Assembly (NCBI RefSeq): GCF_900110535.1
Contig: NZ_FOJA01000001.1
Span: 744,001 to 808,000, forward strand
Length of the DNA stretch: 64,000 nucleotides
Direction: 5' to 3'
Origin: Halobacterium jilantaiense
Lineage (GTDB): Archaea > Halobacteriota > Halobacteria > Halobacteriales > Halobacteriaceae
The notes below the pieces were generated by a model. It searched no databases. It worked only from the letters and a program-made list of their open reading frames with translations, and was not told where the DNA came from. A program made the translations under genes and the position numbers. Every line of letters starts with the position of its first letter. Position 1 is the first letter of the stretch. This document shows positions 1-64,000 of this stretch, one piece after another.

Positions 1-1025
1 TGGACCTCCGCGAACACTGCGGGCACGAAGGCGTACGCCGTGAGCGCGACACTGACGGTGACGGTGACGAACGTGAGTTCCTTGTACGACCGGGCGAGCA
101 TCGCGCCGAAGAACGTCGCCGCGAGGAACAGCGCGGCCAGCGGCGTGATGGCGAGCACGGAGAGCGCACCGGCACCCGTCGCGACCGCGATGACGGAGAT
201 GAGCGCGAGCGCGCCGAGGAGGTACGGCAGCGTCTTCCCGGCGACGATGTCTCCGCGGGAGATGGGCGCGACGAGCATCGGTTCGCCCCGGCGGTTGATG
301 CGTTCGGCGAGCACGCTGGACCCGTAGGCCTGAATCACGATGTTCAGCGGCAGCAGGAACGCGAACGCGAACACGAGCGACTGCAGCGGGAACGGCGGCG
401 AAATCGACGAGGGCGTGCCGGACTGAGCCTGCCCGAGTAGGCCGCTCAGCCCGCCGCCGGTCGTCGGCACGTCGCCGCCACCGGTGGCCGCGTCGCCGCC
501 GGACTGGACGCCGTCTCCACCCGTTCCGCCGTCGCCACCGGCGTCCGCGTCGCCGTCGGTCTGCTGGCCGTCGTCTGCGGGCTGGCCCGTGACCGAGATG
601 GACTGCGGGAGGTAGGTCAGAGAGACGACGACCGGGAACGCGGCGGCCTGGTCGGGCTCCTGGCGCATCAGGAAGTCGTTGTACGACACTGTCGCCGACC
701 GCAGCGTCGAGAGTGCGGCCCTGCCTTTCGGCGTGTCCCGGTAGGTGAGACTGGTCTCGGTGATGACCACGTCGGCCTCGGCAGTCGGGTCGACGGCCGC
801 GAGCTGGGCGTCGCTGGCGACGACGTCGGCGTACTGGCTGTCGTCGGAGACGCCGACCCGGTAGATGCCTTCGCCGGGCGTCGGCCCCATCGTGACGAGC
901 GCGGGGACGATGGCGGCGAGCGCGAGCAACACGACGACGAACGCGACCGCGGTCTCGCGGTCGATGTCGCCGGCGCTCCGGGTGGTCTCCCAGCGCGCGA
1001 TGCGGGCGACGTTGCGCGCTTTCAT
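1..1025 (-). CDS. ABC-2 type transporter permease (3' end cut by window edge)
   Basis: Integral membrane half of an exporter whose ATPase is the adjacent gene; substrate unknown. The visible protein starts MKARNVARIARWETTRSAGD, has one TM helix near residues 25-45, a long extracytoplasmic region, then at least four hydrophobic helices. This one-helix/large-loop/multi-helix plan is that of NatB-like ABC-2 permeases. The loop holds a Gly/Asp/Thr-rich low-complexity stretch encoded around positions 440-590, just before the second helix. The start codon overlaps the ATPase stop (ATGA, 1022-1025), so the two are translationally coupled. The C-terminus lies outside the window. Confidence 0.85.
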   Translation of the reverse strand, partial: MKARNVARIARWETTRSAGDIDRETAVAFVVVLLALAAIVPALVTMGPTPGEGIYRVGVSDDSQYADVVASDAQLAAVDPTAEADVVITETSLTYRDTPKGRAALSTLRSATVSYNDFLMRQEPDQAAAFPVVVSLTYLPQSISVTGQPADDGQQTDGDADAGGDGGTGGDGVQSGGDAATGGGDVPTTGGGLSGLLGQAQSGTPSSISPPFPLQSLVFAFAFLLPLNIVIQAYGSSVLAERINRRGEPMLVAPISRGDIVAGKTLPYLLGALALISVIAVATGAGALSVLAITPLAALFLAATFFGAMLARSYKELTFVTVTVSVALTAYAFVPAVFAEV

Positions 1026-1885
1026 GTTCCGGTCACGTCGAGGAAGACGTCTTCGAGGGTGGACTCGTCGGTGCGGATGTCGACGACCTCGCCGCCGCCG
1101 TCGCTCGCTTCCGACCGCAGCGCCTCCACGTCGTCCATCGACTCGACCTCGGTGACGTGGCGGTCGCCCGCGGGCTCCGAGTCGGCCAGCGGCACGTCGG
1201 TGAACACGCGGTAGGACACCTCGCCGTGTTCCTCACGGATGTCGGCGAGCGTCCCCGTGGCGGCCAGTTCGCCGTCCCGCATGATGGCGACGCGGTCGCA
1301 GACGCTCTCGACGTGGTGGAGGTCGTGGGCGCTGAACACGATGGTCTTCCCGTCGTCGGCGAGCTCTCGCGTGAACTCCACGACGGTGTTCGTCGTCAGC
1401 GGGTCGAGGCCGCTCGCGGGCTCGTCGTAGACCAGCACGTCCGGGTCGTTCACGAGCGAGCGCGCGATGGCGACCTTGCGCTTCATGCCCTTCGAGAAGT
1501 CCCCGACCGGGCGGTCGCGGGCGTCGAGGTCGAGGCGGTCGAGCGCGGCCTCGATGCGCTCGTTCGCGGCCTCCCGGTCGACGTCGTAGAGGTCCGCGAA
1601 GAATCGCAGGTAGCCCCGGGGACTCATCTCGTCGTACAGCGGCGATTCCTCCGGGAGGAAGCCCAGCGAGCGCCGCATCTCAGTCTCGCCGGCGTCGAAG
1701 CCGTTGACCGTGACGTCGCCGGCCGACGGCTCGACGAGGCCACAGAGCATCTTCAGCGTGGATGTCTTCCCGGCCCCGTTCGGCCCGACGAGCCCGAACA
1801 CCTCCCCGGCGTCGACCTCGAACGAGACGCCGTCGACGGCGGTGACGTCCCCGTATCGTTTCTCCAGGCCCCTGACCGAAATCAT
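1022..1885 (-). CDS. ABC transporter ATP-binding protein
   Basis: Cytoplasmic ATPase of the ABC-2 exporter encoded just downstream. 287 residues: Walker A GPNGAGKT at about 34-41, a degenerate signature SKGMK near 131-135, Walker B VLVYDEP near 150-156, and the switch His in SAHDLHHVE. The C-terminal 70 residues resemble the DUF4162-like tail of NatA/CcmA-type ATPases. The longer open frame upstream (to 2392) is rejected because it runs through the regulator gene; MISVRGLEKRYGD is the family N-terminus. A 58-base gap separates it from the regulator gene upstream, so one transcript is likely. Confidence 0.9.
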   Translation of the reverse strand: MISVRGLEKRYGDVTAVDGVSFEVDAGEVFGLVGPNGAGKTSTLKMLCGLVEPSAGDVTVNGFDAGETEMRRSLGFLPEESPLYDEMSPRGYLRFFADLYDVDREAANERIEAALDRLDLDARDRPVGDFSKGMKRKVAIARSLVNDPDVLVYDEPASGLDPLTTNTVVEFTRELADDGKTIVFSAHDLHHVESVCDRVAIMRDGELAATGTLADIREEHGEVSYRVFTDVPLADSEPAGDRHVTEVESMDDVEALRSEASDGGGEVVDIRTDESTLEDVFLDVTGT

Positions 1886-1943
1886 AGCCGGGTGGAGGGA
1901 CGGCTGCTGCTTGAGGGTTTGGGAGGCGGTAGCGACCGACTTG

Positions 1944-2711
1944 CTACTCGGGCAACTGGTCTGCGGCCGCCAGCAGGTCCTCGTAGACGCTCTCGGCCCA
2001 CTCGACGGCCGCCGGAGCGTCGTTGCGGACGAGGCCCGTGTGAGCGGTCCCGTCGTAGAACAGCGCGGTGGCGTACGTCGTCTCCGGCGTCTCCACCAGC
2101 AGCAGGCTGTAGGCGAGTCCGTCCTCGACCTCTCGAAGCGCCATCCGGCCGGTGTCGCGGGCGTCGGCCACGGCACGCCTGTGGGAACCGACGAGCGCCG
2201 ACAGGACTTCCGGGCCGAGGAGCAGTTCCATCTCCAGGCCCGCCTCGACAATCTGGTCGTGGAGCGTCGGCACCGTGCTGTCCAGCAGTGTGCTGGCGTA
2301 CCCCCGGATGCGGGTCGCGTCGGCGGCGAGCGACCGGTAGGCCTCGGTCGCGCGCTGGGGTGCCACGGGCGACGCTTCCACGACGGCCGCATCCCGGAGC
2401 AGCGCGGTGTCGACGCGCGCGTCCTCGGGAAGCGTCCCGAGCACCGACGCCGCCGCGTCGAGGCCGTCGAGGTCCGCCGCCAGGGCCTCGTAGCTCTTCA
2501 CCGCCAGCCGCCCCTGGAGCGTGAGTGAGACGCCGTCAGCGCGCTCGACGAACCCCTCGGCTTCGAGTTCGCGGACCGCACGGTCGACCGTCGACCGCGA
2601 CACCCCGAGTTCCTCGGCGAGCCGCGGCTTCGAGCGCGACGCTGCCCGGACCGCGCGGAGCAGGTCGGCGCGGCGCGCGAGCACCTCGACGAGGGTCGAG
2701 GGAGCCGTCAT
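1944..2711 (-). CDS. Winged-helix transcriptional regulator, FilR1/DUF1724 type
   Basis: DNA-binding regulator of 255 residues. Residues 15-65 form a winged helix (LAEELGVSRSTVDRAVRELE as recognition region); the rest matches the layout of the archaeal DUF1724 (FilR1 middle) domain, a ligand-sensing module in haloarchaeal and methanogen regulators. It is the first gene of a three-gene run with the ABC exporter, which it probably controls. Assignment rests on fold pattern and haloarchaeal precedent; the ligand is unknown. The start at 2711 follows TATA-like sequence upstream (ACTTAAGT at 2750-2757). Confidence 0.8.
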   Translation of the reverse strand: MTAPSTLVEVLARRADLLRAVRAASRSKPRLAEELGVSRSTVDRAVRELEAEGFVERADGVSLTLQGRLAVKSYEALAADLDGLDAAASVLGTLPEDARVDTALLRDAAVVEASPVAPQRATEAYRSLAADATRIRGYASTLLDSTVPTLHDQIVEAGLEMELLLGPEVLSALVGSHRRAVADARDTGRMALREVEDGLAYSLLLVETPETTYATALFYDGTAHTGLVRNDAPAAVEWAESVYEDLLAAADQLPE

Positions 2712-2870
2712 TATTCACACCGCATCGCTGCCGCACGAAGAAACCACCGACTTAAGTGACCGATGCGCTTATATTCGTGTGTCAGCTGGCGGGAGGTTCT
2801 TCACGAGATAACGTAATGTTGAGCCGTCGCGTCCCACTGTTTGCTGGTGTTCACACACCGGCTGTGCCTC

Positions 2871-2890
2871 TGACAGGCTCCGGGCTGTCA
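2871..2890. repeat. Inverted repeat between RuBisCO and the regulator
   Basis: TGACAG, 8-base spacer, CTGTCA: perfect 6-base arms. It lies 46-66 bases past the RuBisCO stop and about 160 bases before the regulator start. On the minus strand it could be a small hairpin ending the RuBisCO transcript, or an operator for the regulator. No T-tract follows, so neither reading is secure. Confidence 0.35.
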
Positions 2891-2936
2891 ACATTCTGCG
2901 CCCGGGCCACTCGATTCGTCCCAGCCGCGGGCTCGC

Positions 2937-4184
2937 TCAGCGCGGCGACCCGGTGCCCCACTTCTCCAGCGCCGTCGCCAGCTCGGGGTGGTCCTCAGCG
3001 TACGTCGCTGCGTCGACCCCGTCCTGATAGGCGTCGATTGCCTGCTGGAGCGCGCGAGCGCCCGCCTCGGTCCCGTCCGGGTGGCCGTGGATACCGCCGC
3101 CGACTTGCACGATAATGTCCTGTCCGAGCGCGTCCAGCAGCGGCGCGACGGTCCCCGGGTGCAGGCCGCCGGACGCCACCGGCAGCACGTCGCTGAGCCC
3201 GTAGAGGTCGCCGCTGAGCCACTCGTTGATGCCGGGCGTGTCCTCGTTCTCCAGTTTCCCGAGGCCCGCCGTTCCGGTGTGGATGTGGTCGACGCCCGTG
3301 AGCCGTGCGACCTGCGCGAGCACGCGCATCGAGACGCCGTGGTGGTCCAGCCGGTCGAACGCCGCGTGCATCGCTCTGTGTGCGTGAATCGCCAGCCCGT
3401 GGTCCGCGGCGTGCTCGCGGACGGTCTGGACCGCGGACCACCCGCAGGTAATCACGTCGACCATCACGAACCCGCCGCCCTGCTCGGCGACCAGTTCGAG
3501 GCGGTCGAGCATCGTCTCCGTGTCCGCCGTGATGTTCACGAGGTAGTCCTTCCGGTCGCCGGTCTCGTCCTCGGCGCGGTCCCGCATCTCGAAGGACTGC
3601 TTGACGCGGTCCTCGAAGCGATTGAACGACTGGTTCGTGAGGTTCTCGTCGTCCTTCAGCAGGTCGACCCCGCCGACCCACGCGTCGTAGCCGACCTGCG
3701 CGTGCTGCTCGGTGGAGAGCCCGACCTTCGGCTTCGGCACCGTCGCCGTCGCCGGACGGCCCTCGGCGTCCAGAATCTCGGTCTTCACGTCGCTGCCGTA
3801 CTGCGGGCCGGGGAACGACGTCGCCAGCTCCTCGGGCCACTCGCAGTCGACCAGCCGGATGGAGTCGACCGCCTTCATCCCCATGATGTTGCCCGCGATG
3901 CAGGACAGAATCTGGGGCATGTTGCCCGCCTCGAAGAGGTCTCCCGGGTACGCCACCGTCACCTCGCCGTCGCCGATGTCGAAGGCCGTCGCCGACAGTT
4001 CGGTGACGCGGTCGGGGACGTTCAGCGCCGCCCACGTCCCGTTCGAACTCTCCGAGGCCACCCGGCCGGCGGCGTCGACCATGCTCATTCCCTCACCCGG
4101 GTCGAGCACGAACTGACAGACGAGGTCCGTGTCCCGGGGCTCGTAGCCGTCGTCGACGAAGTCCGCGTACTCGATGCCGGTCAT
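2937..4184 (-). CDS. rbcL: Ribulose-1,5-bisphosphate carboxylase, form III
   Basis: Carboxylates ribulose 1,5-bisphosphate to two 3-phosphoglycerates; archaeal form III enzymes act in AMP/nucleoside salvage rather than a Calvin cycle. 415 residues, normal for form III. Visible motifs: KPKVGLS near 151-157 (catalytic Lys), GGVDLLKDDE at 171-180 (carbamylated Lys177 with Asp179/Glu180 as Mg ligands), HAHRAMHA (base His) and GKLE with the loop-6 Lys. The open frame extends to 4541, but MTGIEYADFV is the family start. The SRAP, FBPase and aldolase genes lie upstream on the same strand. AMP phosphorylase and ribose-1,5-bisphosphate isomerase, its usual partners, are not in the window. Confidence 0.95.
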   Translation of the reverse strand: MTGIEYADFVDDGYEPRDTDLVCQFVLDPGEGMSMVDAAGRVASESSNGTWAALNVPDRVTELSATAFDIGDGEVTVAYPGDLFEAGNMPQILSCIAGNIMGMKAVDSIRLVDCEWPEELATSFPGPQYGSDVKTEILDAEGRPATATVPKPKVGLSTEQHAQVGYDAWVGGVDLLKDDENLTNQSFNRFEDRVKQSFEMRDRAEDETGDRKDYLVNITADTETMLDRLELVAEQGGGFVMVDVITCGWSAVQTVREHAADHGLAIHAHRAMHAAFDRLDHHGVSMRVLAQVARLTGVDHIHTGTAGLGKLENEDTPGINEWLSGDLYGLSDVLPVASGGLHPGTVAPLLDALGQDIIVQVGGGIHGHPDGTEAGARALQQAIDAYQDGVDAATYAEDHPELATALEKWGTGSPR

Positions 4185-4237
4185 GCGTGTCTGGAGCTTC
4201 ACCGGCGCTCGCCAAGTGCGTTCGGTCGATTCCGAGA

Positions 4238-4930
4238 TTACGGGACTGGCTCCACGAGCCCCGAGTGGTCGTTCGACGGGTCGTTGACCGCCGGCGAGAC
4301 CGGCCACGCCTCGAAGCCGAACTCGCGGGGGGTCAGCAGGTCTCCCGGGTCCTCGGCCGTCAACCACTGCTCGCCCTGCTCGCGGTCCAGTGGCACCGCC
4401 ATCCGGTGGTGGTAGTCCGCGAGGAAGTCGTTTGGCTCCGTCGTCACGATAGTGAACGACCGCACCGTCTCGGCCTCCCGCGTCGGCCCGCCCCCGTCCC
4501 CGAACTCGCCGAGACCCGTCTGTGTCTGCTCGGGCGTCCACGTCTCCCAGATCCCGGCGAGCAGGAACGGGCGGTCGTCCGCCCGGGACACGAAGTACGG
4601 CGTCTTCCCGTCAGCGTCCGCCACCCACTCGTAGAACCCGTCGACCGGCACCAGACAGCGCCGCTGCTCGTACGCCTCGCTGAAGTGGCGCTTCTCGGTC
4701 AGTGACTCCGCGCGGGCGTTGATTGGGTCGGGGTCGGCCCGGGGGCCGTCGGACCACTCCGGCACCAGCCCCCAGCGAGCACTCGACAGCCGCTCCGGCG
4801 CGTCGTCCAGAATCACGGGGAGGTCCTGGCTCGGCGCGGCGTTGTACGTCGGCTCGAAGTCGGCGTCGCCGAGCCCGAACTCGGCGGCGACCGCCTCGGG
4901 GTCGGAGAACAGCGCGTACCGGCCACACAT
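4238..4930 (-). CDS. SRAP (SOS response-associated peptidase) family protein
   Basis: YedK/HMCES-type protein that in other organisms forms a thiazolidine crosslink to abasic sites in single-stranded DNA. 230 residues beginning MCGRY, so Cys2 becomes the N-terminal nucleophile after Met removal. The other active-site residues are present: Asn30 in YNAAPSQ, Glu101 in DGFYEW and His174/175 in HHRMAVP. The Cys2 requirement fixes the start at 4930; the longer frame to 5950 runs antisense-like through the FBPase gene. It sits between FBPase and RuBisCO genes, probably as a passenger in the transcript. Confidence 0.93.
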   Translation of the reverse strand: MCGRYALFSDPEAVAAEFGLGDADFEPTYNAAPSQDLPVILDDAPERLSSARWGLVPEWSDGPRADPDPINARAESLTEKRHFSEAYEQRRCLVPVDGFYEWVADADGKTPYFVSRADDRPFLLAGIWETWTPEQTQTGLGEFGDGGGPTREAETVRSFTIVTTEPNDFLADYHHRMAVPLDREQGEQWLTAEDPGDLLTPREFGFEAWPVSPAVNDPSNDHSGLVEPVP

Positions 4931-4959
4931 ACTCGACGGGAGGGGCTGCGGGCGCTTAG

Positions 4960-5811
4960 TCAGTCCGGTAGCGCCGCCTCCAGGTCCTCGATGACCGCGT
5001 CGTTGCCGACGAACGTCGGCGTGCGTTCGTGGAGCCGCGTCGGCTCCAGGTCCAGCAGCGACCCGCTGCCGTCCGAGGACGACCCGCCAGCCGCCTCCAC
5101 GACGTACGCCATCGGCATCGACTCGAAGTGCGCGCGCAGCTTCCCGTCGGGCGCGGACGACAGCCCCGGGTAGCCGAACGCGCCACCGTAGACGAGCACC
5201 TGATTCACGTCCGCTATCATCGCGCCGCCGTACCGGAGCTTGAGGTCGTCCTCGACGTTCCGGACGAACGCCTCGAAGTCCTCGCTCCACTCGGGGACGC
5301 GGCCACCGAAACCGTAGACGGTCGGGTCCGCCGGCAGTTCGACCAGCCCGAGGTCGGTGCGGCCGTCGTCGTCCACGAGGTACTCGCGGACCTCGTCGTT
5401 CCGCGCGACTACCATCGTCGTCGTCGGACCGTACAGCACGAACCCGGCGGCGACGAGACTCGACCCCGGAGCCGGCAGCGGCTGGTCGTAGACGCCGACG
5501 ACGGTCCCGCAGGGGTTGTTCGACTTCACGTTCGAGGAGCCGTCGAGGGGGTCCAGCGCCACCGCGTATCCCTCGTCGGCGTCCCCGACGGTCACGACGG
5601 CGTCCCGCTCCTCGCTCGCGTACCAGTTCACGCCCTCGATGGCGTCCGTGCGGTCGAACAGCAGGTCGTCGGCCCACACGTCCGCCTCCAACTGGGTGTC
5701 CCCGGAGACGTTCTCGTCGTCGCGCTTCGCGCGGCGCTCCGGGAGCCCCGCTCGAATCTCGGGGGCCGCGTCCGCGACGGTGTCGAAGACTCGGTCGACG
5801 ACGTCCGCCAT
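4960..5811 (-). CDS. fbp: Fructose-1,6-bisphosphatase, class I
   Basis: Hydrolyses fructose 1,6-bisphosphate to fructose 6-phosphate in gluconeogenesis; cytoplasmic, metal-dependent. 283 residues, with the lithium-sensitive phosphatase motif DPLDGSSN at about 87-94, an upstream acidic metal ligand region (ASEERDA), and the C-terminal EAAGG motif. Its ATG overlaps the aldolase stop by one base (TGATG at 5809-5813), so it is translated after the aldolase. Gluconeogenesis matters in haloarchaea that degrade sugars by Entner-Doudoroff variants. Family identity is clear. Confidence 0.93.
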   Translation of the reverse strand: MADVVDRVFDTVADAAPEIRAGLPERRAKRDDENVSGDTQLEADVWADDLLFDRTDAIEGVNWYASEERDAVVTVGDADEGYAVALDPLDGSSNVKSNNPCGTVVGVYDQPLPAPGSSLVAAGFVLYGPTTTMVVARNDEVREYLVDDDGRTDLGLVELPADPTVYGFGGRVPEWSEDFEAFVRNVEDDLKLRYGGAMIADVNQVLVYGGAFGYPGLSSAPDGKLRAHFESMPMAYVVEAAGGSSSDGSGSLLDLEPTRLHERTPTFVGNDAVIEDLEAALPD

Positions 5812-6602
5812 CAGATGCGGGACAGCGCCTCCTCGACGCTGGTCTCCTCGTAGATGACGGCCTCGAGGCCGTCGAGGAACGCCGCCGGGTTCTCGCGCTG
5901 CCAGACGTTCCGGCCCACGGCGAGCCCCGTAGCGCCGGCGTCGATGGCACCTTTCACTGTCTCCAGGAAGTCGCGGTCGCTCGTCTTCGACCCGCCGGAC
6001 ATCACGACCTCGGTCGGGCCCGCCATGTCGACGGCGTGGGCCATGTCCTCGCTGCTACCCGGATACTTCACCTTCGCGATGTCGGCCCCGAGTTCGAGCG
6101 CCTGCCGTGCCGCGTACGCGATGGTGTCGGGCTTCTTGTCGTTTTTCAGTCCCTGACCGCGCGGGTACGACCACATCACCACGGGCAGGTCGTGCTCGCG
6201 AGCGGTCTCCTGAGCGTCCCGGAACTCTTCGGCCATCTCGACCTCGCTGTTCGACCCGCCGTACATCGTGAACCCGACCGCGTCGGCTCCGACTTCGGCG
6301 GCGTAGTCGACCGTCCAGTTCACGGCCGAGTCCGGCTCGCCCATCCAGAGGTTCGACGTGCCGTTGAGCTTCGCGAGGAGGTTCACGTCGTCCTCGTAGG
6401 AGGGGTAGTACGCCTCCGCGATGCCCTTCTGGACGGCCATCGCGGACACGGCGTCGTGGGTCGCGACGTCCCAGACCGCTTCCGGGTCCTTGGTCTCGGG
6501 CACCGCCTCGAAGTCGACCGGGCCGTGTTCGAGGCCGTGGTCGTACGCGAGAATCAGTACCTTCCCGTCGCGAGAGATCGGTGAGTCCTCGAAGGGTCGC
6601 AT
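5811..6602 (-). CDS. Fructose-bisphosphate aldolase class I (DhnA/DeoC type)
   Basis: Schiff-base aldolase condensing dihydroxyacetone phosphate and glyceraldehyde 3-phosphate. 263 residues from ATG at 6602; Lys in DIAKVKYPG (about 177) is the likely Schiff-base residue, and Tyr in WSYPRG (about 146) the acid/base. A TTG 15 bases upstream would also open the frame. However, a TATA-like element (CTCTTATCC, minus strand near 6625-6633) lies about 27 bases before the ATG, favouring a leaderless start at 6602. The same family includes ADH synthase of the archaeal aromatic pathway; the neighbouring FBPase gene favours the glycolytic role. Confidence 0.88.
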   Translation of the reverse strand: MRPFEDSPISRDGKVLILAYDHGLEHGPVDFEAVPETKDPEAVWDVATHDAVSAMAVQKGIAEAYYPSYEDDVNLLAKLNGTSNLWMGEPDSAVNWTVDYAAEVGADAVGFTMYGGSNSEVEMAEEFRDAQETAREHDLPVVMWSYPRGQGLKNDKKPDTIAYAARQALELGADIAKVKYPGSSEDMAHAVDMAGPTEVVMSGGSKTSDRDFLETVKGAIDAGATGLAVGRNVWQRENPAAFLDGLEAVIYEETSVEEALSRI

Positions 6603-6696
6603 CACCTCAAACTGCAACGGAGAGGGATAAGAGTCTAACCCTCTGCTCGGGTCGCAGCCCCGTTCTTTCGGGCGTTTTGACTACAAACCGAGTAAA

Positions 6697-7395
6697 CTAC
6701 TGGGCGTGTTCGCGGGCGGCGTCCCGGAGCGCCCGAACACGGTCGCTTGACACGCCCAGGGAGTCAGCGACCTGGTCGACGTGGGCGGTCGCGAGGCTCC
6801 GCACCGACGTGATGCCTGCCCGGCTGAGCATCGCCGCCGCGTCCGCATCGACGGCGTCGAGAGCCGTCACGGGCGTCGGTTCGGACGCCTCCCGCCACGC
6901 CGCTTCCTCGCGCTCGAAGGACTCGTCCACGCGACCGTTCGGCCACGAATCCTCGCGCCACGCCGCCTCTCCGTCCTCCTCCTCCGTGTCGTCGGTCCGA
7001 CCCGGCGGCTCGGCCGCCGCGGGCTCCCCACCGCCGGCGGCTGCGGCGGCCTGCCAGTCGGCTTCCTCGGCCGTCGCGTCCCCGCTCCCGTCGGCCTCGG
7101 CGTCGTCGCCGTAGCTCGCGGCGACCCACTGGCGCTCGTCGTCCTCGAGGCCCCGCACCTGCTCGGCGCGCTGATCGAGGTCCTCACCGCCCTCGAACGA
7201 CCACTGCAGGGAGTGCTCGCGTCGGATGCGCGCCGCCACGCCGGGGTTGACGCCGTACTCGACGAGCTGCGCGTGGGAGACGCGTTTGCCCGTCACGTCC
7301 TCGCGGGTCACGTTTGCGGCCGCCAGCACGCCGGCTGTCTCGGGGCCGACGAACTGGAGCTCGCGGAGCGCGTCCTGGGCGTCATCGGGTGCCAC
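6697..7395 (-). CDS. Helix-hairpin-helix protein with acidic linker (DUF7409-like)
   Basis: 232 residues: an N-terminal helix-hairpin-helix-like region at 5-65 (LRELQFVGPETAGVLAAANV), a long acidic, Ala/Gly/Glu-rich linker at about 95-165, and a C-terminal HhH-like module at 175-230 (LDAVDADAAAMLSRAGITSV). Such modules bind DNA backbones or proteins. No catalytic motif is visible and I cannot assign a function. It resembles haloarchaeal DUF7409 proteins from memory. It is divergent from the 3-hydroxyacyl-CoA dehydrogenase gene. Confidence 0.8.
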   Translation of the reverse strand: MAPDDAQDALRELQFVGPETAGVLAAANVTREDVTGKRVSHAQLVEYGVNPGVAARIRREHSLQWSFEGGEDLDQRAEQVRGLEDDERQWVAASYGDDAEADGSGDATAEEADWQAAAAAGGGEPAAAEPPGRTDDTEEEDGEAAWREDSWPNGRVDESFEREEAAWREASEPTPVTALDAVDADAAAMLSRAGITSVRSLATAHVDQVADSLGVSSDRVRALRDAAREHAQ

Positions 7396-7480
7396 GGTTG
7401 CGTGAATGGTGCGACCGGAGCGGCTTCAGTGTTTCCACGTTTCCGGCACCCTTAGGTTCCGGCCCGTCCCAGCGTCGGGT

Positions 7481-8341
7481 ATGCGAGACCTCGCAGACAT
7501 CGAGACCGTCGGCGTCGTCGGTGCCGGCACGATGGGCGCTGGCATCGCGCAGGTCGCCGCGACAGAAGGCTACGATGTCGTGATGCGCGACATCGAGGAG
7601 GACTACGTGGAGTCCGGCTTCGACAGCATCGAGTCCTCACTGGAGCGCTTCGTCGCCAAGGACGAACTGAGCGAGGACGAGGCGGACGCCGTCGTCGACC
7701 GCATCGAGGGGACGACGGAGCTCTCGGACCTCGCGGACTGCGACGTGGTCGTCGAGGCCGCCCTCGAAGACATGGACGTCAAACAGGACATCTTCGCGGA
7801 CCTCGACGACACGGTCCCCGAGGACGTCGTGCTCGCGACGAACACGTCCACGCTCTCCATCACGACCATCGCGTCGGTGACCGACCGCGAACGGCAGGTC
7901 GTCGGCCTCCACTTCATGAACCCCGTCCCCATCATGACTGGCGTCGAAGTCGTCGTCGGCGAGAAGACCGACGCGGACGTGGCCTCGTTCGCCCACGAGT
8001 TCGCCGAGGCGCTCGGCAAGGAGACGTGGGAGTCCGACGACAAACCCGGGTTCGTCACGAACCGCGTGCTGATGCCGTGGATCAACGAGGGCATCCGCGC
8101 CTTCGACGAGGGCGTCGCGACGAAGGAGGACCTCGACAAGGGGATGAAACTCGGCACGAACGTCCCGATGGGGCCCCTGGAGCTCGCCGACCACATCGGC
8201 CTCGACATCTGTCTGGACGCCAGCCAGACCCTCCACGAGGAGCTGGGCGACCGCTACAAGCCCGCCTACCTCCTCAAGCGGAAGGTCGACGCCGGCGACC
8301 TCGGGAAGAAGACCGGCGAGGGCTTCTACGAGTACGAGTAG
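7481..8341 (+). CDS. hbd: 3-hydroxyacyl-CoA dehydrogenase
   Basis: NAD-dependent oxidation of 3-hydroxyacyl-CoA to 3-oxoacyl-CoA in beta-oxidation. 286 residues: Rossmann motif GAGTMGAGIAQ near 12-22, catalytic His in VGLHFMNPVPIM, Asn in TNRVLMPWINE, and the C-terminal helical dimerisation domain ending with the GFYEYE signature. Single-domain short form, so it is a discrete enzyme and not a fusion with enoyl-CoA hydratase. The start at 7481 is the only Met before the Rossmann strand. Acyl-CoA dehydrogenase and thiolase genes follow downstream, so a fatty-acid oxidation role is likely. Confidence 0.93.
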   Translation: MRDLADIETVGVVGAGTMGAGIAQVAATEGYDVVMRDIEEDYVESGFDSIESSLERFVAKDELSEDEADAVVDRIEGTTELSDLADCDVVVEAALEDMDVKQDIFADLDDTVPEDVVLATNTSTLSITTIASVTDRERQVVGLHFMNPVPIMTGVEVVVGEKTDADVASFAHEFAEALGKETWESDDKPGFVTNRVLMPWINEGIRAFDEGVATKEDLDKGMKLGTNVPMGPLELADHIGLDICLDASQTLHEELGDRYKPAYLLKRKVDAGDLGKKTGEGFYEYE

Positions 8342-8535
8342 CGCGGCCCTCGGTTTCGAGCAGACAGCACGGTCCTCGCGGGCGAGTGTGCTGTACTCCC
8401 GCCACGGCGTCGCCCGCGTCAGCGTTTCAGGTCACGGGCCGCCCTGGTCCCGCCCTCGTTTTTGAACCTTCACAGCCGGTGGCTCGTCAGTCGCTGCTGG
8501 CGGAGTGGCGATGGACGGCGAGAACTGAGCGCTAG

Positions 8536-9579
8536 TCAGGACAGCTTGCCGGCGGCGATGCGTTCGCGTGCGGAGTCGATAGTGTTCCGGTCGAAGTCGC
8601 CGGCGACGAGCGCGAGCACGGCGTGAACTTCCTCTCTATCGACTTTGACGTCGCCCTCGCGGACCACGTCTTGCGGGCGGTCGCCGAGTTCGCGCATCGT
8701 CCCGACCGCGAGTAGGAACGGGACGGTCCACGCGGCGAGCGTGTTCCCCTGGCTGGTCGGCATCACCTCCAGCCAGCGCTGTGCGCCGTCGACGTAGCCT
8801 CGGGCGCGGTCGGTGACGCGCTCGACGACCGAGCCGACGCGGGTGGCGTTCTCGGGGTCCGCGACCTCGTCGGGGTCGAGGCCGTGGTCGTCGAGCCACG
8901 CCTGCGGGAGGTAGACGTTGTTCTCCTCCTCGTAGTCCGGGCGCACGTCCTTCGCGACGTTCACGAGCTGGAGGAGCAACGCGAACGACCGGGCGTTCTC
9001 CCGCATCGCGTCGGCTGCATCGGGCGTGGCGTCGTGGGCGAGCAGTTCGGTGACGAGCTCGCCGACAGTGCCCGCGACGTACCAGCAGTACTCCTCGAGT
9101 TCGGTCGCCGACTGGATGCGGAGCCCGCCGGCGTCCGCGTACCGCTCGACGAACGACGCCATCCCGGTCGCCATCTCGCGAACTGTCGGCCGGATAGCCT
9201 CTCTGGCGTCCTCGTCGAGGCTCTCGAACGCGGCGACCACGCGGGGGGCCTCGGCGACGACGCGCCAGTCGGCGTTCGGGTCGTCCGGGACGTACTCGGC
9301 GACCGCAGTCTCGAAGTCGTCGACCGTCGTCTCGTCGTCGGTGTCGAGGACGGCGTCGTAGGTCTCTAGGAGCACGCGCTGCTCGTCCGGGGGAATCGAC
9401 GTGGCGTCCTCGACGGTGTCGGCGACCCGACAGAGGAGGTAGCCGACGCAGATGCGCGTCGCCATCGGCTCTTCGAGGGCGTCGATGGTCAGCGCGAACG
9501 TCCGGGAGACGTCCTGTACCGCGTCGTGGCACCACTCGCGGTCCGACATTGTCGGCGGCTGGGACTGACGGCCGTCCAT
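8536..9579 (-). CDS. Squalene/phytoene synthase family protein
   Basis: Head-to-head prenyl transferase making squalene or phytoene for carotenoids and neutral lipids. Up to 347 residues; first aspartate-rich motif in CRVADTVED, second in NVAKDVRPDYEEENNVYLP, and SRTFALTI near the N-terminus. The second motif followed by NNVYLP looks more like squalene synthase than bacterial CrtB, but product cannot be settled from sequence. Start: ATG at 9579 has a TATA-like box about 28 bases upstream (minus strand, around 9604-9612); a second Met at 9549 (MSDREWC) is possible and better matches family length. Confidence 0.88.
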   Translation of the reverse strand: MDGRQSQPPTMSDREWCHDAVQDVSRTFALTIDALEEPMATRICVGYLLCRVADTVEDATSIPPDEQRVLLETYDAVLDTDDETTVDDFETAVAEYVPDDPNADWRVVAEAPRVVAAFESLDEDAREAIRPTVREMATGMASFVERYADAGGLRIQSATELEEYCWYVAGTVGELVTELLAHDATPDAADAMRENARSFALLLQLVNVAKDVRPDYEEENNVYLPQAWLDDHGLDPDEVADPENATRVGSVVERVTDRARGYVDGAQRWLEVMPTSQGNTLAAWTVPFLLAVGTMRELGDRPQDVVREGDVKVDREEVHAVLALVAGDFDRNTIDSARERIAAGKLS

Positions 9580-9603
9580 TACTCGTCGCCAATTATGGTG
9601 GGG

Positions 9604-9700
9604 GAATACAAAAGGGATTGGGGCGCTGGCCGGGACAGCGGGCCGGCACCGGCACAGCGAGACCCGGAGGCGGGAGCCGGGATGAGAACAGTAAAGGATT
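9604..9700. promoter_or_regulatory. Divergent promoter pair, prenyl synthase / acyl-CoA dehydrogenase
   Basis: On the minus strand TTTTGTATTCC is centred near 9608, about 29 bases before the ATG at 9579. On the plus strand AGTAAAGG is centred near 9694, about 26 bases before the ATG at 9720. Both spacings fit leaderless haloarchaeal promoters. Confidence 0.55.
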
Positions 9701-9719
9701 GACCGACGAACCGTTACGC

Positions 9720-10862
9720 ATGGACTTCACGCGCTCCGCAGAGCACAGCCAGATAACCGACATGGTCGCGGAGTTCGTCGACGAGGAAGTGAAACCCCGG
9801 GCCGCCGAAATCGACAAAGAGGACGAGTTCCCGTGGGACCTCGTCGAGGAGATGAGCGAACTCGGCCTGATGGGGATGCCGTTCCCCGAGGAGTACGACG
9901 GCGCGGGCCTCGACTACCACGCGTACGCCAGCGCCCTCGAGGAGATTGCTCGCGGCAGCGGCGGGCTCGGCACCGTCGTCGCGGCGCACACGAGCCTCGC
10001 CGGGAACATGCTGTACGAGTACGGCGACGAGGATCAGAAACAGGAGTACCTCGCGGGTCTGAACCGCGGTGACGACATCGGCGCGTTCGCGCTCTCGGAG
10101 GCAGAGGCGGGCTCCGACGTGCCGTCGATGCAGACGACGGCCGAACGGGACGGCGACGAGTACGTCCTGAACGGCGACAAGCTCTGGATTTCGAACGGGA
10201 GCGTCGCGAACACCGTGACCGTGTTCGCGAAGACCGACCCCGATGCGGGCCACCGCGGCATCTCGTCGTTCGTCGTTCGACCCGAGGAGGACGACGGCTT
10301 CATCGTCGAGGGCACCGAGGAGAAGCTCGGCGACAAGGGCTGTCCGACCGCCGAACTCCGCTTCGACGACATGCGCATTCCCGCGGACCGCATCCTCGGC
10401 GAGGAGGGCGACGGCTTCCGGCACGCGCTGGAGACGCTGAACGGTGGCCGCATCACCATCGCGGCGCGCTCCATCGGGCTGGCGCGAGCGGCGCTGGAGG
10501 ACTCCCTGGAGTACGCCCAGGACCGCGAGCAGTTCGACCAGCCCATCAGCGACTTCCAGACCATCCAGCACAAGCTCGCCGACATGGACACGAAAGTCGA
10601 GTCGGCCGAACTGCTGATGCACAAGGCGGCGGACAAGAAGATGCGCGGCGAGCGCTTCATCAAGGAGGCCGCGCAGGCGAAGCTGTACGCCTCCGAGATT
10701 TCTCGCGAGGTCACCAACGAGGGCATCCAGATTCACGGCGGCTACGGCTACACGAAGGACTTCGACGTGGAGCGGTACTACCGCGACGCGAAGCTCAACG
10801 AAATCTACGAGGGGACCTCGGAAGTGCTGCGAAACACCATCGCGAACGAACTGCTGGACTGA
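9720..10862 (+). CDS. Acyl-CoA dehydrogenase
   Basis: FAD-dependent alpha,beta-dehydrogenation of acyl-CoA thioesters, passing electrons to ETF. 380 residues, the standard length. Features: N-terminal helical domain, the FAD-binding signature ALSEAEAGSDVPSMQTTAE, the substrate-side KLWISNG strand, and the C-terminal domain ending QIHGGYGYTKDFDVERYYRDAK with the catalytic Glu in IYEGTSEVLRNTIA. It reads like a short-chain/butyryl-type enzyme; chain length is not resolvable. The longer open frame starting at 9549 is upstream non-coding sequence. Confidence 0.94.
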   Translation: MDFTRSAEHSQITDMVAEFVDEEVKPRAAEIDKEDEFPWDLVEEMSELGLMGMPFPEEYDGAGLDYHAYASALEEIARGSGGLGTVVAAHTSLAGNMLYEYGDEDQKQEYLAGLNRGDDIGAFALSEAEAGSDVPSMQTTAERDGDEYVLNGDKLWISNGSVANTVTVFAKTDPDAGHRGISSFVVRPEEDDGFIVEGTEEKLGDKGCPTAELRFDDMRIPADRILGEEGDGFRHALETLNGGRITIAARSIGLARAALEDSLEYAQDREQFDQPISDFQTIQHKLADMDTKVESAELLMHKAADKKMRGERFIKEAAQAKLYASEISREVTNEGIQIHGGYGYTKDFDVERYYRDAKLNEIYEGTSEVLRNTIANELLD

Positions 10863-10905
10863 GCAACGGGACTACCGCCTGATAAACTCTCGTTGACTCC
10901 TTTAG

Positions 10906-11424
10906 CTACGACGCGAGTTCGTCGAAGTCGACGACTTCCGGGCCGGTCATGACGAGTTCGCCGCCGTCGCTGTGGCACGGCGCGTCCGTACCAGCGTCGA
11001 ACTCGCCGTCGCCGTCGCTGTCGGCGTAGGCGACGACGCGAATCTCGTGTGAGCCCCGCAGTGGGTCGTCGAGAACGACCGTGTCTCCGTCCGCCGCAAC
11101 CGCGTAATCGGGGTTCGTATTGCTGACTTTCGTCGTCCCAAGGACCGTCTCGTCTTCGAGCACGACGAGGAGGGCGCTGCTGTCCGCGGGCAGCGTGTAT
11201 CCGACGGCGACCTCGTCGGTCGACCAGCCGTAGTCGCCGGGGCTCCCGAGCCCGTAGAACGCCAGCCCGCTCGGACAGCCGTCCTGAACTGGCGTCGGCG
11301 TTCCGGACTGCGGAATCGTCGTCGGCTGGTCGCTCCCACCGGTCCCGCCCACAGAGAGACAGCCCGCGAGCACCACGAGGACGACCACACTCAGTACGAC
11401 TGCCGGCCGAGGCCCGATGTCCAT
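10906..11424 (-). CDS. Predicted lipoprotein
   Basis: 172 residues with a hydrophobic signal segment (15-20 residues) ending in the lipobox LAGC, so the mature protein is probably lipid-anchored on the outer face of the membrane. A Thr/Pro/Gln-rich spacer follows, then a beta-rich domain with an acidic calcium-like loop ADSDGDGEFDAGTDAPC near 135-150. Two further Cys could form a disulfide. The layout recalls haloarchaeal DUF7282-type exported domains; function unknown. TATA-like CTTTCTTC lies about 26 bases before the start. Confidence 0.75.
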   Translation of the reverse strand: MDIGPRPAVVLSVVVLVVLAGCLSVGGTGGSDQPTTIPQSGTPTPVQDGCPSGLAFYGLGSPGDYGWSTDEVAVGYTLPADSSALLVVLEDETVLGTTKVSNTNPDYAVAADGDTVVLDDPLRGSHEIRVVAYADSDGDGEFDAGTDAPCHSDGGELVMTGPEVVDFDELAS

Positions 11425-11579
11425 ACCACGTCTTCACCACCCGAGAAGAAAGCGGTCAGGGAGGGTCAAACGAGCGCTTGGGTCGGTGCGCCGGACAGCA
11501 GGGAGGCGCACGGTGCGGTTGGGGACGCTGAACTGACACCGACACGGAGCTACTTGTGTGTCGGCCGCGAACGCCCGGT

Positions 11580-12011
11580 ATGAGTCAGGGCGAGGTGCTC
11601 GTCCCGCTGGACGGGTCGCCGCTAGCCGACGAGGCGCTCCGGGAGGCGCTGGCGCTGTTCGACGCCCCGGTCACCGTGTTGAACGTGGTGACGCCGCTGG
11701 ACAGCGGGATGAGCGAGGGCGGCGTCCTCCAACGCGACGAACAGCGGGAGGCCGCGGCGATGGAACGCGCGGATTCGCTGGTCGCGCGGGCGAGCGACCG
11801 GGCTGCCAGCCAGGGGCGAACCGTGGAGACCGTCGTGGAGACCGGGGAGCCGGCGGAGACGATTCTCGCGTACGTCGAGGCCAACGACGTCGACCACGTC
11901 GTGATGGGGGGCCACGGCGGCCCGGACGCCGGGCTGGCCGAACGCCTGCTTGGGACGGTCGCGACGAAGGTCGTGACCGAGTCGCCGACGTCCGTCACGG
12001 TCGTTCGGTGA
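11580..12011 (+). CDS. Universal stress protein (UspA family)
   Basis: Small cytoplasmic Rossmann-like nucleotide-binding protein, 143 residues. The ATP-binding signature G-x2-G-x9-G-S/T is present in GGHGG...LLGTVA near residues 112-128, so this copy probably binds ATP. It converges with the phosphate permease gene, only 3 bases between stops, a common haloarchaeal arrangement of Usp proteins beside transporters. TATA-like CTACTTGTG lies about 27 bases upstream. Confidence 0.9.
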   Translation: MSQGEVLVPLDGSPLADEALREALALFDAPVTVLNVVTPLDSGMSEGGVLQRDEQREAAAMERADSLVARASDRAASQGRTVETVVETGEPAETILAYVEANDVDHVVMGGHGGPDAGLAERLLGTVATKVVTESPTSVTVVR

Positions 12012-12014
12012 ACG

Positions 12015-13220
12015 TCACGGGCCGAGGACCGCAGCGAGCCCCCTGTACGCGCCGAAGCCGACGAGCACGGACCCGACGAGTGTCACGACCCAGAACGTGA
12101 CCGTGGTGAGGATTTTGCCGCGAGAGACACCCGCCGACCCGCCGGCGAGCCCGCCGCCGATGACGCCGGAGATGATGATGTTGTTGAACGAGATGGGGAT
12201 GCCGAGGAAGATGGCGGCCTGCGCGATGATGAACCCCGGGACGAGGGCTGCGATGGACCGTCGGACGCCGAGTTGCGCGTACTCCCGGGAGGTCGCCTGG
12301 AGAAGGCGGGGGGCACCCATCCACGCGCCGCCGAGGATGCCGGCCGCGCCGAGCGCGAGCAGGACGAGGCTCGGGAGTTCGAGTTCGGCGCTGTAGAGGT
12401 TCTCGAGGGGACCGGTCGCCAGTCCCACCTGGCTGCCGCCGCTGGAGAACGCGACGATGCTCCCGAGCACGAGCAGGAACGTCTTCACGCCGCCCTCGAC
12501 GGACTGCTTGGTTCGCGCTCGGATGAACTGGAATCCGAGCGCCGCGAACACCAGAGACACCGCAACGGCAGCGGCGTCGACACCAGCCACGCTCGGCGTG
12601 TCGACGGTTCGCGCGACTGCGCCCGCGAGCGAGCCCTGGCTCGCGCCGGGCGGCGACGGCAGCACGCTCAGCCGGACGTTCGCGACGACGCCCGCGACGA
12701 GCGCGGCGAGCAGCGGAATCGAGACTGTCTCGGGCACGTCGTCGCGGCGCAGCAGCGACGCCGTTGCGTACGCGAGCCCGCCGGAGACCGGCGGGACGAG
12801 CGCCCAGAAGACGGCGATGCGCTGGTAGGTGCCGATGGCGGGATCGCCCCCGAGCGAGCGGCCGACGCCGACCATCGCGCCCGTAGTGGCGAACGCCGCG
12901 GGCACGGGGTAGCCGGTGTAGATGCCGAACGCCATGAAGCTGGTCGCGGTGAGCAGCCCGGCCGTCGCCGCCAGCGACGTGATGTCGACGCCGTCGACGA
13001 GTCCGGCACCGACCGTCTCGGAGATTGCGCCGCCCTGTGTGAGCGCGCCCGCGGCGGCGAGAATCCCGATGAGGAACGCCGCCCGCATCGTCGACACGGC
13101 GTTCGCGCCGATTGCGGGGGCGAACGGCGGCGAGTTGCTGTTCGCGCCGAGCGTCCACGCCGTCCCGAGGCTGGTCGCGGTGGCGACGGCGACCAGCGCC
13201 CAGAAGACGACGTCAGCCAT
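12015..13220 (-). CDS. Inorganic phosphate transporter, PiT/PHO-4 family
   Basis: Membrane phosphate:cation symporter, 401 residues with about ten hydrophobic helices. The duplicated PiT signature is seen N-terminally as GANSNSPPFAPAIGA (residues about 26-40) and again in the C-terminal half (ISFNNIIISGVIGGGLAGG). Variation of the canonical GANDVANA motif leaves the ion open (phosphate or sulfate), but the overall family is clear. Divergent from the DUF7111-like gene; a TATATATC element on its strand at about 13264-13272 could drive it with a short leader. Confidence 0.88.
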   Translation of the reverse strand: MADVVFWALVAVATATSLGTAWTLGANSNSPPFAPAIGANAVSTMRAAFLIGILAAAGALTQGGAISETVGAGLVDGVDITSLAATAGLLTATSFMAFGIYTGYPVPAAFATTGAMVGVGRSLGGDPAIGTYQRIAVFWALVPPVSGGLAYATASLLRRDDVPETVSIPLLAALVAGVVANVRLSVLPSPPGASQGSLAGAVARTVDTPSVAGVDAAAVAVSLVFAALGFQFIRARTKQSVEGGVKTFLLVLGSIVAFSSGGSQVGLATGPLENLYSAELELPSLVLLALGAAGILGGAWMGAPRLLQATSREYAQLGVRRSIAALVPGFIIAQAAIFLGIPISFNNIIISGVIGGGLAGGSAGVSRGKILTTVTFWVVTLVGSVLVGFGAYRGLAAVLGP

Positions 13221-13327
13221 TCGGTGCAGGCCCCGGGGTCATGTCGTGGCTTTCGGCGGTGGGTGATATATACGTTCCCGCGGGCAGAGCCGCCGCGTTT
13301 TTGCCCGCGCCGGCCGAACTCCCGCCG

Positions 13328-13603
13328 ATGACCGAGGAGACCGCCGAGGCCGACGGTATCACTGCCCGGTACTACGAGACGGAGACGGAACGCGTCCTGG
13401 AGTTCTCCAGCGACACGGGGACCGCGGCGGTCGCGCAGAACGTCGAGGGGTACGCGATGCTGAAGGTGCGGCCGTCCGCGGACGGCGACGAGCTGGAGCG
13501 CTACTACGGCTTCGACATGGCGCTCGACCACGCCGCCGAACTGCTCGGCGTGAGCGAGCACGACCTCCCGGTGCCCGAGGCCGCGTCGGACATGGGGATG
13601 TAG
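13328..13603 (+). CDS. Conserved haloarchaeal protein (DUF7111-like)
   Basis: 91 residues, acidic, no membrane segment. It begins MTEETAEADGITARYYETET and has alternating beta-strand pattern. No catalytic motif is visible; I know similar hypothetical proteins only from haloarchaea. A T-rich element (GTTTTTGC, near 13298-13305) sits about 27 bases before the ATG, supporting this start. Function unknown. Confidence 0.75.
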   Translation: MTEETAEADGITARYYETETERVLEFSSDTGTAAVAQNVEGYAMLKVRPSADGDELERYYGFDMALDHAAELLGVSEHDLPVPEAASDMGM

Positions 13604-13673
13604 CCCGCGGCGAGTCCGCGACTTGGTCCCCGGTTCCGCACACCTTTTGAACCCACTTGCAGTACGGACGTAC

Positions 13674-14858
13674 ATGACAGATGCACGCGTGGCCGGCGTG
13701 GGGCTGACGCACTTCGGCGTCCACCCGGAGCGGACGAGCCGCGACTTGTTCGCGGAGGCGGGACTCGCCGCGCTCGACGACGCGGGAGTCGACCGCGAGG
13801 ACGTCGAGGCCGTCCACTACGGGAACTTCATGGGAGAGCTGAGCGAACACCAGGGCCACCAGGGGCCGCTGGCGGCCGAAGCACTGGGGCTCGACGTGCC
13901 GGCGACGCGCTACGAGTCGGCGTGCGCGTCCAGCGGCGTGGCGCTCCGGCAGGCCGTCCGGGACGTCCGGAACGGGGAGGCCGACGTGGTCGTGGTCGGC
14001 GGTAGCGAGCGCATGAACAACCTCAGCACCGCGGAGTCGACGGAGGCGCTGGCCATCGCGGCCGACGACCTCTACGAGGTGCGGGCGGGGATGACGTTCC
14101 CCGGCGCGTACGCGCTGATGGCGTCGGCGTACTTCGAGGCGTTCGGCGGCTCCCGGGAGGACCTCGCGCATATCGCGGTGAAGAACCACGCGAACGCGCT
14201 GGGCAACGACCACGCCCAGTACCAGCGCGAGATTACCGTCGAGGACGCCCTCGATTCGCCGCCGGTGGCCGAACCGCTGCACCTCTACGACGCCTGTCCC
14301 GTCACCGACGGCGCGAGCGCGGTCGTTCTCGTCAGCGAGGCGTACGCGGCCGAGCACGACGTCGACGCCGACGTGGCGGTCACGGGCACGGGCCAGGGCG
14401 GCGACAACATGGCGCTCCAGGACCGCGACGACATGGCGACCTCTCCGGCCGCGACCGACGCCGCCGAGGAGGCGTACGCGGACGCCGGCGTCTCGCCGGG
14501 CGACGTAGACCTGGCGGAAGTCCACGACTGCTTCACCATCGCGGAGGTGTTGGCGACCGAGTCCCTGGGCTTCTTCGAGCACGGCGAGGGGGTCACGGCC
14601 GCCCGCGAGGGTGTCACGACCCGCGACGGCGACCTCCCGGTGAATCTCTCGGGCGGCCTGAAAGCGAAGGGGCACCCCGTCGGTGCGACCGGCACCAGTC
14701 AGGTCGCCGAGCTGACGAAGCTGCTGCGGGGCGACCACGTGAACAGCGAGCACGTCGCCGACGCGTCCACGGCTGTCGCGCACAACGCCGGTGGGACGGT
14801 CGCGAGCGCGGTGGTCCACGTGCTCGAAGCCGTCGACGACGAGGAGGTGGGAGCATGA
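13674..14858 (+). CDS. Thiolase family protein (acetyl-CoA C-acyltransferase)
   Basis: Thiolytic cleavage or Claisen condensation of acyl-CoAs. 394 residues: nucleophilic Cys84 in YESACASSG, HDCFTIAE and the C-terminal GGLKAKGHPVGATGTSQ motif with the active-site His. The subgroup is the archaeal thiolase that pairs with a DUF35 OB-fold protein, which here is the next gene, overlapping by ATGA (14855-14858). In archaea such pairs can act with HMG-CoA synthase or in lipid degradation; nearby beta-oxidation genes favour the latter. TATA-like CTTTTGAA lies about 28 bases upstream. Confidence 0.92.
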   Translation: MTDARVAGVGLTHFGVHPERTSRDLFAEAGLAALDDAGVDREDVEAVHYGNFMGELSEHQGHQGPLAAEALGLDVPATRYESACASSGVALRQAVRDVRNGEADVVVVGGSERMNNLSTAESTEALAIAADDLYEVRAGMTFPGAYALMASAYFEAFGGSREDLAHIAVKNHANALGNDHAQYQREITVEDALDSPPVAEPLHLYDACPVTDGASAVVLVSEAYAAEHDVDADVAVTGTGQGGDNMALQDRDDMATSPAATDAAEEAYADAGVSPGDVDLAEVHDCFTIAEVLATESLGFFEHGEGVTAAREGVTTRDGDLPVNLSGGLKAKGHPVGATGTSQVAELTKLLRGDHVNSEHVADASTAVAHNAGGTVASAVVHVLEAVDDEEVGA

Positions 14859-15238
14859 GCGAGGACGTGCGGGACGCCGGCTACGACGACTTCGTGGACG
14901 CGCTCGCGGCCGGCGACGGCTACTACCTGGAGTGCAGCGAGGGTCACGGCAGCCTGCCGCCGCGGCTGGCGTGCCCGCAGTGCGGCGACCGCGACCTCGC
15001 GGAGACGCCGCTGCCCGAGACGGGGACCGTCGACTCGTGTTCGACGCTCCACGTGGCGACGCCGGCGTTCGCCGACGACGCGCCCTACGTCGTCGCCGTG
15101 GTGGACTTCGGTGCGGTGCGGCTCACCGGGCAGGTGCGTGCAGACCCCGGCGAGGTCGACATCGGGACCGAGGTCACCGCGAGTGTCGGCGAGACGGAGA
15201 CGACCGGCGAGCGCCTAGTGACGTTCGAGCGCCGGTAG
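14855..15238 (+). CDS. Zn-ribbon domain-containing OB-fold protein (DUF35)
   Basis: 127 residues. N-terminal helix, then a rubredoxin-like zinc ribbon with CPQC and an upstream partial Cys/His pair (ECSEGHG), then an OB fold. In archaeal thiolase/HMG-CoA synthase complexes DUF35 proteins bind the CoA pantetheine arm and bridge the enzymes. The four-base overlap with the thiolase gene supports a physical partnership. Its 3' end overlaps the convergent hydrolase gene by 24 bases. Confidence 0.9.
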   Translation: MSEDVRDAGYDDFVDALAAGDGYYLECSEGHGSLPPRLACPQCGDRDLAETPLPETGTVDSCSTLHVATPAFADDAPYVVAVVDFGAVRLTGQVRADPGEVDIGTEVTASVGETETTGERLVTFERR

Positions 15239-16150
15239 CTCGTCGCGCACCGCTTCGAGGAAGGAGTCGGGCTGTTCTGCGTGCGGGAGCAGGCTGGTGT
15301 CGTCGAGGACGACCAGCCGAACGTCCGCGTCGTCCGCGAGGTCGTGGCCCTCCGACAGCGGTGTGATTTTCGCCTCTCGGCCCCAGACGAGCGTGACGGG
15401 GGCGTCGACGCCGGCGAGCGTGTCCGCGAGGTCGACGTTCGGGTCGAGGAAGCTGCCGGCGAAGGACGCGGGCGCGAACCGCGCGCCGGGCTGGTGGCTC
15501 GTGGTGTACTGGTAGTCCACGAGGCCCTCGGGGACGTTCTCGGTTCGGTAGAAGGCGTCGCGGTCGTTGAACCACTCGAGGCCGCGCCGGCTGGTGAGCG
15601 CGTTGAACAGCCCGGAGCCGACGACCGGCGTCCGGAGCAGGCGACGCACCACCGGCCGGCGCTGTCCGGTGTCGGCGGTCGGGCAGACGAGCACGAGTCC
15701 CGAGAGGTCGGCCTCGTCGGCGGCCATCGCGGCCCACGACCCGGTCAGGGAGGACGCGACGACGACCGCGTCCTCGGCCGTATCGGTGACGAAGTCGGCG
15801 ACGAACTGCTCGTAGAGCTTCGACGTGTACGCGACCGGCGGTCGGTCGCTGCGGCCGAACCCGGGGAGGTCGGGCGCGAGCACGTGGTAGTCCTCGGCGA
15901 GCGCGTCGAACACCTCGCCGAACTCGCGGCTGGACGCGGCGGCGTTCACGCCGTGCAGGAGCACCACGTCCGGGTGCTCGGGGTCGCCCGCCTCGGTGTA
16001 GGCGATGTCGAAGCCGCGCCAGTGGTACGTCCCCTGGTCGCCGTCGAGGGCGGGGTCGAGGTCGCCGACTCGGGCTCGGAGGAGGCGGTTCGCGCCCGCC
16101 GTAGCGGCGACGCCGGCGGCGGCACCAGCGAGGAGTCTGCGGAGTCGCAT
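15215..16150 (-). CDS. Alpha/beta hydrolase
   Basis: 311 residues. The hydrophobic N-terminus with an RR pair may be a signal or anchor. HGVNAAASS is the oxyanion region, the nucleophile elbow is ASSLTGS (small-residue version of GxSxG), and the catalytic His is in LLPHAEQP. The usual acid position in the strand WGREAKITP shows no Asp at the expected site, though a nearby acid may substitute. Similar to haloalkane dehalogenase/epoxide hydrolase-like proteins; substrate unknown. Confidence 0.85.
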   Translation of the reverse strand: MRLRRLLAGAAAGVAATAGANRLLRARVGDLDPALDGDQGTYHWRGFDIAYTEAGDPEHPDVVLLHGVNAAASSREFGEVFDALAEDYHVLAPDLPGFGRSDRPPVAYTSKLYEQFVADFVTDTAEDAVVVASSLTGSWAAMAADEADLSGLVLVCPTADTGQRRPVVRRLLRTPVVGSGLFNALTSRRGLEWFNDRDAFYRTENVPEGLVDYQYTTSHQPGARFAPASFAGSFLDPNVDLADTLAGVDAPVTLVWGREAKITPLSEGHDLADDADVRLVVLDDTSLLPHAEQPDSFLEAVRDELPALERH

Positions 16151-16192
16151 GAGAGAACCGAGAACTGCCAGGTGTTTAGCCGTTGTGTCGGG

Positions 16193-17161
16193 TCAGTCGC
16201 CGAGGGCGTCCCGGACCGGTGCGACCACGTCGTCGGCGACCTCGTAGGGCGTGGTCTCGCCGGCGTCGATGCGCGCGACGAGTTCGTCGATGCCGCCGCG
16301 GGCTTCCAGTTCGGCTTCGAGGAGTTCGCTGGCGTCCTCCCGGAGGAGGGTCCGGAGCTCTTCGGCGTACCGCGTGTGGCGTTTCTCCTCGCGTCGGCCC
16401 GACTCGTCGAGCCAGTCGGTGTGGGCCTCGAAGACGTCCATCAGTTCGGGGACGCCGGTGCCGTCTTTCGCGATGGTCTCGGCGATTTCGGGGTCCCAGT
16501 CGCCGTCCTCGGCGTCCCGCAAGTCGAGCATGTTCCGGAGTTCGGTGACAGTCTTGTTCGCGCCCTCGAGGTCGGCCTTGTTGACGACGAAGACGTCTCC
16601 GATTTCGAGGATGCCGGCCTTCAGCATCTGGACGTCGTCACCGGAGGACGGCGGCACGAGCACGGCCACCGTGTCGGCCGTCTTCACGACGTCGACCTCG
16701 TTCTGGCCGGCACCGACGGTTTCGATGATGATCTTGTCTTTGCCGAACGCGTCCAGTGCTTTCACGGCGTCCGCGGTCGCGGTGGAGAGCCCGCCGAGGC
16801 TGCCGCGGGCGGACATCGACCGGAAGAACACGTCCATGTCCGTCGCGGTCGACGCCATCCGGATGCGGTCGCCGAGAACAGCGCCGCCCGTGAACGGACT
16901 GGACGGGTCGACGGCGATGACGCCGACGGTCAAGCCCTGGTCGCGGTACGCTTTCGCGAGTTTGTCCACGAGCGTGGACTTCCCGGAGCCGGGGCTCCCC
17001 GTGATGCCGATGACGTCGGCGTTCCCGGTGTGGGGGTAGAGCGCCGAGACGACGCCGCGGTAGCCCGGCGTCCGGTTCTCGATTTTCGTGATGGCGCGGG
17101 CGAGCGCCCGGTGTTTGCCGTCGAGGAGCTCCGAGACGAGTTCGGGCTGGTCGGTCGCCAT
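16193..17161 (-). CDS. meaB: Methylmalonyl-CoA mutase-associated GTPase MeaB
   Basis: G3E-family P-loop GTPase that gates adenosylcobalamin loading and protects methylmalonyl-CoA mutase. 322 residues: helical N-terminus, Walker A GSPGSGKST at about 55-63, DPSSPFTGG switch I region, ETVGAGQNEVD switch II, base-recognition NKAD, and a C-terminal dimerisation arm. It follows the small mutase subunit with one base between stop and start. The large subunit is encoded 13 kb away. Confidence 0.94.
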   Translation of the reverse strand: MATDQPELVSELLDGKHRALARAITKIENRTPGYRGVVSALYPHTGNADVIGITGSPGSGKSTLVDKLAKAYRDQGLTVGVIAVDPSSPFTGGAVLGDRIRMASTATDMDVFFRSMSARGSLGGLSTATADAVKALDAFGKDKIIIETVGAGQNEVDVVKTADTVAVLVPPSSGDDVQMLKAGILEIGDVFVVNKADLEGANKTVTELRNMLDLRDAEDGDWDPEIAETIAKDGTGVPELMDVFEAHTDWLDESGRREEKRHTRYAEELRTLLREDASELLEAELEARGGIDELVARIDAGETTPYEVADDVVAPVRDALGD

Positions 17162-17162
17162 C

Positions 17163-17579
17163 TCAGTCACGCTGCGGGACGTTGTTCTCGATGAACTCGA
17201 TGGTCTCGGCCATCGGCGTGCCCGGCCCGAAGATGGCGTCGACGCCCGCGTCCTCCAGTTCGGGTCGGTCCTCGTCGGGGATGATGCCACCGACGATGAC
17301 CAGCGTGTCGTCGAAGGCGTCGTACTCCTCGAGGCCCTCGATGATTTTCGGGACGAGCGTGTTGTGCGCACCGGAGAGGATGGAGATGCCGAGCACGTCG
17401 ACGTCCTCCTGAACGGCGGCCTGCACGATTTCCTCGGGGGCCTTGTGGAGCCCCGAGTAGATGACTTCGAAGCCGGCGTCCCTGAACGCCCGCGTGATGA
17501 CGTGGGCACCCCGGTCGTGGCCGTCCAGCCCGACCTTCGCCACGAGACACCGGACGTTCCGCTGAGTTTCCTCGCTCAT
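17163..17579 (-). CDS. Methylmalonyl-CoA mutase small subunit (B12-binding domain)
   Basis: 138 residues forming only the cobalamin-binding domain: DGHDRG supplies the cobalt-coordinating His, followed by SGLH, SILSGAHNTL and GGIIPDED, the expected B12 signatures. In archaea the mutase is split into this chain and a catalytic chain (encoded at 30784-32487 here). The start MSEETQRN at 17579 is preferred over an upstream GTG at 17609. Coupled to meaB downstream. Confidence 0.94.
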   Translation of the reverse strand: MSEETQRNVRCLVAKVGLDGHDRGAHVITRAFRDAGFEVIYSGLHKAPEEIVQAAVQEDVDVLGISILSGAHNTLVPKIIEGLEEYDAFDDTLVIVGGIIPDEDRPELEDAGVDAIFGPGTPMAETIEFIENNVPQRD

Positions 17580-17699
17580 GGACGAAGAATTGCCGCATGA
17601 CCGTTTCACTCTAACGGACTTGTATTACAGTTACGGTTGCACTACTCCAATTCGGCTTGAAGCGAAAACGGGTTCCCCCACCCGTCCTAACGTCCGGAC

Positions 17700-18308
17700 A
17701 TGGCAACGGCCGACGCTCCTGGCTACGCGAAGACGCACCCGAGACGCGTCACGGTAGTGCTGTCGGTGATCGGGTACGCGCTCGTCATCGGCGCGTTCGA
17801 GGGACTCATCCCCATCTTCCCGGACCTCTCCAAAGAGACCGTGTTGCTGTTCTCGGACGCCATCGCCGTGGTGAACACGCTCGCGCTCACGAGCATTCTG
17901 GCGGGCGTCGCGTTCATCAAGCGCGGCGAGGTCAGGAAGCACCGGGCGGCGATGCTCACCGCCTTCACGCTCATCTGTCTGTTCCTCGTGCTGTACCTCT
18001 GGAAGGTCGGCGGCGGCTTCGAGAAGTCCATCGTCATCGAGGAGGGGATGTTCCTCGGGCAGTACGCCGGCACCGTCGAAATCGCCTACCTCCTGATGCT
18101 CGCGATTCACATCTTCCTCTCCGTCGTCGCCGTCCCGGTCGTGTTGTACGCCGTGATTCTCGGCCTCACGCACACCCCCGCGGAGCTCCGCGAGACCAGC
18201 CACGCGAAGTACGGCCGCATCGCCGTCGCCTCCTGGACCGTGTCGCTGTTCCTCGGCGTCGTCACGTACCTCATGCTGAACCACGTCTACACTTGGGTGC
18301 CGCGGTAA
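17700..18308 (+). CDS. DUF420 membrane protein
   Basis: 202 residues with about five to six hydrophobic helices and conserved His residues (HRAAML, AIHIFLS, NHVYTW). DUF420 members include CtaM, required for heme-copper oxidase maturation in Gram-positive bacteria. The oxidase region begins right after it, so an assembly role is a reasonable inference. Divergent from the mutase small-subunit gene. Confidence 0.85.
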   Translation: MATADAPGYAKTHPRRVTVVLSVIGYALVIGAFEGLIPIFPDLSKETVLLFSDAIAVVNTLALTSILAGVAFIKRGEVRKHRAAMLTAFTLICLFLVLYLWKVGGGFEKSIVIEEGMFLGQYAGTVEIAYLLMLAIHIFLSVVAVPVVLYAVILGLTHTPAELRETSHAKYGRIAVASWTVSLFLGVVTYLMLNHVYTWVPR

Positions 18309-18369
18309 CGACGACACGGACCTCGGCACCGACACCTATTTGCTGGCCGCACTGCCTTCTCCCGACAGC

Positions 18370-18825
18370 ATGGCGGTCGAACCGGTGGACAGCGAGCGAG
18401 ACGGCACCGACGGCGGCGAGGACGCCGACGTCTGGCGCTGCAAGGACTGCGGCGCGGTCCAGCGAGACCCCGAGCCGCCCTGCGAGTCCTGCTGGGGAAC
18501 CACGTTCGTCTCCGGCGAGGGTTCCGACGGTGCCGCGGGGCCGGGACCCCCTCTCGCCGGGCTCTCGAACACGCCCGCCTCGGGCGCGGACCTCACCGCC
18601 ACCCGAATCGAACACGTCAAGTCCGCCTCGGCCCGCACCACGCTGCTCGCCGCCGGCTGTACCGCGGTCGTCGCGGCCGCGAGCTATGCCCTCCCGACAC
18701 CGTCGGTCGTCGCCGCGGTGCTGTACGGTGCCGCGCTCCTGCTCGGCGGATTCACGCTCCTCGCGCTCGTCGTCTCGACGCTCGCGCACCTCGTCGATGC
18801 GTTCGGGCTCGTAACCGGCTCGTAG
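18370..18825 (+). CDS. Zinc-ribbon membrane protein
   Basis: 151 residues: N-terminal zinc ribbon with two CxxC knuckles (CKDCG and CESCWG near residues 24-46), a low-complexity linker, then two TM helices at about 90-145. Topology suggests a cytoplasmic zinc ribbon tethered to the membrane. Function unknown. A TATA-like CTATTTG is centred about 30 bases before the ATG at 18370. Confidence 0.78.
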   Translation: MAVEPVDSERDGTDGGEDADVWRCKDCGAVQRDPEPPCESCWGTTFVSGEGSDGAAGPGPPLAGLSNTPASGADLTATRIEHVKSASARTTLLAAGCTAVVAAASYALPTPSVVAAVLYGAALLLGGFTLLALVVSTLAHLVDAFGLVTGS

Positions 18826-18850
18826 CCCGCCCGCCGCGGGCAGCCGTCCG

Positions 18851-19621
18851 TCACTCCGTCCAGGGGATGAGCGCAGCCCCAACTGTGAACGCGACGACGG
18901 CCAGCCCCAGCGTCACTGCGGCGTTCGTCGCCACGACCCCCGACGACCCCGCGGCCTCGATCGCCTCGGGGAAGGTCGCCGCGCGGACGCCCCGCGAGAA
19001 GTAGACGAGCGGCGAGACGTCGAGCAGCGGCCGGAACCACTCGGGGAACAGGGCGGGCTGGACGAACGTCTCCGAGAGGAACAGCAGCGGGAGCGCGATA
19101 CCGTTGCTCGCGGCGATGGCACCGTCCTGTCCCTCCGCGAGGCTGCCGAGTATCGCGCCGACGCCACAGAACAGTACCGAGGAGACGGGCACGAAGAACG
19201 CCAGCCACGGCGAGAACTCGAAGCTCGCGCCCGTGAGCAGGAGCGCGACGACCAGCAGCAGGGAGGCCGCGACGATGAGCGCGACGTTCACGAGCGCGTG
19301 CGCTGCGAGCCACTCTGCCCGCGTCAGCGGTGTCGTCGACAGCTTCTCGAAGCGGTTGTCCTCGCGGTGGCGCGCCACCTCGCTGCCGACCCGCGACAGC
19401 GGCGTGAACAGCACGACCGTCGCGAGGTACGCCGGCAGGTAGTAGCCCGTCGGTTCCGAGAACAGCCCCGCGCCACCGCCACCCTGCGTGCGGACCAAGC
19501 CAGCGAAGATGACGATGAGTACGACGGGGAAGAAGAACGTGAAGAACACGGCGGTGCGGCGGCGGAGGAACGTCCGCATCGCGCCCGCGGCCTCCGCGCG
19601 AATCCGGGCGAGGCGGCTCAT
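18851..19621 (-). CDS. ABC-2 type transporter permease
   Basis: 256 residues with about six hydrophobic helices, the DrrB/NodJ-like ABC-2 layout, including the cytoplasmic REDNRFEKLSTTPLTR segment between helices that contacts the ATPase. ATGA overlap (19618-19621) with the ATPase gene. The pair lies downstream of the ctaB fusion and DUF7546-like genes on the same strand, so a link to oxidase maturation or heme/copper handling is possible but unproved. Confidence 0.88.
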   Translation of the reverse strand: MSRLARIRAEAAGAMRTFLRRRTAVFFTFFFPVVLIVIFAGLVRTQGGGGAGLFSEPTGYYLPAYLATVVLFTPLSRVGSEVARHREDNRFEKLSTTPLTRAEWLAAHALVNVALIVAASLLLVVALLLTGASFEFSPWLAFFVPVSSVLFCGVGAILGSLAEGQDGAIAASNGIALPLLFLSETFVQPALFPEWFRPLLDVSPLVYFSRGVRAATFPEAIEAAGSSGVVATNAAVTLGLAVVAFTVGAALIPWTE

Positions 19622-20514
19622 CGCGTCACCTCCCCGCGCTCGGCCTCGCCGGCGAGCGCCATGTAGGCGTCCTCCAGCGTCGGCTCGCGCCACGACAGCG
19701 CACCGAACGCCACGCCCGCGTCGTCGAGCGCGGTCGCAATCTCCCCGACGCTCTCGGGGGCGACGCCGCGGAAGACGAGTCCCTCGTCGGTGCGGTCGGG
19801 CTCCCAGCCCGACAGCTCGGGGTCCGCGTCCGTGTCGACGACGAGGCGGGCGTCGCCGGCGTACTCGGCGACGAGTTCGCTCGGCGTGCCAGTCGCAGCG
19901 ACCTCGCCCGCACCGAGCAGCGCGACGCGGTCGGCGAGCCGGGCGGCCTCGGCCATGTCGTGCGTGGTGAGGAGGATGGTCGTGCCGGCGTCCGCCAGCG
20001 ACTCGAACAGCGACCAGAGCGCGCGCCGACCGGCCGGGTCGACGCCCGTGGTGGGTTCGTCGAGGAACAGCACGTCCGGGTCGTTGACGAGCGCTGCGGC
20101 GACGCACGCCCGGCGCTGCTGACCGCCGGAGAGGTCGCCGTACCAGGTGTCCTCGCCGGGGTCGAGGCCGACTTCGTCGAGGACGGCTGCGGGCTCGCGG
20201 GCGTCGTCGTAGAGCCCCGCGTAGTAGCTGACGAGCTCGCTCGCGGTGAGGCGCTCGGGCGGCGAGAACGCCTGCGGGAGCAGGCCGACGTGCTGCTTGC
20301 GCGCGTCACGCGGCGAGTCGCCGAGCAGTTCGACCGAGCCGGCGTCCGCGTGCGCAGTGCCAGTGAGACAGCGCACGAGCGTCGTCTTCCCCGCGCCGTT
20401 CGGGCCGACGAGCGCGAACACCTCGCCGGCACCGACGGACAGCGAGACCCCCGTGAGCGCTGCGGTGTCCCCGTACGACTTCTGCACGTCGTCGGCGACG
20501 AGTACCGAATCCAT
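19618..20514 (-). CDS. ABC transporter ATP-binding protein
   Basis: 298 residues. Walker A GPNGAGKTT near 37-45, signature LSGGQQRR, Walker B VLFLDEP, switch His in LTTHDM. A C-terminal extension after the nucleotide-binding domain (residues about 215-298) resembles the DUF4162-like regulatory tail of drug/antibiotic exporters. Partner permease overlaps its stop codon. Substrate unknown. Confidence 0.92.
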   Translation of the reverse strand: MDSVLVADDVQKSYGDTAALTGVSLSVGAGEVFALVGPNGAGKTTLVRCLTGTAHADAGSVELLGDSPRDARKQHVGLLPQAFSPPERLTASELVSYYAGLYDDAREPAAVLDEVGLDPGEDTWYGDLSGGQQRRACVAAALVNDPDVLFLDEPTTGVDPAGRRALWSLFESLADAGTTILLTTHDMAEAARLADRVALLGAGEVAATGTPSELVAEYAGDARLVVDTDADPELSGWEPDRTDEGLVFRGVAPESVGEIATALDDAGVAFGALSWREPTLEDAYMALAGEAERGEVTR

Positions 20515-20559
20515 GCCTCTGGGTGGGTGGCGTGTCGAATAAAGGACTGCGGAACGCGG

Positions 20560-21213
20560 CTACCGGGACGGCCGCCAGACGAGCAGGAGGACGGAGGAGA
20601 CGAAGACGGCCGTGGAGAGGGCGTACGGCTGGCTCTCGGCGACGACGACGGCCGTCGACGCGCTCCCGAACAGGCCCGTAGCCAGCGTCGCCAGCACCGG
20701 CCACGTGCAGCTCACACAGGAGAGGAGTCCGAGGAAGCCCGCGAGGCCCGTTCGGGCGGTGTCGACGACCGTGACGGCGACGAGGTACGCGAGCGCGGCG
20801 TAGCCGCCGACCTTGAACGGCAGCAGGCTGACGGTGACTGTCGGCCCGCTGTAGACCAGCGCCGGACCCCAGCCGGGTGACAGCCACGCGATGCGCGACC
20901 CGAGGTCGGCCCCGTGGAACATGTAGAGACCGCCGACGCCGCCAAGGAGGAGGAAGTACGCGACGCCGACAGCGCCCGCTGCGAGCCACTGGCGGCGGGA
21001 CGCCGACGGCACACCGACGCGGCGGACGCCCCAGGCGGCGACGTTCAGCCAGACGAACGGGTACGCCAGCCAGAGGACGTCGCCGGGCGTCGACGACGAC
21101 AACGCGAAGTACAGCAACACGAGCACGAGCTCGCCGTTCAGAACGGCGGCCCACGTCAGCAGCGTGCCGCGGTCGGGCGCGAGCTGGCCGGTGGAGACGG
21201 TTCGCGTCCCCAT
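20560..21213 (-). CDS. Conserved membrane protein with CVSC motif (DUF7546-like)
   Basis: 217 residues, six or so TM helices. Within a late helix it carries SCVSCTWP, a CxxC that could bind copper or do thiol chemistry; this recalls CcdA/DsbD-like helices but similarity is only to the motif. The gene directly precedes (one base after stop) the ctaB fusion gene on the same strand, so a cofactor-assembly role for the oxidase is the natural hypothesis. Not experimentally known to me. Confidence 0.78.
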   Translation of the reverse strand: MGTRTVSTGQLAPDRGTLLTWAAVLNGELVLVLLYFALSSSTPGDVLWLAYPFVWLNVAAWGVRRVGVPSASRRQWLAAGAVGVAYFLLLGGVGGLYMFHGADLGSRIAWLSPGWGPALVYSGPTVTVSLLPFKVGGYAALAYLVAVTVVDTARTGLAGFLGLLSCVSCTWPVLATLATGLFGSASTAVVVAESQPYALSTAVFVSSVLLLVWRPSR

Positions 21214-22593
21214 CTACACCACCATCGCGTCCAGCACGACGGCGACCAGCAGACAGCCGAGGTAGGCGTTCGACGCGTGGAACGACCGCATCGCGGCCGA
21301 CCGGTCGCGCTCGCGGTGGAGCCGCACGGCGAAGTAGAGGAACACCGAACCGAGGGCGACGGTGGTGCCGGCGTACAGCGCGCCGAGGTCGGTGAGCGCG
21401 GCGAGCACGACGGCCGAGACCAGCGTCGCGCCGAGGTAGTAGACGATGTGCCGGCGCGTCTTCGCCTCGCCCTCGACGACGGGCATCAGCGGGAAGCCGC
21501 CGCGCTCGTAGTCGTCCTTGTAAGCGAGCGCGAGATTGTAGAAGTGCGCGGGCGTCCACAGGAAGATGACGGCCGCGAGCGCGATGCCCGCGACGCCGAC
21601 CTCACCGGTTACGGCTGCCCAGCCGATGAGCGCCGGCAGCGCGCCAGCCGCACCCCCGATGACGGTGCTCTGTCGAGTGTTCGGCTTCAGCACGAGCGTG
21701 TAGACGACCGAGTAGAACACGATGGCCGTCAGCCCGAGGAACGCCGTCAGGAGGTTCACCGCCGCGAACGCGGCCAGCGACCCGACACCCAGCACCAGAC
21801 CGAACGCGAGCGCGTTCCGGGGCGGGATGCGGTCGGTGGCGAGCGGGCGGTCGTCCGTGCGCGCCATCTTCTTGTCCTTCTCGCGTTCGAGGACGTGATT
21901 GAACGTCCCGGACGCGCCGATCGACAGCACGCCGCCGCCGAGCGTCAGCGCGACCGTCTCGACGGCCAGCTGGGTGCCGCCAGCCAGCGCCATCCCCGCG
22001 CCCGCGACGAGGCACAGGAGCCACATCAGCCGCGGCTTCGTCAGCCGCAGGTACGCCTTCGCGGTCGCCAGCGGCCCGGTCCCCGGGTCCGAGGACTCGC
22101 TGTCGTCGTGCCGGGGTTCGCCCTCCCACTCCGCGGACGGCAGGTGGCCGGTCTGGGCGTCGAGCGTCCACGCGAGCGCCAGTACGAGCGCGGCGAAGAT
22201 GCCGACGGCGAGCGCGAGGTGGCCGCCTGCGAGTGCGCTCGACCCGGGCGTCGTCGCGGTGTACGCACCGAGCGCTATCTGGACGGGGTAGAGCGCGAGC
22301 GCGGCCGTCACCGCCGCCCGCACGCGACGCGACTCGCCACGACGCCACGCGAACACTGCCGCGGCGACCACGACGACGCCGGTCACTGCTGCCGCAGTTC
22401 GATGCCCCCAGACGACCGCGAGGTCCAGGGAGTCGAGCGCGAACCACTGGCCGCCGCACGCAGGCCACGACGTACAGGCGTCGGCGGCACCCGTCAGGGC
22501 GGTGGTTGCGCCGAGCACGAGCAGCGTGTAGACGCCCATCGCGGCGGCGGCGAGCACGGCGACGAACCGGTCGGGTGTGTTTCCGTTCACGGT
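21214..22593 (-). CDS. ctaB: Protoheme IX farnesyltransferase with CtaA-like N-terminal domain
   Basis: Adds a farnesyl group to heme b to give heme o for the terminal oxidase. About 459 residues from GTG at 22593 (VNGNTPDRF); the open frame allows a GTG at 22626. Residues 1-160 form four TM helices with GHRTAAAVTG and GGHLALA histidines, resembling half of heme A synthase (CtaA/COX15). Residues about 185-459 are UbiA-type prenyltransferase: NHVLEREKDKKMARTDDRPL (first Asp-rich region) and YKDDYERGGFPLMPVVEGE (second). Haloarchaeal CtaB proteins carry such an N-terminal extension. Divergent from cox subunit II. Confidence 0.9.
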   Translation of the reverse strand, partial: TVNGNTPDRFVAVLAAAAMGVYTLLVLGATTALTGAADACTSWPACGGQWFALDSLDLAVVWGHRTAAAVTGVVVVAAAVFAWRRGESRRVRAAVTAALALYPVQIALGAYTATTPGSSALAGGHLALAVGIFAALVLALAWTLDAQTGHLPSAEWEGEPRHDDSESSDPGTGPLATAKAYLRLTKPRLMWLLCLVAGAGMALAGGTQLAVETVALTLGGGVLSIGASGTFNHVLEREKDKKMARTDDRPLATDRIPPRNALAFGLVLGVGSLAAFAAVNLLTAFLGLTAIVFYSVVYTLVLKPNTRQSTVIGGAAGALPALIGWAAVTGEVGVAGIALAAVIFLWTPAHFYNLALAYKDDYERGGFPLMPVVEGEAKTRRHIVYYLGATLVSAVVLAALTDLGALYAGTTVALGSVFLYFAVRLHRERDRSAAMRSFHASNAYLGCLLVAVVLDAMVV

Positions 22594-22663
22594 CCTCTCT
22601 CGTCTCGGAGTTACGACCCGGAACACTTAGCCTGTCCGACTCCGACCGACGGCCATTCAGCAC

Positions 22664-22672
22664 CTATTTATG
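22664..22672 (+). promoter_or_regulatory. TATA box of cox subunit II gene
   Basis: CTATTTATG centred about 30 bases before the ATG at 22698, the spacing expected for a leaderless archaeal transcript. It is shared intergenic space with the divergent ctaB fusion. Confidence 0.65.
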
Positions 22673-22697
22673 GAGTCACTCCTAACTCTGGACCAGC

Positions 22698-23456
22698 ATG
22701 AGAGGAAAGCGGCTCGCACCCGTTCTCGTCGTCGTCGTCGGGTTCCTCGCTGCCTTCGTCGACCCGGTGGCCGCCTCTGGCTACCAGTCGATCACCGAGC
22801 AGTACATCCGCGACCTCAACAACATGATGCTCGCGGCCGCGCTGCCGATTACGCTGCTCGTCGAGGGCATCCTGATCTACACGGTCTGGAAGTTCCGGAA
22901 CAGCGACGAGGCGAAACCCACGAAGGAGAACCGCCGTCTGGAAATCACGTGGACGGTCGCCACCGCGGTCGTCCTCCTGTTCGTCGGTGTCGCAGCCTAC
23001 GGCGTCATGGGTCAGAGTGCGGTCACCGCGACCGGACAGGACGCGCAGGCCGCGATGGCCGAAGAAGACAGCGTCACCGTCACCGCCGAGGGCGTCCAGT
23101 GGTACTGGAACTTCGAGTACGCCGACGAAAATCTGTCCACGACCACCAGCGCTGGGGGTGATGGCGTCGTCGGCGACCAGCCGCTCGTGTTGCCGGCCGA
23201 CACGAAAGTGGTGATACGGACGGAGTCCTCGGACGTCATCCACGCCTTCCACGCACCAGACCTGGGCCTGAAGGCGGACGCGCTCCCCGGACAGCAGAAC
23301 TACATCATCACTGACGAACTCGACGAAGGTACCTACCAGCTGTACTGCGCCGAGTTCTGTGGTGTCGGCCACTCGCAGATGCTCGCCGATATCGAGGTCG
23401 TCGACCGAGACACCTACGAGGACTACGTCGAAGACCCCGAGAACACGTCCGTCTAG
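22698..23456 (+). CDS. coxB: Cytochrome c oxidase subunit II
   Basis: Electron-entry subunit of the heme-copper oxidase. 252 residues: signal-like N-terminal helix (1-25), two TM helices near 40-65 and 85-110, then an extracytoplasmic cupredoxin domain. The CuA ligands are present: His in DVIHAFHAPD and the Cys/His/Met set in YCAEFCGVGHSQM. This marks a cytochrome c- or halocyanin-type oxidase, not a quinol oxidase. Its stop overlaps the convergent biotin ligase by 4 bases. Confidence 0.95.
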   Translation: MRGKRLAPVLVVVVGFLAAFVDPVAASGYQSITEQYIRDLNNMMLAAALPITLLVEGILIYTVWKFRNSDEAKPTKENRRLEITWTVATAVVLLFVGVAAYGVMGQSAVTATGQDAQAAMAEEDSVTVTAEGVQWYWNFEYADENLSTTTSAGGDGVVGDQPLVLPADTKVVIRTESSDVIHAFHAPDLGLKADALPGQQNYIITDELDEGTYQLYCAEFCGVGHSQMLADIEVVDRDTYEDYVEDPENTSV

Positions 23457-24295
23457 GTCCGCCGTAGCCGCCGACACTCTCCTTCCTGCACTTCGACTCG
23501 CCGCTCGCCAGTGTCGACGACGAGCGCGCCCCGGCCCGTGACCGACACTGCGTCGCCGACCACGGGGTCGTCGTCGCGGCGCGTCACCTCGACGCGCTCG
23601 CCGAGCGTGGCGCTGCGGTCGCGGAACGCGTCGACCGCGTCAGCGAACCCGTCGTCGGTCTCGACGCTGGCCGTCCAGTCCAGCAGGCGGTCGTGGAGTG
23701 TCGCCGCGACCTCGGTCGGGTCGACGGCTCCGACTTCTTCCCGGAGTGTCGTCACCGTGCGGTCTCCGACGTTCAGGTCGCCGGGGGCGAGGCTCGCATT
23801 GACGCCGATGCCGAGTACCGCGAAGGAGAGAGCTGCGGTCTCGGGGTCGGTTCCCGGTAGTACGTCGTCGACCGGCTTCCCGGCGACCGGTACCTCGTCG
23901 ACGACAGCCTCAGTGAGGACACCGCAGAGCTTCGCGCGAGTGCCGTCGTCACGGTCGACGACCACGTCGTTGGGCCACTTCAGGCGCGCGTCCACGCCGA
24001 ACTCCTCGACGGTCTCCGCTGCCGCGAGGCCGCCCGCGAACGTGAGCCGGCCGACGTGACTCGCCGCGAAGTCGGGACGGACGAGCGTGCTCGACCAGAC
24101 GCCGCCCGGCGGACTCGCCCAGACGTTGCCGGTGCGACCGCGGCCAGCGGTCTGTTCGTCGGCGACCACAAACGTGCCGTGGGCGGCACCGTCCCGGCCC
24201 TCGGCGCGCGCGATGTCGTTCGTGCTCGGGCACGTCTCACGGTGGACGAGCGGCGCGTCGAGCCGCGCCCGCAGCTCGTCGGGGTCGACTGTCAT
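23453..24295 (-). CDS. birA: Biotin-[acetyl-CoA-carboxylase] ligase
   Basis: Attaches biotin to carboxylase carrier domains via biotinyl-AMP. 280 residues: STNDIA, the adenylate-binding loop GRGRTGN at 51-57, KWPNDV, and a C-terminal SH3-like domain (RGALVVDTGERRVEVQEGECR). No N-terminal helix-turn-helix, so it is not a BirA-type repressor. It sits between cox subunits II and III; its likely client is the biotin carrier partner of the carboxyltransferase encoded at 57153-58931. Confidence 0.94.
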   Translation of the reverse strand: MTVDPDELRARLDAPLVHRETCPSTNDIARAEGRDGAAHGTFVVADEQTAGRGRTGNVWASPPGGVWSSTLVRPDFAASHVGRLTFAGGLAAAETVEEFGVDARLKWPNDVVVDRDDGTRAKLCGVLTEAVVDEVPVAGKPVDDVLPGTDPETAALSFAVLGIGVNASLAPGDLNVGDRTVTTLREEVGAVDPTEVAATLHDRLLDWTASVETDDGFADAVDAFRDRSATLGERVEVTRRDDDPVVGDAVSVTGRGALVVDTGERRVEVQEGECRRLRRT

Positions 24296-24332
24296 ACCGG
24301 CGCTTCACAGCGTCGGCGAAAAAAGCCCGCGT

Positions 24333-25190
24333 TTAGACGACGGCACCCGCGTACAGCACGACGACGAGGAAGATCCAGACGGCGTCGACGAAGTGCCAGT
24401 ACATCGAGACGGTGCTGACTGAGGTGTGGCGCTCGGCGGTGTACTGCCCCTTCAGCGCCCGCACTGTGAGGATTCCGATGAGAACTGCGCCGAGGGTGAC
24501 GTGGAGGCCGTGGAGGCCCGTCAGCCCGAAGAACGCGCTCTCGAAGAGGCCACCCGAGAGCGAGAACCCCTCGTGGACGATGAACTCGTAGTACTCGTAC
24601 ACCTGGCCCGCGATGAACACGACGCCCAGGACGAGCGTGGCGACCAGCAGGCCGAGGAAGCGACTGCGGTTGCCCTTCCGGAGCGCGACGTGTGCGAAGT
24701 GCAGCGTGAAACTGGAGACGACCAGGATGGCCGTGTTCGCGACGACCAGCGCGCCGAGGAAGCCGTCTGGGACGGCGCTGGCGGCGTCCACCCACTGGCT
24801 GCCCGCGCGGATGAAGAAGTAGTACGTGAACCCGGCTCCGAACGTCGCGATTTCGGTGCCGAGGAACAGAATCATCCCCCACCGGAGCGCGGACGAGCCG
24901 TGCCCGTCGTCGCTCCAGTACGCCTTCACGAAGGCGTGGTACACCCAGCCGTACAGGCCAGTGAGGAACCCGAACGCACTCGCCACGAAGACGGCGGGAC
25001 CGACCATCGGTCCCACGAGCGCGTTGTCCCCGCGGCCCAGCACGTAGAGGGCAGCGCCGATGTAGAAGCCGGCAGCCCCGATTGCGGTGATGAAGGGCCA
25101 CCAGCTGGCCTCTCCGAAGCCCTTCGGCCAGTCCTCCACGGCCGGCAGGTGATGGCCGTGGTCGTCAGTCGAGTCGTCCGCTACGCTCAT
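24333..25190 (-). CDS. coxC: Cytochrome c oxidase subunit III
   Basis: Seven-helix oxidase subunit, 285 residues. Signatures: WPFITAIG at the N-terminus, ILFLGTEIATFGAGFTYYFF, the QVYEYYEF helix, and FFGLTGLHGLHVTLGA followed by SMYWHFVDAVWIFLVVVLY, all typical of COX3. An acidic His-rich tail precedes helix 1. The true start is MSVADDST at 25190; the longer frame is spurious. TATA element TTTTTAGTA lies 26 bases upstream. Confidence 0.95.
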   Translation of the reverse strand: MSVADDSTDDHGHHLPAVEDWPKGFGEASWWPFITAIGAAGFYIGAALYVLGRGDNALVGPMVGPAVFVASAFGFLTGLYGWVYHAFVKAYWSDDGHGSSALRWGMILFLGTEIATFGAGFTYYFFIRAGSQWVDAASAVPDGFLGALVVANTAILVVSSFTLHFAHVALRKGNRSRFLGLLVATLVLGVVFIAGQVYEYYEFIVHEGFSLSGGLFESAFFGLTGLHGLHVTLGAVLIGILTVRALKGQYTAERHTSVSTVSMYWHFVDAVWIFLVVVLYAGAVV

Positions 25191-25211
25191 ACAACGGGGT
25201 TGCGCAGCGAG

Positions 25212-25220
25212 TACTAAAAA
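25212..25220 (-). promoter_or_regulatory. TATA box of cox subunit III gene
   Basis: TTTTTAGTA on the minus strand, centred about 26 bases before the ATG at 25190. Fits a leaderless transcript. Confidence 0.6.
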
Positions 25221-25284
25221 CCCACTCAACTGCGGTGACCGGCAGACCGCAACCCTCAGGGGCGGGCCACTCCAACCGCCGAGT

Positions 25285-26655
25285 ATGCTCCGCCGCCTCG
25301 CACACCCGCTGGGTGCCGGGCTCGCCCTCGCAGCGGTCTGCGGGGTGGCCGCCGCACACGGCGGCAGCCTCCGTGGGGCGTCCGGCTCGTCGCTGGCCGT
25401 GCCGACGTGGCTGTTCCTCTCGACTGGCGGCGCGGTCGTCGGTGCCTCCTTCCTGCTTGCGAGTTTCGTCACCGACCGCCAGTTCGTCGCAGACATCCAC
25501 GGCTGGCGGCGCGCGCTCCCTGCGCCCCGGCGCTTGCTCGCGTGGGCGGGCCAGACGGTCGGCGTCGCGGCGTTCGCGGTGCTGGTCGTCGCCGGGTTCT
25601 TCGGACCGACCGACCCGCTCCGGAACGCGGCCATCGTGCTCGTCTGGGTGGCGTGGTGGGCGGGTCTCGTGATGGCGACGTACCTCGTCGGGAACGCGTG
25701 GCCCGCACTCGACCCGTTCCGCACGCTCACGCGACCACTCTCCTGGGTGACCGACGGCGTCCGTGACCTCGACGCCGACCGCGCGGCGTGGGCGAGCACG
25801 GCGTTCCTGCTCGTGCTCGTCTGGGTCGAGGTGGTGAGTCCGCTCGCGGACGCCCCGCGGCTGCTCGCCGCCACCGCTCTCGGCTACCTCGCGCTCGCGG
25901 CAGTCGGCGTACTCGCCGTCGGCCACGACACCTGGTTCGGGGAGGTCGACCCGGTCGCCCGGCTGTTCCGGGCGTACGGGGCCGTCGCCCCGGTCGAGCG
26001 CACCGAGGACGGGCTCTCGCTGCGCGTCCCCGCCGCTCGGCTCACCGAACGCGTCGTCAACACCAGTGGGGGCGTGGCGTTCGTCGTCGCCGTGCTCTGG
26101 GGGACGACCTACGACGGCCTCGTCGGCACGCCCGCGTGGGCGACGGTCGCGCGCGCCGTCGTTGACGCTGGTGTCCCACCGGCCGTCCTCTACCCGGCGG
26201 CGCTCCTCCTCGGGTTCGTCGCGTTCCACCAGCTCTACTGGTGGGCGGCCCGGAACGCACGTGAGACGGCACCGACGTACACCGACGCCGCGACGCTCGC
26301 GGTTCGGTTCGCGCCGTCGCTGCTCGCGATCGCTGCCGGCTACCACCTCGCGCACTACCTCGTCTACTTCCTCAGTCTCTCGCCCGCGCTCGTCAGCGCC
26401 GTCCTCGCACCCCTCGACCCCCCGATGGCGATGCGGCTCGTACTGCCGGCGTGGCTCTCCGGTGTCGGCGTCGCCGCCGTGCTGGTGGGCCACCTGCTCG
26501 CCATCTGGGTCGCCCACGGCACCGCCTTCGACGAACTCCCGGGGCGGCTTCAGGCAATCCGCAGCCAGTACGCGCTCACCGCCGTCATGGTGTTCTACAC
26601 GATGAGTAGCATGTGGATCGTCAGCCAGCCAGCCGGCAGCCCCCCGTTCCTATGA
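25285..26655 (+). CDS. Multi-helix membrane protein of the oxidase cluster
   Basis: 456 residues with about ten to twelve TM helices and little soluble sequence. It starts with a signal-like helix ending AAAHGGS, and carries scattered membrane His (FVAFHQLYWW, GYHLAHYLVYF, VGHLLAIWVAHG) that could bind heme or metal. I do not recognise a characterised family. It opens a plus-strand run (zinc finger, two small membrane proteins, cox subunit I) and overlaps the next gene by ATGA. Candidate oxidase-assembly factor by context only. Confidence 0.78.
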   Translation: MLRRLAHPLGAGLALAAVCGVAAAHGGSLRGASGSSLAVPTWLFLSTGGAVVGASFLLASFVTDRQFVADIHGWRRALPAPRRLLAWAGQTVGVAAFAVLVVAGFFGPTDPLRNAAIVLVWVAWWAGLVMATYLVGNAWPALDPFRTLTRPLSWVTDGVRDLDADRAAWASTAFLLVLVWVEVVSPLADAPRLLAATALGYLALAAVGVLAVGHDTWFGEVDPVARLFRAYGAVAPVERTEDGLSLRVPAARLTERVVNTSGGVAFVVAVLWGTTYDGLVGTPAWATVARAVVDAGVPPAVLYPAALLLGFVAFHQLYWWAARNARETAPTYTDAATLAVRFAPSLLAIAAGYHLAHYLVYFLSLSPALVSAVLAPLDPPMAMRLVLPAWLSGVGVAAVLVGHLLAIWVAHGTAFDELPGRLQAIRSQYALTAVMVFYTMSSMWIVSQPAGSPPFL

Positions 26656-26912
26656 CCGACGAAGCCAGCGGTGTGGCCGGGGAGGACGCCGCCTGCGAGC
26701 GCTGCGGCGAACGCTTCCCAAGCGAACGCCTCCGAGACCTCCACAGGGGCCTCGAACACTACCGCGCCCTCGACGACGCCGAGCGCGCGGCCTACGAGGC
26801 GGCCTACGAATCCGAAACCGAGGACCTCCAGTCGTTCCGACTGCGCGCGCTCGCCGCGCTCGTGTTGCTGTACTTCGGATTCCTGATGACGTACGCCGTC
26901 GTGGCGCTGTGA
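26652..26912 (+). CDS. C2H2 zinc-finger protein with C-terminal TM helix (DUF7410-like)
   Basis: 86 residues. CERCGERF...HRGLEH gives C-x2-C-x12-H-x4-H near residues 14-36, a single C2H2-type finger; a hydrophobic helix at about 62-83 anchors it. The ATGA overlap with the upstream membrane protein implies coordinated translation. Membrane-tethered fingers of this sort occur in haloarchaea; function unknown. Confidence 0.78.
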   Translation: MTDEASGVAGEDAACERCGERFPSERLRDLHRGLEHYRALDDAERAAYEAAYESETEDLQSFRLRALAALVLLYFGFLMTYAVVAL

Positions 26913-26955
26913 CCGAACCGGTGGGTTTCTAACGCCGCCAGCCCAACTCGGGGAC

Positions 26956-27318
26956 ATGGCCGAACGAACCGAGCAGGGACTCAGCGACCAGTACACGAGC
27001 GCCAGCCCGTGGCCGATTCCACTCGTCATCGGGCTCGTCGTCGCCGAACTCGGCCTCGTCTTCGAGGGACTGCTCCCAGTCGCGGTCGGCGGGATGCTGT
27101 TGCTCGCGACGAGCATCGTCGGCATCACCCGGGAGTCCGAGTTCGCAGCCACGCTCTGGCGGCCGACGCTCACCGTCGCCGTCTTCTTCGCGGTCGTCGG
27201 CGCGGCCATCCACCAGGGAACCGCCGCGACCGACCGCGGGCTCGCGATGCTCGGCACCAGCGTCGTGGTCGCCGCGGCGAGTGGCGCGGCGCTCCTCTAC
27301 GAGACAGGACGGCTCTGA
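26956..27318 (+). CDS. Small membrane protein (DUF7541-like)
   Basis: 120 residues with four hydrophobic helices arranged as two hairpins (about 20-60 and 70-118) and a polar N-terminus. No ligand motif. It lies between the zinc-finger gene and a small DUF6684-like gene upstream of cox subunit I. Function unknown; conserved location in haloarchaeal oxidase regions is my recollection, not checked. Confidence 0.72.
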   Translation: MAERTEQGLSDQYTSASPWPIPLVIGLVVAELGLVFEGLLPVAVGGMLLLATSIVGITRESEFAATLWRPTLTVAVFFAVVGAAIHQGTAATDRGLAMLGTSVVVAAASGAALLYETGRL

Positions 27319-27327
27319 ATCCTCAAC

Positions 27328-27334
27328 CTATATC
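27328..27334 (+). promoter_or_regulatory. TATA box of DUF6684-like gene
   Basis: CTATATC centred about 29 bases before the ATG at 27360, showing that the small protein has its own promoter inside the run of oxidase genes. Confidence 0.6.
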
Positions 27335-27359
27335 TGTCCCACCCATCCTACTCCAGACA

Positions 27360-27584
27360 ATGAGTTCCGGTATCTTCGACAAGGACACGATGCTCGACCT
27401 GACGGTGAACATCGTCCCGCTCGCCATCCTCGGATTCTTCTTCGCGGCCTTCCTGCTGCTGAATCCGTGGGGCGGCGGCATCACGCTCGAGCGCGGCCTC
27501 CAGTTCGTGCTGGTCGGCTGGATGTTCGTCGGACTCGCGATTCTCACGTACGTGGCGGCAGTCAAAATCGAGGGCGGCGAGTAA
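27360..27584 (+). CDS. Small two-helix membrane protein (DUF6684-like)
   Basis: 74 residues: MSSGIFDKDTMLDLTVNIVP, then two TM helices at about 15-37 and 48-68. Immediately precedes cox subunit I. Size and position resemble subunit IV-type accessory chains of bacterial oxidases, but no sequence identity can be claimed. It has its own TATA box. Confidence 0.75.
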   Translation: MSSGIFDKDTMLDLTVNIVPLAILGFFFAAFLLLNPWGGGITLERGLQFVLVGWMFVGLAILTYVAAVKIEGGE

Positions 27585-27725
27585 TCGACGAGTCTCGAAA
27601 GCCTCCGACGCCGCGAGCGTTCTTCTGACGGCCGAAATCACGCTTCTTCCGGTAGTTTCGCTCTCGGACCGCAGCCGACGACCGAGGCGTCCGTATCCGG
27701 GACGGGACCGCGACCAATCCTAAGC

Positions 27726-27733
27726 TTTCTTTA
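27726..27733 (+). promoter_or_regulatory. TATA box of cox subunit I gene
   Basis: TTTCTTTA centred about 27 bases before the ATG at 27757. Together with the box before the upstream small gene it shows that cox subunit I can be transcribed independently. Confidence 0.55.
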
Positions 27734-27756
27734 CCGTCCAATCCTGACTAGCGTGC

Positions 27757-29508
27757 ATGGCTCCGGCTACGTCATCACTTGTGCTAACCGTGCTGATGGG
27801 CGTGCTGCTCGTCGGCGTGGTCGCCGTCCTCAGCCGTCTCGAGGACTGGCGCTCCTACACGCCCCTCAGCGACGTGGGCGGTGCGCTGGGGGAGCGCACC
27901 GGCTACGGACACGAGGAGAAACCCGGTGGGTTGATTCGCTGGTTCACGACCGTCGACCACAAGGACATCGGCATCCTCTACGGAATCTACGGCGTCGTCG
28001 CGTTCGCGTGGGGAGGCATCTCCGTCCTCCTGATGCGGACCGAACTCGCCGCACCAGCCGAGAACATCATCAGCCCGTCGCTGTACAACGGGCTGCTGAC
28101 CAGTCACGGCATCACCATGCTGTTCCTGTTCGGGACGCCGATGATTGCGGCGTTCGGGAACTACTTCATCCCGCTGCTCATCGGCGCTGACGACATGGCG
28201 TTCCCGCGCATCAACGCCATCGCGTTCTGGCTGCTGCCGCCGGGCGCGATCCTCATCTGGGCCGGCTTCCTCATCCCGAGCGTCGCCACGGCGCAGACCG
28301 CGTGGACGATGTACACGCCGCTGTCCATCCAGATGTCGTCGGCGGCCGTCGACACGATGCTGCTCGGCCTCCACCTGACGGGGGTCTCCGCGACGATGGG
28401 TGCCATCAACTTCATCGCGACCATCTTCACGGAGCGCGGCGACGACGTCGGCTGGCCGAACCTGGACATCTTCTCGTGGACGATGCTCACCCAGTCCGGG
28501 CTCATCCTGTTCGCGTTCCCGCTGCTCGGCAGCGCGCTCATCATGCTGCTGCTCGACCGGAACTTCGGCACGACGTTCTTCACGGTCGCGGGCGGCGACC
28601 CGATTCTCTGGCAGCACCTCTTCTGGTTCTTCGGACACCCCGAAGTGTACATCCTCGTGTTGCCACCAATGGGGCTGGTCAGCCTCATCCTCCCGAAGTT
28701 CTCGGGACGGAAGCTGTTCGGGTTCAAGTTCGTCGTCTACTCGACGCTCGCAATCGGCGTGCTGAGCTTCGGCGTCTGGGCCCACCACATGTTCACGACG
28801 GGCATCGACCCGCGGTTGCGCGCTAGCTTCATGGCGGTATCACTCGCCATCGCGATACCGTCCGCGGTGAAAGTGTTCAACTGGATCACGACGATGTGGA
28901 ACGGCAAGCTCCGGCTCACAGCGCCGATGCTGTTCTGCATCGGTTTCGTCCAGAACTTCATCATCGGCGGGGTCACCGGCATCTTCCTCGCCGCCATCCC
29001 CGTGGACCTTATCCTCCACGACACCTACTACGTCGTCGGTCACTTCCACTTCATCGTCTACGGCGCAATCGGGTTCGCGCTGTTCGCGGGCACCTACTAC
29101 TGGTTCCCGATGGTTACCGGCCGGATGTACCAGAAGAAGCTGGCGCACGCGCACTTCTGGACGGCGCTGGTCGGCTCGAACCTGACGTTCCTCGCGATGC
29201 TGTGGCTCGGTTACGGCGGGATGCCGCGCCGGTACGCGACGTACCTCCCGAAGTTCGCGAACGCCCACCAGATCGCGACGGCTGGCGCGTTCCTCATCGG
29301 TATCTCCACGCTGTTCTGGCTGTGGAACATGGTGGTCTCCTGGAGCGAGGGCCGCCGGGTCGACTCGACTGACCCGTGGAACCTCGAGGAGACCGACCAG
29401 TTCACGAAGGACTGGGCGTGGTTCCGCTCCGAGCAGGAGACTGACGTCCTCCCCGACGGCGGTGACGAAGAGGACGCTGTGACGGACGGCGGCGTCGACG
29501 AGAAGTAG
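27757..29508 (+). CDS. coxA: Cytochrome c oxidase subunit I
   Basis: Catalytic subunit with the low-spin heme and heme-CuB centre; reduces O2 and pumps protons. 583 residues: one extra N-terminal helix, then the twelve-helix core starting WFTTVDHKDIGILYG. Ligands: His in TSHGITMLF, the His-Tyr crosslink and A1-type Glu in FFGHPEVYILVLPPMG, the CuB HH pair in WAHHMFTTG, and heme His in VVGHFHFIVYG. The Glu in GHPE places it in the A1 group. C-terminal acidic tail of about 45 residues. Confidence 0.97.
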   Translation: MAPATSSLVLTVLMGVLLVGVVAVLSRLEDWRSYTPLSDVGGALGERTGYGHEEKPGGLIRWFTTVDHKDIGILYGIYGVVAFAWGGISVLLMRTELAAPAENIISPSLYNGLLTSHGITMLFLFGTPMIAAFGNYFIPLLIGADDMAFPRINAIAFWLLPPGAILIWAGFLIPSVATAQTAWTMYTPLSIQMSSAAVDTMLLGLHLTGVSATMGAINFIATIFTERGDDVGWPNLDIFSWTMLTQSGLILFAFPLLGSALIMLLLDRNFGTTFFTVAGGDPILWQHLFWFFGHPEVYILVLPPMGLVSLILPKFSGRKLFGFKFVVYSTLAIGVLSFGVWAHHMFTTGIDPRLRASFMAVSLAIAIPSAVKVFNWITTMWNGKLRLTAPMLFCIGFVQNFIIGGVTGIFLAAIPVDLILHDTYYVVGHFHFIVYGAIGFALFAGTYYWFPMVTGRMYQKKLAHAHFWTALVGSNLTFLAMLWLGYGGMPRRYATYLPKFANAHQIATAGAFLIGISTLFWLWNMVVSWSEGRRVDSTDPWNLEETDQFTKDWAWFRSEQETDVLPDGGDEEDAVTDGGVDEK

Positions 29509-29541
29509 CGGACGCGGCGGTTTTTCTGCGGTTTCCCGGAT

Positions 29542-29628
29542 TCAGGCGAGTACGAGAACGAATCCGGTGACGAACATCAGGACGGCGACGGCGGCCAGAA
29601 CGAGCATCAGTATCTCCTTGTCCTCCAT
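29542..29628 (-). CDS. 28-residue single-helix membrane microprotein
   Basis: Short ORF: charged N-terminus MEDKEIL then a continuous hydrophobic helix of about 20 residues ending LVLA and TGA. A TATA-like box (GCCTTTTGCG, 29651-29660, minus strand) is centred 27 bases before its ATG, exactly the leaderless spacing. It lies antiparallel just past the end of cox subunit I. Could be a small oxidase subunit like bacterial CydX/CcoQ-type peptides, by size and place only. Conservation in relatives is needed to confirm coding. Confidence 0.6.
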   Translation of the reverse strand: MEDKEILMLVLAAVAVLMFVTGFVLVLA

Positions 29629-29687
29629 GACCGCGAGTTGGGAGTGACACCGCAAAAGGCTACTCACTCCGGTTCCAACCGTCACTC

Positions 29688-29981
29688 GTGAGTGACAGCG
29701 AGACCTCGGGGCGGCGCGTCGTGCTGTGGATGTACCTGGGTGCCGTCGCGACCGCGGGCGTGTTCGGGTACGTCCTCGGCGTCATCGTCTACGGCGGGTC
29801 GGGCGGCCCGAGCGGACCACTAGTGGAGGGCGGGACGCCCGAGATGGGGACCGTCGGCCCGGTGGTCTTCGAGTTAACTCCCGTGAACCTCGGACTGTTC
29901 GGGCTGGTGTCCGTTGGGGTGTTGCTCGGCGTCGGGCTGGCGGCCATCATGCTGGTGTCGGACCGCGCGGACGCGGTGTGA
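29688..29981 (+). CDS. Two-helix membrane protein (DUF7520-like)
   Basis: 97 residues from GTG at 29688. TM helices at about 12-35 and 68-92, linked by a Gly/Pro-rich loop containing EGGTPEMGTVGPVV. No recognised motif. Shares the short divergent promoter space with the 28-residue ORF. Probably part of the oxidase neighbourhood; function unknown. Confidence 0.72.
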   Translation: MSDSETSGRRVVLWMYLGAVATAGVFGYVLGVIVYGGSGGPSGPLVEGGTPEMGTVGPVVFELTPVNLGLFGLVSVGVLLGVGLAAIMLVSDRADAV

Positions 29982-29991
29982 GTGTCGGCCT

Positions 29992-30000
29992 AACTATATG
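29992..30000 (+). promoter_or_regulatory. TATA box of GNAT gene
   Basis: AACTATATG centred about 29 bases before the ATG at 30025. Confidence 0.6.
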
Positions 30001-30024
30001 TGGGCGGCCGTGCAATGTTCTAGC

Positions 30025-30765
30025 ATGGAGGTCCGAGAAGCCACACCTGCGGACGGGGAGGAGATTCGGAGCGTCGCCACGGCGTCACTGCGGGAGACGT
30101 ACGCGGACCCGCTCGGCGAGGACATCGTCGAGCACGCCGCGGACGAGTGGTACACGCCGGACCGGCTCGACGACCGCCTCGCCGCCGAGGACATCGCGTA
30201 CCTGGTCGCGGAGGCCGGCGACGGTGTCGTCGGGTTCTCCGAGAGCGAGTTGGACGGGGACGCGGCGGCGGCCATCCAGTGGCTGCACGTCCATCCGGAC
30301 GCCCGCGGCGACGGCGTCGGCGTCGAGCTGCTGGAGCGCACGGAGGCCGCGCTCCGGGAGCGCGGTGCCGCCCGGGTCGAGGGCCGCGTGCTCGCGGCGA
30401 ACGACGTGGGCAACGAGTTCTACCAGGACCACGGGTTCTCGCGGAGCGGGGACGTGGAACTCGACGTCGGGGGCGAGACCCACACCGAACACCGGTACGT
30501 GAAGCTGCCGACGGGCGGCGCGGAACTCACCGAGCAACGCGAGACCGACGACCGCACACTGTGGGTGGCGTTCGACGAGCGCGAGCGCGGCTCGCAGGCA
30601 CCGTTCTACGCCGCGTACGGCAGCGCGGAGCGAACCGACAAGTACGGCTTCTACTGCGCGAACTGCGAGTCCGCGAACACCGCCATGAATACGATGGGGC
30701 GAGTCACGTGCAACAGCTGCGGGAACGAGCGGCGCGCGAGCCGGTGGGACGCCGCGTACCTCTGA
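30025..30765 (+). CDS. GNAT acetyltransferase with C-terminal zinc ribbon (DUF5816-like)
   Basis: 246 residues. The N-terminal 155 form a GNAT fold: MEVREATPADGEEI, the acetyl-CoA strand IQWLHVHPDARGDGVGVELL (R/Q-x-x-G-x-G variant), and NEFYQDHGF. Residues about 175-246 are a separate domain with two CxxC knuckles (CANCES and CNSCGN), close to haloarchaeal DUF5816. The fusion suggests an acetyltransferase directed to a nucleic-acid-bound or protein target; target unknown. Confidence 0.85.
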   Translation: MEVREATPADGEEIRSVATASLRETYADPLGEDIVEHAADEWYTPDRLDDRLAAEDIAYLVAEAGDGVVGFSESELDGDAAAAIQWLHVHPDARGDGVGVELLERTEAALRERGAARVEGRVLAANDVGNEFYQDHGFSRSGDVELDVGGETHTEHRYVKLPTGGAELTEQRETDDRTLWVAFDERERGSQAPFYAAYGSAERTDKYGFYCANCESANTAMNTMGRVTCNSCGNERRASRWDAAYL

Positions 30766-30783
30766 GCGCGCGGACGGTACGGG

Positions 30784-32487
<1,704 letters not shown>

Positions 32488-32496
32488 GTGCCTGTA

Positions 32497-32514
32497 GAAT
32501 CTGCCGGCAGATTC
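32497..32514. promoter_or_regulatory. 18-base perfect palindrome in the mutase promoter
   Basis: GAATCTGCCGGCAGATTC, identical to its reverse complement, 10 bases upstream of the mutase ATG (32487). A TATA-like TCCTTAATGA (minus strand) abuts its distal side about 27-33 bases before the ATG. The placement over the expected transcription start suggests a repressor operator. No matching copy was seen near the small-subunit gene. Confidence 0.6.
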
Positions 32515-32592
32515 ATTAAGGAATCGGTGGGTCGGCCGGGTTCGAGGCGCAAATCTCCCGCGAGTGTGGCCCCTGGAAGTCGGCGCGTCGTT

Positions 32593-33405
32593 TCAGTAGT
32601 GACCCATGACTCCCTCGCGGCGCGCCCAGCGCTGGCAGTACGCGAACGCCGCGTACCCCAGGCCGAGATAGCCGACAGCGGTCACGACGAGCACGGCGAG
32701 TTCGCCCGTGGGCAGCGCCCAGAGCGCGACGCCGTCTCGCATCGCGGTCTGGAGCAGCTGGCTGCCCTGCGCGAGCGGCAGCCACTTCAACAGCGGGTAC
32801 TGGGCGACGGGCGCGGCGATGAGCCCGATGAACACGAACTGCATGATCTGGAAGAGGTTCTCGACGCGCTTGAACCGGATTGCGAGCCCGCCGAGCGCGA
32901 ACCCGATGCCGACGGCCGGCGCGACGGCGAGCAGCCCGAGCGGGAGCAGCGTCAGGGGGTCGATTGCGAGCCAGCGACCGGTAATAGCCATCATGAACAG
33001 CAGCACCAGCGACCCGGTGAAAAACGACACGAGGACGTTGGTGACGGTCTTCGCGAACATCACGCGGCCGAATCCGAACGGCGACATGAACAGCTGTTCG
33101 AGGGTTCCCCACTGGGACTCCCGGGTGACGTTCCACGACAGCCCGGAGAACGCGCTCATCGAGAGCGTCCACAGCAGGTAGCCGACGATGATGCCCTCGA
33201 TGGTGTTCGAGATTGCGGCGGGCGCTATCGCGCGGCCACCGTAGAACACCGCCGCGAACAGGATGAGCATGTTCGCGATGGTCGAGAAGAAGTTCACCGG
33301 GTACCGGACCATCAACAGCACGCGCTTCCGGAGCGACGCCGCGAAGAACCGGAGGTAGCCGCGAGCGCCGGTGTCGACGCTGGCGTCGGCGGTCGGCGCG
33401 CTCAC
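32593..33405 (-). CDS. ABC-2 type transporter permease
   Basis: 270 residues with six TM helices in the ABC-2/NodJ arrangement; the conserved cytoplasmic segment TRESQWGTLEQLFMSP precedes helix 3. Overlaps the ATPase stop by ATGA (33402-33405). Exporter of unknown substrate, likely controlled by the divergent zinc-ribbon regulator at 34567. Confidence 0.9.
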   Translation of the reverse strand: MSAPTADASVDTGARGYLRFFAASLRKRVLLMVRYPVNFFSTIANMLILFAAVFYGGRAIAPAAISNTIEGIIVGYLLWTLSMSAFSGLSWNVTRESQWGTLEQLFMSPFGFGRVMFAKTVTNVLVSFFTGSLVLLFMMAITGRWLAIDPLTLLPLGLLAVAPAVGIGFALGGLAIRFKRVENLFQIMQFVFIGLIAAPVAQYPLLKWLPLAQGSQLLQTAMRDGVALWALPTGELAVLVVTAVGYLGLGYAAFAYCQRWARREGVMGHY

Positions 33406-34436
33406 CGACCGTCACCTCCGCTCGCGCGGCCGGTGACGTCGAGGAAGACGTCTTCGAGGTCTGGTTCGAGCCCGTCGACATCCAGCAGGTCGTGGCCCGC
33501 GTGGTCGAGCACGCCGAGCACGCCGTGGAGGCTGTCGTCGTCGCCGAGCGTCACGTCGAAGCGCGTGCGGTCGTCGAGCACCTCGAAGTTCTCTACACGG
33601 TAGTCCCTGACCAGCCGCGAGCGGAGTTCGCCGGGGAGCTGGCCAGCGGCGACGACCCGGTAGGCCTGCGTCTCGAGGACGCCGACGAGCTCCTCGACTG
33701 AGTCGTCGGCGATGACGCGGCCGTCAGAGAGGATGACAACGCGGTCGCAGACGTCCTCGACGACGTCCATGTCGTGGCTGGAGAGGACGACCGTGATGTC
33801 GTCCTCGTCGGCGAGCCGCCGGAGTTCGCGGCGCAACTCCAGGGACGCCTCGATGTCGAGACCGAGGGTGGGTTCGTCGAGGAACACGACGTCGGTGCCG
33901 CGCGCGAGCGTCGCCGCCAGCGAGACTTTCTGTTTCTGGCCGCGGGACAGTTCGTTGACGGCGTCGTCGGCTTTCTCCGCGAGGTTGAACTGGTCGAGGA
34001 GCTTGTCGTGGCGGCTGCGGGCGGCGTCGGGGTCGTTGCCGCCGAGCGCGGCGAAGAACTCGAGGTTCTCGCGGACGGTGAGCTTCCAGTAGACGTTGCG
34101 TGCGCCCTCCAGCATCGCGCCGACGTGGCGGTAGACGCCGCGCGGGTCGTCGTCGGCGTCGACGCCGGCGATTTCGACGGAGCCAGAGGACGGGACGACG
34201 AGTCCGAGGATGGACTTGATGGTGGTGGTCTTCCCGGCACCGTTCGGGCCGAGGACGCCGACGACCTCGCCGCGGTCGACTTCGAGAGAGACGCCGTCGA
34301 CTGCGGTGACGGCGTCCTCGCCGTCGCCGTAGGTCTTCCGGAGGTCGTCGACGGCGAGCACCGTCTCCGTCTCGGGCGAGGGCGTCGACGACGACGTGTC
34401 GTCGGTTCGCTGCGGGCGGTCTGTCGTCTGACTCAT
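33402..34436 (-). CDS. ABC transporter ATP-binding protein
   Basis: 344 residues starting MSQTTDRPQRTDD. Ser/Thr-rich N-terminal tail, then Walker A GPNGAGKTT, signature LSRGQKQKVSL, Walker B VVFLDEPTLGLD and switch His SSHDMDVVED. A C-terminal 85-residue tail follows. The longer frame reaching 34733 is rejected because it is antisense to the regulator gene. A TATA-like CGTTAATG is centred 27 bases before the ATG. Confidence 0.93.
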   Translation of the reverse strand: MSQTTDRPQRTDDTSSSTPSPETETVLAVDDLRKTYGDGEDAVTAVDGVSLEVDRGEVVGVLGPNGAGKTTTIKSILGLVVPSSGSVEIAGVDADDDPRGVYRHVGAMLEGARNVYWKLTVRENLEFFAALGGNDPDAARSRHDKLLDQFNLAEKADDAVNELSRGQKQKVSLAATLARGTDVVFLDEPTLGLDIEASLELRRELRRLADEDDITVVLSSHDMDVVEDVCDRVVILSDGRVIADDSVEELVGVLETQAYRVVAAGQLPGELRSRLVRDYRVENFEVLDDRTRFDVTLGDDDSLHGVLGVLDHAGHDLLDVDGLEPDLEDVFLDVTGRASGGDGR

Positions 34437-34482
34437 ACACTGACGGAGGGTAGAACGCACATTAACGGTTTGGAGAATGAGA

Positions 34483-34516
34483 GTTCTGTCCGCTCGCTCC
34501 CAGAACGCCTGTTCTG
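34483..34516. promoter_or_regulatory. Alternating GTTCTG/CAGAAC repeats between divergent genes
   Basis: GTTCTG at 34483-34488, CAGAAC at 34501-34506 and GTTCTG at 34511-34516 form two overlapping inverted repeats (spacers 12 and 4). They sit between the TATA boxes of the ABC operon (near 34463, minus) and the regulator (GTTTTGCC near 34541, plus). A further AGAACGC occurs at 34452-34458 and is repeated at 34502-34508. Likely operator for the adjacent regulator. Confidence 0.55.
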
Positions 34517-34566
34517 TTCTCCAGTCGACACGAAGGAGTTTTGCCGTGCGTCGACGACACCCGGAC

Positions 34567-35409
34567 ATGACCAGCGACGAGGCCGCCGCCGACGCGTTCG
34601 GCGTGCTCTCGGACCCCTCCAGAGTCGCCATCCTCCGAGAACTCGCCGACCGAAACAGCGGCCCGGACGAATCACCCACTGAGTTCGCCGAACTCCGGCG
34701 CGCCGTCGGCTTCGACGACGCCGGCCGGTTCAACTACCACCTGGGGGAACTCACCCCGGAGTTCGCCGTGAAACGCGACGGCGGCTACGTCCCGACCGCC
34801 GTCGGCCTGAAGGCGATCGGGTCCATCGAAGCCGGCACCTACACCGACGACACCGAATCGCGGACCGGCGTCGTCGACCACGACTGCCCCAGTTGCGGGG
34901 CACCGCTGGAAGCGACCTACGAGGACCAAGTAGTGACGGTGCAGTGCCCGGACCACGAGACCTTCGTCCAGACGTCGGTGCCGCCCGCGGCAGCCGAAGG
35001 CTCGTCCATCGCGGACCTCGTCTCGTTCGTCGTCGGCGACATGCAGCGCGACCTCGAAGCGCTCGCCGATGGCACCTGTCCGGTCTGCTCGGGGCGCGTC
35101 GAGCGCGTCGACCACGAACGCACCGACGCCGGCCTGCTCACGGTTCACCTCGCCTGTCAGAACTGCTGGGTGGCGACCGAACTCCCGGTCGGCGTCGCGG
35201 CGCTCCGCCACCCCGCCGTCGTGTCGCTGTACCACGACCACGGCGTCGACATCCGCGACCGATTCGTCACCGACCTCGGGTTCGTCGGGAGTTCGGAGCC
35301 CGCCGAACTGGTCTCCGACGAGCCCTTCGAAGCCGAGGTCGTCGTCTCGGTCGGCGGCGATAGCGTCGTCCTGACCGTCGACGAGAATCTGGACGTCAGC
35401 GAACGGTGA
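34567..35409 (+). CDS. ArsR-type winged-helix regulator with zinc-ribbon domains (DUF7351-like)
   Basis: 280 residues. Residues 5-75 form an ArsR-like winged helix (FGVLSDPSRVAILRELAD...NYHLGELT). Residues about 100-135 and 160-205 each hold a CxxC (CPSCGAP, CPVCSGR) with later Cys (VQCPDH, CQNCW), making two ribbon-like modules that might sense metal or thiol state. Divergent from an ABC-2 exporter operon with repeated elements between, so it probably controls the exporter and itself. Confidence 0.85.
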   Translation: MTSDEAAADAFGVLSDPSRVAILRELADRNSGPDESPTEFAELRRAVGFDDAGRFNYHLGELTPEFAVKRDGGYVPTAVGLKAIGSIEAGTYTDDTESRTGVVDHDCPSCGAPLEATYEDQVVTVQCPDHETFVQTSVPPAAAEGSSIADLVSFVVGDMQRDLEALADGTCPVCSGRVERVDHERTDAGLLTVHLACQNCWVATELPVGVAALRHPAVVSLYHDHGVDIRDRFVTDLGFVGSSEPAELVSDEPFEAEVVVSVGGDSVVLTVDENLDVSER

Positions 35410-35418
35410 CCGCCCCGG

Positions 35419-36234
35419 CTACTGCAGGCGCTCGATGGTCTCCACGAGCGGGTGTCGTGCGTAATCCACGACGTCGATGTCCTCGATGGAGTCGAGGTCT
35501 TCTTTCTCCGCGGTCCGCGCCATCCCGAGGTCCACGGCGCGCTCGAGCACGATGACGTAGGCGTCCATCTCCTCGACGCCGGCACGCTCGGACGCCATCA
35601 CGCGGTGGTGGCCGTCCGCCAGCAGGAGGCTGCCGTCGTCGCCAGTGCTGCCGTTGTCGATGACGACGAGCGGTTCGGCCAGCCCATGTTCGAGTTCGTA
35701 CCGGCGGCCTTCGAGCTCGTCGGCGTACACCTTCCCCTGAGTCGGTACCAGCTCACCCAAGTCGACCGTGCGGCGCTCCTCCGTGGCGTCGACGCCGTGA
35801 ATCGTCTCCAGTGTGCGCTTGAGCTTCCCGACCTTCTCCGGGGTCGCGCGCTCGATCTGAGAGCGAATGACATCCGCGTTCGCGATGATGCCGACGAGGT
35901 TGCCCGCGTCGTCGACGACCGGGAGCTTCTGGATGCCCGATCGAAGGATGACTCGGGCCGCGTCGGTCACCTTCATGTCTGGGTGCGCGACCACGATGTC
36001 CTCCGTCATCACCTTGAACAACAGCTCCTGCGGGTCCGCCAGCAAGAGGTCGCGCGCGGACACGAACCCTTCGACGTGCCGACCCTCCGTCACCGGGAAG
36101 CCGTTGTGTTCGCTCTCGGAGATGCGTCGCGCCACGTCCTCCACGGTGTCGTCGGGAGACACCGTCGCCACGTCCCGGGTCATGTACTCCCCGACGACGG
36201 GCTTGTCGCCGTTGTGCTCCAGCGCCTCGTCCAT
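35419..36234 (-). CDS. CBS-domain pair fused to a ParB/sulfiredoxin-like domain
   Basis: 271 residues. Two CBS domains (about 10-65 and 70-125; MTRDVATVSPDDTVEDVARR and MTEDIVVAHPDMKVTDAARV) likely bind an adenine nucleotide. The C-terminal part from about 150 resembles the ParB N-terminal/Srx fold: VYADELEGRRYELEHGLAEP and LLLADGHHRVMAS, the GHHR motif being the nucleotide/phosphate site. Start MDEALEHN at 36234 is favoured over an upstream GTG because a TATA-like CTATTT lies 29 bases before it. The DHH gene is 33 bases upstream. Confidence 0.82.
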   Translation of the reverse strand: MDEALEHNGDKPVVGEYMTRDVATVSPDDTVEDVARRISESEHNGFPVTEGRHVEGFVSARDLLLADPQELLFKVMTEDIVVAHPDMKVTDAARVILRSGIQKLPVVDDAGNLVGIIANADVIRSQIERATPEKVGKLKRTLETIHGVDATEERRTVDLGELVPTQGKVYADELEGRRYELEHGLAEPLVVIDNGSTGDDGSLLLADGHHRVMASERAGVEEMDAYVIVLERAVDLGMARTAEKEDLDSIEDIDVVDYARHPLVETIERLQ

Positions 36235-36267
36235 TACTCGCCCGTACGTCACCGACTGGGAAATAGC

Positions 36268-37677
36268 TCACCCAGCCCGAACCGCCTCGAAGAAGCGTGT
36301 CGCCACCACGTCCTCGACCATCTCCGTCAGCGTCGCCTCCGCCTCCCCACCGACCTCGTCGAAGAGACCGAGTGGCAACTGCGCGCCCGCCATGTCGGCG
36401 TGCCCGCCGGCGGAGCCGAGTTCACCGAACGCCGACCGCAACACCTCGCCGAGGTCTACGTCGCTCCCCCGAGAGCGCGCGGACACGTAGATGGTGCCCT
36501 CGAAGTACCCGTAGACGAACGTCACCGTCACGCCACGCATCGCCAGCAACCGGTCGGCGGCCTGCGCGAGCGTGTCCCGGTCCGCAATCTGACCGACGCA
36601 CGATGCCAGCACCGACCCGTCGAGTTCGCGGCTGCGGATGGCGCGCGCGATGGTGTCGAACGTGTCCGCGCTCATCGACGGGCTCTCGATGCGCTCGAGG
36701 ACGTCCGTGTCCGCCTGCGGGAGCAGCCACGCGCCCGCCTCGAAGTCCTGCGTCGTGATTTCGCGCGCGAAATCCTTCGTGTCGATTCGGATGCCGTACA
36801 GCAGCGCCGTCGCCACGTTCGTCTCCAGGTCGATACCGTACCCGCGGAGGTACTCCACGAGGATGGTGCTCGCCGCACCCGTCTCCTCGCGGATGTCCAC
36901 GAAGTCCGCGTCCACGTCGGTCTTCGGTGGGTGGTGGTCGATCACGATGGAGACGTCCGTATCTGGGTCGAGTTGATCGTTTACCCCGGGCCCGGAGTGG
37001 TCGACGAGTGCGATTGCGCCGTACGAGAACTCCTCGTCCGGCTCGAGGTTCCGCACATCGAGGTCCAGGAGGTTCACGAATGCGCGGTTCTCTTGGTGTG
37101 AGATCTCTCCGAAGTAGCAGGCCTCGCTCTCCACGCCGACGTCTTCCGCGATGTGCTGGAGTCCGACCGCGGCCGCGATGGCGTCCGGGTCCGGGTTGTC
37201 GTGCATGAACACGCCCAGCGTCCCGTCGATGTCTCCGAGGGTCCCCCGAAGCGCCTGCAGGCGCTCGGATGCGCCGGACGCCGTCACCTCCTCGACGTGG
37301 TCGAGCAGCGCAGCCCCCGGGTCGACGACGCGGTCGGCGAGCCCCGTCACGACAGCCCGGTCGTCGGCTGTCGCCTCGAGCCCGAGGTAGACGACGAGTT
37401 CCGCGTCCGGGTACACCTCGCGGGCGGCCGCCGCCGCGCGCCGATTCTGGCTCGTGACGTCTCCCGCCACGACGACTATGTCGACGTCCATGTCGAGTCG
37501 CTCGATGCTCGTCGGATCGGTGACGTCCCGCACTTCCGCGGCGACCTTCTCGTTCCGCAGGCTCTCCACCCGGCTCTCGTCGGCGTCCAGAACGAACAGC
37601 TCGCCGCGGCGGTCGGCCAGCACCCCCACCAGGGCGTGCCCCGTCGTTCCGCAGCCGAGTACGAGCCGAGAAACCAT
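36268..37677 (-). CDS. TrkA-N/DHH-DHHA1 phosphoesterase
   Basis: 469 residues. Residues 1-130: Rossmann TrkA-N domain (MVSRLVLGCGTTGHALVGVL). Residues about 150-310: DHH phosphoesterase with HDNPDPDAIAAA, LVDHSGPG and IVIDHHPP as metal ligands. C-terminal DHHA1 ends with GSAGGHADMAGA. DHH-DHHA1 enzymes cleave oligoribonucleotides, pAp or cyclic dinucleotides. The Rossmann fusion is a known archaeal form whose substrate I cannot state. Likely in one transcript with the CBS-ParB gene. Confidence 0.9.
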   Translation of the reverse strand: MVSRLVLGCGTTGHALVGVLADRRGELFVLDADESRVESLRNEKVAAEVRDVTDPTSIERLDMDVDIVVVAGDVTSQNRRAAAAAREVYPDAELVVYLGLEATADDRAVVTGLADRVVDPGAALLDHVEEVTASGASERLQALRGTLGDIDGTLGVFMHDNPDPDAIAAAVGLQHIAEDVGVESEACYFGEISHQENRAFVNLLDLDVRNLEPDEEFSYGAIALVDHSGPGVNDQLDPDTDVSIVIDHHPPKTDVDADFVDIREETGAASTILVEYLRGYGIDLETNVATALLYGIRIDTKDFAREITTQDFEAGAWLLPQADTDVLERIESPSMSADTFDTIARAIRSRELDGSVLASCVGQIADRDTLAQAADRLLAMRGVTVTFVYGYFEGTIYVSARSRGSDVDLGEVLRSAFGELGSAGGHADMAGAQLPLGLFDEVGGEAEATLTEMVEDVVATRFFEAVRAG

Positions 37678-37728
37678 TCGTGGTAACGGTACCGACCGCG
37701 GCAGTTAAAAGCTACCGTCCGGCTGGAG

Positions 37729-39213
37729 TCAGCCGAACAGGACGCCAGCGGCGTGGTTCGCGGTCTGCGCGACCGGGTCGAACGCGACCAGAAGCGCGAC
37801 CGTGCCGACCGCAGCGGCCAGCACTGCCACGTAGAGACCGGTCGGCTGCCCCTCCAGCGTGAGGTCGCCGCTCGGGTCCTCGATCCAGATAGCCTTCACG
37901 ACCCGAGAGTAGTAGAACAGCGACAGCGCACTGTTGATGGCCGCGACCGCCGCGAGCCACGCGAACCCGGACTGAACCGCGCCCGCGAACAGCACGTACT
38001 TCGAGAGGAAGCCGCCGCCCACCGGTAGCCCGGCGAGACTGAACATGAACACGGTCATCGCGACGCACGCGACCGGCGCGCGCTCCGCGAGGCCGTTGTA
38101 GTCCTCGAACGTCCGCCCGACGCCCCAGTACTCGGCCAGAGCGACGAACAGGAACGCGCCCGTGTTCATGAAGCCGTAGACGAGCAGGTGCATCATCGAC
38201 GCACCGAGCACGAAGGAGTTCTCCGCGCCCGCGCCGCTCTGCACGGCGGCGAGGCCGATGAGCACGTAGCCCGCGTGCCCGATGCTGGAGTACGCGAGCA
38301 TCCGCTTGACGTTGTCCTGGGTCGCCGCGGCGAAGTTCCCGAGAGTCATCGTGACCACCGCGAGCGCCGCGAACAGCAGCGACCAGTCGATGACGGTTCC
38401 CGAGATGACTTCGAGCGGGAACGCCGTCGTGAACACGCGGAACAGCACGGCGAACCCGGCGGCCTTCGAGGCCGACGAGATGAACGCCGAGACCGGCGCG
38501 GGTGCGCCCTCGTAGGCCTCCGGTGCCCAGAAGTGGAACGGCACGGAAGCGGTCTTGAACGCGAACCCGGCGGCAAGCATCACGACGCCCAGACCGAGCA
38601 CGCCGGTGAACTCGACGCCGTTCCCGAAGCTCTCGGCAATCGGCTGCAGCCCCATGACGCCCGTGGAGGCGTAAACCAGGCTGATGCCGTACACCATGAT
38701 GGCTGAGGACAGCGCGCCGACGAGGAAGTACTTCAGGCCGGCTTCGACGCTGCCGCGGTCCGTCTTCAGGTAAGAGACGAGCACGTACGACGGGATGCTC
38801 GCCAGTTCGAGGCTGATGAACACCGTGACGAGGCTGTTGGCCGACGCCATCAGCGTCATGCCGGTCGCCGCCAGCAGCGTCAGGGCGTAGAACTCCGCGA
38901 CGTGCTGTTGGTCCTTCAGGTAGTCGTGGCTCGCCACGACGACGAGCGTCGCGACGGTGCCGACGACGAACGCGAAGAACAGCGACAGTGCGTCCACGAC
39001 GAGCGCGCCGTCGAACTGCACGAACTGGAAGTCACCGGTGCCCGCCGACAGGAACCACGCGGCGATACCGGCGGTCAGCAGCGTGCCGGCCGCGCTGATA
39101 CCGGCCAGCAGCGTGTTGCTCCGCGAGTCCGGTGTCAGCGTGTCGATACCGAGCACGAGCAGGGCCGTCACGCCCAGCACGAGCTGCGGCGTCAGTGGTG
39201 GGAGTTCCGTCAC
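37729..39213 (-). CDS. nuoN: NADH-quinone oxidoreductase subunit N
   Basis: Antiporter-like membrane subunit of complex I, 494 residues with about 14 TM helices. The Lys/Glu of the proton path lie in LLAATGMTL...LELASIPSYVLVSYLKTD and LAYSSIGHAGYVLIGL, typical of NuoN. Starts with GTG at 39213 overlapping the nuoM stop (GTGA). Last gene of the nuo operon. Confidence 0.95.
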   Translation of the reverse strand: MTELPPLTPQLVLGVTALLVLGIDTLTPDSRSNTLLAGISAAGTLLTAGIAAWFLSAGTGDFQFVQFDGALVVDALSLFFAFVVGTVATLVVVASHDYLKDQQHVAEFYALTLLAATGMTLMASANSLVTVFISLELASIPSYVLVSYLKTDRGSVEAGLKYFLVGALSSAIMVYGISLVYASTGVMGLQPIAESFGNGVEFTGVLGLGVVMLAAGFAFKTASVPFHFWAPEAYEGAPAPVSAFISSASKAAGFAVLFRVFTTAFPLEVISGTVIDWSLLFAALAVVTMTLGNFAAATQDNVKRMLAYSSIGHAGYVLIGLAAVQSGAGAENSFVLGASMMHLLVYGFMNTGAFLFVALAEYWGVGRTFEDYNGLAERAPVACVAMTVFMFSLAGLPVGGGFLSKYVLFAGAVQSGFAWLAAVAAINSALSLFYYSRVVKAIWIEDPSGDLTLEGQPTGLYVAVLAAAVGTVALLVAFDPVAQTANHAAGVLFG

Positions 39214-40763
39214 AGTAGCTCACCTCCGAAGACCGGGGCGACGACAGACGCCATCGCGTCCACCATCGGCGTCACGGCGTCCTGAATCATGTCGTAGAAC
39301 AGCTCGGGCACGGTGCCGAGCACGACCACGAGCACGACCAGCGTCACGATCGGCACGGTGTCGTGGAGCGCCGCGGGCACGATATCGTAGTCAGTATCCG
39401 CGCTGAACGGTCCGAAGAGGACGCGCTGCATCGCGAACAGCAGGTAGCCCGCGACGATGACGATGCCGAACATCGCCAGCGCCGTGAGCAGCTGGGCGTA
39501 CGCGAACTCGGCGGTGAAGCCACCGAGGAAGATGAACAGCTCCCCGGCGAAGCCAGCCATCAGCGGCAGGCCCATGTAGCCGAACGCGGCGGCGACGAAC
39601 ACCGCCGCCGTCACCGGCATTTTGTCTGCGATACCGGAGAGGTCACCGACCATGCGCGTGTGCGCCGTGTTGTAGATGACGCCGACGCACATGAACATCA
39701 GTCCGGAGATGAGACCGTGGGCGACCATCTGGAAGGTCGCGCCGCCGAGCCCGTAGACGTTGTACGCCACGAGCCCGAGAATCACGTACCCCATCGACGA
39801 CACCGAGGAGTATGCGACGATGCGCTTGAGGTCCTGCTGAGCGAGCGCCAGCATCGCGCCGTAGATGACCGACACCACGGCGAGCGCGGCGATGAACACC
39901 GCGTAGTCCGAGGCGACACCGGGCAGCATCGTGAAGTTGAACCGCAGCAGCGCGTACGTCCCCATCTTCAGGAGAACCCCCGCCAGCATGACGGACGCCG
40001 GCGTCGGGGCCTGCACGTGGGCGTCCGGCAGCCACGTGTGCAGCGGGACTGTCGGCACCTTCACCGCGAACCCGAAGAACATCGCGAAGAACGCGACTGT
40101 CTTCAGGCCCGTCTCACCGAGGCCGTACGTCGTGTCGAAGCTCCCCGCCGCGATGGCCTGTGCGATGGCCGGCATGTCCATCGTGTTCACGGACAGGCCG
40201 AACACGAGCGCCATGAACCCGATGAACATCACCAGGCTCGCGACGTTCGTGTACACGAAGAACTTGATCGCGGCGTACTTCCGCCGCGGGCCGCCCCAGA
40301 TACCGATGAGGAAGTACATCGGCACCAGCACGAACTCCCAGAACACGAACCAGACGAAGAAGTCCAGTGCCGTGAAGACGCCCAGAAGGCTGGCCTCCAT
40401 GAACAGCATCAGCGCGTAGAACTGGCTCTCGCGCTCGTCGATAGGCGTCCACGCGCTCATGATGGCGAGCGTCGTCAGGATCGTCGACAGGACGACCAGC
40501 GGCATGCTGATGCCGTCGATGCCGACGTGCCAGTTGAGCGTGTAGGGGCCGACCGTGATCCAGCGAGTCATCGTCTCGAACGCGAGCGACCCGCCCTCGA
40601 AGAGCGCGTTGCCGCTCCCGTCGAACTGTGCGTACATCCAGACGCTCCCCGCGACAGGAAGCAGACTGAGGCCGGCTGCGAGTTTGCCCGCGACCTTGTC
40701 GGGTGCGAGCATCACCACGAACGCCGACAGCAGCGTAACGCCGATTAGCGCTTCTATCATCAT
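39210..40763 (-). CDS. nuoM: NADH-quinone oxidoreductase subunit M
   Basis: Antiporter-like complex I subunit, 517 residues, about 14 helices. Signatures: FFVWFVFWEFVLVPMYFLIG with the conserved Glu, KVPTVPLHTWLPDAHVQAPT, and IVAYSSVSSMGYVILGL. Two Met codons at the start (40763 or 40760) directly follow the nuoL stop with no gap. Confidence 0.96.
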   Translation of the reverse strand: MMIEALIGVTLLSAFVVMLAPDKVAGKLAAGLSLLPVAGSVWMYAQFDGSGNALFEGGSLAFETMTRWITVGPYTLNWHVGIDGISMPLVVLSTILTTLAIMSAWTPIDERESQFYALMLFMEASLLGVFTALDFFVWFVFWEFVLVPMYFLIGIWGGPRRKYAAIKFFVYTNVASLVMFIGFMALVFGLSVNTMDMPAIAQAIAAGSFDTTYGLGETGLKTVAFFAMFFGFAVKVPTVPLHTWLPDAHVQAPTPASVMLAGVLLKMGTYALLRFNFTMLPGVASDYAVFIAALAVVSVIYGAMLALAQQDLKRIVAYSSVSSMGYVILGLVAYNVYGLGGATFQMVAHGLISGLMFMCVGVIYNTAHTRMVGDLSGIADKMPVTAAVFVAAAFGYMGLPLMAGFAGELFIFLGGFTAEFAYAQLLTALAMFGIVIVAGYLLFAMQRVLFGPFSADTDYDIVPAALHDTVPIVTLVVLVVVLGTVPELFYDMIQDAVTPMVDAMASVVAPVFGGELL

Positions 40764-42842
40764 CTAGAACCACCCTCCTGTGACACCGAAGACGACGAGC
40801 AGCGCGACCAGCCCGAGTGTGAGCATCGCCGCGTAGTGCGTCACCACGCCGTCCTGGATGCGCTTGATGCGGCTGCCGGAGAACAGGCTGACGCTGCTGA
40901 CCGCGTTGACGACGCCGTCGATGACACCCTGATCGAAGGTGTCGGCGGCGCGCGCCAGCGGCAGCGTCACGCCGTTGGCGAGCCACACCTGGTACTCGTC
41001 CTGGTAGTAGTTGTTGTACAGCACCGTCTTCGCACCGCCGAGTTTCTCCGTGTGCTCGGTCGGCTCGTCCACGTTGTACAGCACCCACGCGAGGCCAGCG
41101 CCGCCGAGTGCGAGCGCCAGCGAGATCGCGGCCGGCACGAACGGAGCGATGTCCGCGGCGTGGTAGCCGGCGAACTCCTCGAGCAGGTGGTGGTAGTGCT
41201 CGTAACCGAGGTTCGAGAACGCGGTGCCCTCGGTGCCCGCGAGCCACTCGTGGAGGAACTCGATGTGCTCGCCCGTGAACTCCGCGACCGGCGTCATGTT
41301 CACGAGACCGACCGTCGCCGCGAGAATCCCGAGCACGACGAGCGGGAACTTGACGTTCCAGCCGACGCTGTGGGGGTTCTCTGCGGTGTCGCTCCGGGAC
41401 TCCCCGTGGAAGGTGAGGAACACCATCCGGAAGGTGTAGAACCCGGTGAAGAACACGGCGAGCAGACCCATCGCGTACGCAACGAGCAGAATCGGGCTGT
41501 CACCCGCGCCGTAGATGAGCGCCTCGTAGAGAATCTCGTCTTTCGACCAGAAGCCCGCGAACGGCACGATGCCGGCGAGCGCGAGGCTGCCGGAGAGGAA
41601 CGTGTAGTAGGTCACGGGCATCTTCTCCTTGAGGCCGCCCATGTCCCACATGTTCTCGTTGTGGTGCATCGCGATGATGACCGACCCGGCCCCCAGGAAC
41701 AGCAGCGCCTTGAAGAACGCGTGGGTCATCAGGTGGAAGCTCGCCGCGATGTAACCGCCGGTGCCCAGCCCCAGCATCATGTAGCCGTACTGGCTGATGG
41801 TGGAGTACGCGAGCACCTGCTTGAGTTCGTCTTTGACGACACCCATCGTCGCGGCGAACAGCGCCGTGAACCCGCCGACCAGCGCGATGATGGCGAGGAC
41901 GGTCGGGAGCAGCGCGTAGAAGCCGTACATGCGCGCGACGAGGTAGACGCCGGCCGCCACCATCGTCGCAGCGTGGATGAGTGCGGAGACCGGCGTCGGG
42001 CCCTCCATCGCGTCGGGCAGCCACGTGTGCAGCGGGAACTGCGCGGACTTCCCAATGACGCCACCCAGCACGAGGAGGCCGACGACGCTGAACCAGTCGC
42101 GGGCGCTCATGCCAACCACGTCGAGGAAGTGCGCGACGTGCTCGGGCATCGTGCCCTCGCCGCTCACGGCGGCGAGCGCCTGCTCGGCCATGTGCGGAAA
42201 GGCGTGTGCACCCTCACCAGTGGCGACGAACCGCGCCGTGCCGAACGTCGCGAAGATAGCGACGACGCCGATGAGGAAGAAGTAGTCACCGAAGCGGGTG
42301 ACCAGGAACGCCTTCTTCGCCGCGCTCGGCGGGCCGGGCTCCCGGAAGTGGAATCCGATGAGCAGGAACGAACAGAGGCCCACGAGCTCGAAGAACATGA
42401 ACGCCATCAGGAGGTTATCCGCGATGACGAACGAGAGCATCGAGAACGTGAACAGGCCGAGGCCAGCGTAGTACCGGGGGAGGCCCGTCTCGCCCTCGTC
42501 GTTCATGTACCCGAGACTGAACACGTGGACGAGGAACGCCACGAGAGAGACGATGATGAGCATCATCGCCGACAGCGGGTCGACGAGAACGCCGAAGTGG
42601 AGGCTGAACGTCTCCTGGCCGACGACCCACGTATAGAGGGTCTCGGCGTAGTAATCTCCCTGGCTCACCGCGAAGAACGCCAGCACGGACATGACGAGCG
42701 AGCCAGCGGTCGCTACGATGCCGGGTATCGCACCGCCCTTCGGGAGCAGCCGGGGAGCGAAGTAGCCCACCAGCAGCGCGACGAAGAACGACGCGAGCGG
42801 CAGCAACGGAATCGCCGGAGTGAACTCGAGTGCACCTACCAT
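40764..42842 (-). CDS. nuoL: NADH-quinone oxidoreductase subunit L
   Basis: Distal proton-pumping subunit, 692 residues, with about 16 helices and the C-terminal lateral helix region (SLALALGGAGLAWVLYN onward). Conserved segments: FMFFELVGLCSFLLIGF, AQFPLHTWLPDAMEGPTPVSALIHAATMV (in parts) and VLAYSTISQYGYMMLGLG. Separated from nuoK by one base. Length is standard. Confidence 0.96.
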   Translation of the reverse strand: MVGALEFTPAIPLLPLASFFVALLVGYFAPRLLPKGGAIPGIVATAGSLVMSVLAFFAVSQGDYYAETLYTWVVGQETFSLHFGVLVDPLSAMMLIIVSLVAFLVHVFSLGYMNDEGETGLPRYYAGLGLFTFSMLSFVIADNLLMAFMFFELVGLCSFLLIGFHFREPGPPSAAKKAFLVTRFGDYFFLIGVVAIFATFGTARFVATGEGAHAFPHMAEQALAAVSGEGTMPEHVAHFLDVVGMSARDWFSVVGLLVLGGVIGKSAQFPLHTWLPDAMEGPTPVSALIHAATMVAAGVYLVARMYGFYALLPTVLAIIALVGGFTALFAATMGVVKDELKQVLAYSTISQYGYMMLGLGTGGYIAASFHLMTHAFFKALLFLGAGSVIIAMHHNENMWDMGGLKEKMPVTYYTFLSGSLALAGIVPFAGFWSKDEILYEALIYGAGDSPILLVAYAMGLLAVFFTGFYTFRMVFLTFHGESRSDTAENPHSVGWNVKFPLVVLGILAATVGLVNMTPVAEFTGEHIEFLHEWLAGTEGTAFSNLGYEHYHHLLEEFAGYHAADIAPFVPAAISLALALGGAGLAWVLYNVDEPTEHTEKLGGAKTVLYNNYYQDEYQVWLANGVTLPLARAADTFDQGVIDGVVNAVSSVSLFSGSRIKRIQDGVVTHYAAMLTLGLVALLVVFGVTGGWF

Positions 42843-42843
42843 C

Positions 42844-43149
42844 TTACCACCTCATCGTCGTCGCGTTGGTCACGTCGATATCGTCGAAGTTGCGGTACAG
42901 CGTCAGAATGATGCCGAGACCGACCGCCACTTCGGCGGCCGCCAGCGCCATCACGAACAGGGTGAACGCCTGCCCGGAGAGGTTCCCGTGGAACCACGAG
43001 AACGCCACCAGATTCACGCTCGCGGCGTTCAGCATCAGTTCCACGGACATCAGGAACAGCAGCGCGCTCCGGCGCGTCAGCACGCCAAAGACGCCGATAC
43101 AGAAGACGGCTGCGGACAGCAGGAGGTAGTACTCCATCGGCACCATCAC
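42844..43149 (-). CDS. nuoK: NADH-quinone oxidoreductase subunit K
   Basis: Three-helix membrane subunit, 101 residues, with the two membrane Glu residues of the proton path in FLMSVELMLNAASVNLV and LAAAEVAVGLGI. Start at 43149 overlaps the nuoJ2 stop by four bases (ATGA). Confidence 0.95.
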   Translation of the reverse strand: MMVPMEYYLLLSAAVFCIGVFGVLTRRSALLFLMSVELMLNAASVNLVAFSWFHGNLSGQAFTLFVMALAAAEVAVGLGIILTLYRNFDDIDVTNATTMRW

Positions 43150-43463
43150 CGGTCACCTCCCTGATCGCTTTCGTTGTCGCGGTTTGCGAGGAACACCGCG
43201 CCCGCCAGCGCCGCGACCAGCACGATGTCGATGGTCTCGAACGCGGCGAGGAACCCCGGCGTCGCCTCCGCCAGCGACGTGCCGTTGAGGTCCATGAGTA
43301 CGTAGCCGAGGCTCGCCGTGACGGAGACGTCCGCCGGGAACCCGGCGGTCGCCGACTCGAAGCCCGCACCGACGAACACGACGGCCATAACAGCGAACAG
43401 CGCGACTGCGGCCAACCCGGAAACGAAGTTCAGGTCGTCCGCGAACTCAGGGCGCGACGTCAT
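43146..43463 (-). CDS. nuoJ2: NADH-quinone oxidoreductase subunit J, C-terminal part
   Basis: 105 residues with two TM helices (about 12-33 and 75-95) and a polar loop. Corresponds to the C-terminal helices of NuoJ; in haloarchaea nuoJ is split into two genes. ATGA overlaps with both neighbours (nuoJ1 stop and nuoK start). Confidence 0.88.
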   Translation of the reverse strand: MTSRPEFADDLNFVSGLAAVALFAVMAVVFVGAGFESATAGFPADVSVTASLGYVLMDLNGTSLAEATPGFLAAFETIDIVLVAALAGAVFLANRDNESDQGGDR

Positions 43464-43717
43464 GACGCCACCCCCTGTTGTTTCTTCGTGAGCATCACGG
43501 CGAACGTGATGAGGATGAGCACTCCGCCGACGTACACGAGGACCTGCATCGCCATGAGGAACGGCGCTTGCAGCATCACGTAGTGGACGCCGATGCTGAG
43601 CAACGCGACGCCCAGCAACAGCGCGGAGTGCCACACGTCCCGCACGAGAACGACACCGAGGCTACTCGCTATCGTGATGACAGCGAACAGCGCGAACGCG
43701 AGTGTCTCGTATGGCAT
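43460..43717 (-). CDS. nuoJ1: NADH-quinone oxidoreductase subunit J, N-terminal part
   Basis: 85 residues, three helices: MPYETLAFALFAVITIASSL, WHSALLLGVALLSIGVHYVM and the pi-bulge helix MAMQVLVYVGGVLILITFAVM. These are the first three NuoJ helices. Start at 43717 is chosen over GTG at 43729 because AGGTGA (43726-43731) forms a Shine-Dalgarno motif 8 bases before it. Confidence 0.9.
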   Translation of the reverse strand: MPYETLAFALFAVITIASSLGVVLVRDVWHSALLLGVALLSIGVHYVMLQAPFLMAMQVLVYVGGVLILITFAVMLTKKQQGVAS

Positions 43718-43725
43718 TGGTTTGG

Positions 43726-43731
43726 TCACCT
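43726..43731 (-). promoter_or_regulatory. Shine-Dalgarno site deciding the nuoJ1 start
   Basis: AGGTGA on the minus strand, 8 bases before ATG at 43717. It matches the 3' end of haloarchaeal 16S rRNA and overlaps the alternative GTG, making that start unlikely. Confidence 0.65.
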
Positions 43732-43773
43732 GATGGATTGATGGAGCGCCCTTTGTAGGTTTCGAGACGCTCT

Positions 43774-44235
43774 CTACTGGTAGTCGACCTCGCCTTCGCC
43801 TTCGCCGATCCAGGCACCCCGGTCAGGTTCGCGGGAGGCAAGCGGGTCGATGTCTTTGTACCACGGTACGTTCTTCAGCTGCTCTTTGTTGAACACGAGG
43901 TCGTGTTTCGTGTCTCCGGTGAACTCGAAGTTCTCCGTGAGCAGGATCGCGTCGACGGGACAGACCTCCTCGCAGAGCCGGCAGTAGATGCACTGGCCGA
44001 CGTGGAGGTTGTACTGCTCGCCGTTGCGCTGCTTGTCAGTGACAATCTGGATGGTGTCGTTCGGGCAGACGTTCTCACACTGCCGACACCAGATGCAGCG
44101 TTCCTGGCTGAACTTGTGGATGCCCCGGAAGCGCGCCGACACTTCGGGCGTCTCCTCGGGATACTCGACGGTGAACGTGTTCCCGTCGAGCGCGTGCTTC
44201 ATCGTCGTTGCCATCGATTTGAGTACGCCGATCAT
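43774..44235 (-). CDS. nuoI: NADH-quinone oxidoreductase subunit I
   Basis: Peripheral-arm ferredoxin-like subunit, 153 residues, with two 4Fe-4S motifs, CIWCRQCENVCP (about 47-58) and CIYCRLCEEVCP (about 82-93). Start MIGVLKSMATT at 44235 overlaps the nuoH stop by four bases; the longer frame is a shadow of nuoH. Confidence 0.96.
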   Translation of the reverse strand: MIGVLKSMATTMKHALDGNTFTVEYPEETPEVSARFRGIHKFSQERCIWCRQCENVCPNDTIQIVTDKQRNGEQYNLHVGQCIYCRLCEEVCPVDAILLTENFEFTGDTKHDLVFNKEQLKNVPWYKDIDPLASREPDRGAWIGEGEGEVDYQ

Positions 44236-45284
44236 AGTCCAGTCACTCCGAGGATTGCCGCGGTGAGCACGAGGTTCGCGAACGACAGCACCAGCATGCC
44301 CTTCCAGCCGATGCCGATGAGCTGGTCGATCCGCACGCGCGGAATCGCCGACCGGCACCACTGGGTGAAGATGTACACCGCCCAGATCTTGATCGTGAAC
44401 CAGACGAACCCGGGCAGGAACGGTCCGCCGGGCCCGCCGAGGAACAGCGTGGCGATGATAGCGCCGCCCAGGAAGATGTGAACGAACTCACCGAGGTAGA
44501 ACAGGACGAAGTACGCCGACGAGTACTCGGTCTGGTAGCCGGCGACAATCTCCGTCGGGGCCTCCGGCGTGTCGAAGGGGTTGCGGCCGACCTCGGCGAG
44601 GTTCGCCACCACGAACAGCACGAACGCGAACGGGTTCACGAACGCGAACCACGCTGGGATTCGGACGCCCGCGATAACTGCGAGCGTGGTGTTCTGCTGC
44701 ATGGCGACGATTTCGCTCAGCTGGAGCGTCCCCGTGAACAGCACCACGGAGGCCGCCGTGAGGACGAGCGGAATCTCGTACGCGATGTTCTGTGCGACGG
44801 CGCGCAGGCCGCCGAGCAGGCTGTACTTGTTGTTCGACGCGTACCCGCCCATCAGCAGGCCGAGGCTCGCGATGGACGCCATCGCGAACACGAACACCAG
44901 CCCGACTTCGGGGTCGGCGAGCTGGATGCCGTTGCCCATCGGAATGACGGCGAACGCGAACAGCGCCGACCCCGCGAGCACGATGGGCGCGAGGTCGTAG
45001 GCGGGCCGGTCGGCTCCCTCCGGGATGATGAGCTCCTTGGAGAGCAGTCGGACTGCGTCGACGATGATGGTACCGAGCCCCCACGGACCGATGCGGTTGA
45101 CGGAGATGCGGTCCGTGAACGACGCCGTGATCTTCCGCTTCGCCCACGGGCCCGCGAACGCGGTCATCGTCAGCATGATGGTGCCGACGAGCGCGGCCGC
45201 CAGCAGCATCGAGAGCGCGTCACCGAAGATACCCTCGACGCCGAGCAGGTCCGCGATGGTGTCGGGCAGCGGTGTCTCGGTCAT
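44232..45284 (-). CDS. nuoH: NADH-quinone oxidoreductase subunit H
   Basis: Membrane subunit at the quinone chamber, 350 residues, eight or nine helices. Signatures: ISVNRIGPWGLGTIIVDAVRLLSKE, YKYSLLGG-type SNNKYSLLGGLRAVAQNIAYE, and EVGRNPFDTPEAPTEIVAGYQTEYS (in parts). Starts directly after the nuoCD stop. Confidence 0.96.
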   Translation of the reverse strand: MTETPLPDTIADLLGVEGIFGDALSMLLAAALVGTIMLTMTAFAGPWAKRKITASFTDRISVNRIGPWGLGTIIVDAVRLLSKELIIPEGADRPAYDLAPIVLAGSALFAFAVIPMGNGIQLADPEVGLVFVFAMASIASLGLLMGGYASNNKYSLLGGLRAVAQNIAYEIPLVLTAASVVLFTGTLQLSEIVAMQQNTTLAVIAGVRIPAWFAFVNPFAFVLFVVANLAEVGRNPFDTPEAPTEIVAGYQTEYSSAYFVLFYLGEFVHIFLGGAIIATLFLGGPGGPFLPGFVWFTIKIWAVYIFTQWCRSAIPRVRIDQLIGIGWKGMLVLSFANLVLTAAILGVTGL

Positions 45285-46961
45285 CTATCGGTCCACCTCC
45301 CCGAGAATCACGTCGAGGCTGCCGAGCGTGGCGACGAGGTCCGGGATGTACTCGCCGGTCGACATCTCTTGGAGCGCTGAGAGGTTGCTGAAGCAGGGAC
45401 TCCGGATCTTGAAGCGTCCGGGCTTGTCAGTGCCGTCGGCGCGGATGTAGACGCCGAGCTCGCCCTTCGCGCCCTCGACAGTCTTGTAGACCTCCTTGCC
45501 GGCTTCCGGCTTGAGAGTGCGGGGGACGTTCGCCTGAATGTTCCGTTCGTCCTCCGGCCAGTCCTCCAGAAGGTCGACGCACTGCTCGATGATGCGCGCG
45601 GACTGTTCGACCTCACGCATCCGCACGAGCAGCCGCGAGTAGTTGTCGCCGCCCTCGTCCGTGACGACGTCCCAGTCGAGCTCCTCGTAGTAGCCGTAGG
45701 GGTCGTCGCGGCGAACGTCGTAGTCGACGCCGGACCCGCGAGCGACCGGGCCCGTGACGCCGTAGTTTTTGGCAGTCTCCGGGTCGAGGTAGCCGGTGTC
45801 GACGGTCCGGGCCTGGAAGATTTCGTTGGACGTGATGAGGTCGTGGTACTCGTCGAGTCGCTCCGGGAGTTCGTCGAGGAAGTCCCGGACGTTCTCGAAG
45901 TACTCCTCGCGGGGTTCCGGGACGTCCCAGACGACGCCGCCCAGCCGGAGGTAGTTGAGCATCATCCGCTGACCGGTGAGGTCCTCGATGAGGTTCTGGA
46001 CGACTTCGCGGTCCCGCATCGCGTACATGAAGATAGCGGTGAAGTCGCCGTAGATGTCCAGACAGAACGTCCCGAGCGCGAGCATGTGGCACGCGATGCG
46101 ACACAGCTCCGCGCTGAAGGTACGCAGCACCTGTGCGTACTCGGGGACGTCAATGTCCGCGAGGTCCTCGGCTGCACGGGCGTACGCCCACTCGTTGAGG
46201 ACGCCACCGGGGCCGTAGTCCCAGCGGTCGGGGTACGGCATAATCTGGTGACGGTAGGTCCCGTTCTGGGCCATCTGCTCCTCGCAGCGGTGGAGGTAGC
46301 CGATGTCGGGGTTGACGTCCGCGACCTGCTCGCCGTCGAGGACCGTCTCGACGTGGAGGACGCCGTGCGTGGCCGGGTGGTGGGGACCGATGTTGAGGAA
46401 CATCGTGTCGCCCTCGCCCTCGTCGCCGCGGTGGTCTTCTTCGAGGGGGTTGCGATTCTCGTCGAACGTGACGATCTGGGGTTTCTCCTGGTTGTAGTCC
46501 CGGCCCAGCGGGTGGCCGACCCACGTGTCGGGCAGCAGGATGCGTTCGAGGTTCGGGTGGTCGTCGTACTGGACGCCCACGAGGTCGTAGGCCTCTCGCT
46601 CGTGCCAGTCAGCCGTCCGGAACACCGACTCCGCGGACTCGCTGACCGGTTCGTCGCGGCTCGTCGGGACGATGATCGAGACTTCGTCCGTCGGGTCGTC
46701 GTACTTCCGCAGGTGGTAGATGCTCTCGAACCGGTCCTCGTGTTCCTCGGCCGTGACACAGGAGAGGTGGTCGTAGCCAGCCCGGTCTTTGAGCGCGCCG
46801 AGGACGTCCTGGACCGCGTCGGCCCGGATGACGAAGCCGGGCGCGTTCAGGTGGTCCTCGCGCTCGAGGACGTGGTCGCCGATGAGGGATTCGATCTCGT
46901 CGACGTCGACGCCCTCGTCGACCGTGTCCGGCGTCTCGGGTTCTTCTTTCTGCGTGCTCAT
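45285..46961 (-). CDS. nuoCD: NADH-quinone oxidoreductase subunits C/D fusion
   Basis: 558 residues. NuoC-like part at about 20-170 (SIYHLRKYDDPTDEVSI, ADWHEREAYDLVGVQYDDHP), then a short linker and NuoD-like part from about 190 (GPHHPATHGVLHVE, with the quinone-site His). The C-terminal Asp/Glu-Arg-Pro region reads FKIRSPCFSNLSALQEM. C/D fusion is usual in haloarchaea. Overlaps nuoB by ATGA. Confidence 0.96.
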   Translation of the reverse strand: MSTQKEEPETPDTVDEGVDVDEIESLIGDHVLEREDHLNAPGFVIRADAVQDVLGALKDRAGYDHLSCVTAEEHEDRFESIYHLRKYDDPTDEVSIIVPTSRDEPVSESAESVFRTADWHEREAYDLVGVQYDDHPNLERILLPDTWVGHPLGRDYNQEKPQIVTFDENRNPLEEDHRGDEGEGDTMFLNIGPHHPATHGVLHVETVLDGEQVADVNPDIGYLHRCEEQMAQNGTYRHQIMPYPDRWDYGPGGVLNEWAYARAAEDLADIDVPEYAQVLRTFSAELCRIACHMLALGTFCLDIYGDFTAIFMYAMRDREVVQNLIEDLTGQRMMLNYLRLGGVVWDVPEPREEYFENVRDFLDELPERLDEYHDLITSNEIFQARTVDTGYLDPETAKNYGVTGPVARGSGVDYDVRRDDPYGYYEELDWDVVTDEGGDNYSRLLVRMREVEQSARIIEQCVDLLEDWPEDERNIQANVPRTLKPEAGKEVYKTVEGAKGELGVYIRADGTDKPGRFKIRSPCFSNLSALQEMSTGEYIPDLVATLGSLDVILGEVDR

Positions 46962-47665
46962 GGCGAATCAGCCCAGTTGTACCGCATGACGAGGGTCTCC
47001 TCGTCGATGTCCTCGGCGAGCTTGTCGACGAGTTCGTCGCGGTCGAGGTCGCCGAACTGCTGGAGCTCGTAGGGCTTGACCGTGACCGGCGACGACTCGC
47101 CGTTCGCGATGCGTTCCTGGAGCTTCGCGACGCCGTAGACCAGTGCTTCGGGGCGCGGCGGGCAGCCCGGGATGTGGATGTCGACCGGGATGACCTCCTC
47201 GGCACCCTTCACGACGTTGTAGCCCTCCTGGAACGGGCCGCCGGACGCCGTGCAGTTCCCCATACCGACGACGAACTTCGGCTCCGGCATCTGGTCGTAG
47301 ACGCGCTTCATGCGCGGCGCGAACTTCGAGACGATGGTGCCGGGCACGATGATCACGTCAGCCTGCCGGGGCGAGGCCCGCGGAACGCCGGCGTGGAATC
47401 GGTCGAGGTCGTGTTTGACCGAGTACGTGTGCATCATCTCGATGCTGCAGCACGCGATACCGAACTGCAGCATGAACATGCTCGACCCGCGCACCCAGTT
47501 CATGAACTTGTCGAACTTCGTGAGGATGAACGGGGTGGAGCCGAACGCTTCGCGCAGCCGGGAGTTGAATCGGTTGTCGACGCCCTCGCCCATACGGGCC
47601 TCCCGGGTCGACGTCAGTGGGTCGCTCGATTCCGTGATGCTGTCTCTTGGTTGGTCACTACTCAT
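46958..47665 (-). CDS. nuoB: NADH-quinone oxidoreductase subunit B
   Basis: Carries the terminal cluster N2. 235 residues; the four Cys ligands are in GIACCSIEMM, MGNCTASGG and HIPGCPPRPEAL. N-terminal acidic tail of about 40 residues. Start MSSDQPRD at 47665 overlaps the end of nuoA by eight bases. The longer frame upstream is a shadow. Confidence 0.96.
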   Translation of the reverse strand: MSSDQPRDSITESSDPLTSTREARMGEGVDNRFNSRLREAFGSTPFILTKFDKFMNWVRGSSMFMLQFGIACCSIEMMHTYSVKHDLDRFHAGVPRASPRQADVIIVPGTIVSKFAPRMKRVYDQMPEPKFVVGMGNCTASGGPFQEGYNVVKGAEEVIPVDIHIPGCPPRPEALVYGVAKLQERIANGESSPVTVKPYELQQFGDLDRDELVDKLAEDIDEETLVMRYNWADSP

Positions 47666-48068
47666 GTGTGGTCCTCCGTTCGTGTGCCGGGGTCCGCATC
47701 CACTGCACGACGCCCTTGCGCCAGGCCCATGCGAGGCCGACGACGAGGATGCCGATGAAGACGAGCATCGGCGCGAGAACCTCGACGAGGCCGACGCCCT
47801 CCATTGCGAGCGCGTCGCGGTAGATGACGGTCCACGGGAAGATGAGAACGGTCTCGATGTCGAACACGAGGAACAACAGCGCAACCATGTAGTACTGCGT
47901 GTTGAACTGGAGGCGCGCGTCCCCTGTCGGCACCTCACCGCTCTCGTAGGTGGCTCGTTTTCCCTGCTCGGGTACACTGGGCCGTATCAGTGCCGAGACG
48001 CCGATCATCCCGGCCGGAATGAGGACAGATACGAGCGCCAGCGCACCGATGGCGATCCATGGATTCAT
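47658..48068 (-). CDS. nuoA: NADH-quinone oxidoreductase subunit A
   Basis: Three-helix membrane subunit, 136 residues; motifs YESGEVPTGDARLQFNTQYY and FLVFDIETVLIFPW are diagnostic. First gene of the operon nuoA-B-CD-H-I-J1-J2-K-L-M-N. No nuoE, F or G is present, as in other haloarchaea, where the electron donor to this complex is unsettled. Confidence 0.96.
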   Translation of the reverse strand: MNPWIAIGALALVSVLIPAGMIGVSALIRPSVPEQGKRATYESGEVPTGDARLQFNTQYYMVALLFLVFDIETVLIFPWTVIYRDALAMEGVGLVEVLAPMLVFIGILVVGLAWAWRKGVVQWMRTPAHERRTTHE

Positions 48069-48074
48069 AGGATT

Positions 48075-48119
48075 ATCTCCGTGACGAACGGTGGTTCGAA
48101 CCGCACACTCATAAACGTT
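48075..48119 (-). promoter_or_regulatory. nuo operon promoter and Shine-Dalgarno
   Basis: TATA-like CGTTTATGAG (48110-48119, minus) is centred about 45 bases before the ATG at 48068, predicting a leader of roughly 19 bases. That leader contains GGAGAT (48075-48080) six bases before the ATG. So this operon, unlike most genes here, starts with a short leader and an SD. Confidence 0.55.
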
Positions 48120-48196
48120 GATTTATGCCCTTACGGGCGGAGAAGCGTGTTCTCTGGGGTTTCAAGCCCCCTCGCGCGAGCGCCCGTTCGCTGGGG

Positions 48197-48808
48197 TCAG
48201 TCTCGGTCCGCGCGAAAGCGTTCGGTTCCGCGTGTGTGGAGGTCCGAGGAGACCTCGGCGACGCCGTCCCGCCGGTCGGCGTGCAGGTCACGGAGTCGGT
48301 CGGCGAGTTCGGGGTCGTCTGTGGCGAGGAACTGGGCGGCAGACAGGCCCGCATTGTAGGACTTGCCGGCGTCGACTGCCGTCAGCGGCGCGCCGGTCGG
48401 CATCCCGATGACGGAGTCGACGGACTTCTCCTGAACGGGGACGCCGACGACCGGGAGGGGGTACGCCAGCGATGCGGTCATGTTCGGGAGGTCTGCTGAC
48501 TTCCCGCCGGCTCCCGCGATGACGACGTCGAGACCGCGGTCGACTGCCGTCTCGGCGTACGCGTACATGAGGTCGGGCGTCCGGTGGGCGGAGACGACCC
48601 ACGACTCGAAGGAGTACCCCGATGGCGCGTCGTCGTAGTCCGTCACCTCGGTGAAGCCGAGGTCGGTGAGTGCGTCGTGAGCACCCGCCATCACGTCGAG
48701 GTCGCTGTCGCTACCCATGATGACGCCGACGTCGGGCGTCTCTTCGGCGGGTCGGTCGCGCGCTGCCTCCGATTCGAACAGGTCGACGAGGTCGGCTACA
48801 GTGGTCAT
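48197..48808 (-). CDS. purE: N5-carboxyaminoimidazole ribonucleotide mutase, class I PurE
   Basis: Converts N5-CAIR to CAIR in purine synthesis. 203 residues: GSDSDLDVM phosphate loop (about 33-41), SAHRTPD with the catalytic His, and AGAGGKSADLPNMTA. A C-terminal extension of about 40 residues is longer than bacterial PurE. Overlaps purK by four bases; together they form the ATP-dependent route with class I PurE. Confidence 0.95.
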   Translation of the reverse strand: MTTVADLVDLFESEAARDRPAEETPDVGVIMGSDSDLDVMAGAHDALTDLGFTEVTDYDDAPSGYSFESWVVSAHRTPDLMYAYAETAVDRGLDVVIAGAGGKSADLPNMTASLAYPLPVVGVPVQEKSVDSVIGMPTGAPLTAVDAGKSYNAGLSAAQFLATDDPELADRLRDLHADRRDGVAEVSSDLHTRGTERFRADRD

Positions 48809-50037
48809 GATTGGGTGCTGTGGCCTGCAGGTTCGCTCGCTGTCTCGGTTCCCTCCCGGAAGAAGAGTGCGTCTCGCGCGTCTCGCGCGCGGTCGAGCAG
48901 GTCGTCCCGGTCGTCGCCGACGACGGTGACGTGGCCGAGCTTCCGGAGCGCCCGCACCTCCCGTTTGCCGTACCAGTGGAAGGCCAGCCGCGGCTCGTCG
49001 AGAATCCCGGGGACGCCGTCCAGCTCCGCCGGACGAGTCTCCGCGTCGGGCTCCGCGAGGACGTTCGCCATCACGGTCGGGGCACGGAGTGTCGTGTCCC
49101 CGAGCGGAAGCCCGAGGACCGCGCGAGCGTACTGCTCGAACTGGGACGTGTAACAGCCCTCAATAGTGTAGTGGCCGGAGTTGTGAGGGCGGGGCGCGAT
49201 TTCGTTGACGAGCACTTCGCGCTCGCGGCTGTCGCCGCTCGCTCCATCCGTGTCCCGTGAGGACACGCGCTCGAACAACTCCACGCCGAACACCCCTCTC
49301 CCGTCGAGCGCGCCGAGGACCTTCTCTGCGACCGCGGCCGCCTGCTCGCGAACGGACTCACTCGTGCGGGCGGGAACGACGGACTCCCGGAGCACCTCGG
49401 CCTTGTGGACGTTCTCGGCGACGGGGAAGGTGGCCGTCTCTCCGTCGCCTCGGACGGCGATGACGGAGAGTTCGCGCTCGAAGTCGACGAGTTCCTCGGC
49501 GACGAAGCCGTCGAGGTCGCCGAACTCCTCGCGCGCCGCCTCGACGGAGGCGACCGGGGCGTTCCCGCGGCCGTCGTAGCCGCCGGTGCGACGCTTCAGC
49601 ATCAGCGGTGTGCCGAGGGAGTCGAAGGCCGCGCGGAGGTCGTCGGAGCCGTCGACCGCCTCGAAGTCGGGCACCGGGACGCCGGCGTCGGCGAGCGCCC
49701 GGTTCTGGACGAGCTTGTCCTGAATCGTGCGCAGCGTGTCGGGCGTCGGGTGGACCTCGACGTCGAAGTCGGCGGCGACCGATTCGAGTGCGTCGGGGTC
49801 GGCGAGCTCGATTTCGTACGTGAGGACGTCCGCGCGCTCGGCGAGGTCGCGGACGGCCGCTCGGTCGTCGAAGTCCGCGACAATCTGGTCGGCCGCCGGC
49901 GGGACGGCGGGGCAGTCCGGCGTCGGGTCGAGTGCGACGACGTCGACGCCGAGCGGGCTGGCGGCCTCGGCGAACATCCGGCCGAGCTGACCGCCGCCGA
50001 CGACGCCGACGGTGGCTCCGGGGACGCGTTCCATCAT
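48805..50037 (-). CDS. purK: 5-(carboxyamino)imidazole ribonucleotide synthase
   Basis: ATP-grasp ligase making N5-CAIR from AIR, bicarbonate and ATP. 410 residues: GGGQLGRMFAEAASPLG N-terminus, KRRTGGYDGRGN in the ATP-grasp hinge, FEVELFERV-like GVELFERV and NEIAPRPHNSGHYTIEGC. A Ser/Asp/Arg-rich insertion near 265-280 separates two strands. TATA-like CAATTCTTAT is centred 28 bases before the first ATG (50037); a second Met at 50034 is equally possible. Confidence 0.95.
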   Translation of the reverse strand: MMERVPGATVGVVGGGQLGRMFAEAASPLGVDVVALDPTPDCPAVPPAADQIVADFDDRAAVRDLAERADVLTYEIELADPDALESVAADFDVEVHPTPDTLRTIQDKLVQNRALADAGVPVPDFEAVDGSDDLRAAFDSLGTPLMLKRRTGGYDGRGNAPVASVEAAREEFGDLDGFVAEELVDFERELSVIAVRGDGETATFPVAENVHKAEVLRESVVPARTSESVREQAAAVAEKVLGALDGRGVFGVELFERVSSRDTDGASGDSREREVLVNEIAPRPHNSGHYTIEGCYTSQFEQYARAVLGLPLGDTTLRAPTVMANVLAEPDAETRPAELDGVPGILDEPRLAFHWYGKREVRALRKLGHVTVVGDDRDDLLDRARDARDALFFREGTETASEPAGHSTQS

Positions 50038-50091
50038 CCCTGCCTTCCGCCCACTCCTGCATAAGAATTGCCGAACGTACCCGAAGAGTAT

Positions 50092-50103
50092 CCACGAACG
50101 TGG
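50092..50103. terminator. Candidate hairpin after the Agl23-like gene
   Basis: CCACG-TT-CGTGG on the minus strand, perfect 5-base arms, 30-41 bases past the stop of the membrane protein gene and before the purK promoter. No strong T-tract on that strand, so this is only a possible terminator. Confidence 0.3.
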
Positions 50104-50132
50104 TTATCTTGTTGGGCGTGCCCGCCGGTCAC

Positions 50133-51851
50133 TCAGAGCGGTTCGTAGCCAGCAGCGTTCGCGTCGACGAAGACGACGATGATGGTGTTCGTGGACGTGA
50201 GTTCGTACGTCCGACTCACGTAGCCGCGCTCGGTCAGCGACGGCGCGAGGTCGGCGTAGTGGTCGGCCTTCGAGACGACGACCGGCGCGTCGCACAGCGC
50301 CGGGCCGCCGCTCGTCGCGCTCGTCGGACACTCCGTGATGGCGCTCCGCACCCGGGTCGACTCCGCGGTGGCGTTCCCGCGTTCGAGGTACCAGTTCAGC
50401 GGCAGTCTGTTGAACCAGTTCGTGCCCGCGACGCTCCCCGGGTCTGTCGGGTCGACGTCCTTCGTGACGTGGAAGTGGTCGCCGAAGAACACCACGTCGG
50501 GGTCGCCGTCGTGCGCCCTCGTGACGGACTCGACGGTCGCGAGCGTGTCACTCATGTCGCTACCGGGCTGCCCGAACTGCACGAGGTCGTTCTCCTCCTC
50601 CTGAGGCATCACGAACGACGTCTCGGCGGTGACGACGCCGACCTGCGCGACGAGCGCGAGCACGACGAGGGCAGCCAGCGCGACCCCCGCCTTGTCGTCG
50701 GATTCGAGGGACCGCCGGCCGAGGTCGACGACGTACCCGACGCCCACGGCGGCCGGAATCGCCAGCGGCACGACGGCGTGGGTCACGGACCAGACGCCCG
50801 AGATGTCGGTGATAGCGGGGTAGACGACGACCGACGCGAACGCCCAGTAGCCAGCGAACAGCACGAACTCCCGGGGGTCGTCGGCGACGTAGCGCTCCGC
50901 GAGGAACCCGAGGACGCCGACGACGGAGACGACGAGCGCCGTCGACCCCATCGTCTTCACCGCGTCCGCGAGGAAGGCGACGTAGCTGTGGTCGCGGCTC
51001 GCCGACCCACTGACTCCCCAGACGCCCCACAGCTCTTCGGCCGCGCCGAGCGTGCCCGCGACGAGCGCGCTCGGGAGTTTCGACGGGTCCGAGAGCGCCT
51101 GATAGAACGCCGGTCGGGGCGCGTAGAAGACCGCGAAGACGAGGACGAAGGCGGCCGCCGCGCCGGCCAGCGAGCGCCGCCAGTCCCAGATGCCGCGGCC
51201 CACCGAAGCGACGGCGTCCCGGGCTGCGGACCGCCACGACTCGCCGCGCTCGCGGGCCGTGAACAGTCGCGTGTCGACCAGCAGCGCCGTCGCGCCGACG
51301 AACATGCCGACGTAGACGAGCGCGTTCTCCTTCGCGGTGAACGCGAGCGCGAGCACCGCGCCGGCGGCGACGACGTCCCCGCGGCGGCCGGTGTCGATTG
51401 CGCGCACGGCGAACCCGAGCGCAGCGAGGCTGAACGCCGCGACGAGCACGTCGTTGCGCATGAACCGCGAGTAGTAGACGAGCACGGGGTTCAGCGCGAG
51501 CAGGCCGGCGAGCGCGACGACCTCGGCGTCGTCGAGTCTGGTTCGGAAGAGCCACGCGACCCCAGGGAGGAGGCCGCCGACGAGCGCGACCGGCGCTCGT
51601 GCGACCGCGTTCGAGTCGCCGAGCACGCCGAAGAGGAGTTCGTTCACCTGAAAGAGGAACGGGCCGTGGACGAAGGCGCGGTACGACCAGTCACCCGTCG
51701 TCTGGTACTGGAGTATCCAGTAGCCGACGCGGGCCTCGTCCCAGTGGAACACCCGGTCGCCGAGCGCGACGAACCGGACGGCGAGTGCGAGAGCGACGAC
51801 GGCGACTACGGCAGCGAGAGCGGCTGCGCGGCGGCGACCCGGCGAGTCCAT
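50133..51851 (-). CDS. Agl23-like GT-C fold membrane protein (TIGR03663 family)
   Basis: 572 residues. Eleven or more TM helices in the first 420 residues with HWDEARVGYW near 36-45 in the first external loop, the acidic motif of ArnT/GT39-type glycosyltransferases. A soluble C-terminal part of about 150 residues follows. Family members are annotated as flippase activity-associated protein Agl23 of haloarchaeal N-glycosylation. No other agl gene is adjacent. TATA-like CTTGTATG is centred 29 bases before the ATG. Confidence 0.85.
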   Translation of the reverse strand: MDSPGRRRAAALAAVVAVVALALAVRFVALGDRVFHWDEARVGYWILQYQTTGDWSYRAFVHGPFLFQVNELLFGVLGDSNAVARAPVALVGGLLPGVAWLFRTRLDDAEVVALAGLLALNPVLVYYSRFMRNDVLVAAFSLAALGFAVRAIDTGRRGDVVAAGAVLALAFTAKENALVYVGMFVGATALLVDTRLFTARERGESWRSAARDAVASVGRGIWDWRRSLAGAAAAFVLVFAVFYAPRPAFYQALSDPSKLPSALVAGTLGAAEELWGVWGVSGSASRDHSYVAFLADAVKTMGSTALVVSVVGVLGFLAERYVADDPREFVLFAGYWAFASVVVYPAITDISGVWSVTHAVVPLAIPAAVGVGYVVDLGRRSLESDDKAGVALAALVVLALVAQVGVVTAETSFVMPQEEENDLVQFGQPGSDMSDTLATVESVTRAHDGDPDVVFFGDHFHVTKDVDPTDPGSVAGTNWFNRLPLNWYLERGNATAESTRVRSAITECPTSATSGGPALCDAPVVVSKADHYADLAPSLTERGYVSRTYELTSTNTIIVVFVDANAAGYEPL

Positions 51852-51944
51852 ATCGTTCGCTCAACGGAACGGCCACCATACAAGTTTTCCGTGTCGGCGC
51901 GCGGGAACGGTAGGCATTAGTCGCGGCCCGGCGACGGTCCGACT

Positions 51945-52346
51945 ATGACACGGCTCGGGCTGGTCGTTGCGGAGTTCAACCGCAGCGTCACCGAACAGAT
52001 GGAGGCGTCGGCACGGGACGCGGCCGCAGACGCCGACGCCGAACTCGTCGAGACGATTCACGTCCCGGGAGCGTACGATTCGCCGCTGGCGGCCGACCGG
52101 CTGGCGCGCCGCGACGACGTGGACGCCGTCGCCGTGGTCGGCACCATCGTCACCGGTGACACGAACCACGACGAGGTCATCGCGCAGGCGACCGCGGAGA
52201 AGCTCACGGACGTGAGCCTGGACCGCGACACGCCCGTGACGTTCGGCGTCACCGGCCCGGGGATGTCCGGCGCGGAGGCCCGGGAGCGTGTCGAGAAAGG
52301 CGCGGACGCAGTCGAGAGCGCGGTCAGTCTGACGGAGGCACTCTAA
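51945..52346 (+). CDS. ribH: 6,7-dimethyl-8-ribityllumazine synthase
   Basis: Penultimate step of riboflavin synthesis. 133 residues: VVAEFNRSVTEQM for substrate binding, VPGAYDSPLAA, GTIVTGDTNHDEVI with the catalytic His, and FGVTGPGMSGAEAR. Archaeal-type short lumazine synthase. A TATA-like GCATTAG lies 28 bases upstream. One base separates its stop from the aminotransferase start. Confidence 0.94.
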   Translation: MTRLGLVVAEFNRSVTEQMEASARDAAADADAELVETIHVPGAYDSPLAADRLARRDDVDAVAVVGTIVTGDTNHDEVIAQATAEKLTDVSLDRDTPVTFGVTGPGMSGAEARERVEKGADAVESAVSLTEAL

Positions 52347-52347
52347 G

Positions 52348-53490
52348 ATGGAATTCAGTGACAGAGTCACGAGCGTCGAGCCGAGTGCGACCCTCGCGGT
52401 GAGCAACCTCGCGAGTGAACTGGAAGCGGACGGCGTGGACGTCGTCGACCTCTCGGTCGGCGAACCCGACTTCGCCACGCCCGGGAACGTCGTCGAGGCC
52501 GGGAAAGACGCGATGGACGCCGGCCACACGGGGTACGCGCCGTCGAACGGCGTGCCCGAACTCCGGGACGCCGTCGCCGAGAAGCTGCAGGGCGACGGCC
52601 TCGACTACGAGGCGGACAACGTCATCGTGACGCCGGGCGCGAAGCAGGCCCTCTACGAGACGTTCCAGACCGTCGTCGACGACGGGGACGAGGTCGTGTT
52701 GCTGGACCCGGCGTGGGTGTCCTACGAGGCGATGGCGAAGCTCGCCGGCGGCGAGCTCTCGCGGGTCGACCTCGCACCCCACGACTTCCAGCTCGAACCC
52801 GCCCTTGACGACCTCGCCGAGACAGTCTCGGACGACACCGAGTTGCTGGTCGTGAACTCCCCCAGCAACCCCACCGGCGCGGTGTACTCGCGGGCGGCGA
52901 TGGAGGGCGTCCGCGACCTCGCGGTCGACCACGACGTGACGGTCATCTCGGACGAGATCTACCAGCACATCAACTACGGGAAAGAGCACGTCAGCCTCGC
53001 CGGCCTCGACGGGATGTTCGAGCGCACGGTCACGGTCAACGGCTTCTCGAAGGCGTACTCGATGACCGGCTGGCGGCTCGGCTACCTCGCGGCCCCCGAG
53101 GAACTCGTCTCGCAGGCCGGGAAGGTCCACTCGCACTCCGTCTCCTCGGCGGCGAACTTCGTGCAGCGCGCCGGCGTCGAGGCCCTGCAGAACACCGACG
53201 ACGCCGTCGACGAGATGGTCGACGCCTTCGCGTCGCGGCGCGACCTGCTCGTCGACCGCTTCGAGGAGTACGGCAAGGACGTCTCGGTGCCGGATGGCGC
53301 GTTCTACCTGATGCTCCCGGTCGCCGACGACGACCAGACGTGGTGCCAGGACGCCCTGAAGGACGCCCACGTCGCGACCGTGCCCGGGTCGGCGTTCGGC
53401 GCGCCCGGCTACGCGCGGCTCTCCTACGCCGCGAGCACCGAGCGGCTCGAAGAAGCGGTCGACCGGCTCGCCGCGGAAGGCTACCTGTAG
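52348..53490 (+). CDS. Class I/II pyridoxal-phosphate aminotransferase
   Basis: Aspartate aminotransferase-like fold I enzyme, 380 residues. Motifs: VGEPDFATP, TPGAKQALYETF, NSPSNPTGAVYSR with the Asn/Pro ligand, SDEIYQHINY (Asp and Tyr around PLP), and NGFSKAYSMTGWRLGY holding the Schiff-base Lys. C-terminal Arg in YARLSYAAS binds the substrate carboxylate. Substrate is not resolvable. Cotranscribed with ribH by spacing. Confidence 0.93.
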   Translation: MEFSDRVTSVEPSATLAVSNLASELEADGVDVVDLSVGEPDFATPGNVVEAGKDAMDAGHTGYAPSNGVPELRDAVAEKLQGDGLDYEADNVIVTPGAKQALYETFQTVVDDGDEVVLLDPAWVSYEAMAKLAGGELSRVDLAPHDFQLEPALDDLAETVSDDTELLVVNSPSNPTGAVYSRAAMEGVRDLAVDHDVTVISDEIYQHINYGKEHVSLAGLDGMFERTVTVNGFSKAYSMTGWRLGYLAAPEELVSQAGKVHSHSVSSAANFVQRAGVEALQNTDDAVDEMVDAFASRRDLLVDRFEEYGKDVSVPDGAFYLMLPVADDDQTWCQDALKDAHVATVPGSAFGAPGYARLSYAASTERLEEAVDRLAAEGYL

Positions 53491-53511
53491 CGACCGCCGC
53501 TGTGCTCCCGG

Positions 53512-53931
53512 CTAGCGGCTGCCGGCAGCCAGGCCCGCGAACGTCACGACGCCGAGTTCGACGCCGGTGCCGGCGCTCTGGCCGACGAGCCCTGCCACCA
53601 TACTGAACAGGTCCTGGTTCTCGACGCCGAGGGTGAAGAGGACGGCGCCGGTGATTACCATCGCGGTGGCAGTCCCGACTGCGAACACCCCAGCCGACAC
53701 GAGGGAGAACCGGGTGTCGCCGTCGGCCCGGTCGCCGGCCCAGTATGCGACACCCAGAAGCGCGCCGTACACGAACAGGAACGCCACGAACCGTGAGGCG
53801 AGCGTGTACCGCGTGCTCGCCGGTGCCGAGACGCTAACATCGAACTCGATGAGGAGCGCGACGAGAAACCGCTGGAAGGTGGACACTGCGGCGGCGACCG
53901 CCGCAACGAGGACGGGGGCGACTGTACGCAT
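53512..53931 (-). CDS. Small membrane protein
   Basis: 139 residues with four hydrophobic helices (about 5-28, 45-65, 78-102, 112-135). No recognised motif; downstream of gdh on the same strand with a 51-base gap. Function unknown. Confidence 0.65.
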   Translation of the reverse strand: MRTVAPVLVAAVAAAVSTFQRFLVALLIEFDVSVSAPASTRYTLASRFVAFLFVYGALLGVAYWAGDRADGDTRFSLVSAGVFAVGTATAMVITGAVLFTLGVENQDLFSMVAGLVGQSAGTGVELGVVTFAGLAAGSR

Positions 53932-53982
53932 AGTGGCTGTGCGGTCGGACGCCGCGGACGAAGTTGGTAGTTACGGCCGTTC

Positions 53983-55236
53983 TCAGGGCCAGCTGCCGCT
54001 GCCCTCGTAGGCGTCGACGACGCGCTGGATGGCGACGACGTAGGCGGCGGTGCGGAGGTTCGGCGTGCCGGCGTCCTCGTGGGCGTCGGTCATCGCGTCG
54101 AAGGCGTCGGTGATGACGGCTTCGAGTTCCTCGTTGACGCGTTCCTCGGTCCACTGGAAGCGCTGGCGGTTCTGCACCCACTCGAAGTACGAGACGGTGA
54201 CGCCGCCGGCGTTCGCGAGGATGTCCGGGACGACGGTGACGCCGCGCTCGGAGAGCACGTCGTCGGCGTCCGGCGTGAGCGGGCCGTTGGCGGCCTCGAC
54301 GACGACGTCGGCGTCGACGTCGTGGGCGAGGTCCTCGTCGATGGCGTTCTCGAGCGCCGCGGGGACGAGGAGGTCGACGTCAAGCGTGAGCAGGTCGTCG
54401 TTCGAGAACTCCTCGGTGGCCTCGTCGTAGCCGGAGACGCTGCCGGTCTCGGTCTTGAAGTCCTTGACGGCGCGAGCGTCGAAGCCGTCGGCGTTGTAGA
54501 TTGCGCCGGAGGAGTCGGAGACGGCGACCACGTCGGCCCCCTGGTCCTCGATGAGTTTCGCGGCGACGCTGCCGGCGTTCCCGTAGCCCTGAACAGCGAC
54601 GGTCGCGCCGTCGAGGTCGCGGTTGAGGTAGTCGAAGACCTCGCGGGCCGCGAACATCGTGGAACGGCCGGTCGCTTCGACGCGACCCTCACTTCCGCCG
54701 TTCTCGAGGGCCTTCCCCGTGATGACGCCGGGCGCGGTGGTGTTCTCGAGGGTCTCGTACGTGTCTTTGATCCAGTTCATCTCGCGCTGGCCGGTGTTGA
54801 CGTCCGGCGCGGGGACGTCCTTGTCTTCGCCGATGAGCGGCCGGAGTTCTGTGGCGAACGCTCGCGTGATGCGTTCGAGTTCGTCGTCGGAGTACTCGCT
54901 CGGGTCGATGACGATACCGCCCTTGCCGCCACCGTACGGGATGTCGACGACCGAGGTCTTGTACACCATCCAGCCCGAGAGCGCCTTCACTTCGTCGCGG
55001 GAGACGCCCGGGTGGTAGCGGATGCCGCCCTTGTACGGGCCGCGGTCGCCGTTGAACTGCGAACGGAAGGCCTTGAACGTCTCGATAGAGCCGTCGTCCA
55101 TCTCGACGGAGAGCGTCGTCTCGAGGACGCGCTCGGGGTGTTTGAGGCGTTCGAGTACGTCGTCGCCGACGTCGAGGAACTCGCCGGCGTCGCCGATCTG
55201 TTCCTGCAGGCTCTCGAATGGGTTGGCTTCCGGCAT
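53983..55236 (-). CDS. gdhA: Glutamate dehydrogenase
   Basis: Oxidative deamination of glutamate (or the reverse). 417 residues, hexameric GDH length. Motifs: [15 protein letters not shown] with catalytic Lys, [12 protein letters not shown], and the Rossmann [17 protein letters not shown]. Cofactor (NAD or NADP) is not certain. An AT-rich upstream region has TCCTTATTCG centred 29 bases before the ATG. Adjacent genes are a CitE-type lyase and a MaoC hydratase. Confidence 0.95.
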
Positions 55237-55260
55237 TACTAGAGCGGAACCACCAGCCGA

Positions 55261-55270
55261 CGAATAAGGA
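55261..55270 (-). promoter_or_regulatory. TATA box of gdhA
   Basis: TCCTTATTCG on the minus strand, centred about 29 bases before the ATG at 55236. The whole stretch 55260-55308 is AT-rich. Confidence 0.6.
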
Positions 55271-55308
55271 TGACGGATTGTGTATGATAATACGTGATTT
55301 AAGGTGTA

Positions 55309-56157
55309 TTAGGTGTCGGCCGCCTCTGCGCGCTCCAGCACGCGCTCGGCCTGCGCGACCAGCGGTGCATCTATCATCTCGCCGTCCACGCGGAACACGC
55401 CCCGGTCCTCCGCGTCGGCCTCCGCTTTCGCGTCGAGGACGCGCTCGGCCCACTCGACGTCTTCCGGTGCCGGCGTGTACGCGTCGTTGATGGGGTCAAC
55501 CTGCGCGGGGTGGATGGCCATCTTCCCGTCGAAACCCAGTCCGGCCGCGAACCGCGTCTCCCCGGCGAGGCCGTCGGTGTCCTCGATGTCCGTGTAGACC
55601 GTGTCGATTGCGTCCACGCCCGCCGCACTCGCTGCGAGGACGACTTGTTCGCGCGCGTGGAGGACTTCCGTTCCATCGTCGGTCCGCGTCGCGCCGATGT
55701 CCGCGGAGAGGTCCTCTGCGCCGAACACGAGGGCGTCCGTCGGCCCGGCGACGGCAATCTCCTGAGCGTTCAGCACGCCCCGGGCAGACTCCACGAGCGC
55801 GAGCACGGGCGCTTCGGCGTCCGCCTCGGCGAGCAGGCGGCCGAGCGTCTCCACGTCCTCGCTGTCCTCGACTTTCGGGAGCATCACCGCGTCGGCCGTG
55901 CGTCCGCCCGCGAGCACTGCCTCCACGTCCGCGCCGGCCCCGGAGCCGACGGGGTTGACGCGCACGCAGACCTCGCAGTCCGGGTCGAAGTCGGGGTCGG
56001 AGAGCACGTCGCCGACTGCCGCTCTGGCTTCGTCCTTCTGGCCGGGCGCGACGGCGTCTTCCAGGTCGAAGACCACGACGTCTGCCCCCGCGCTCGGGGC
56101 CTTCCGCATCAGGTCGGACTGGTCGCCGGGCGAGAACAGGACGCTGCGTCGAACCAT
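55309..56157 (-). CDS. HpcH/HpaI-type CoA-ester lyase (CitE-like)
   Basis: TIM-barrel lyase cleaving malyl-, methylmalyl- or citramalyl-CoA types of substrate. 282 residues: MVRRSVLFSPGDQSDLMRKA, DLEDAVAP with metal ligand, RVNPVGSG, MLPKVEDSEDV, ALVESARGVLNA and FGAEDLSADIGA. The start at 56157 follows CGTACAAGG 28 bases upstream. Divergent from a MaoC hydratase gene, whose family supplies the hydration step before such a lyase. Confidence 0.92.
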   Translation of the reverse strand: MVRRSVLFSPGDQSDLMRKAPSAGADVVVFDLEDAVAPGQKDEARAAVGDVLSDPDFDPDCEVCVRVNPVGSGAGADVEAVLAGGRTADAVMLPKVEDSEDVETLGRLLAEADAEAPVLALVESARGVLNAQEIAVAGPTDALVFGAEDLSADIGATRTDDGTEVLHAREQVVLAASAAGVDAIDTVYTDIEDTDGLAGETRFAAGLGFDGKMAIHPAQVDPINDAYTPAPEDVEWAERVLDAKAEADAEDRGVFRVDGEMIDAPLVAQAERVLERAEAADT

Positions 56158-56180
56158 GTACGGGCGGACGGCAGCCCCCG

Positions 56181-56208
56181 CCTTGTACGTTTCCGGAGCG
56201 ACTTTGAT
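56181..56208. promoter_or_regulatory. Divergent promoters, CoA-ester lyase / MaoC hydratase
   Basis: CGTACAAGG (minus, 56181-56189) is centred 28 bases before the lyase ATG; ACTTTGAT (plus, 56201-56208) is centred 26 bases before the hydratase ATG. The 73-base gap holds both, so regulation may be shared. Confidence 0.5.
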
Positions 56209-56230
56209 TCCCGGCGTCCACCCTCCGGGC

Positions 56231-56704
56231 ATGACAGGCCGCTACTACGAGGGCTTCGAGGAGGGCGAGACCATCGAGCACGCCACCCGGCGCACCGTCT
56301 CGGAGTCGGACAACCAGAAGTTCTGCGACATGACGATGAACCAGCAGCCGCTGCACCTGGACGCCGACTTCGCGGACGACACCCAGTTCGGCGAGCGCAT
56401 CGTCAACGGCCTCTACACGATGAGTCTCGCCGTCGGCATCACCATCCCGGAGACGACGGACGGCACTATCGTCGCGAACCTCTCCTACGACGAGGTCGAA
56501 CACCCCGCTCCGGTGTTCCACGGTGACACCATCCGCGTGCAGTCCACGGTCACGGACAAGCGCGAGACGAGCGACGGCGAGCGCGGCGTCGTCACCTTCC
56601 ACGTCGAGGCGTTCGCCGTGAACCGCGAGGACGAGCCGCTGGTCTGCGAGTTTGACCGCACGGTGCTCTCGCTCAAGCGCGACCACGCCGACGGCGAGGA
56701 CTGA
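56231..56704 (+). CDS. MaoC family enoyl-CoA hydratase (single hot-dog)
   Basis: 157 residues: RYYEGFEEGETIEHATRRTV, catalytic Asp/His region in NQQPLHLDADFADDTQFGERIVNGLY, and the strand TIVANLSYDEVEHPAPVFHGD. One hot-dog domain, whereas haloarchaeal mesaconyl-CoA hydratases are longer two-domain proteins. Divergent from the CitE-like lyase. Substrate uncertain. Confidence 0.88.
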   Translation: MTGRYYEGFEEGETIEHATRRTVSESDNQKFCDMTMNQQPLHLDADFADDTQFGERIVNGLYTMSLAVGITIPETTDGTIVANLSYDEVEHPAPVFHGDTIRVQSTVTDKRETSDGERGVVTFHVEAFAVNREDEPLVCEFDRTVLSLKRDHADGED

Positions 56705-56708
56705 GCCA

Positions 56709-57140
56709 GTGACCGAAGGCGACCGCGTCGCGGCCGTTGTCGGACGCGTGACCAGCCTCGCCGCGAGTGCGCCAGCCCCGGCCACGCTCGCGCGCTGGGG
56801 GCTCGGCCTGATGCTGGTCGCGGCGGGCGCGCACAAGCTCCTGCAGCCGGAGGGCTGGACGGTCTACGTCACCGACTGGCTGGCACCCCTGCTTGTCGTC
56901 TCCCCGACAGTGTTCATGCTGGCGAACGGGTACCTCGAACTCGGGTTCGCAGCACTCCTGCTCGCGGACCGCTACACCGCGTTCGCGGCGCTCGTCGCGG
57001 CCGGCTCGCTCGCAGTGACGACCGCGTACCTCGCCGTCGTCTGGGTCGACACCGGCGCGTTCGGGGACGTGGTCGCTCGGGACGTGGGACTCACGGGGCT
57101 GGCGCTGGCGGTGCTCGTGGACGCGCTCAGAGACGGGTAG
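56709..57140 (+). CDS. DoxX-like membrane protein
   Basis: 143 residues from GTG at 56709, five bases after the MaoC stop. Four TM helices; helix 1 contains LARWGLGLMLVAAGAHKLLQPEGW, the DoxX-type signature (in parts), and a later ANGYLELGFAALLL. DoxX-family proteins are often linked to redox or thiosulfate metabolism; the role here is unknown. Confidence 0.75.
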   Translation: MTEGDRVAAVVGRVTSLAASAPAPATLARWGLGLMLVAAGAHKLLQPEGWTVYVTDWLAPLLVVSPTVFMLANGYLELGFAALLLADRYTAFAALVAAGSLAVTTAYLAVVWVDTGAFGDVVARDVGLTGLALAVLVDALRDG

Positions 57141-57152
57141 GGGGCCGACCGG

Positions 57153-58931
57153 TCAGAGGATCGTGCCGTGCTTCTTCGACGGCCGGTCTTTCTCCACGTC
57201 CTCGTAGAAGGCGAAGCGGTTCGAGAGCTCGGTGCGGAGTTCGGACGGCGGCACGATTTCGTCGATGACCGTCTCGGACGCCATCCGGTGGACGTCGATG
57301 TCCTCGCGGTACTCCTCGCGGAGTTCCTGCTCGCGCTGTTTGCGCTCCTCGGGGTCGTCGATGGCGTCGAGCTTGTTCGCGTAGACGGCGTTGATTGCCG
57401 CCTCGGGACCCATGATTCCGATTTCGCCGGACGGCAGGGCGATGGTTGACTCGGGATCGTAGGCGGGCCCGGACATCGCGTAGATGCCGGCCCCGTACGC
57501 CTTCCGCACCACGACGGACTGCTTCGGCACCGTCGCCTCGCTCGTGGCGTAGATCATCTTCTTGCCCTTCTCCAGGATGGCGTCTTTCTCGACCGACGAG
57601 CCCGCCATGAAGCCGGGCGTGTCACAGAGGTACAGCAGCGGGATGTTGTAGGCGTCGGACTTCCAGACGAACTCCGCGGCCTTCTCGGCGGCGTCCGGGA
57701 AGATGGCTCCGGCGCGCTGCGCGGGCTGGTTCGCGACGATGCCGACCGTGCGGCCGTCGATGCGCGCGTACCCTGTGAGAATCTCCTTGCCGTACTCCGG
57801 CCGGAGCTCGAAGAACGAGTCCTCGTCGACCACGCGGTCGATGAGGTCGTGCATGTCGTAGGCGCGGTTCGGGGCCTCCGGAATCAGACCGTCGATGCCC
57901 GAGGTCGGCTTCGCCGGCGGCTTCGCGGGCTGGCTCGGCGGTTTCTCGTCACTGTTGTCCGGGAGGTACTGCACGAGGTTCGCGACCAGTTCGCGGGCGT
58001 GCTCCTCGTCGCGGGCGACCAGGTCGGCGCTGCCGGACTGCTCGGCGTGGACCTGCGGGCCGCCGAGGTCTTGCATCTCGATCTGCTCGCCAGTGACCAT
58101 CTCCACCATTCGCGGGCTGGCGATGGCCATCGCCGACATCCCCTCGACCATGATGGTGTAGTCCGCGAACACCGGCGTGTAGGCGGCCCCGGCGATACAG
58201 GGGCCGTACAGCACGCAGACCTGTGGGACGCGGCCGGAGAGCCGGGAGTGGTTGAAGTAGTACTTCCCGATGCCCTCGCGGTTCGCGAAGAACCCGGACT
58301 GCTGGTCGATGCGCCCCCCGGAGGAGTCCATCAGGTACAGCACGGGCTTGCCGGTCTTGAGCGCGCGCTGCTGCATCCGGAGGAACTTCTCGACGCCGCG
58401 CTCGGCCATCGACCCGGCCTTTACGGTGAAGTCGTTGGCCATGAAGTGGACGTCCCGGCCGTCGAAGTCCGCCGCGCCGGTGATGAGGCCGTCGGCGGGC
58501 AGGCGGGTGCCGTCGTCGGCCTCGTCGACGTCCGGGCTGTTCGGGTGCCAGCCGTCGAAGTGCGCGAACTTCCCGTCCTCGAACAGGAGGTCGCCATCGC
58601 CGTCCCCGCCCTCGTCGCCGAACCAGAGGTCGAGGCGGTCGCGGACGAACAGTTTGTCCTGGTCGGGCAGCCGCTCCTTGTACTTCTCGGGGCCGCCCTC
58701 AAGGATGTCCGAAATCTCCTCGCGGAGCAGCTCCTCGCGTTCCGTCGGCCCGAGGTCGTCGGCGTCGTCACCGGCCGATTCGTCGGCGTCTTCCGGGGCC
58801 TCGTGGACGGCGGCTGGCTCGTCGGCGTCACCTAGATAGACCTCCACGTCGTCGTTGACGTGTTCGGCGAGCGCGGCCGCGACCGCTTCGGCTTCCGAGT
58901 CGGTCGCACCGCCACCGATGCGCACTTTCAT
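57153..58931 (-). CDS. Acyl-CoA (propionyl-CoA) carboxylase carboxyltransferase subunit with N-terminal extension
   Basis: Transfers CO2 from carboxybiotin to propionyl- or acetyl-CoA. 592 residues; typical carboxyltransferases are about 515. Residues 1-45 (VRIGGGATDSEAEAVAAALA) resemble the small epsilon/PccX-like subunits of acyl-CoA carboxylases, followed by an acidic linker to about 62. The rest is the two crotonase-fold halves with GRIDQQSGFFANREGIG, GPCIAGAAYTPVF, PDAAEKAAEFVWKSDAYNIP and DTPGFMAG. The biotin carboxylase subunit is not in the window. Confidence 0.92.
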   Translation of the reverse strand: MKVRIGGGATDSEAEAVAAALAEHVNDDVEVYLGDADEPAAVHEAPEDADESAGDDADDLGPTEREELLREEISDILEGGPEKYKERLPDQDKLFVRDRLDLWFGDEGGDGDGDLLFEDGKFAHFDGWHPNSPDVDEADDGTRLPADGLITGAADFDGRDVHFMANDFTVKAGSMAERGVEKFLRMQQRALKTGKPVLYLMDSSGGRIDQQSGFFANREGIGKYYFNHSRLSGRVPQVCVLYGPCIAGAAYTPVFADYTIMVEGMSAMAIASPRMVEMVTGEQIEMQDLGGPQVHAEQSGSADLVARDEEHARELVANLVQYLPDNSDEKPPSQPAKPPAKPTSGIDGLIPEAPNRAYDMHDLIDRVVDEDSFFELRPEYGKEILTGYARIDGRTVGIVANQPAQRAGAIFPDAAEKAAEFVWKSDAYNIPLLYLCDTPGFMAGSSVEKDAILEKGKKMIYATSEATVPKQSVVVRKAYGAGIYAMSGPAYDPESTIALPSGEIGIMGPEAAINAVYANKLDAIDDPEERKQREQELREEYREDIDVHRMASETVIDEIVPPSELRTELSNRFAFYEDVEKDRPSKKHGTIL

Positions 58932-59102
58932 GGTTCTGGATGGCCGGGACTACCCCATACCGTTTTCTCTTCGCGTTCCCCGGCACTCGCGGACTGCCGA
59001 ATCCATGAATTATCGGCGTTTCGACCGACAGACTGGCGGATTCACGGGATATTTGCCGACACGCACCCGCCCACGAGACGTATATATGGCCATTCGTTTT
59101 GT

Positions 59103-59116
59103 TCCTATATATAGGA
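59103..59116. repeat. 14-base perfect palindrome
   Basis: TCCTATATATAGGA, equal to its reverse complement. It could be a symmetrical TATA element or a protein-binding site; it is 125 bases before the Usp ATG and 172 before the carboxyltransferase ATG, too far to be the basal box of either. Confidence 0.5.
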
Positions 59117-59190
59117 TTGTACGTTGCGCCGCTGTGGTGCCTAGATAGTTCATTATAATAGTCGTTGTCCGCGAAAAACTGTATATGTGT

Positions 59191-59221
59191 GGCGGCGCTA
59201 CGGGTATCCGAGTGCGCCGCC
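59191..59221. repeat. Inverted repeat upstream of Usp gene
   Basis: GGCGGCGC, 15-base spacer, GCGCCGCC: perfect 8-base arms. It starts 5 bases after a TATA-like GTATAT (59181-59186) and ends 19 bases before the Usp ATG, so it covers the predicted transcription start. Either an operator or a 5' hairpin. Confidence 0.5.
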
Positions 59222-59240
59222 CACGCGGCGCGGGAGACAG

Positions 59241-59732
59241 ATGTCGACGCACACGAACACCACCACCTCGGACGCAGACCCGACCGACGCAGCCGCGTCA
59301 GCGACGCCTAGTTCGCTGTTCGACCGCGTGCTGGTCGTGACAGACGGCGGCGACGCCGGCGACGCCGCCGCGGAGACGGCCGTCCGGCTGGCGGCGCGAC
59401 ACGACGCGTCAGTCGACGCGCTGTTCGTCGTCGACACCGCGACCCACTGGGACGTCGTCGTCGAGCGCGAGGAGAACGCCGGCGAGAACGCCGTCGAAAC
59501 CGTCGCCGACCGGGGTGCGGCGTTCGGCGTCGACGTCCGCAAGCGCTTCCGCTACGGGCACGCCCACCAAGAGGTCCTGGACTACGCCGACGTCCACGAC
59601 GCCGACCTCGTCGTCGTCAGTTCGACGAAGCCGACCGGTCTCGACCGGCTCGTCGCGCCGGACACGCTCGCGCCCCGCGTGCAGCGCGAGGCCGACGTTC
59701 CGGTGATGGTCGTCGGACCGAACGACGCCTGA
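59241..59732 (+). CDS. Universal stress protein (UspA family), non-canonical
   Basis: 163 residues. A Thr/Ala/Asp-rich N-terminal tail of about 27 residues precedes the Usp fold (FDRVLVVTDGGDAGD). At the usual nucleotide loop it reads VVSSTKPTGLDRLVAPDTLA, lacking the G-x2-G-x9-G-S/T pattern, so ATP binding is doubtful. Long upstream region with repeats implies its own regulation. Confidence 0.87.
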   Translation: MSTHTNTTTSDADPTDAAASATPSSLFDRVLVVTDGGDAGDAAAETAVRLAARHDASVDALFVVDTATHWDVVVEREENAGENAVETVADRGAAFGVDVRKRFRYGHAHQEVLDYADVHDADLVVVSSTKPTGLDRLVAPDTLAPRVQREADVPVMVVGPNDA

Positions 59733-59799
59733 GCAGCGGCGAAGCAGCACGGTCACCCGCGTCGGTCGTCTTTTTCCCGGTCCCGTCCGTAGCGCCGGT

Positions 59800-60819
59800 A
59801 TGGACTCGCTGGCAATCGTCGGTGCTGGAGCGGCTGGTGCCGCTGCCGCGTACCGCCTCCGCGACAGCGACCGCGACGTGACCGTCTTCGAGAAGTCGCG
59901 GGGCGTCTGCGGGCGCGCGGCGACCCGCCGCAGGGACGGCTGTCACTACGACTACGGCGCGAACTACGTCAAACCCGGCGACGGTCCCGTGGCCGACCTC
60001 GTCCGCGACCTCGGCGAGGACGGACTCGTCGAAATCGGCGAACCGGTCTGGACGTTCGACGGCGATGGAACGGTTGCGCCGGGTCGCGACAGCGACGAGC
60101 CGAAGTGGACGTGGGAGACCGGACTGACGCAGCTCGCGAAGCGGCTGTTCGCCCGGACGGACGCGACGCTCCGTAAGGAGACCCGCGTCGGGACGCTGGC
60201 CCGGACCGAGACCGGGTGGACGCTGGCCGAAACCGACGGGCGGCGATTCGGGGAGTTCGACGACGTGCTGTTGACGCCGCCCGCGCCCCAGACTGCCGAC
60301 CTGCTGGCCGACGCGCACTGGGACGACGACCGACGGGAGACACTCCGTGAGGCGGCCGCAGACGTGTCCTACCGGAGCATCGTCACTGCCGTCCTGCACT
60401 ACCCCTTCGAGCTGGACCGTGAGTGGTACGGACTAGTGAACACCGACGACGCGCACGCGGTCGGCTGGCTCTCCCGAGAGGCCTGCAAGGACGGCCACGT
60501 CCCCGCCGGTGAGGCGCTACTGATTGTGCAGATGGCTCCCGACTGGTCGCGGGAGCACTACGACGCCCCGGCGAGCGAGCAGACGGCCGTCGCCGCCGAG
60601 CACGCGGCCGACCTCCTGGACGACGACCGCCTGCTGGACCCGGACTGGACGGACACCCAGGGCTGGCGGTACGCGCTCCCCGACGAGGCCGTCGACTCGG
60701 AGCCCGTGGCGGCCGCGAGTGAGGCGGGCCTGCACGTCGCCGGCGACTGGGTCGCTGGCGAGGCGCGCGTCCACGCAGCCGTCGAGAGCGGGCTCGCGGC
60801 CGCGGACCGGATTCGGTGA
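59800..60819 (+). CDS. FAD-dependent oxidoreductase (renalase-like)
   Basis: 339 residues. N-terminal dinucleotide motif VGAGAAGAAAAYRL and FEKSRGVCGRAATRR; C-terminal GLHVAGDWVAGEARVHAAVESG closes the FAD site. Resembles NAD(P)/FAD amine-oxidase/renalase proteins annotated in many bacteria and haloarchaea; substrate unknown. 61 bases before the AhpD-type gene. Confidence 0.87.
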   Translation: MDSLAIVGAGAAGAAAAYRLRDSDRDVTVFEKSRGVCGRAATRRRDGCHYDYGANYVKPGDGPVADLVRDLGEDGLVEIGEPVWTFDGDGTVAPGRDSDEPKWTWETGLTQLAKRLFARTDATLRKETRVGTLARTETGWTLAETDGRRFGEFDDVLLTPPAPQTADLLADAHWDDDRRETLREAAADVSYRSIVTAVLHYPFELDREWYGLVNTDDAHAVGWLSREACKDGHVPAGEALLIVQMAPDWSREHYDAPASEQTAVAAEHAADLLDDDRLLDPDWTDTQGWRYALPDEAVDSEPVAAASEAGLHVAGDWVAGEARVHAAVESGLAAADRIR

Positions 60820-60880
60820 CGACGGCGTTCCGGGTCGCTCCGGGGCAACGGCTTTGGTGCCGGCCGTCGGGCGTTCGGAC

Positions 60881-61453
60881 ATGAACGACGACGCGATGGG
60901 ACGGTTCCACGTCCCCGACCACGACGACCTGCCCGAGGACCTCCGAGAGCGCATCGACGAGGAGACCGAGCGCGCCGGCTTCACGCCGAACGTGTTCTCG
61001 GCGCTGGCGTACAAGCCCAGCCACTTCCGCGCGTTCTTCGACTACCACGACGCGCTCGTGGAGGACACCGACCTCGCCCGCGAGGAGGTGGAGATGCTCA
61101 TCGTCACCGTCTCCGGCGTGAACGACTGCCTGTACTGCGTCGTCGCCCACGGCGCGCTCTGTCGGGTGTACGCGGAAGCACCGAAGCTCGCCGACCAGCT
61201 CGCGACCAACCACCGGCAGGCCGACCTCTCCGAGCAGCACCGCGCGATGCTGGACTTCGCCGTCGACATCACTGAATCGCCGGGCCGAGTCACCGACGGC
61301 GACGTGCAGGAACTCCGAGACGCGGGCTTCTCTCGGGAGGAGGTCTGGGACATCACCTCCGTCGTGGCGTTCTTCAATCTCTCGAACCGGCTGGCGTCGG
61401 TCGCGGACATGCGGCCGAACGACGAGTTCTACGCGATGGCGCGCGGCGACTGA
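60881..61453 (+). CDS. Peroxidase-related/AhpD-type carboxymuconolactone decarboxylase-like protein
   Basis: 190 residues, all-helical. The redox motif CLYCVVAHG near residues 85-93 (CxxC with downstream His) matches AhpD/peroxidase-related enzymes, which reduce peroxides or relay electrons to peroxiredoxins. N-terminal FTPNVFSALAYKPSHFRAF is typical of this subfamily. Downstream of the FAD oxidoreductase, possibly in one transcript. Confidence 0.9.
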   Translation: MNDDAMGRFHVPDHDDLPEDLRERIDEETERAGFTPNVFSALAYKPSHFRAFFDYHDALVEDTDLAREEVEMLIVTVSGVNDCLYCVVAHGALCRVYAEAPKLADQLATNHRQADLSEQHRAMLDFAVDITESPGRVTDGDVQELRDAGFSREEVWDITSVVAFFNLSNRLASVADMRPNDEFYAMARGD

Positions 61454-61591
61454 CCGGCGGTTCGTAATGAATTCGTCGGAATCCGGCGAAGTTCACAGGT
61501 ACTGCGACCGCGGTTCCGACTTTAAGTCGACACGGCGAGTTGGCCAGCCTGGAAGCCGTCCAGTCCTCCACGGACGGTCCGCGAACACACA

Positions 61592-62503
61592 ATGACGAAT
61601 CCAATAGACGAACACGCGAAGACGCTCGCGACCAGCTGGACGGTCATCATCGTCCTCGCCGCCATCGTCGGCGGCGTCGGCGGGATGGCCCTCCAGTCGG
61701 GCTCGGACAGCGGGCCCGACAACGCGGTCGCAGTGGTCACGCTCGACTCGATGCAGATTACCGGTAGCAGCGGCGACACGACCGCCAAGGAGCTGCGGCA
61801 GGTCCGGCAGAACGACTCCATCGACGCGGTCGTCCTCCGGGTCGCCAGCCCCGGCGGCGCAATCACCGGGAGCGAAGTACAGTACCGCGCGGTCAAACGG
61901 CTCGCGCAGGAGAAACCCGTCGTCGCGAGCGTTCGCGACGTGGCGGCCTCCGGCGGCTACTACACAACCATTCCCGCCGACAAAATCTACACCACGCCCG
62001 GCGCGCTCGTCGGGAGCGTGGGCGTGATTAGTTCCGTCACGAAAAACGAGAAGGTTCCGTCGCAGTGGAAGTCTGCTCCCGATAAGGGGACGGCCGGTCC
62101 GGCCGACGTGTCGCGGGCCCGGGCGGCGACCTTCCGGGAGTCCTTCCTGAACGTCGTGATGAACGAACGCGGTGACGAACTCGAAGTCGACCGCGAGACG
62201 GTCGGTGAGGCGAAGCTGTACGCCGGCAACCGCGCGGTCGAACTCGGATTCGCCGACGAGATCGGCGGTGTCGAGACGGCGATTCAGGACGCCGCCGAGC
62301 GCGCTAACCTCTCGAACTACGATGTCACCTACCGCAACCCGACGTCGGGCGGTCTCATCGGGCTGCTCGCTGGAAGCGGTAGCGCCGAAGACGTCGACGC
62401 CGAGGACGCGTTCGTGGCACCGGAACTCTGTGGGAAAGACTACCTGGCGTATGCTCCTCAGGCGGGGCCCGACCTAGAGGTGATCATGAATGCGTCCTGC
62501 TGA
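61592..62503 (+). CDS. S49 family peptidase (SppA-like)
   Basis: Membrane-anchored serine peptidase, 303 residues, one N-terminal TM helix at about 15-35. Catalytic region RDVAASGGYYTTIPADKIY with Ser in ASGGYY, preceded by VLRVASPGGAITGSE and followed by GSVGVI; the Lys partner is probably in the segment VTKNEKV or later. In SppA the active site faces outside; it degrades signal peptides. A TATA-like CTTTAAGT at 61520-61527 predicts a leader of about 40 bases. Overlaps the DUF4350 gene. Confidence 0.9.
   Translation: MTNPIDEHAKTLATSWTVIIVLAAIVGGVGGMALQSGSDSGPDNAVAVVTLDSMQITGSSGDTTAKELRQVRQNDSIDAVVLRVASPGGAITGSEVQYRAVKRLAQEKPVVASVRDVAASGGYYTTIPADKIYTTPGALVGSVGVISSVTKNEKVPSQWKSAPDKGTAGPADVSRARAATFRESFLNVVMNERGDELEVDRETVGEAKLYAGNRAVELGFADEIGGVETAIQDAAERANLSNYDVTYRNPTSGGLIGLLAGSGSAEDVDAEDAFVAPELCGKDYLAYAPQAGPDLEVIMNASC
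62477..62485 (+). promoter_or_regulatory. Shine-Dalgarno of DUF4350 gene inside the peptidase gene
   Basis: GAGGTGATC, fully complementary to the haloarchaeal 16S rRNA 3' end, four bases before the ATG at 62490. Shows that the downstream gene is translated by internal initiation on the shared transcript. Confidence 0.7.
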
Positions 62504-63467
62504 TCTCGCTTCTCGTGCCGGCGCGTTCGTGCTGGTGGCAGTCGTCATCGCCAGCGCCATCGTCGGCGGCGGCATGCTCGCTGGCGGCGGAGGCGGATAC
62601 TCCCCCAGCGAACTCACCGTAGAGGAACACCAGTCGGTCGACATCGCCAGTCCGCCCGCCGAAGAGGGCTCGATCGACGTCTCCGCGGCCACGAGCGGGA
62701 AGGTCGTCGTCATCGACGCCGCCCACCAGAACAACGTCGACGAGATTCAGCTGCGCCCGCTGGTGAACGCGCTCACCGAGAACGGCCACTCGGTCCGGTT
62801 CTACCGGCCCGACCGCGGCCCGAGCGGCGAAGCGCTCAACAAGGCGTTACAGGACGCCGACGCCTTCGTGTCGGTCGCGCCCGACAACCGCTTCTCGACC
62901 GGTGAAGCGAAATCAGTCGAGGACTTCCTCGACGCCGGCGGCCGCGTGCTCGCGGCCGGCGAGCCCGAGACGGGTGGGCTCGGCGGCGGTAGCATCTTCT
63001 CCATCAGTGTCAGCCGCGGCGGTGCGACCAGCGCCGAGTTCGCGCCCGCGCTGTCCCCGCACGGGCTGACTGTCGGGAGCGGCTACCTCTACGACACGAC
63101 GGACAACGTGAACAACCACGCGAACCTCCGCGTGTCGCCGGCCGGTGAGAGCGACCTCACGGCAGGCGTCGAGGAGGTCGTCGTCCACGAGGCGACGCCC
63201 GTGACCGGCGAGAACGTCCTGCTGCGGACGGACTCGTCGACCGAACTCTCCACGACGCGGGACGCCAGCGACTACGGCGTGCTCGCGCAGTCGGGGAACC
63301 TCGCGGTCCTCGGTGACAGCTCGGTCCTCGACCCCGACTGGGCGTACGTCGCCGACAACGAGGTCCTCGTCGGGAACCTCGTCGACTACCTGGTGACCGG
63401 CGAGCGGACGCCGATGCCGGAGCCGAGCGGGTCGGACTCCGGACCAGGTCCAGCGCCGCGCCGGTAA
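62490..63467 (+). CDS. DUF4350 domain-containing membrane-anchored protein
   Basis: 325 residues. One TM helix at about 10-32, then an extracytoplasmic region with the DUF4350 pattern: KVVVIDAAHQNNVDEIQLRP, DADAFVSVAPDNRFS and LDAGGRVLAAGEPE, a flavodoxin/glutamine amidotransferase-like fold. Tail is Pro/Ser/Gly-rich. It overlaps the peptidase gene by 14 bases. In other genomes DUF4350 proteins sit with MoxR/DUF58 genes; those are not here. Confidence 0.82.
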   Translation: MRPADLASRAGAFVLVAVVIASAIVGGGMLAGGGGGYSPSELTVEEHQSVDIASPPAEEGSIDVSAATSGKVVVIDAAHQNNVDEIQLRPLVNALTENGHSVRFYRPDRGPSGEALNKALQDADAFVSVAPDNRFSTGEAKSVEDFLDAGGRVLAAGEPETGGLGGGSIFSISVSRGGATSAEFAPALSPHGLTVGSGYLYDTTDNVNNHANLRVSPAGESDLTAGVEEVVVHEATPVTGENVLLRTDSSTELSTTRDASDYGVLAQSGNLAVLGDSSVLDPDWAYVADNEVLVGNLVDYLVTGERTPMPEPSGSDSGPGPAPRR

Positions 63468-63632
63468 GCAACGCGCCACCGAACACCCACGGCAGTCATC
63501 TTTTCGAGTCGCGTCTGGACCCGGTAGCGCCGCGTATCGGCCGCCGCAGCGTCGGTGCGCTGGCAGCGACCGAGAGGCAGAGTGCGTGTATGGGGCTGGT
63601 GTGACGGCGTCGACGCGGGCGGTGCGTCCGCG

Positions 63633-64000
63633 TCACTCGGTTCGGTCGTCCGCTCGCGGCCGCACCGAGCCGTCGCGCTCGACGACGACTGGCTCCGGGA
63701 GTTCGGGGTCCGGTTTGCGACCGAGCGTGAGCAGGCGCTCGGTCAGCGTCAGTTCCTCCGGGCTCGGACTCGGTTTCTTCACGGACTCGTGTTCGACCAC
63801 GAGATCCCCGTCCTCGGCCTCGATGCGCACCGCACACAGCTGGTACGAGGGGTAGAAGACGGGCGGCAGGATGCCGACGACGCCGTCACGGCGGTGCAGA
63901 CGCTTCAGCCACGTGCCGCTGTTGACGACCACGCCGCCGTCGACGGACTGCACGGACGGTCGGTGGGTGTGGCCGTGACAGAACACGCGGACGTCCTCGC
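63633..64000 (-). CDS. Metallophosphoesterase, C-terminal part (cut by window edge)
   Basis: The visible C-terminal 122 residues include EDVRVFCHGHTHRP, the GHTH metal-binding motif of calcineurin-like phosphoesterases, then VVNSGTWLKR. The remaining segment is acidic and not conserved. The N-terminal catalytic half lies beyond position 64000. No terminator was evident in the 165 bases between it and the convergent DUF4350 gene. Confidence 0.85.
   Translation of the reverse strand, partial: EDVRVFCHGHTHRPSVQSVDGGVVVNSGTWLKRLHRRDGVVGILPPVFYPSYQLCAVRIEAEDGDLVVEHESVKKPSPSPEELTLTERLLTLGRKPDPELPEPVVVERDGSVRPRADDRTE

Follow-up and report, generated by a model that had tools for sequence, protein, structure and literature searches.

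The window, as we call the whole 64,000-nucleotide stretch of DNA analysed here, is a segment of a Halobacterium chromosome, and its closest named relatives are Halobacterium too. Its minus strand carries a gene for a TrkA_N-DHH-DHHA1 protein (TrkA-DHH), which is adjoined by nuoN on its upstream side and followed downstream by a gene whose product combines two CBS domains with a ParB/Srx-fold domain (CBS-ParB). Both genes lie where the initial annotation had placed them, and the spacing of 33 bases that it gave holds with the ATG start of CBS-ParB (36234), which homologues favour over the GTG at 36252; the GTG would leave 15 bases. In the following list residues of CBS-ParB are counted from the GTG start.

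37705..37740, minus strand: terminator-like hairpin (37715-37740) at the nuoN end and TTTTAA box (37705-37710), both as predicted from the sequence
36268..37677, minus strand: TrkA_N-DHH-DHHA1 phosphoesterase gene (copy A), ATG at 37677, 469 aa; catalytic positions conserved in 74 of 74 copies
37390..37665, minus strand: TrkA_N (Rossmann) domain, residues 5-96; Pfam E-value 2e-10; GCGTTG and Asp31 intact in the window copy
36790..37212, minus strand: DHH catalytic domain, residues 156-296; Pfam E-value 6e-11; motifs HDNPDPD, VDHS, DHH and GIRIDT
36352..36618, minus strand: DHHA1 domain with AGGH motif, residues 354-442; Pfam E-value 2e-15; H426 invariant
36235..36267, minus strand: intergenic gap of 33 bases between the DHH gene and CBS-ParB, from the sequence and the ATG start backed by homologues
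35419..36234, minus strand: CBS-CBS-ParB/Srx-fold gene, 271 aa from the ATG or 277 aa from the alternative GTG
36037..36195, minus strand: CBS domain 1, residues 20-72; SARD adenosine motif
35851..36021, minus strand: CBS domain 2, residues 78-134; ANAD in the window, [ST]NxD in relatives
35539..35781, minus strand: ParB/Srx-fold domain core, residues 158-238; model with pLDDT 87 and PDB matches; profile matches to ParB and SerK
35737..35745, minus strand: PTQ motif, residues 170-172; 44 of 44 sequences, with Gln where SerK has Glu30
35602..35616, minus strand: DGHHR nucleotide P motif (GxxR), residues 213-217; 44 of 44 sequences, identical in SerK

The hairpin at the nuoN end and the TTTTAA box about 30 nt ahead of the ATG of the DHH gene together probably mark a transcript start, which suggests that the DHH gene and CBS-ParB form one transcript here and are probably co-transcribed in Halobacterium. 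The promoter scan is modelled on bacterial sigma-70, a range that does not extend to archaea.

TrkA-DHH and its two haloarchaeal copies

The initial annotation had recognised in the DHH-DHHA1 domains the fold of cyclic-dinucleotide phosphodiesterases, and this is borne out by the best-matching solved structures, which are c-di-AMP and cyclic-dinucleotide phosphodiesterases with a c-di-AMP phosphodiesterase as the top PDB match (E 5e-17). All DHH/DHHA1 catalytic positions, that is the metal ligands of motifs I-IV and the GGH of DHHA1, are kept in the 74 copies of the type found in the window (copy A). The DHH-DHHA1 core and all catalytic motifs are common to copy A and the GdpP/DhhP c-di-AMP phosphodiesterases, whereas the N-terminal part differs, being a TrkA_N Rossmann domain in copy A and PAS/GGDEF or membrane parts in GdpP/DhhP. 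We regard copy A as a probable c-di-AMP/pApA phosphodiesterase, which would be an active, metal-dependent DHH-DHHA1 enzyme with c-di-AMP and/or its product pApA as the likeliest substrate. However, an NrnA-type nanoRNase or pAp activity would be compatible with the same motifs, since one fold serves all of these enzymes, and there are weak matches of the window protein to the NrnA, Mn-pyrophosphatase and RecJ_archaeal models. The weak RecJ_archaeal match led us to drop a RecJ/Cdc45-type nuclease as first choice. That the protein is an NrnA-like nanoRNase/pAp phosphatase or a RecJ-like nuclease with no role in c-di-AMP metabolism at all seems to us doubtful, though it deserves serious attention, as the top solved-structure matches are cyclic-dinucleotide phosphodiesterases and as the joint loss with the diadenylate cyclase described below would be unexpected for a general RNA or pAp enzyme. 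In three genomes of genus g10 (G004, G021, G033) copy A aligns with the window protein only from about residue 120-138, the TrkA_N domain being lost or unrecognisable.

Haloarchaea have two full-length TrkA-DHH genes, copy A and a copy B. In the tree, copy A forms a clade of its own while copy B joins the single copy of the methanogen side (support 100/100). The Rossmann site is decaying in copy A, where Gly13 is kept in 49 and Asp31 in 11 of the 74 sequences, and intact in all 34 copies B. Copy B is altered in the active site instead: Glu replaces Asp299 in 34 of 34 sequences, and the second His of the DHH motif is gone in most of them. Glu at position 299 also occurs in two of ten methanogen-side copies. 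As judged from these residues, of the two haloarchaeal copies only copy A has its active site intact, which makes copy A the likelier haloarchaeal phosphodiesterase despite the closer orthology of copy B. Copy B is possibly a regulatory pseudoenzyme, and the two copies appear to have divided their tasks, one being an active enzyme and the other a partner that binds nucleotides. In the genome of the window, copy B is located at G000:C1:406155-407534 (L195, L215).

Co-occurrence with the diadenylate cyclase

Of the 393 genomes of the phylum, 351 contain the diadenylate cyclase (DAC) domain. When only good genomes are considered (completeness of 90% or more, contamination of 5% or less), 88 of 90 cyclase-positive genomes carry TrkA-DHH as against 5 of 24 cyclase-negative ones, the former drawn from a 120-genome sample and the latter comprising all cyclase-negative genomes among the 393, with weak DHH-only matches that lack the TrkA part scored as absent. 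The significance of this association (Fisher p 4e-15) is inflated by kinship, and independent joint losses of cyclase and TrkA-DHH are few, namely those in family f33, which has neither, and in genus g73, where the two cyclase-positive genomes carry TrkA-DHH and all eight cyclase-negative ones are without it. CBS-ParB, which served as a control, is present in all genomes of g73 irrespective of the cyclase, whereas in family f19 cyclase and TrkA-DHH are present and CBS-ParB is mostly absent. From this reciprocal pattern it follows that TrkA-DHH tracks c-di-AMP and that CBS-ParB does not; a role of CBS-ParB as a c-di-AMP receptor is disfavoured because the protein is retained in cyclase-negative genomes. 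The exceptions are five good cyclase-negative genomes that retain TrkA-DHH (G167, G179, G226, G297, G304) and two good genomes that possess the cyclase and give no TrkA-DHH match (G151, G191), in which another phosphodiesterase may be at work. It speaks against copy A as the c-di-AMP enzyme, however, that the co-occurrence derives mainly from the single methanogen-side copy, which is sister to copy B, so that copy A may have switched substrate.

c-di-AMP is reported to be essential in Haloferax volcanii, and as of 2021 the haloarchaeal enzyme degrading it had not been identified (PMC8646023, PMC8305020). HVO_0756, HVO_0990 and HVO_1690 of Haloferax were predicted as candidates (PMC8305020), and the function proposed for them is the same as that which we propose for copy A. 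Beyond that prediction, the phyletic co-loss of TrkA-DHH with the cyclase, the intact as opposed to altered active sites and the way in which the two copies have divided active and sensor sites among themselves are new here. Cyclase co-loss and intact active site single out copy A as the first candidate for a c-di-AMP phosphodiesterase.

CBS-ParB and the activities of its fold relatives

The CBS pair, which the initial annotation had noted as a predicted adenine-nucleotide sensor, is readily recognised in the window protein (7e-28), and nearly all relatives have the [ST]xxD adenosine motif in each of the two domains. In CBS domain 2 of the window protein the motif contains Ala124 (35881-35883), a position taken by Ser or Thr in 38 of 38 relatives compared. 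This domain is the best-conserved part of the protein, with 65% identity between haloarchaea and methanogens, as compared to about 50% between haloarchaeal CBS-ParB and its methanogen-side relatives overall. The assignment of the other half to the ParB/Srx type, also made in the initial annotation, is weak in a single-sequence search, where it stays below threshold (ParBc_2, E 0.1), but is supported by a profile of 44 relatives, which finds bacterial ParB (5e-5) as well as SerK and SbnI, the latter two weakly. In a whole-protein fold search all matches were dominated by the CBS domains, the closest being AMP-binding CBS pairs, with DarB and OpuCA structures also among them; the C-terminal domain was therefore modelled alone (pLDDT 87, pTM 0.80). 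Among its PDB matches, those with Z between 10.2 and 6.1 comprise Atu1540, Srx, SerK/SbnI and ParB relatives. Such middling Z values are weak taken singly, yet all matches down to Z 6 are of one fold, and the modelled domain is accordingly assigned to the ParB/Srx fold.

All 44 sequences share the signature PTQ...DEL.GR.YE...EP...DGHHR...HPL without variation, and such constraint hints at either an enzyme or a tight switch. We consider CBS-ParB a probable adenine-nucleotide-gated NTP-binding protein, whose CBS pair would bind AMP, ADP or ATP and gate the ParB/Srx-fold domain, which in turn would bind an NTP through DGHHR. The sequence of a ParB-fold domain does not reveal its nucleotide specificity (PMC12704722).

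Fold and GxxR nucleotide motif are common to CBS-ParB and the canonical ParB/Noc CTPases; the latter, however, have GExR in place of GHHR, as well as an HTH and a dimerisation domain. In a Pfam search CBS-ParB matched only CBS and, weakly, ParBc_2, with no match to an HTH, and it ends about 40 residues past the fold core, too short for a dimerisation domain. A ParABS partition role was rejected on these grounds. Sulfiredoxin has its catalytic Cys in a GCHR motif. No conserved Cys was found in the corresponding domain of CBS-ParB, where GHHR is invariant, and this reading was rejected too.

The free serine kinase SerK (TK0378; PMC5120207; PDB 5x0b, 5x0j) has the same fold and an identical VDGHHR. 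CBS-ParB might be a CBS-regulated kinase of free serine that feeds O-phosphoserine into cysteine synthesis, and the NCBIfam SerK model does match 13 of 31 CBS-ParB members; these matches, however, are weak and far below the cut-off, and none was obtained in the genome of the window. Moreover, the catalytic Glu30 of SerK, identified from the solved E30Q and E30A mutant structures, pairs with the invariant Gln of PTQ (44 of 44) in the HMMER and hhalign alignments and with a variable, non-acidic position in that of MAFFT. As the acid is missing in all three alignments, SerK-type catalysis is unlikely, and the suggestion of the initial annotation that the ParB-like domain might act as a kinase is not upheld in this sense. 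CBS-ParB further differs from SerK in the CBS pair placed in front and in its lack of SerK-like neighbours, no serine or cysteine genes having been found among the neighbours checked. We thus give the serine kinase very little credence.

The Gln itself may have a counterpart elsewhere. Gln52 of Myxococcus xanthus ParB is the Gln of CTP hydrolysis (PMC12462528), its position being confirmed from the Q52A entry, and both HMMER and MAFFT pair it with the PTQ Gln; the hhalign alignment differs, a matter that hinges on the placement of a short gap. By these alignments the PTQ Gln may correspond to the catalytic Gln52.

A recent survey (Kaljevic et al., 2025, PMC12704722) covers fusions of the ParB-CTPase fold with CBS domains, which in archaea are the most frequent type of fusion with this fold and have the same architecture, lineages (Methanobacteriota, Haloarchaea) and chromosomal location as CBS-ParB of the window. 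With these fusions surveyed and the HVO candidates predicted, both kinds of protein are already known. The parts of the survey used here mention neither neighbours nor a ligand or active-site residues of the CBS fusion, to which we add the invariant PTQ/DGHHR signature, the linkage and the fact that CBS-ParB occurs irrespective of the cyclase; we found no assigned function for CBS-ParB in the literature. Further additions are the Gln found in place of SerK Glu30 and the evidence, given below, against an obligate gene-pair unit. Our results speak against CBS-ParB being a serine kinase or having an obligate role connected with c-di-AMP.

Gene linkage and its meaning

All 122 good-quality genomes of the order contain both TrkA-DHH and CBS-ParB, and in 110 of the 133 haloarchaea with both genes the DHH gene lies directly upstream of CBS-ParB on the same strand and in the same order. 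Conservation and pairing are far beyond chance. The gene-pairing survey that the initial annotation had proposed thus finds the pair upheld in most haloarchaea but broken in Halorubrum, where the genes lie apart, and on the methanogen side, where no DHH gene was found near CBS-ParB in any of the 19 loci examined.

But does the pairing make the two genes one signalling unit, a possibility raised in the initial annotation? In such a unit CBS-ParB would respond to adenylate charge or c-di-AMP and regulate the adjoining DHH enzyme. The conserved arrangement, the gap of at most 33 bases in the window and the ability of CBS pairs to bind c-di-AMP, as illustrated by DarB and OpuCA among the fold matches, are in favour of it, and an outside sensor could have replaced the decaying Rossmann site of copy A. 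Yet the adjacency breaks as described, the gap across haloarchaea is mostly 100-300 bases, and the two genes respond in opposite ways to loss of the cyclase, which CBS-ParB survives. Moreover, in 68 long loci nuoN adjoins the DHH gene about as often (49) as the latter adjoins CBS-ParB (53), so that linkage alone is no sign of a functional unit, and we dropped it as functional proof after this control. The signalling unit is therefore improbable in our view, and a direct action of copy A and CBS-ParB on each other is not supported so far.

The linkage is real and old within haloarchaea, but no stronger than that with the respiratory complex. We lean slightly towards its being a leftover of regional gene order (nuoL-M-N, DHH, CBS-ParB) that has no functional meaning for the pair, an explanation with which the equal linkage of nuoN agrees, as does the fact that CBS-ParB, found in 248 of the 393 genomes of the phylum, predates the linkage. 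It is less easily reconciled with the retention of the pairing across most haloarchaeal families and with the poorer conservation of other flanks (methylmalonyl-CoA mutase, ABC transporter). HVO_0990 presumably lies near nuo genes as well, like copy A.

Taken together, we favour the view, which in its entirety we hold with evenly balanced confidence, that the locus encodes two separate, strictly conserved proteins: copy A would be a c-di-AMP/pApA phosphodiesterase and CBS-ParB an adenine-nucleotide-gated NTP binder rather than a SerK-type kinase. A far more speculative scenario, to which we would attach very little weight, is that in haloarchaea an ancestral TrkA-DHH c-di-AMP phosphodiesterase split into a catalytic copy, the one in the window, and a catalytically impaired nucleotide-binding copy, and that the adjoining CBS-gated ParB-fold NTPase switch, with a ParB-like Gln in place of the Glu of SerK, controls c-di-AMP turnover.

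On the methanogen side the neighbours of CBS-ParB include HSP20, HisE-like, NOG1 and nucleotidyltransferase genes and an HrcA-type HTH-CBS regulator, with no pathway apparent; the regulator lies near CBS-ParB in six loci (L170, L174, L177, L181, L182, L184), and in four loci CBS-ParB directly precedes the HisE-like (PRA-PH) gene. Some haloarchaea contain a second, diverged CBS-ParB copy (L044, L045) with 45-47% identity, and a diverged copy is located on the Halobellus limi plasmid NZ_CP031312.1 (182247-183029). At L045 the second CBS-ParB copy has a B-type TrkA-DHH gene at a distance of about 7 kb.
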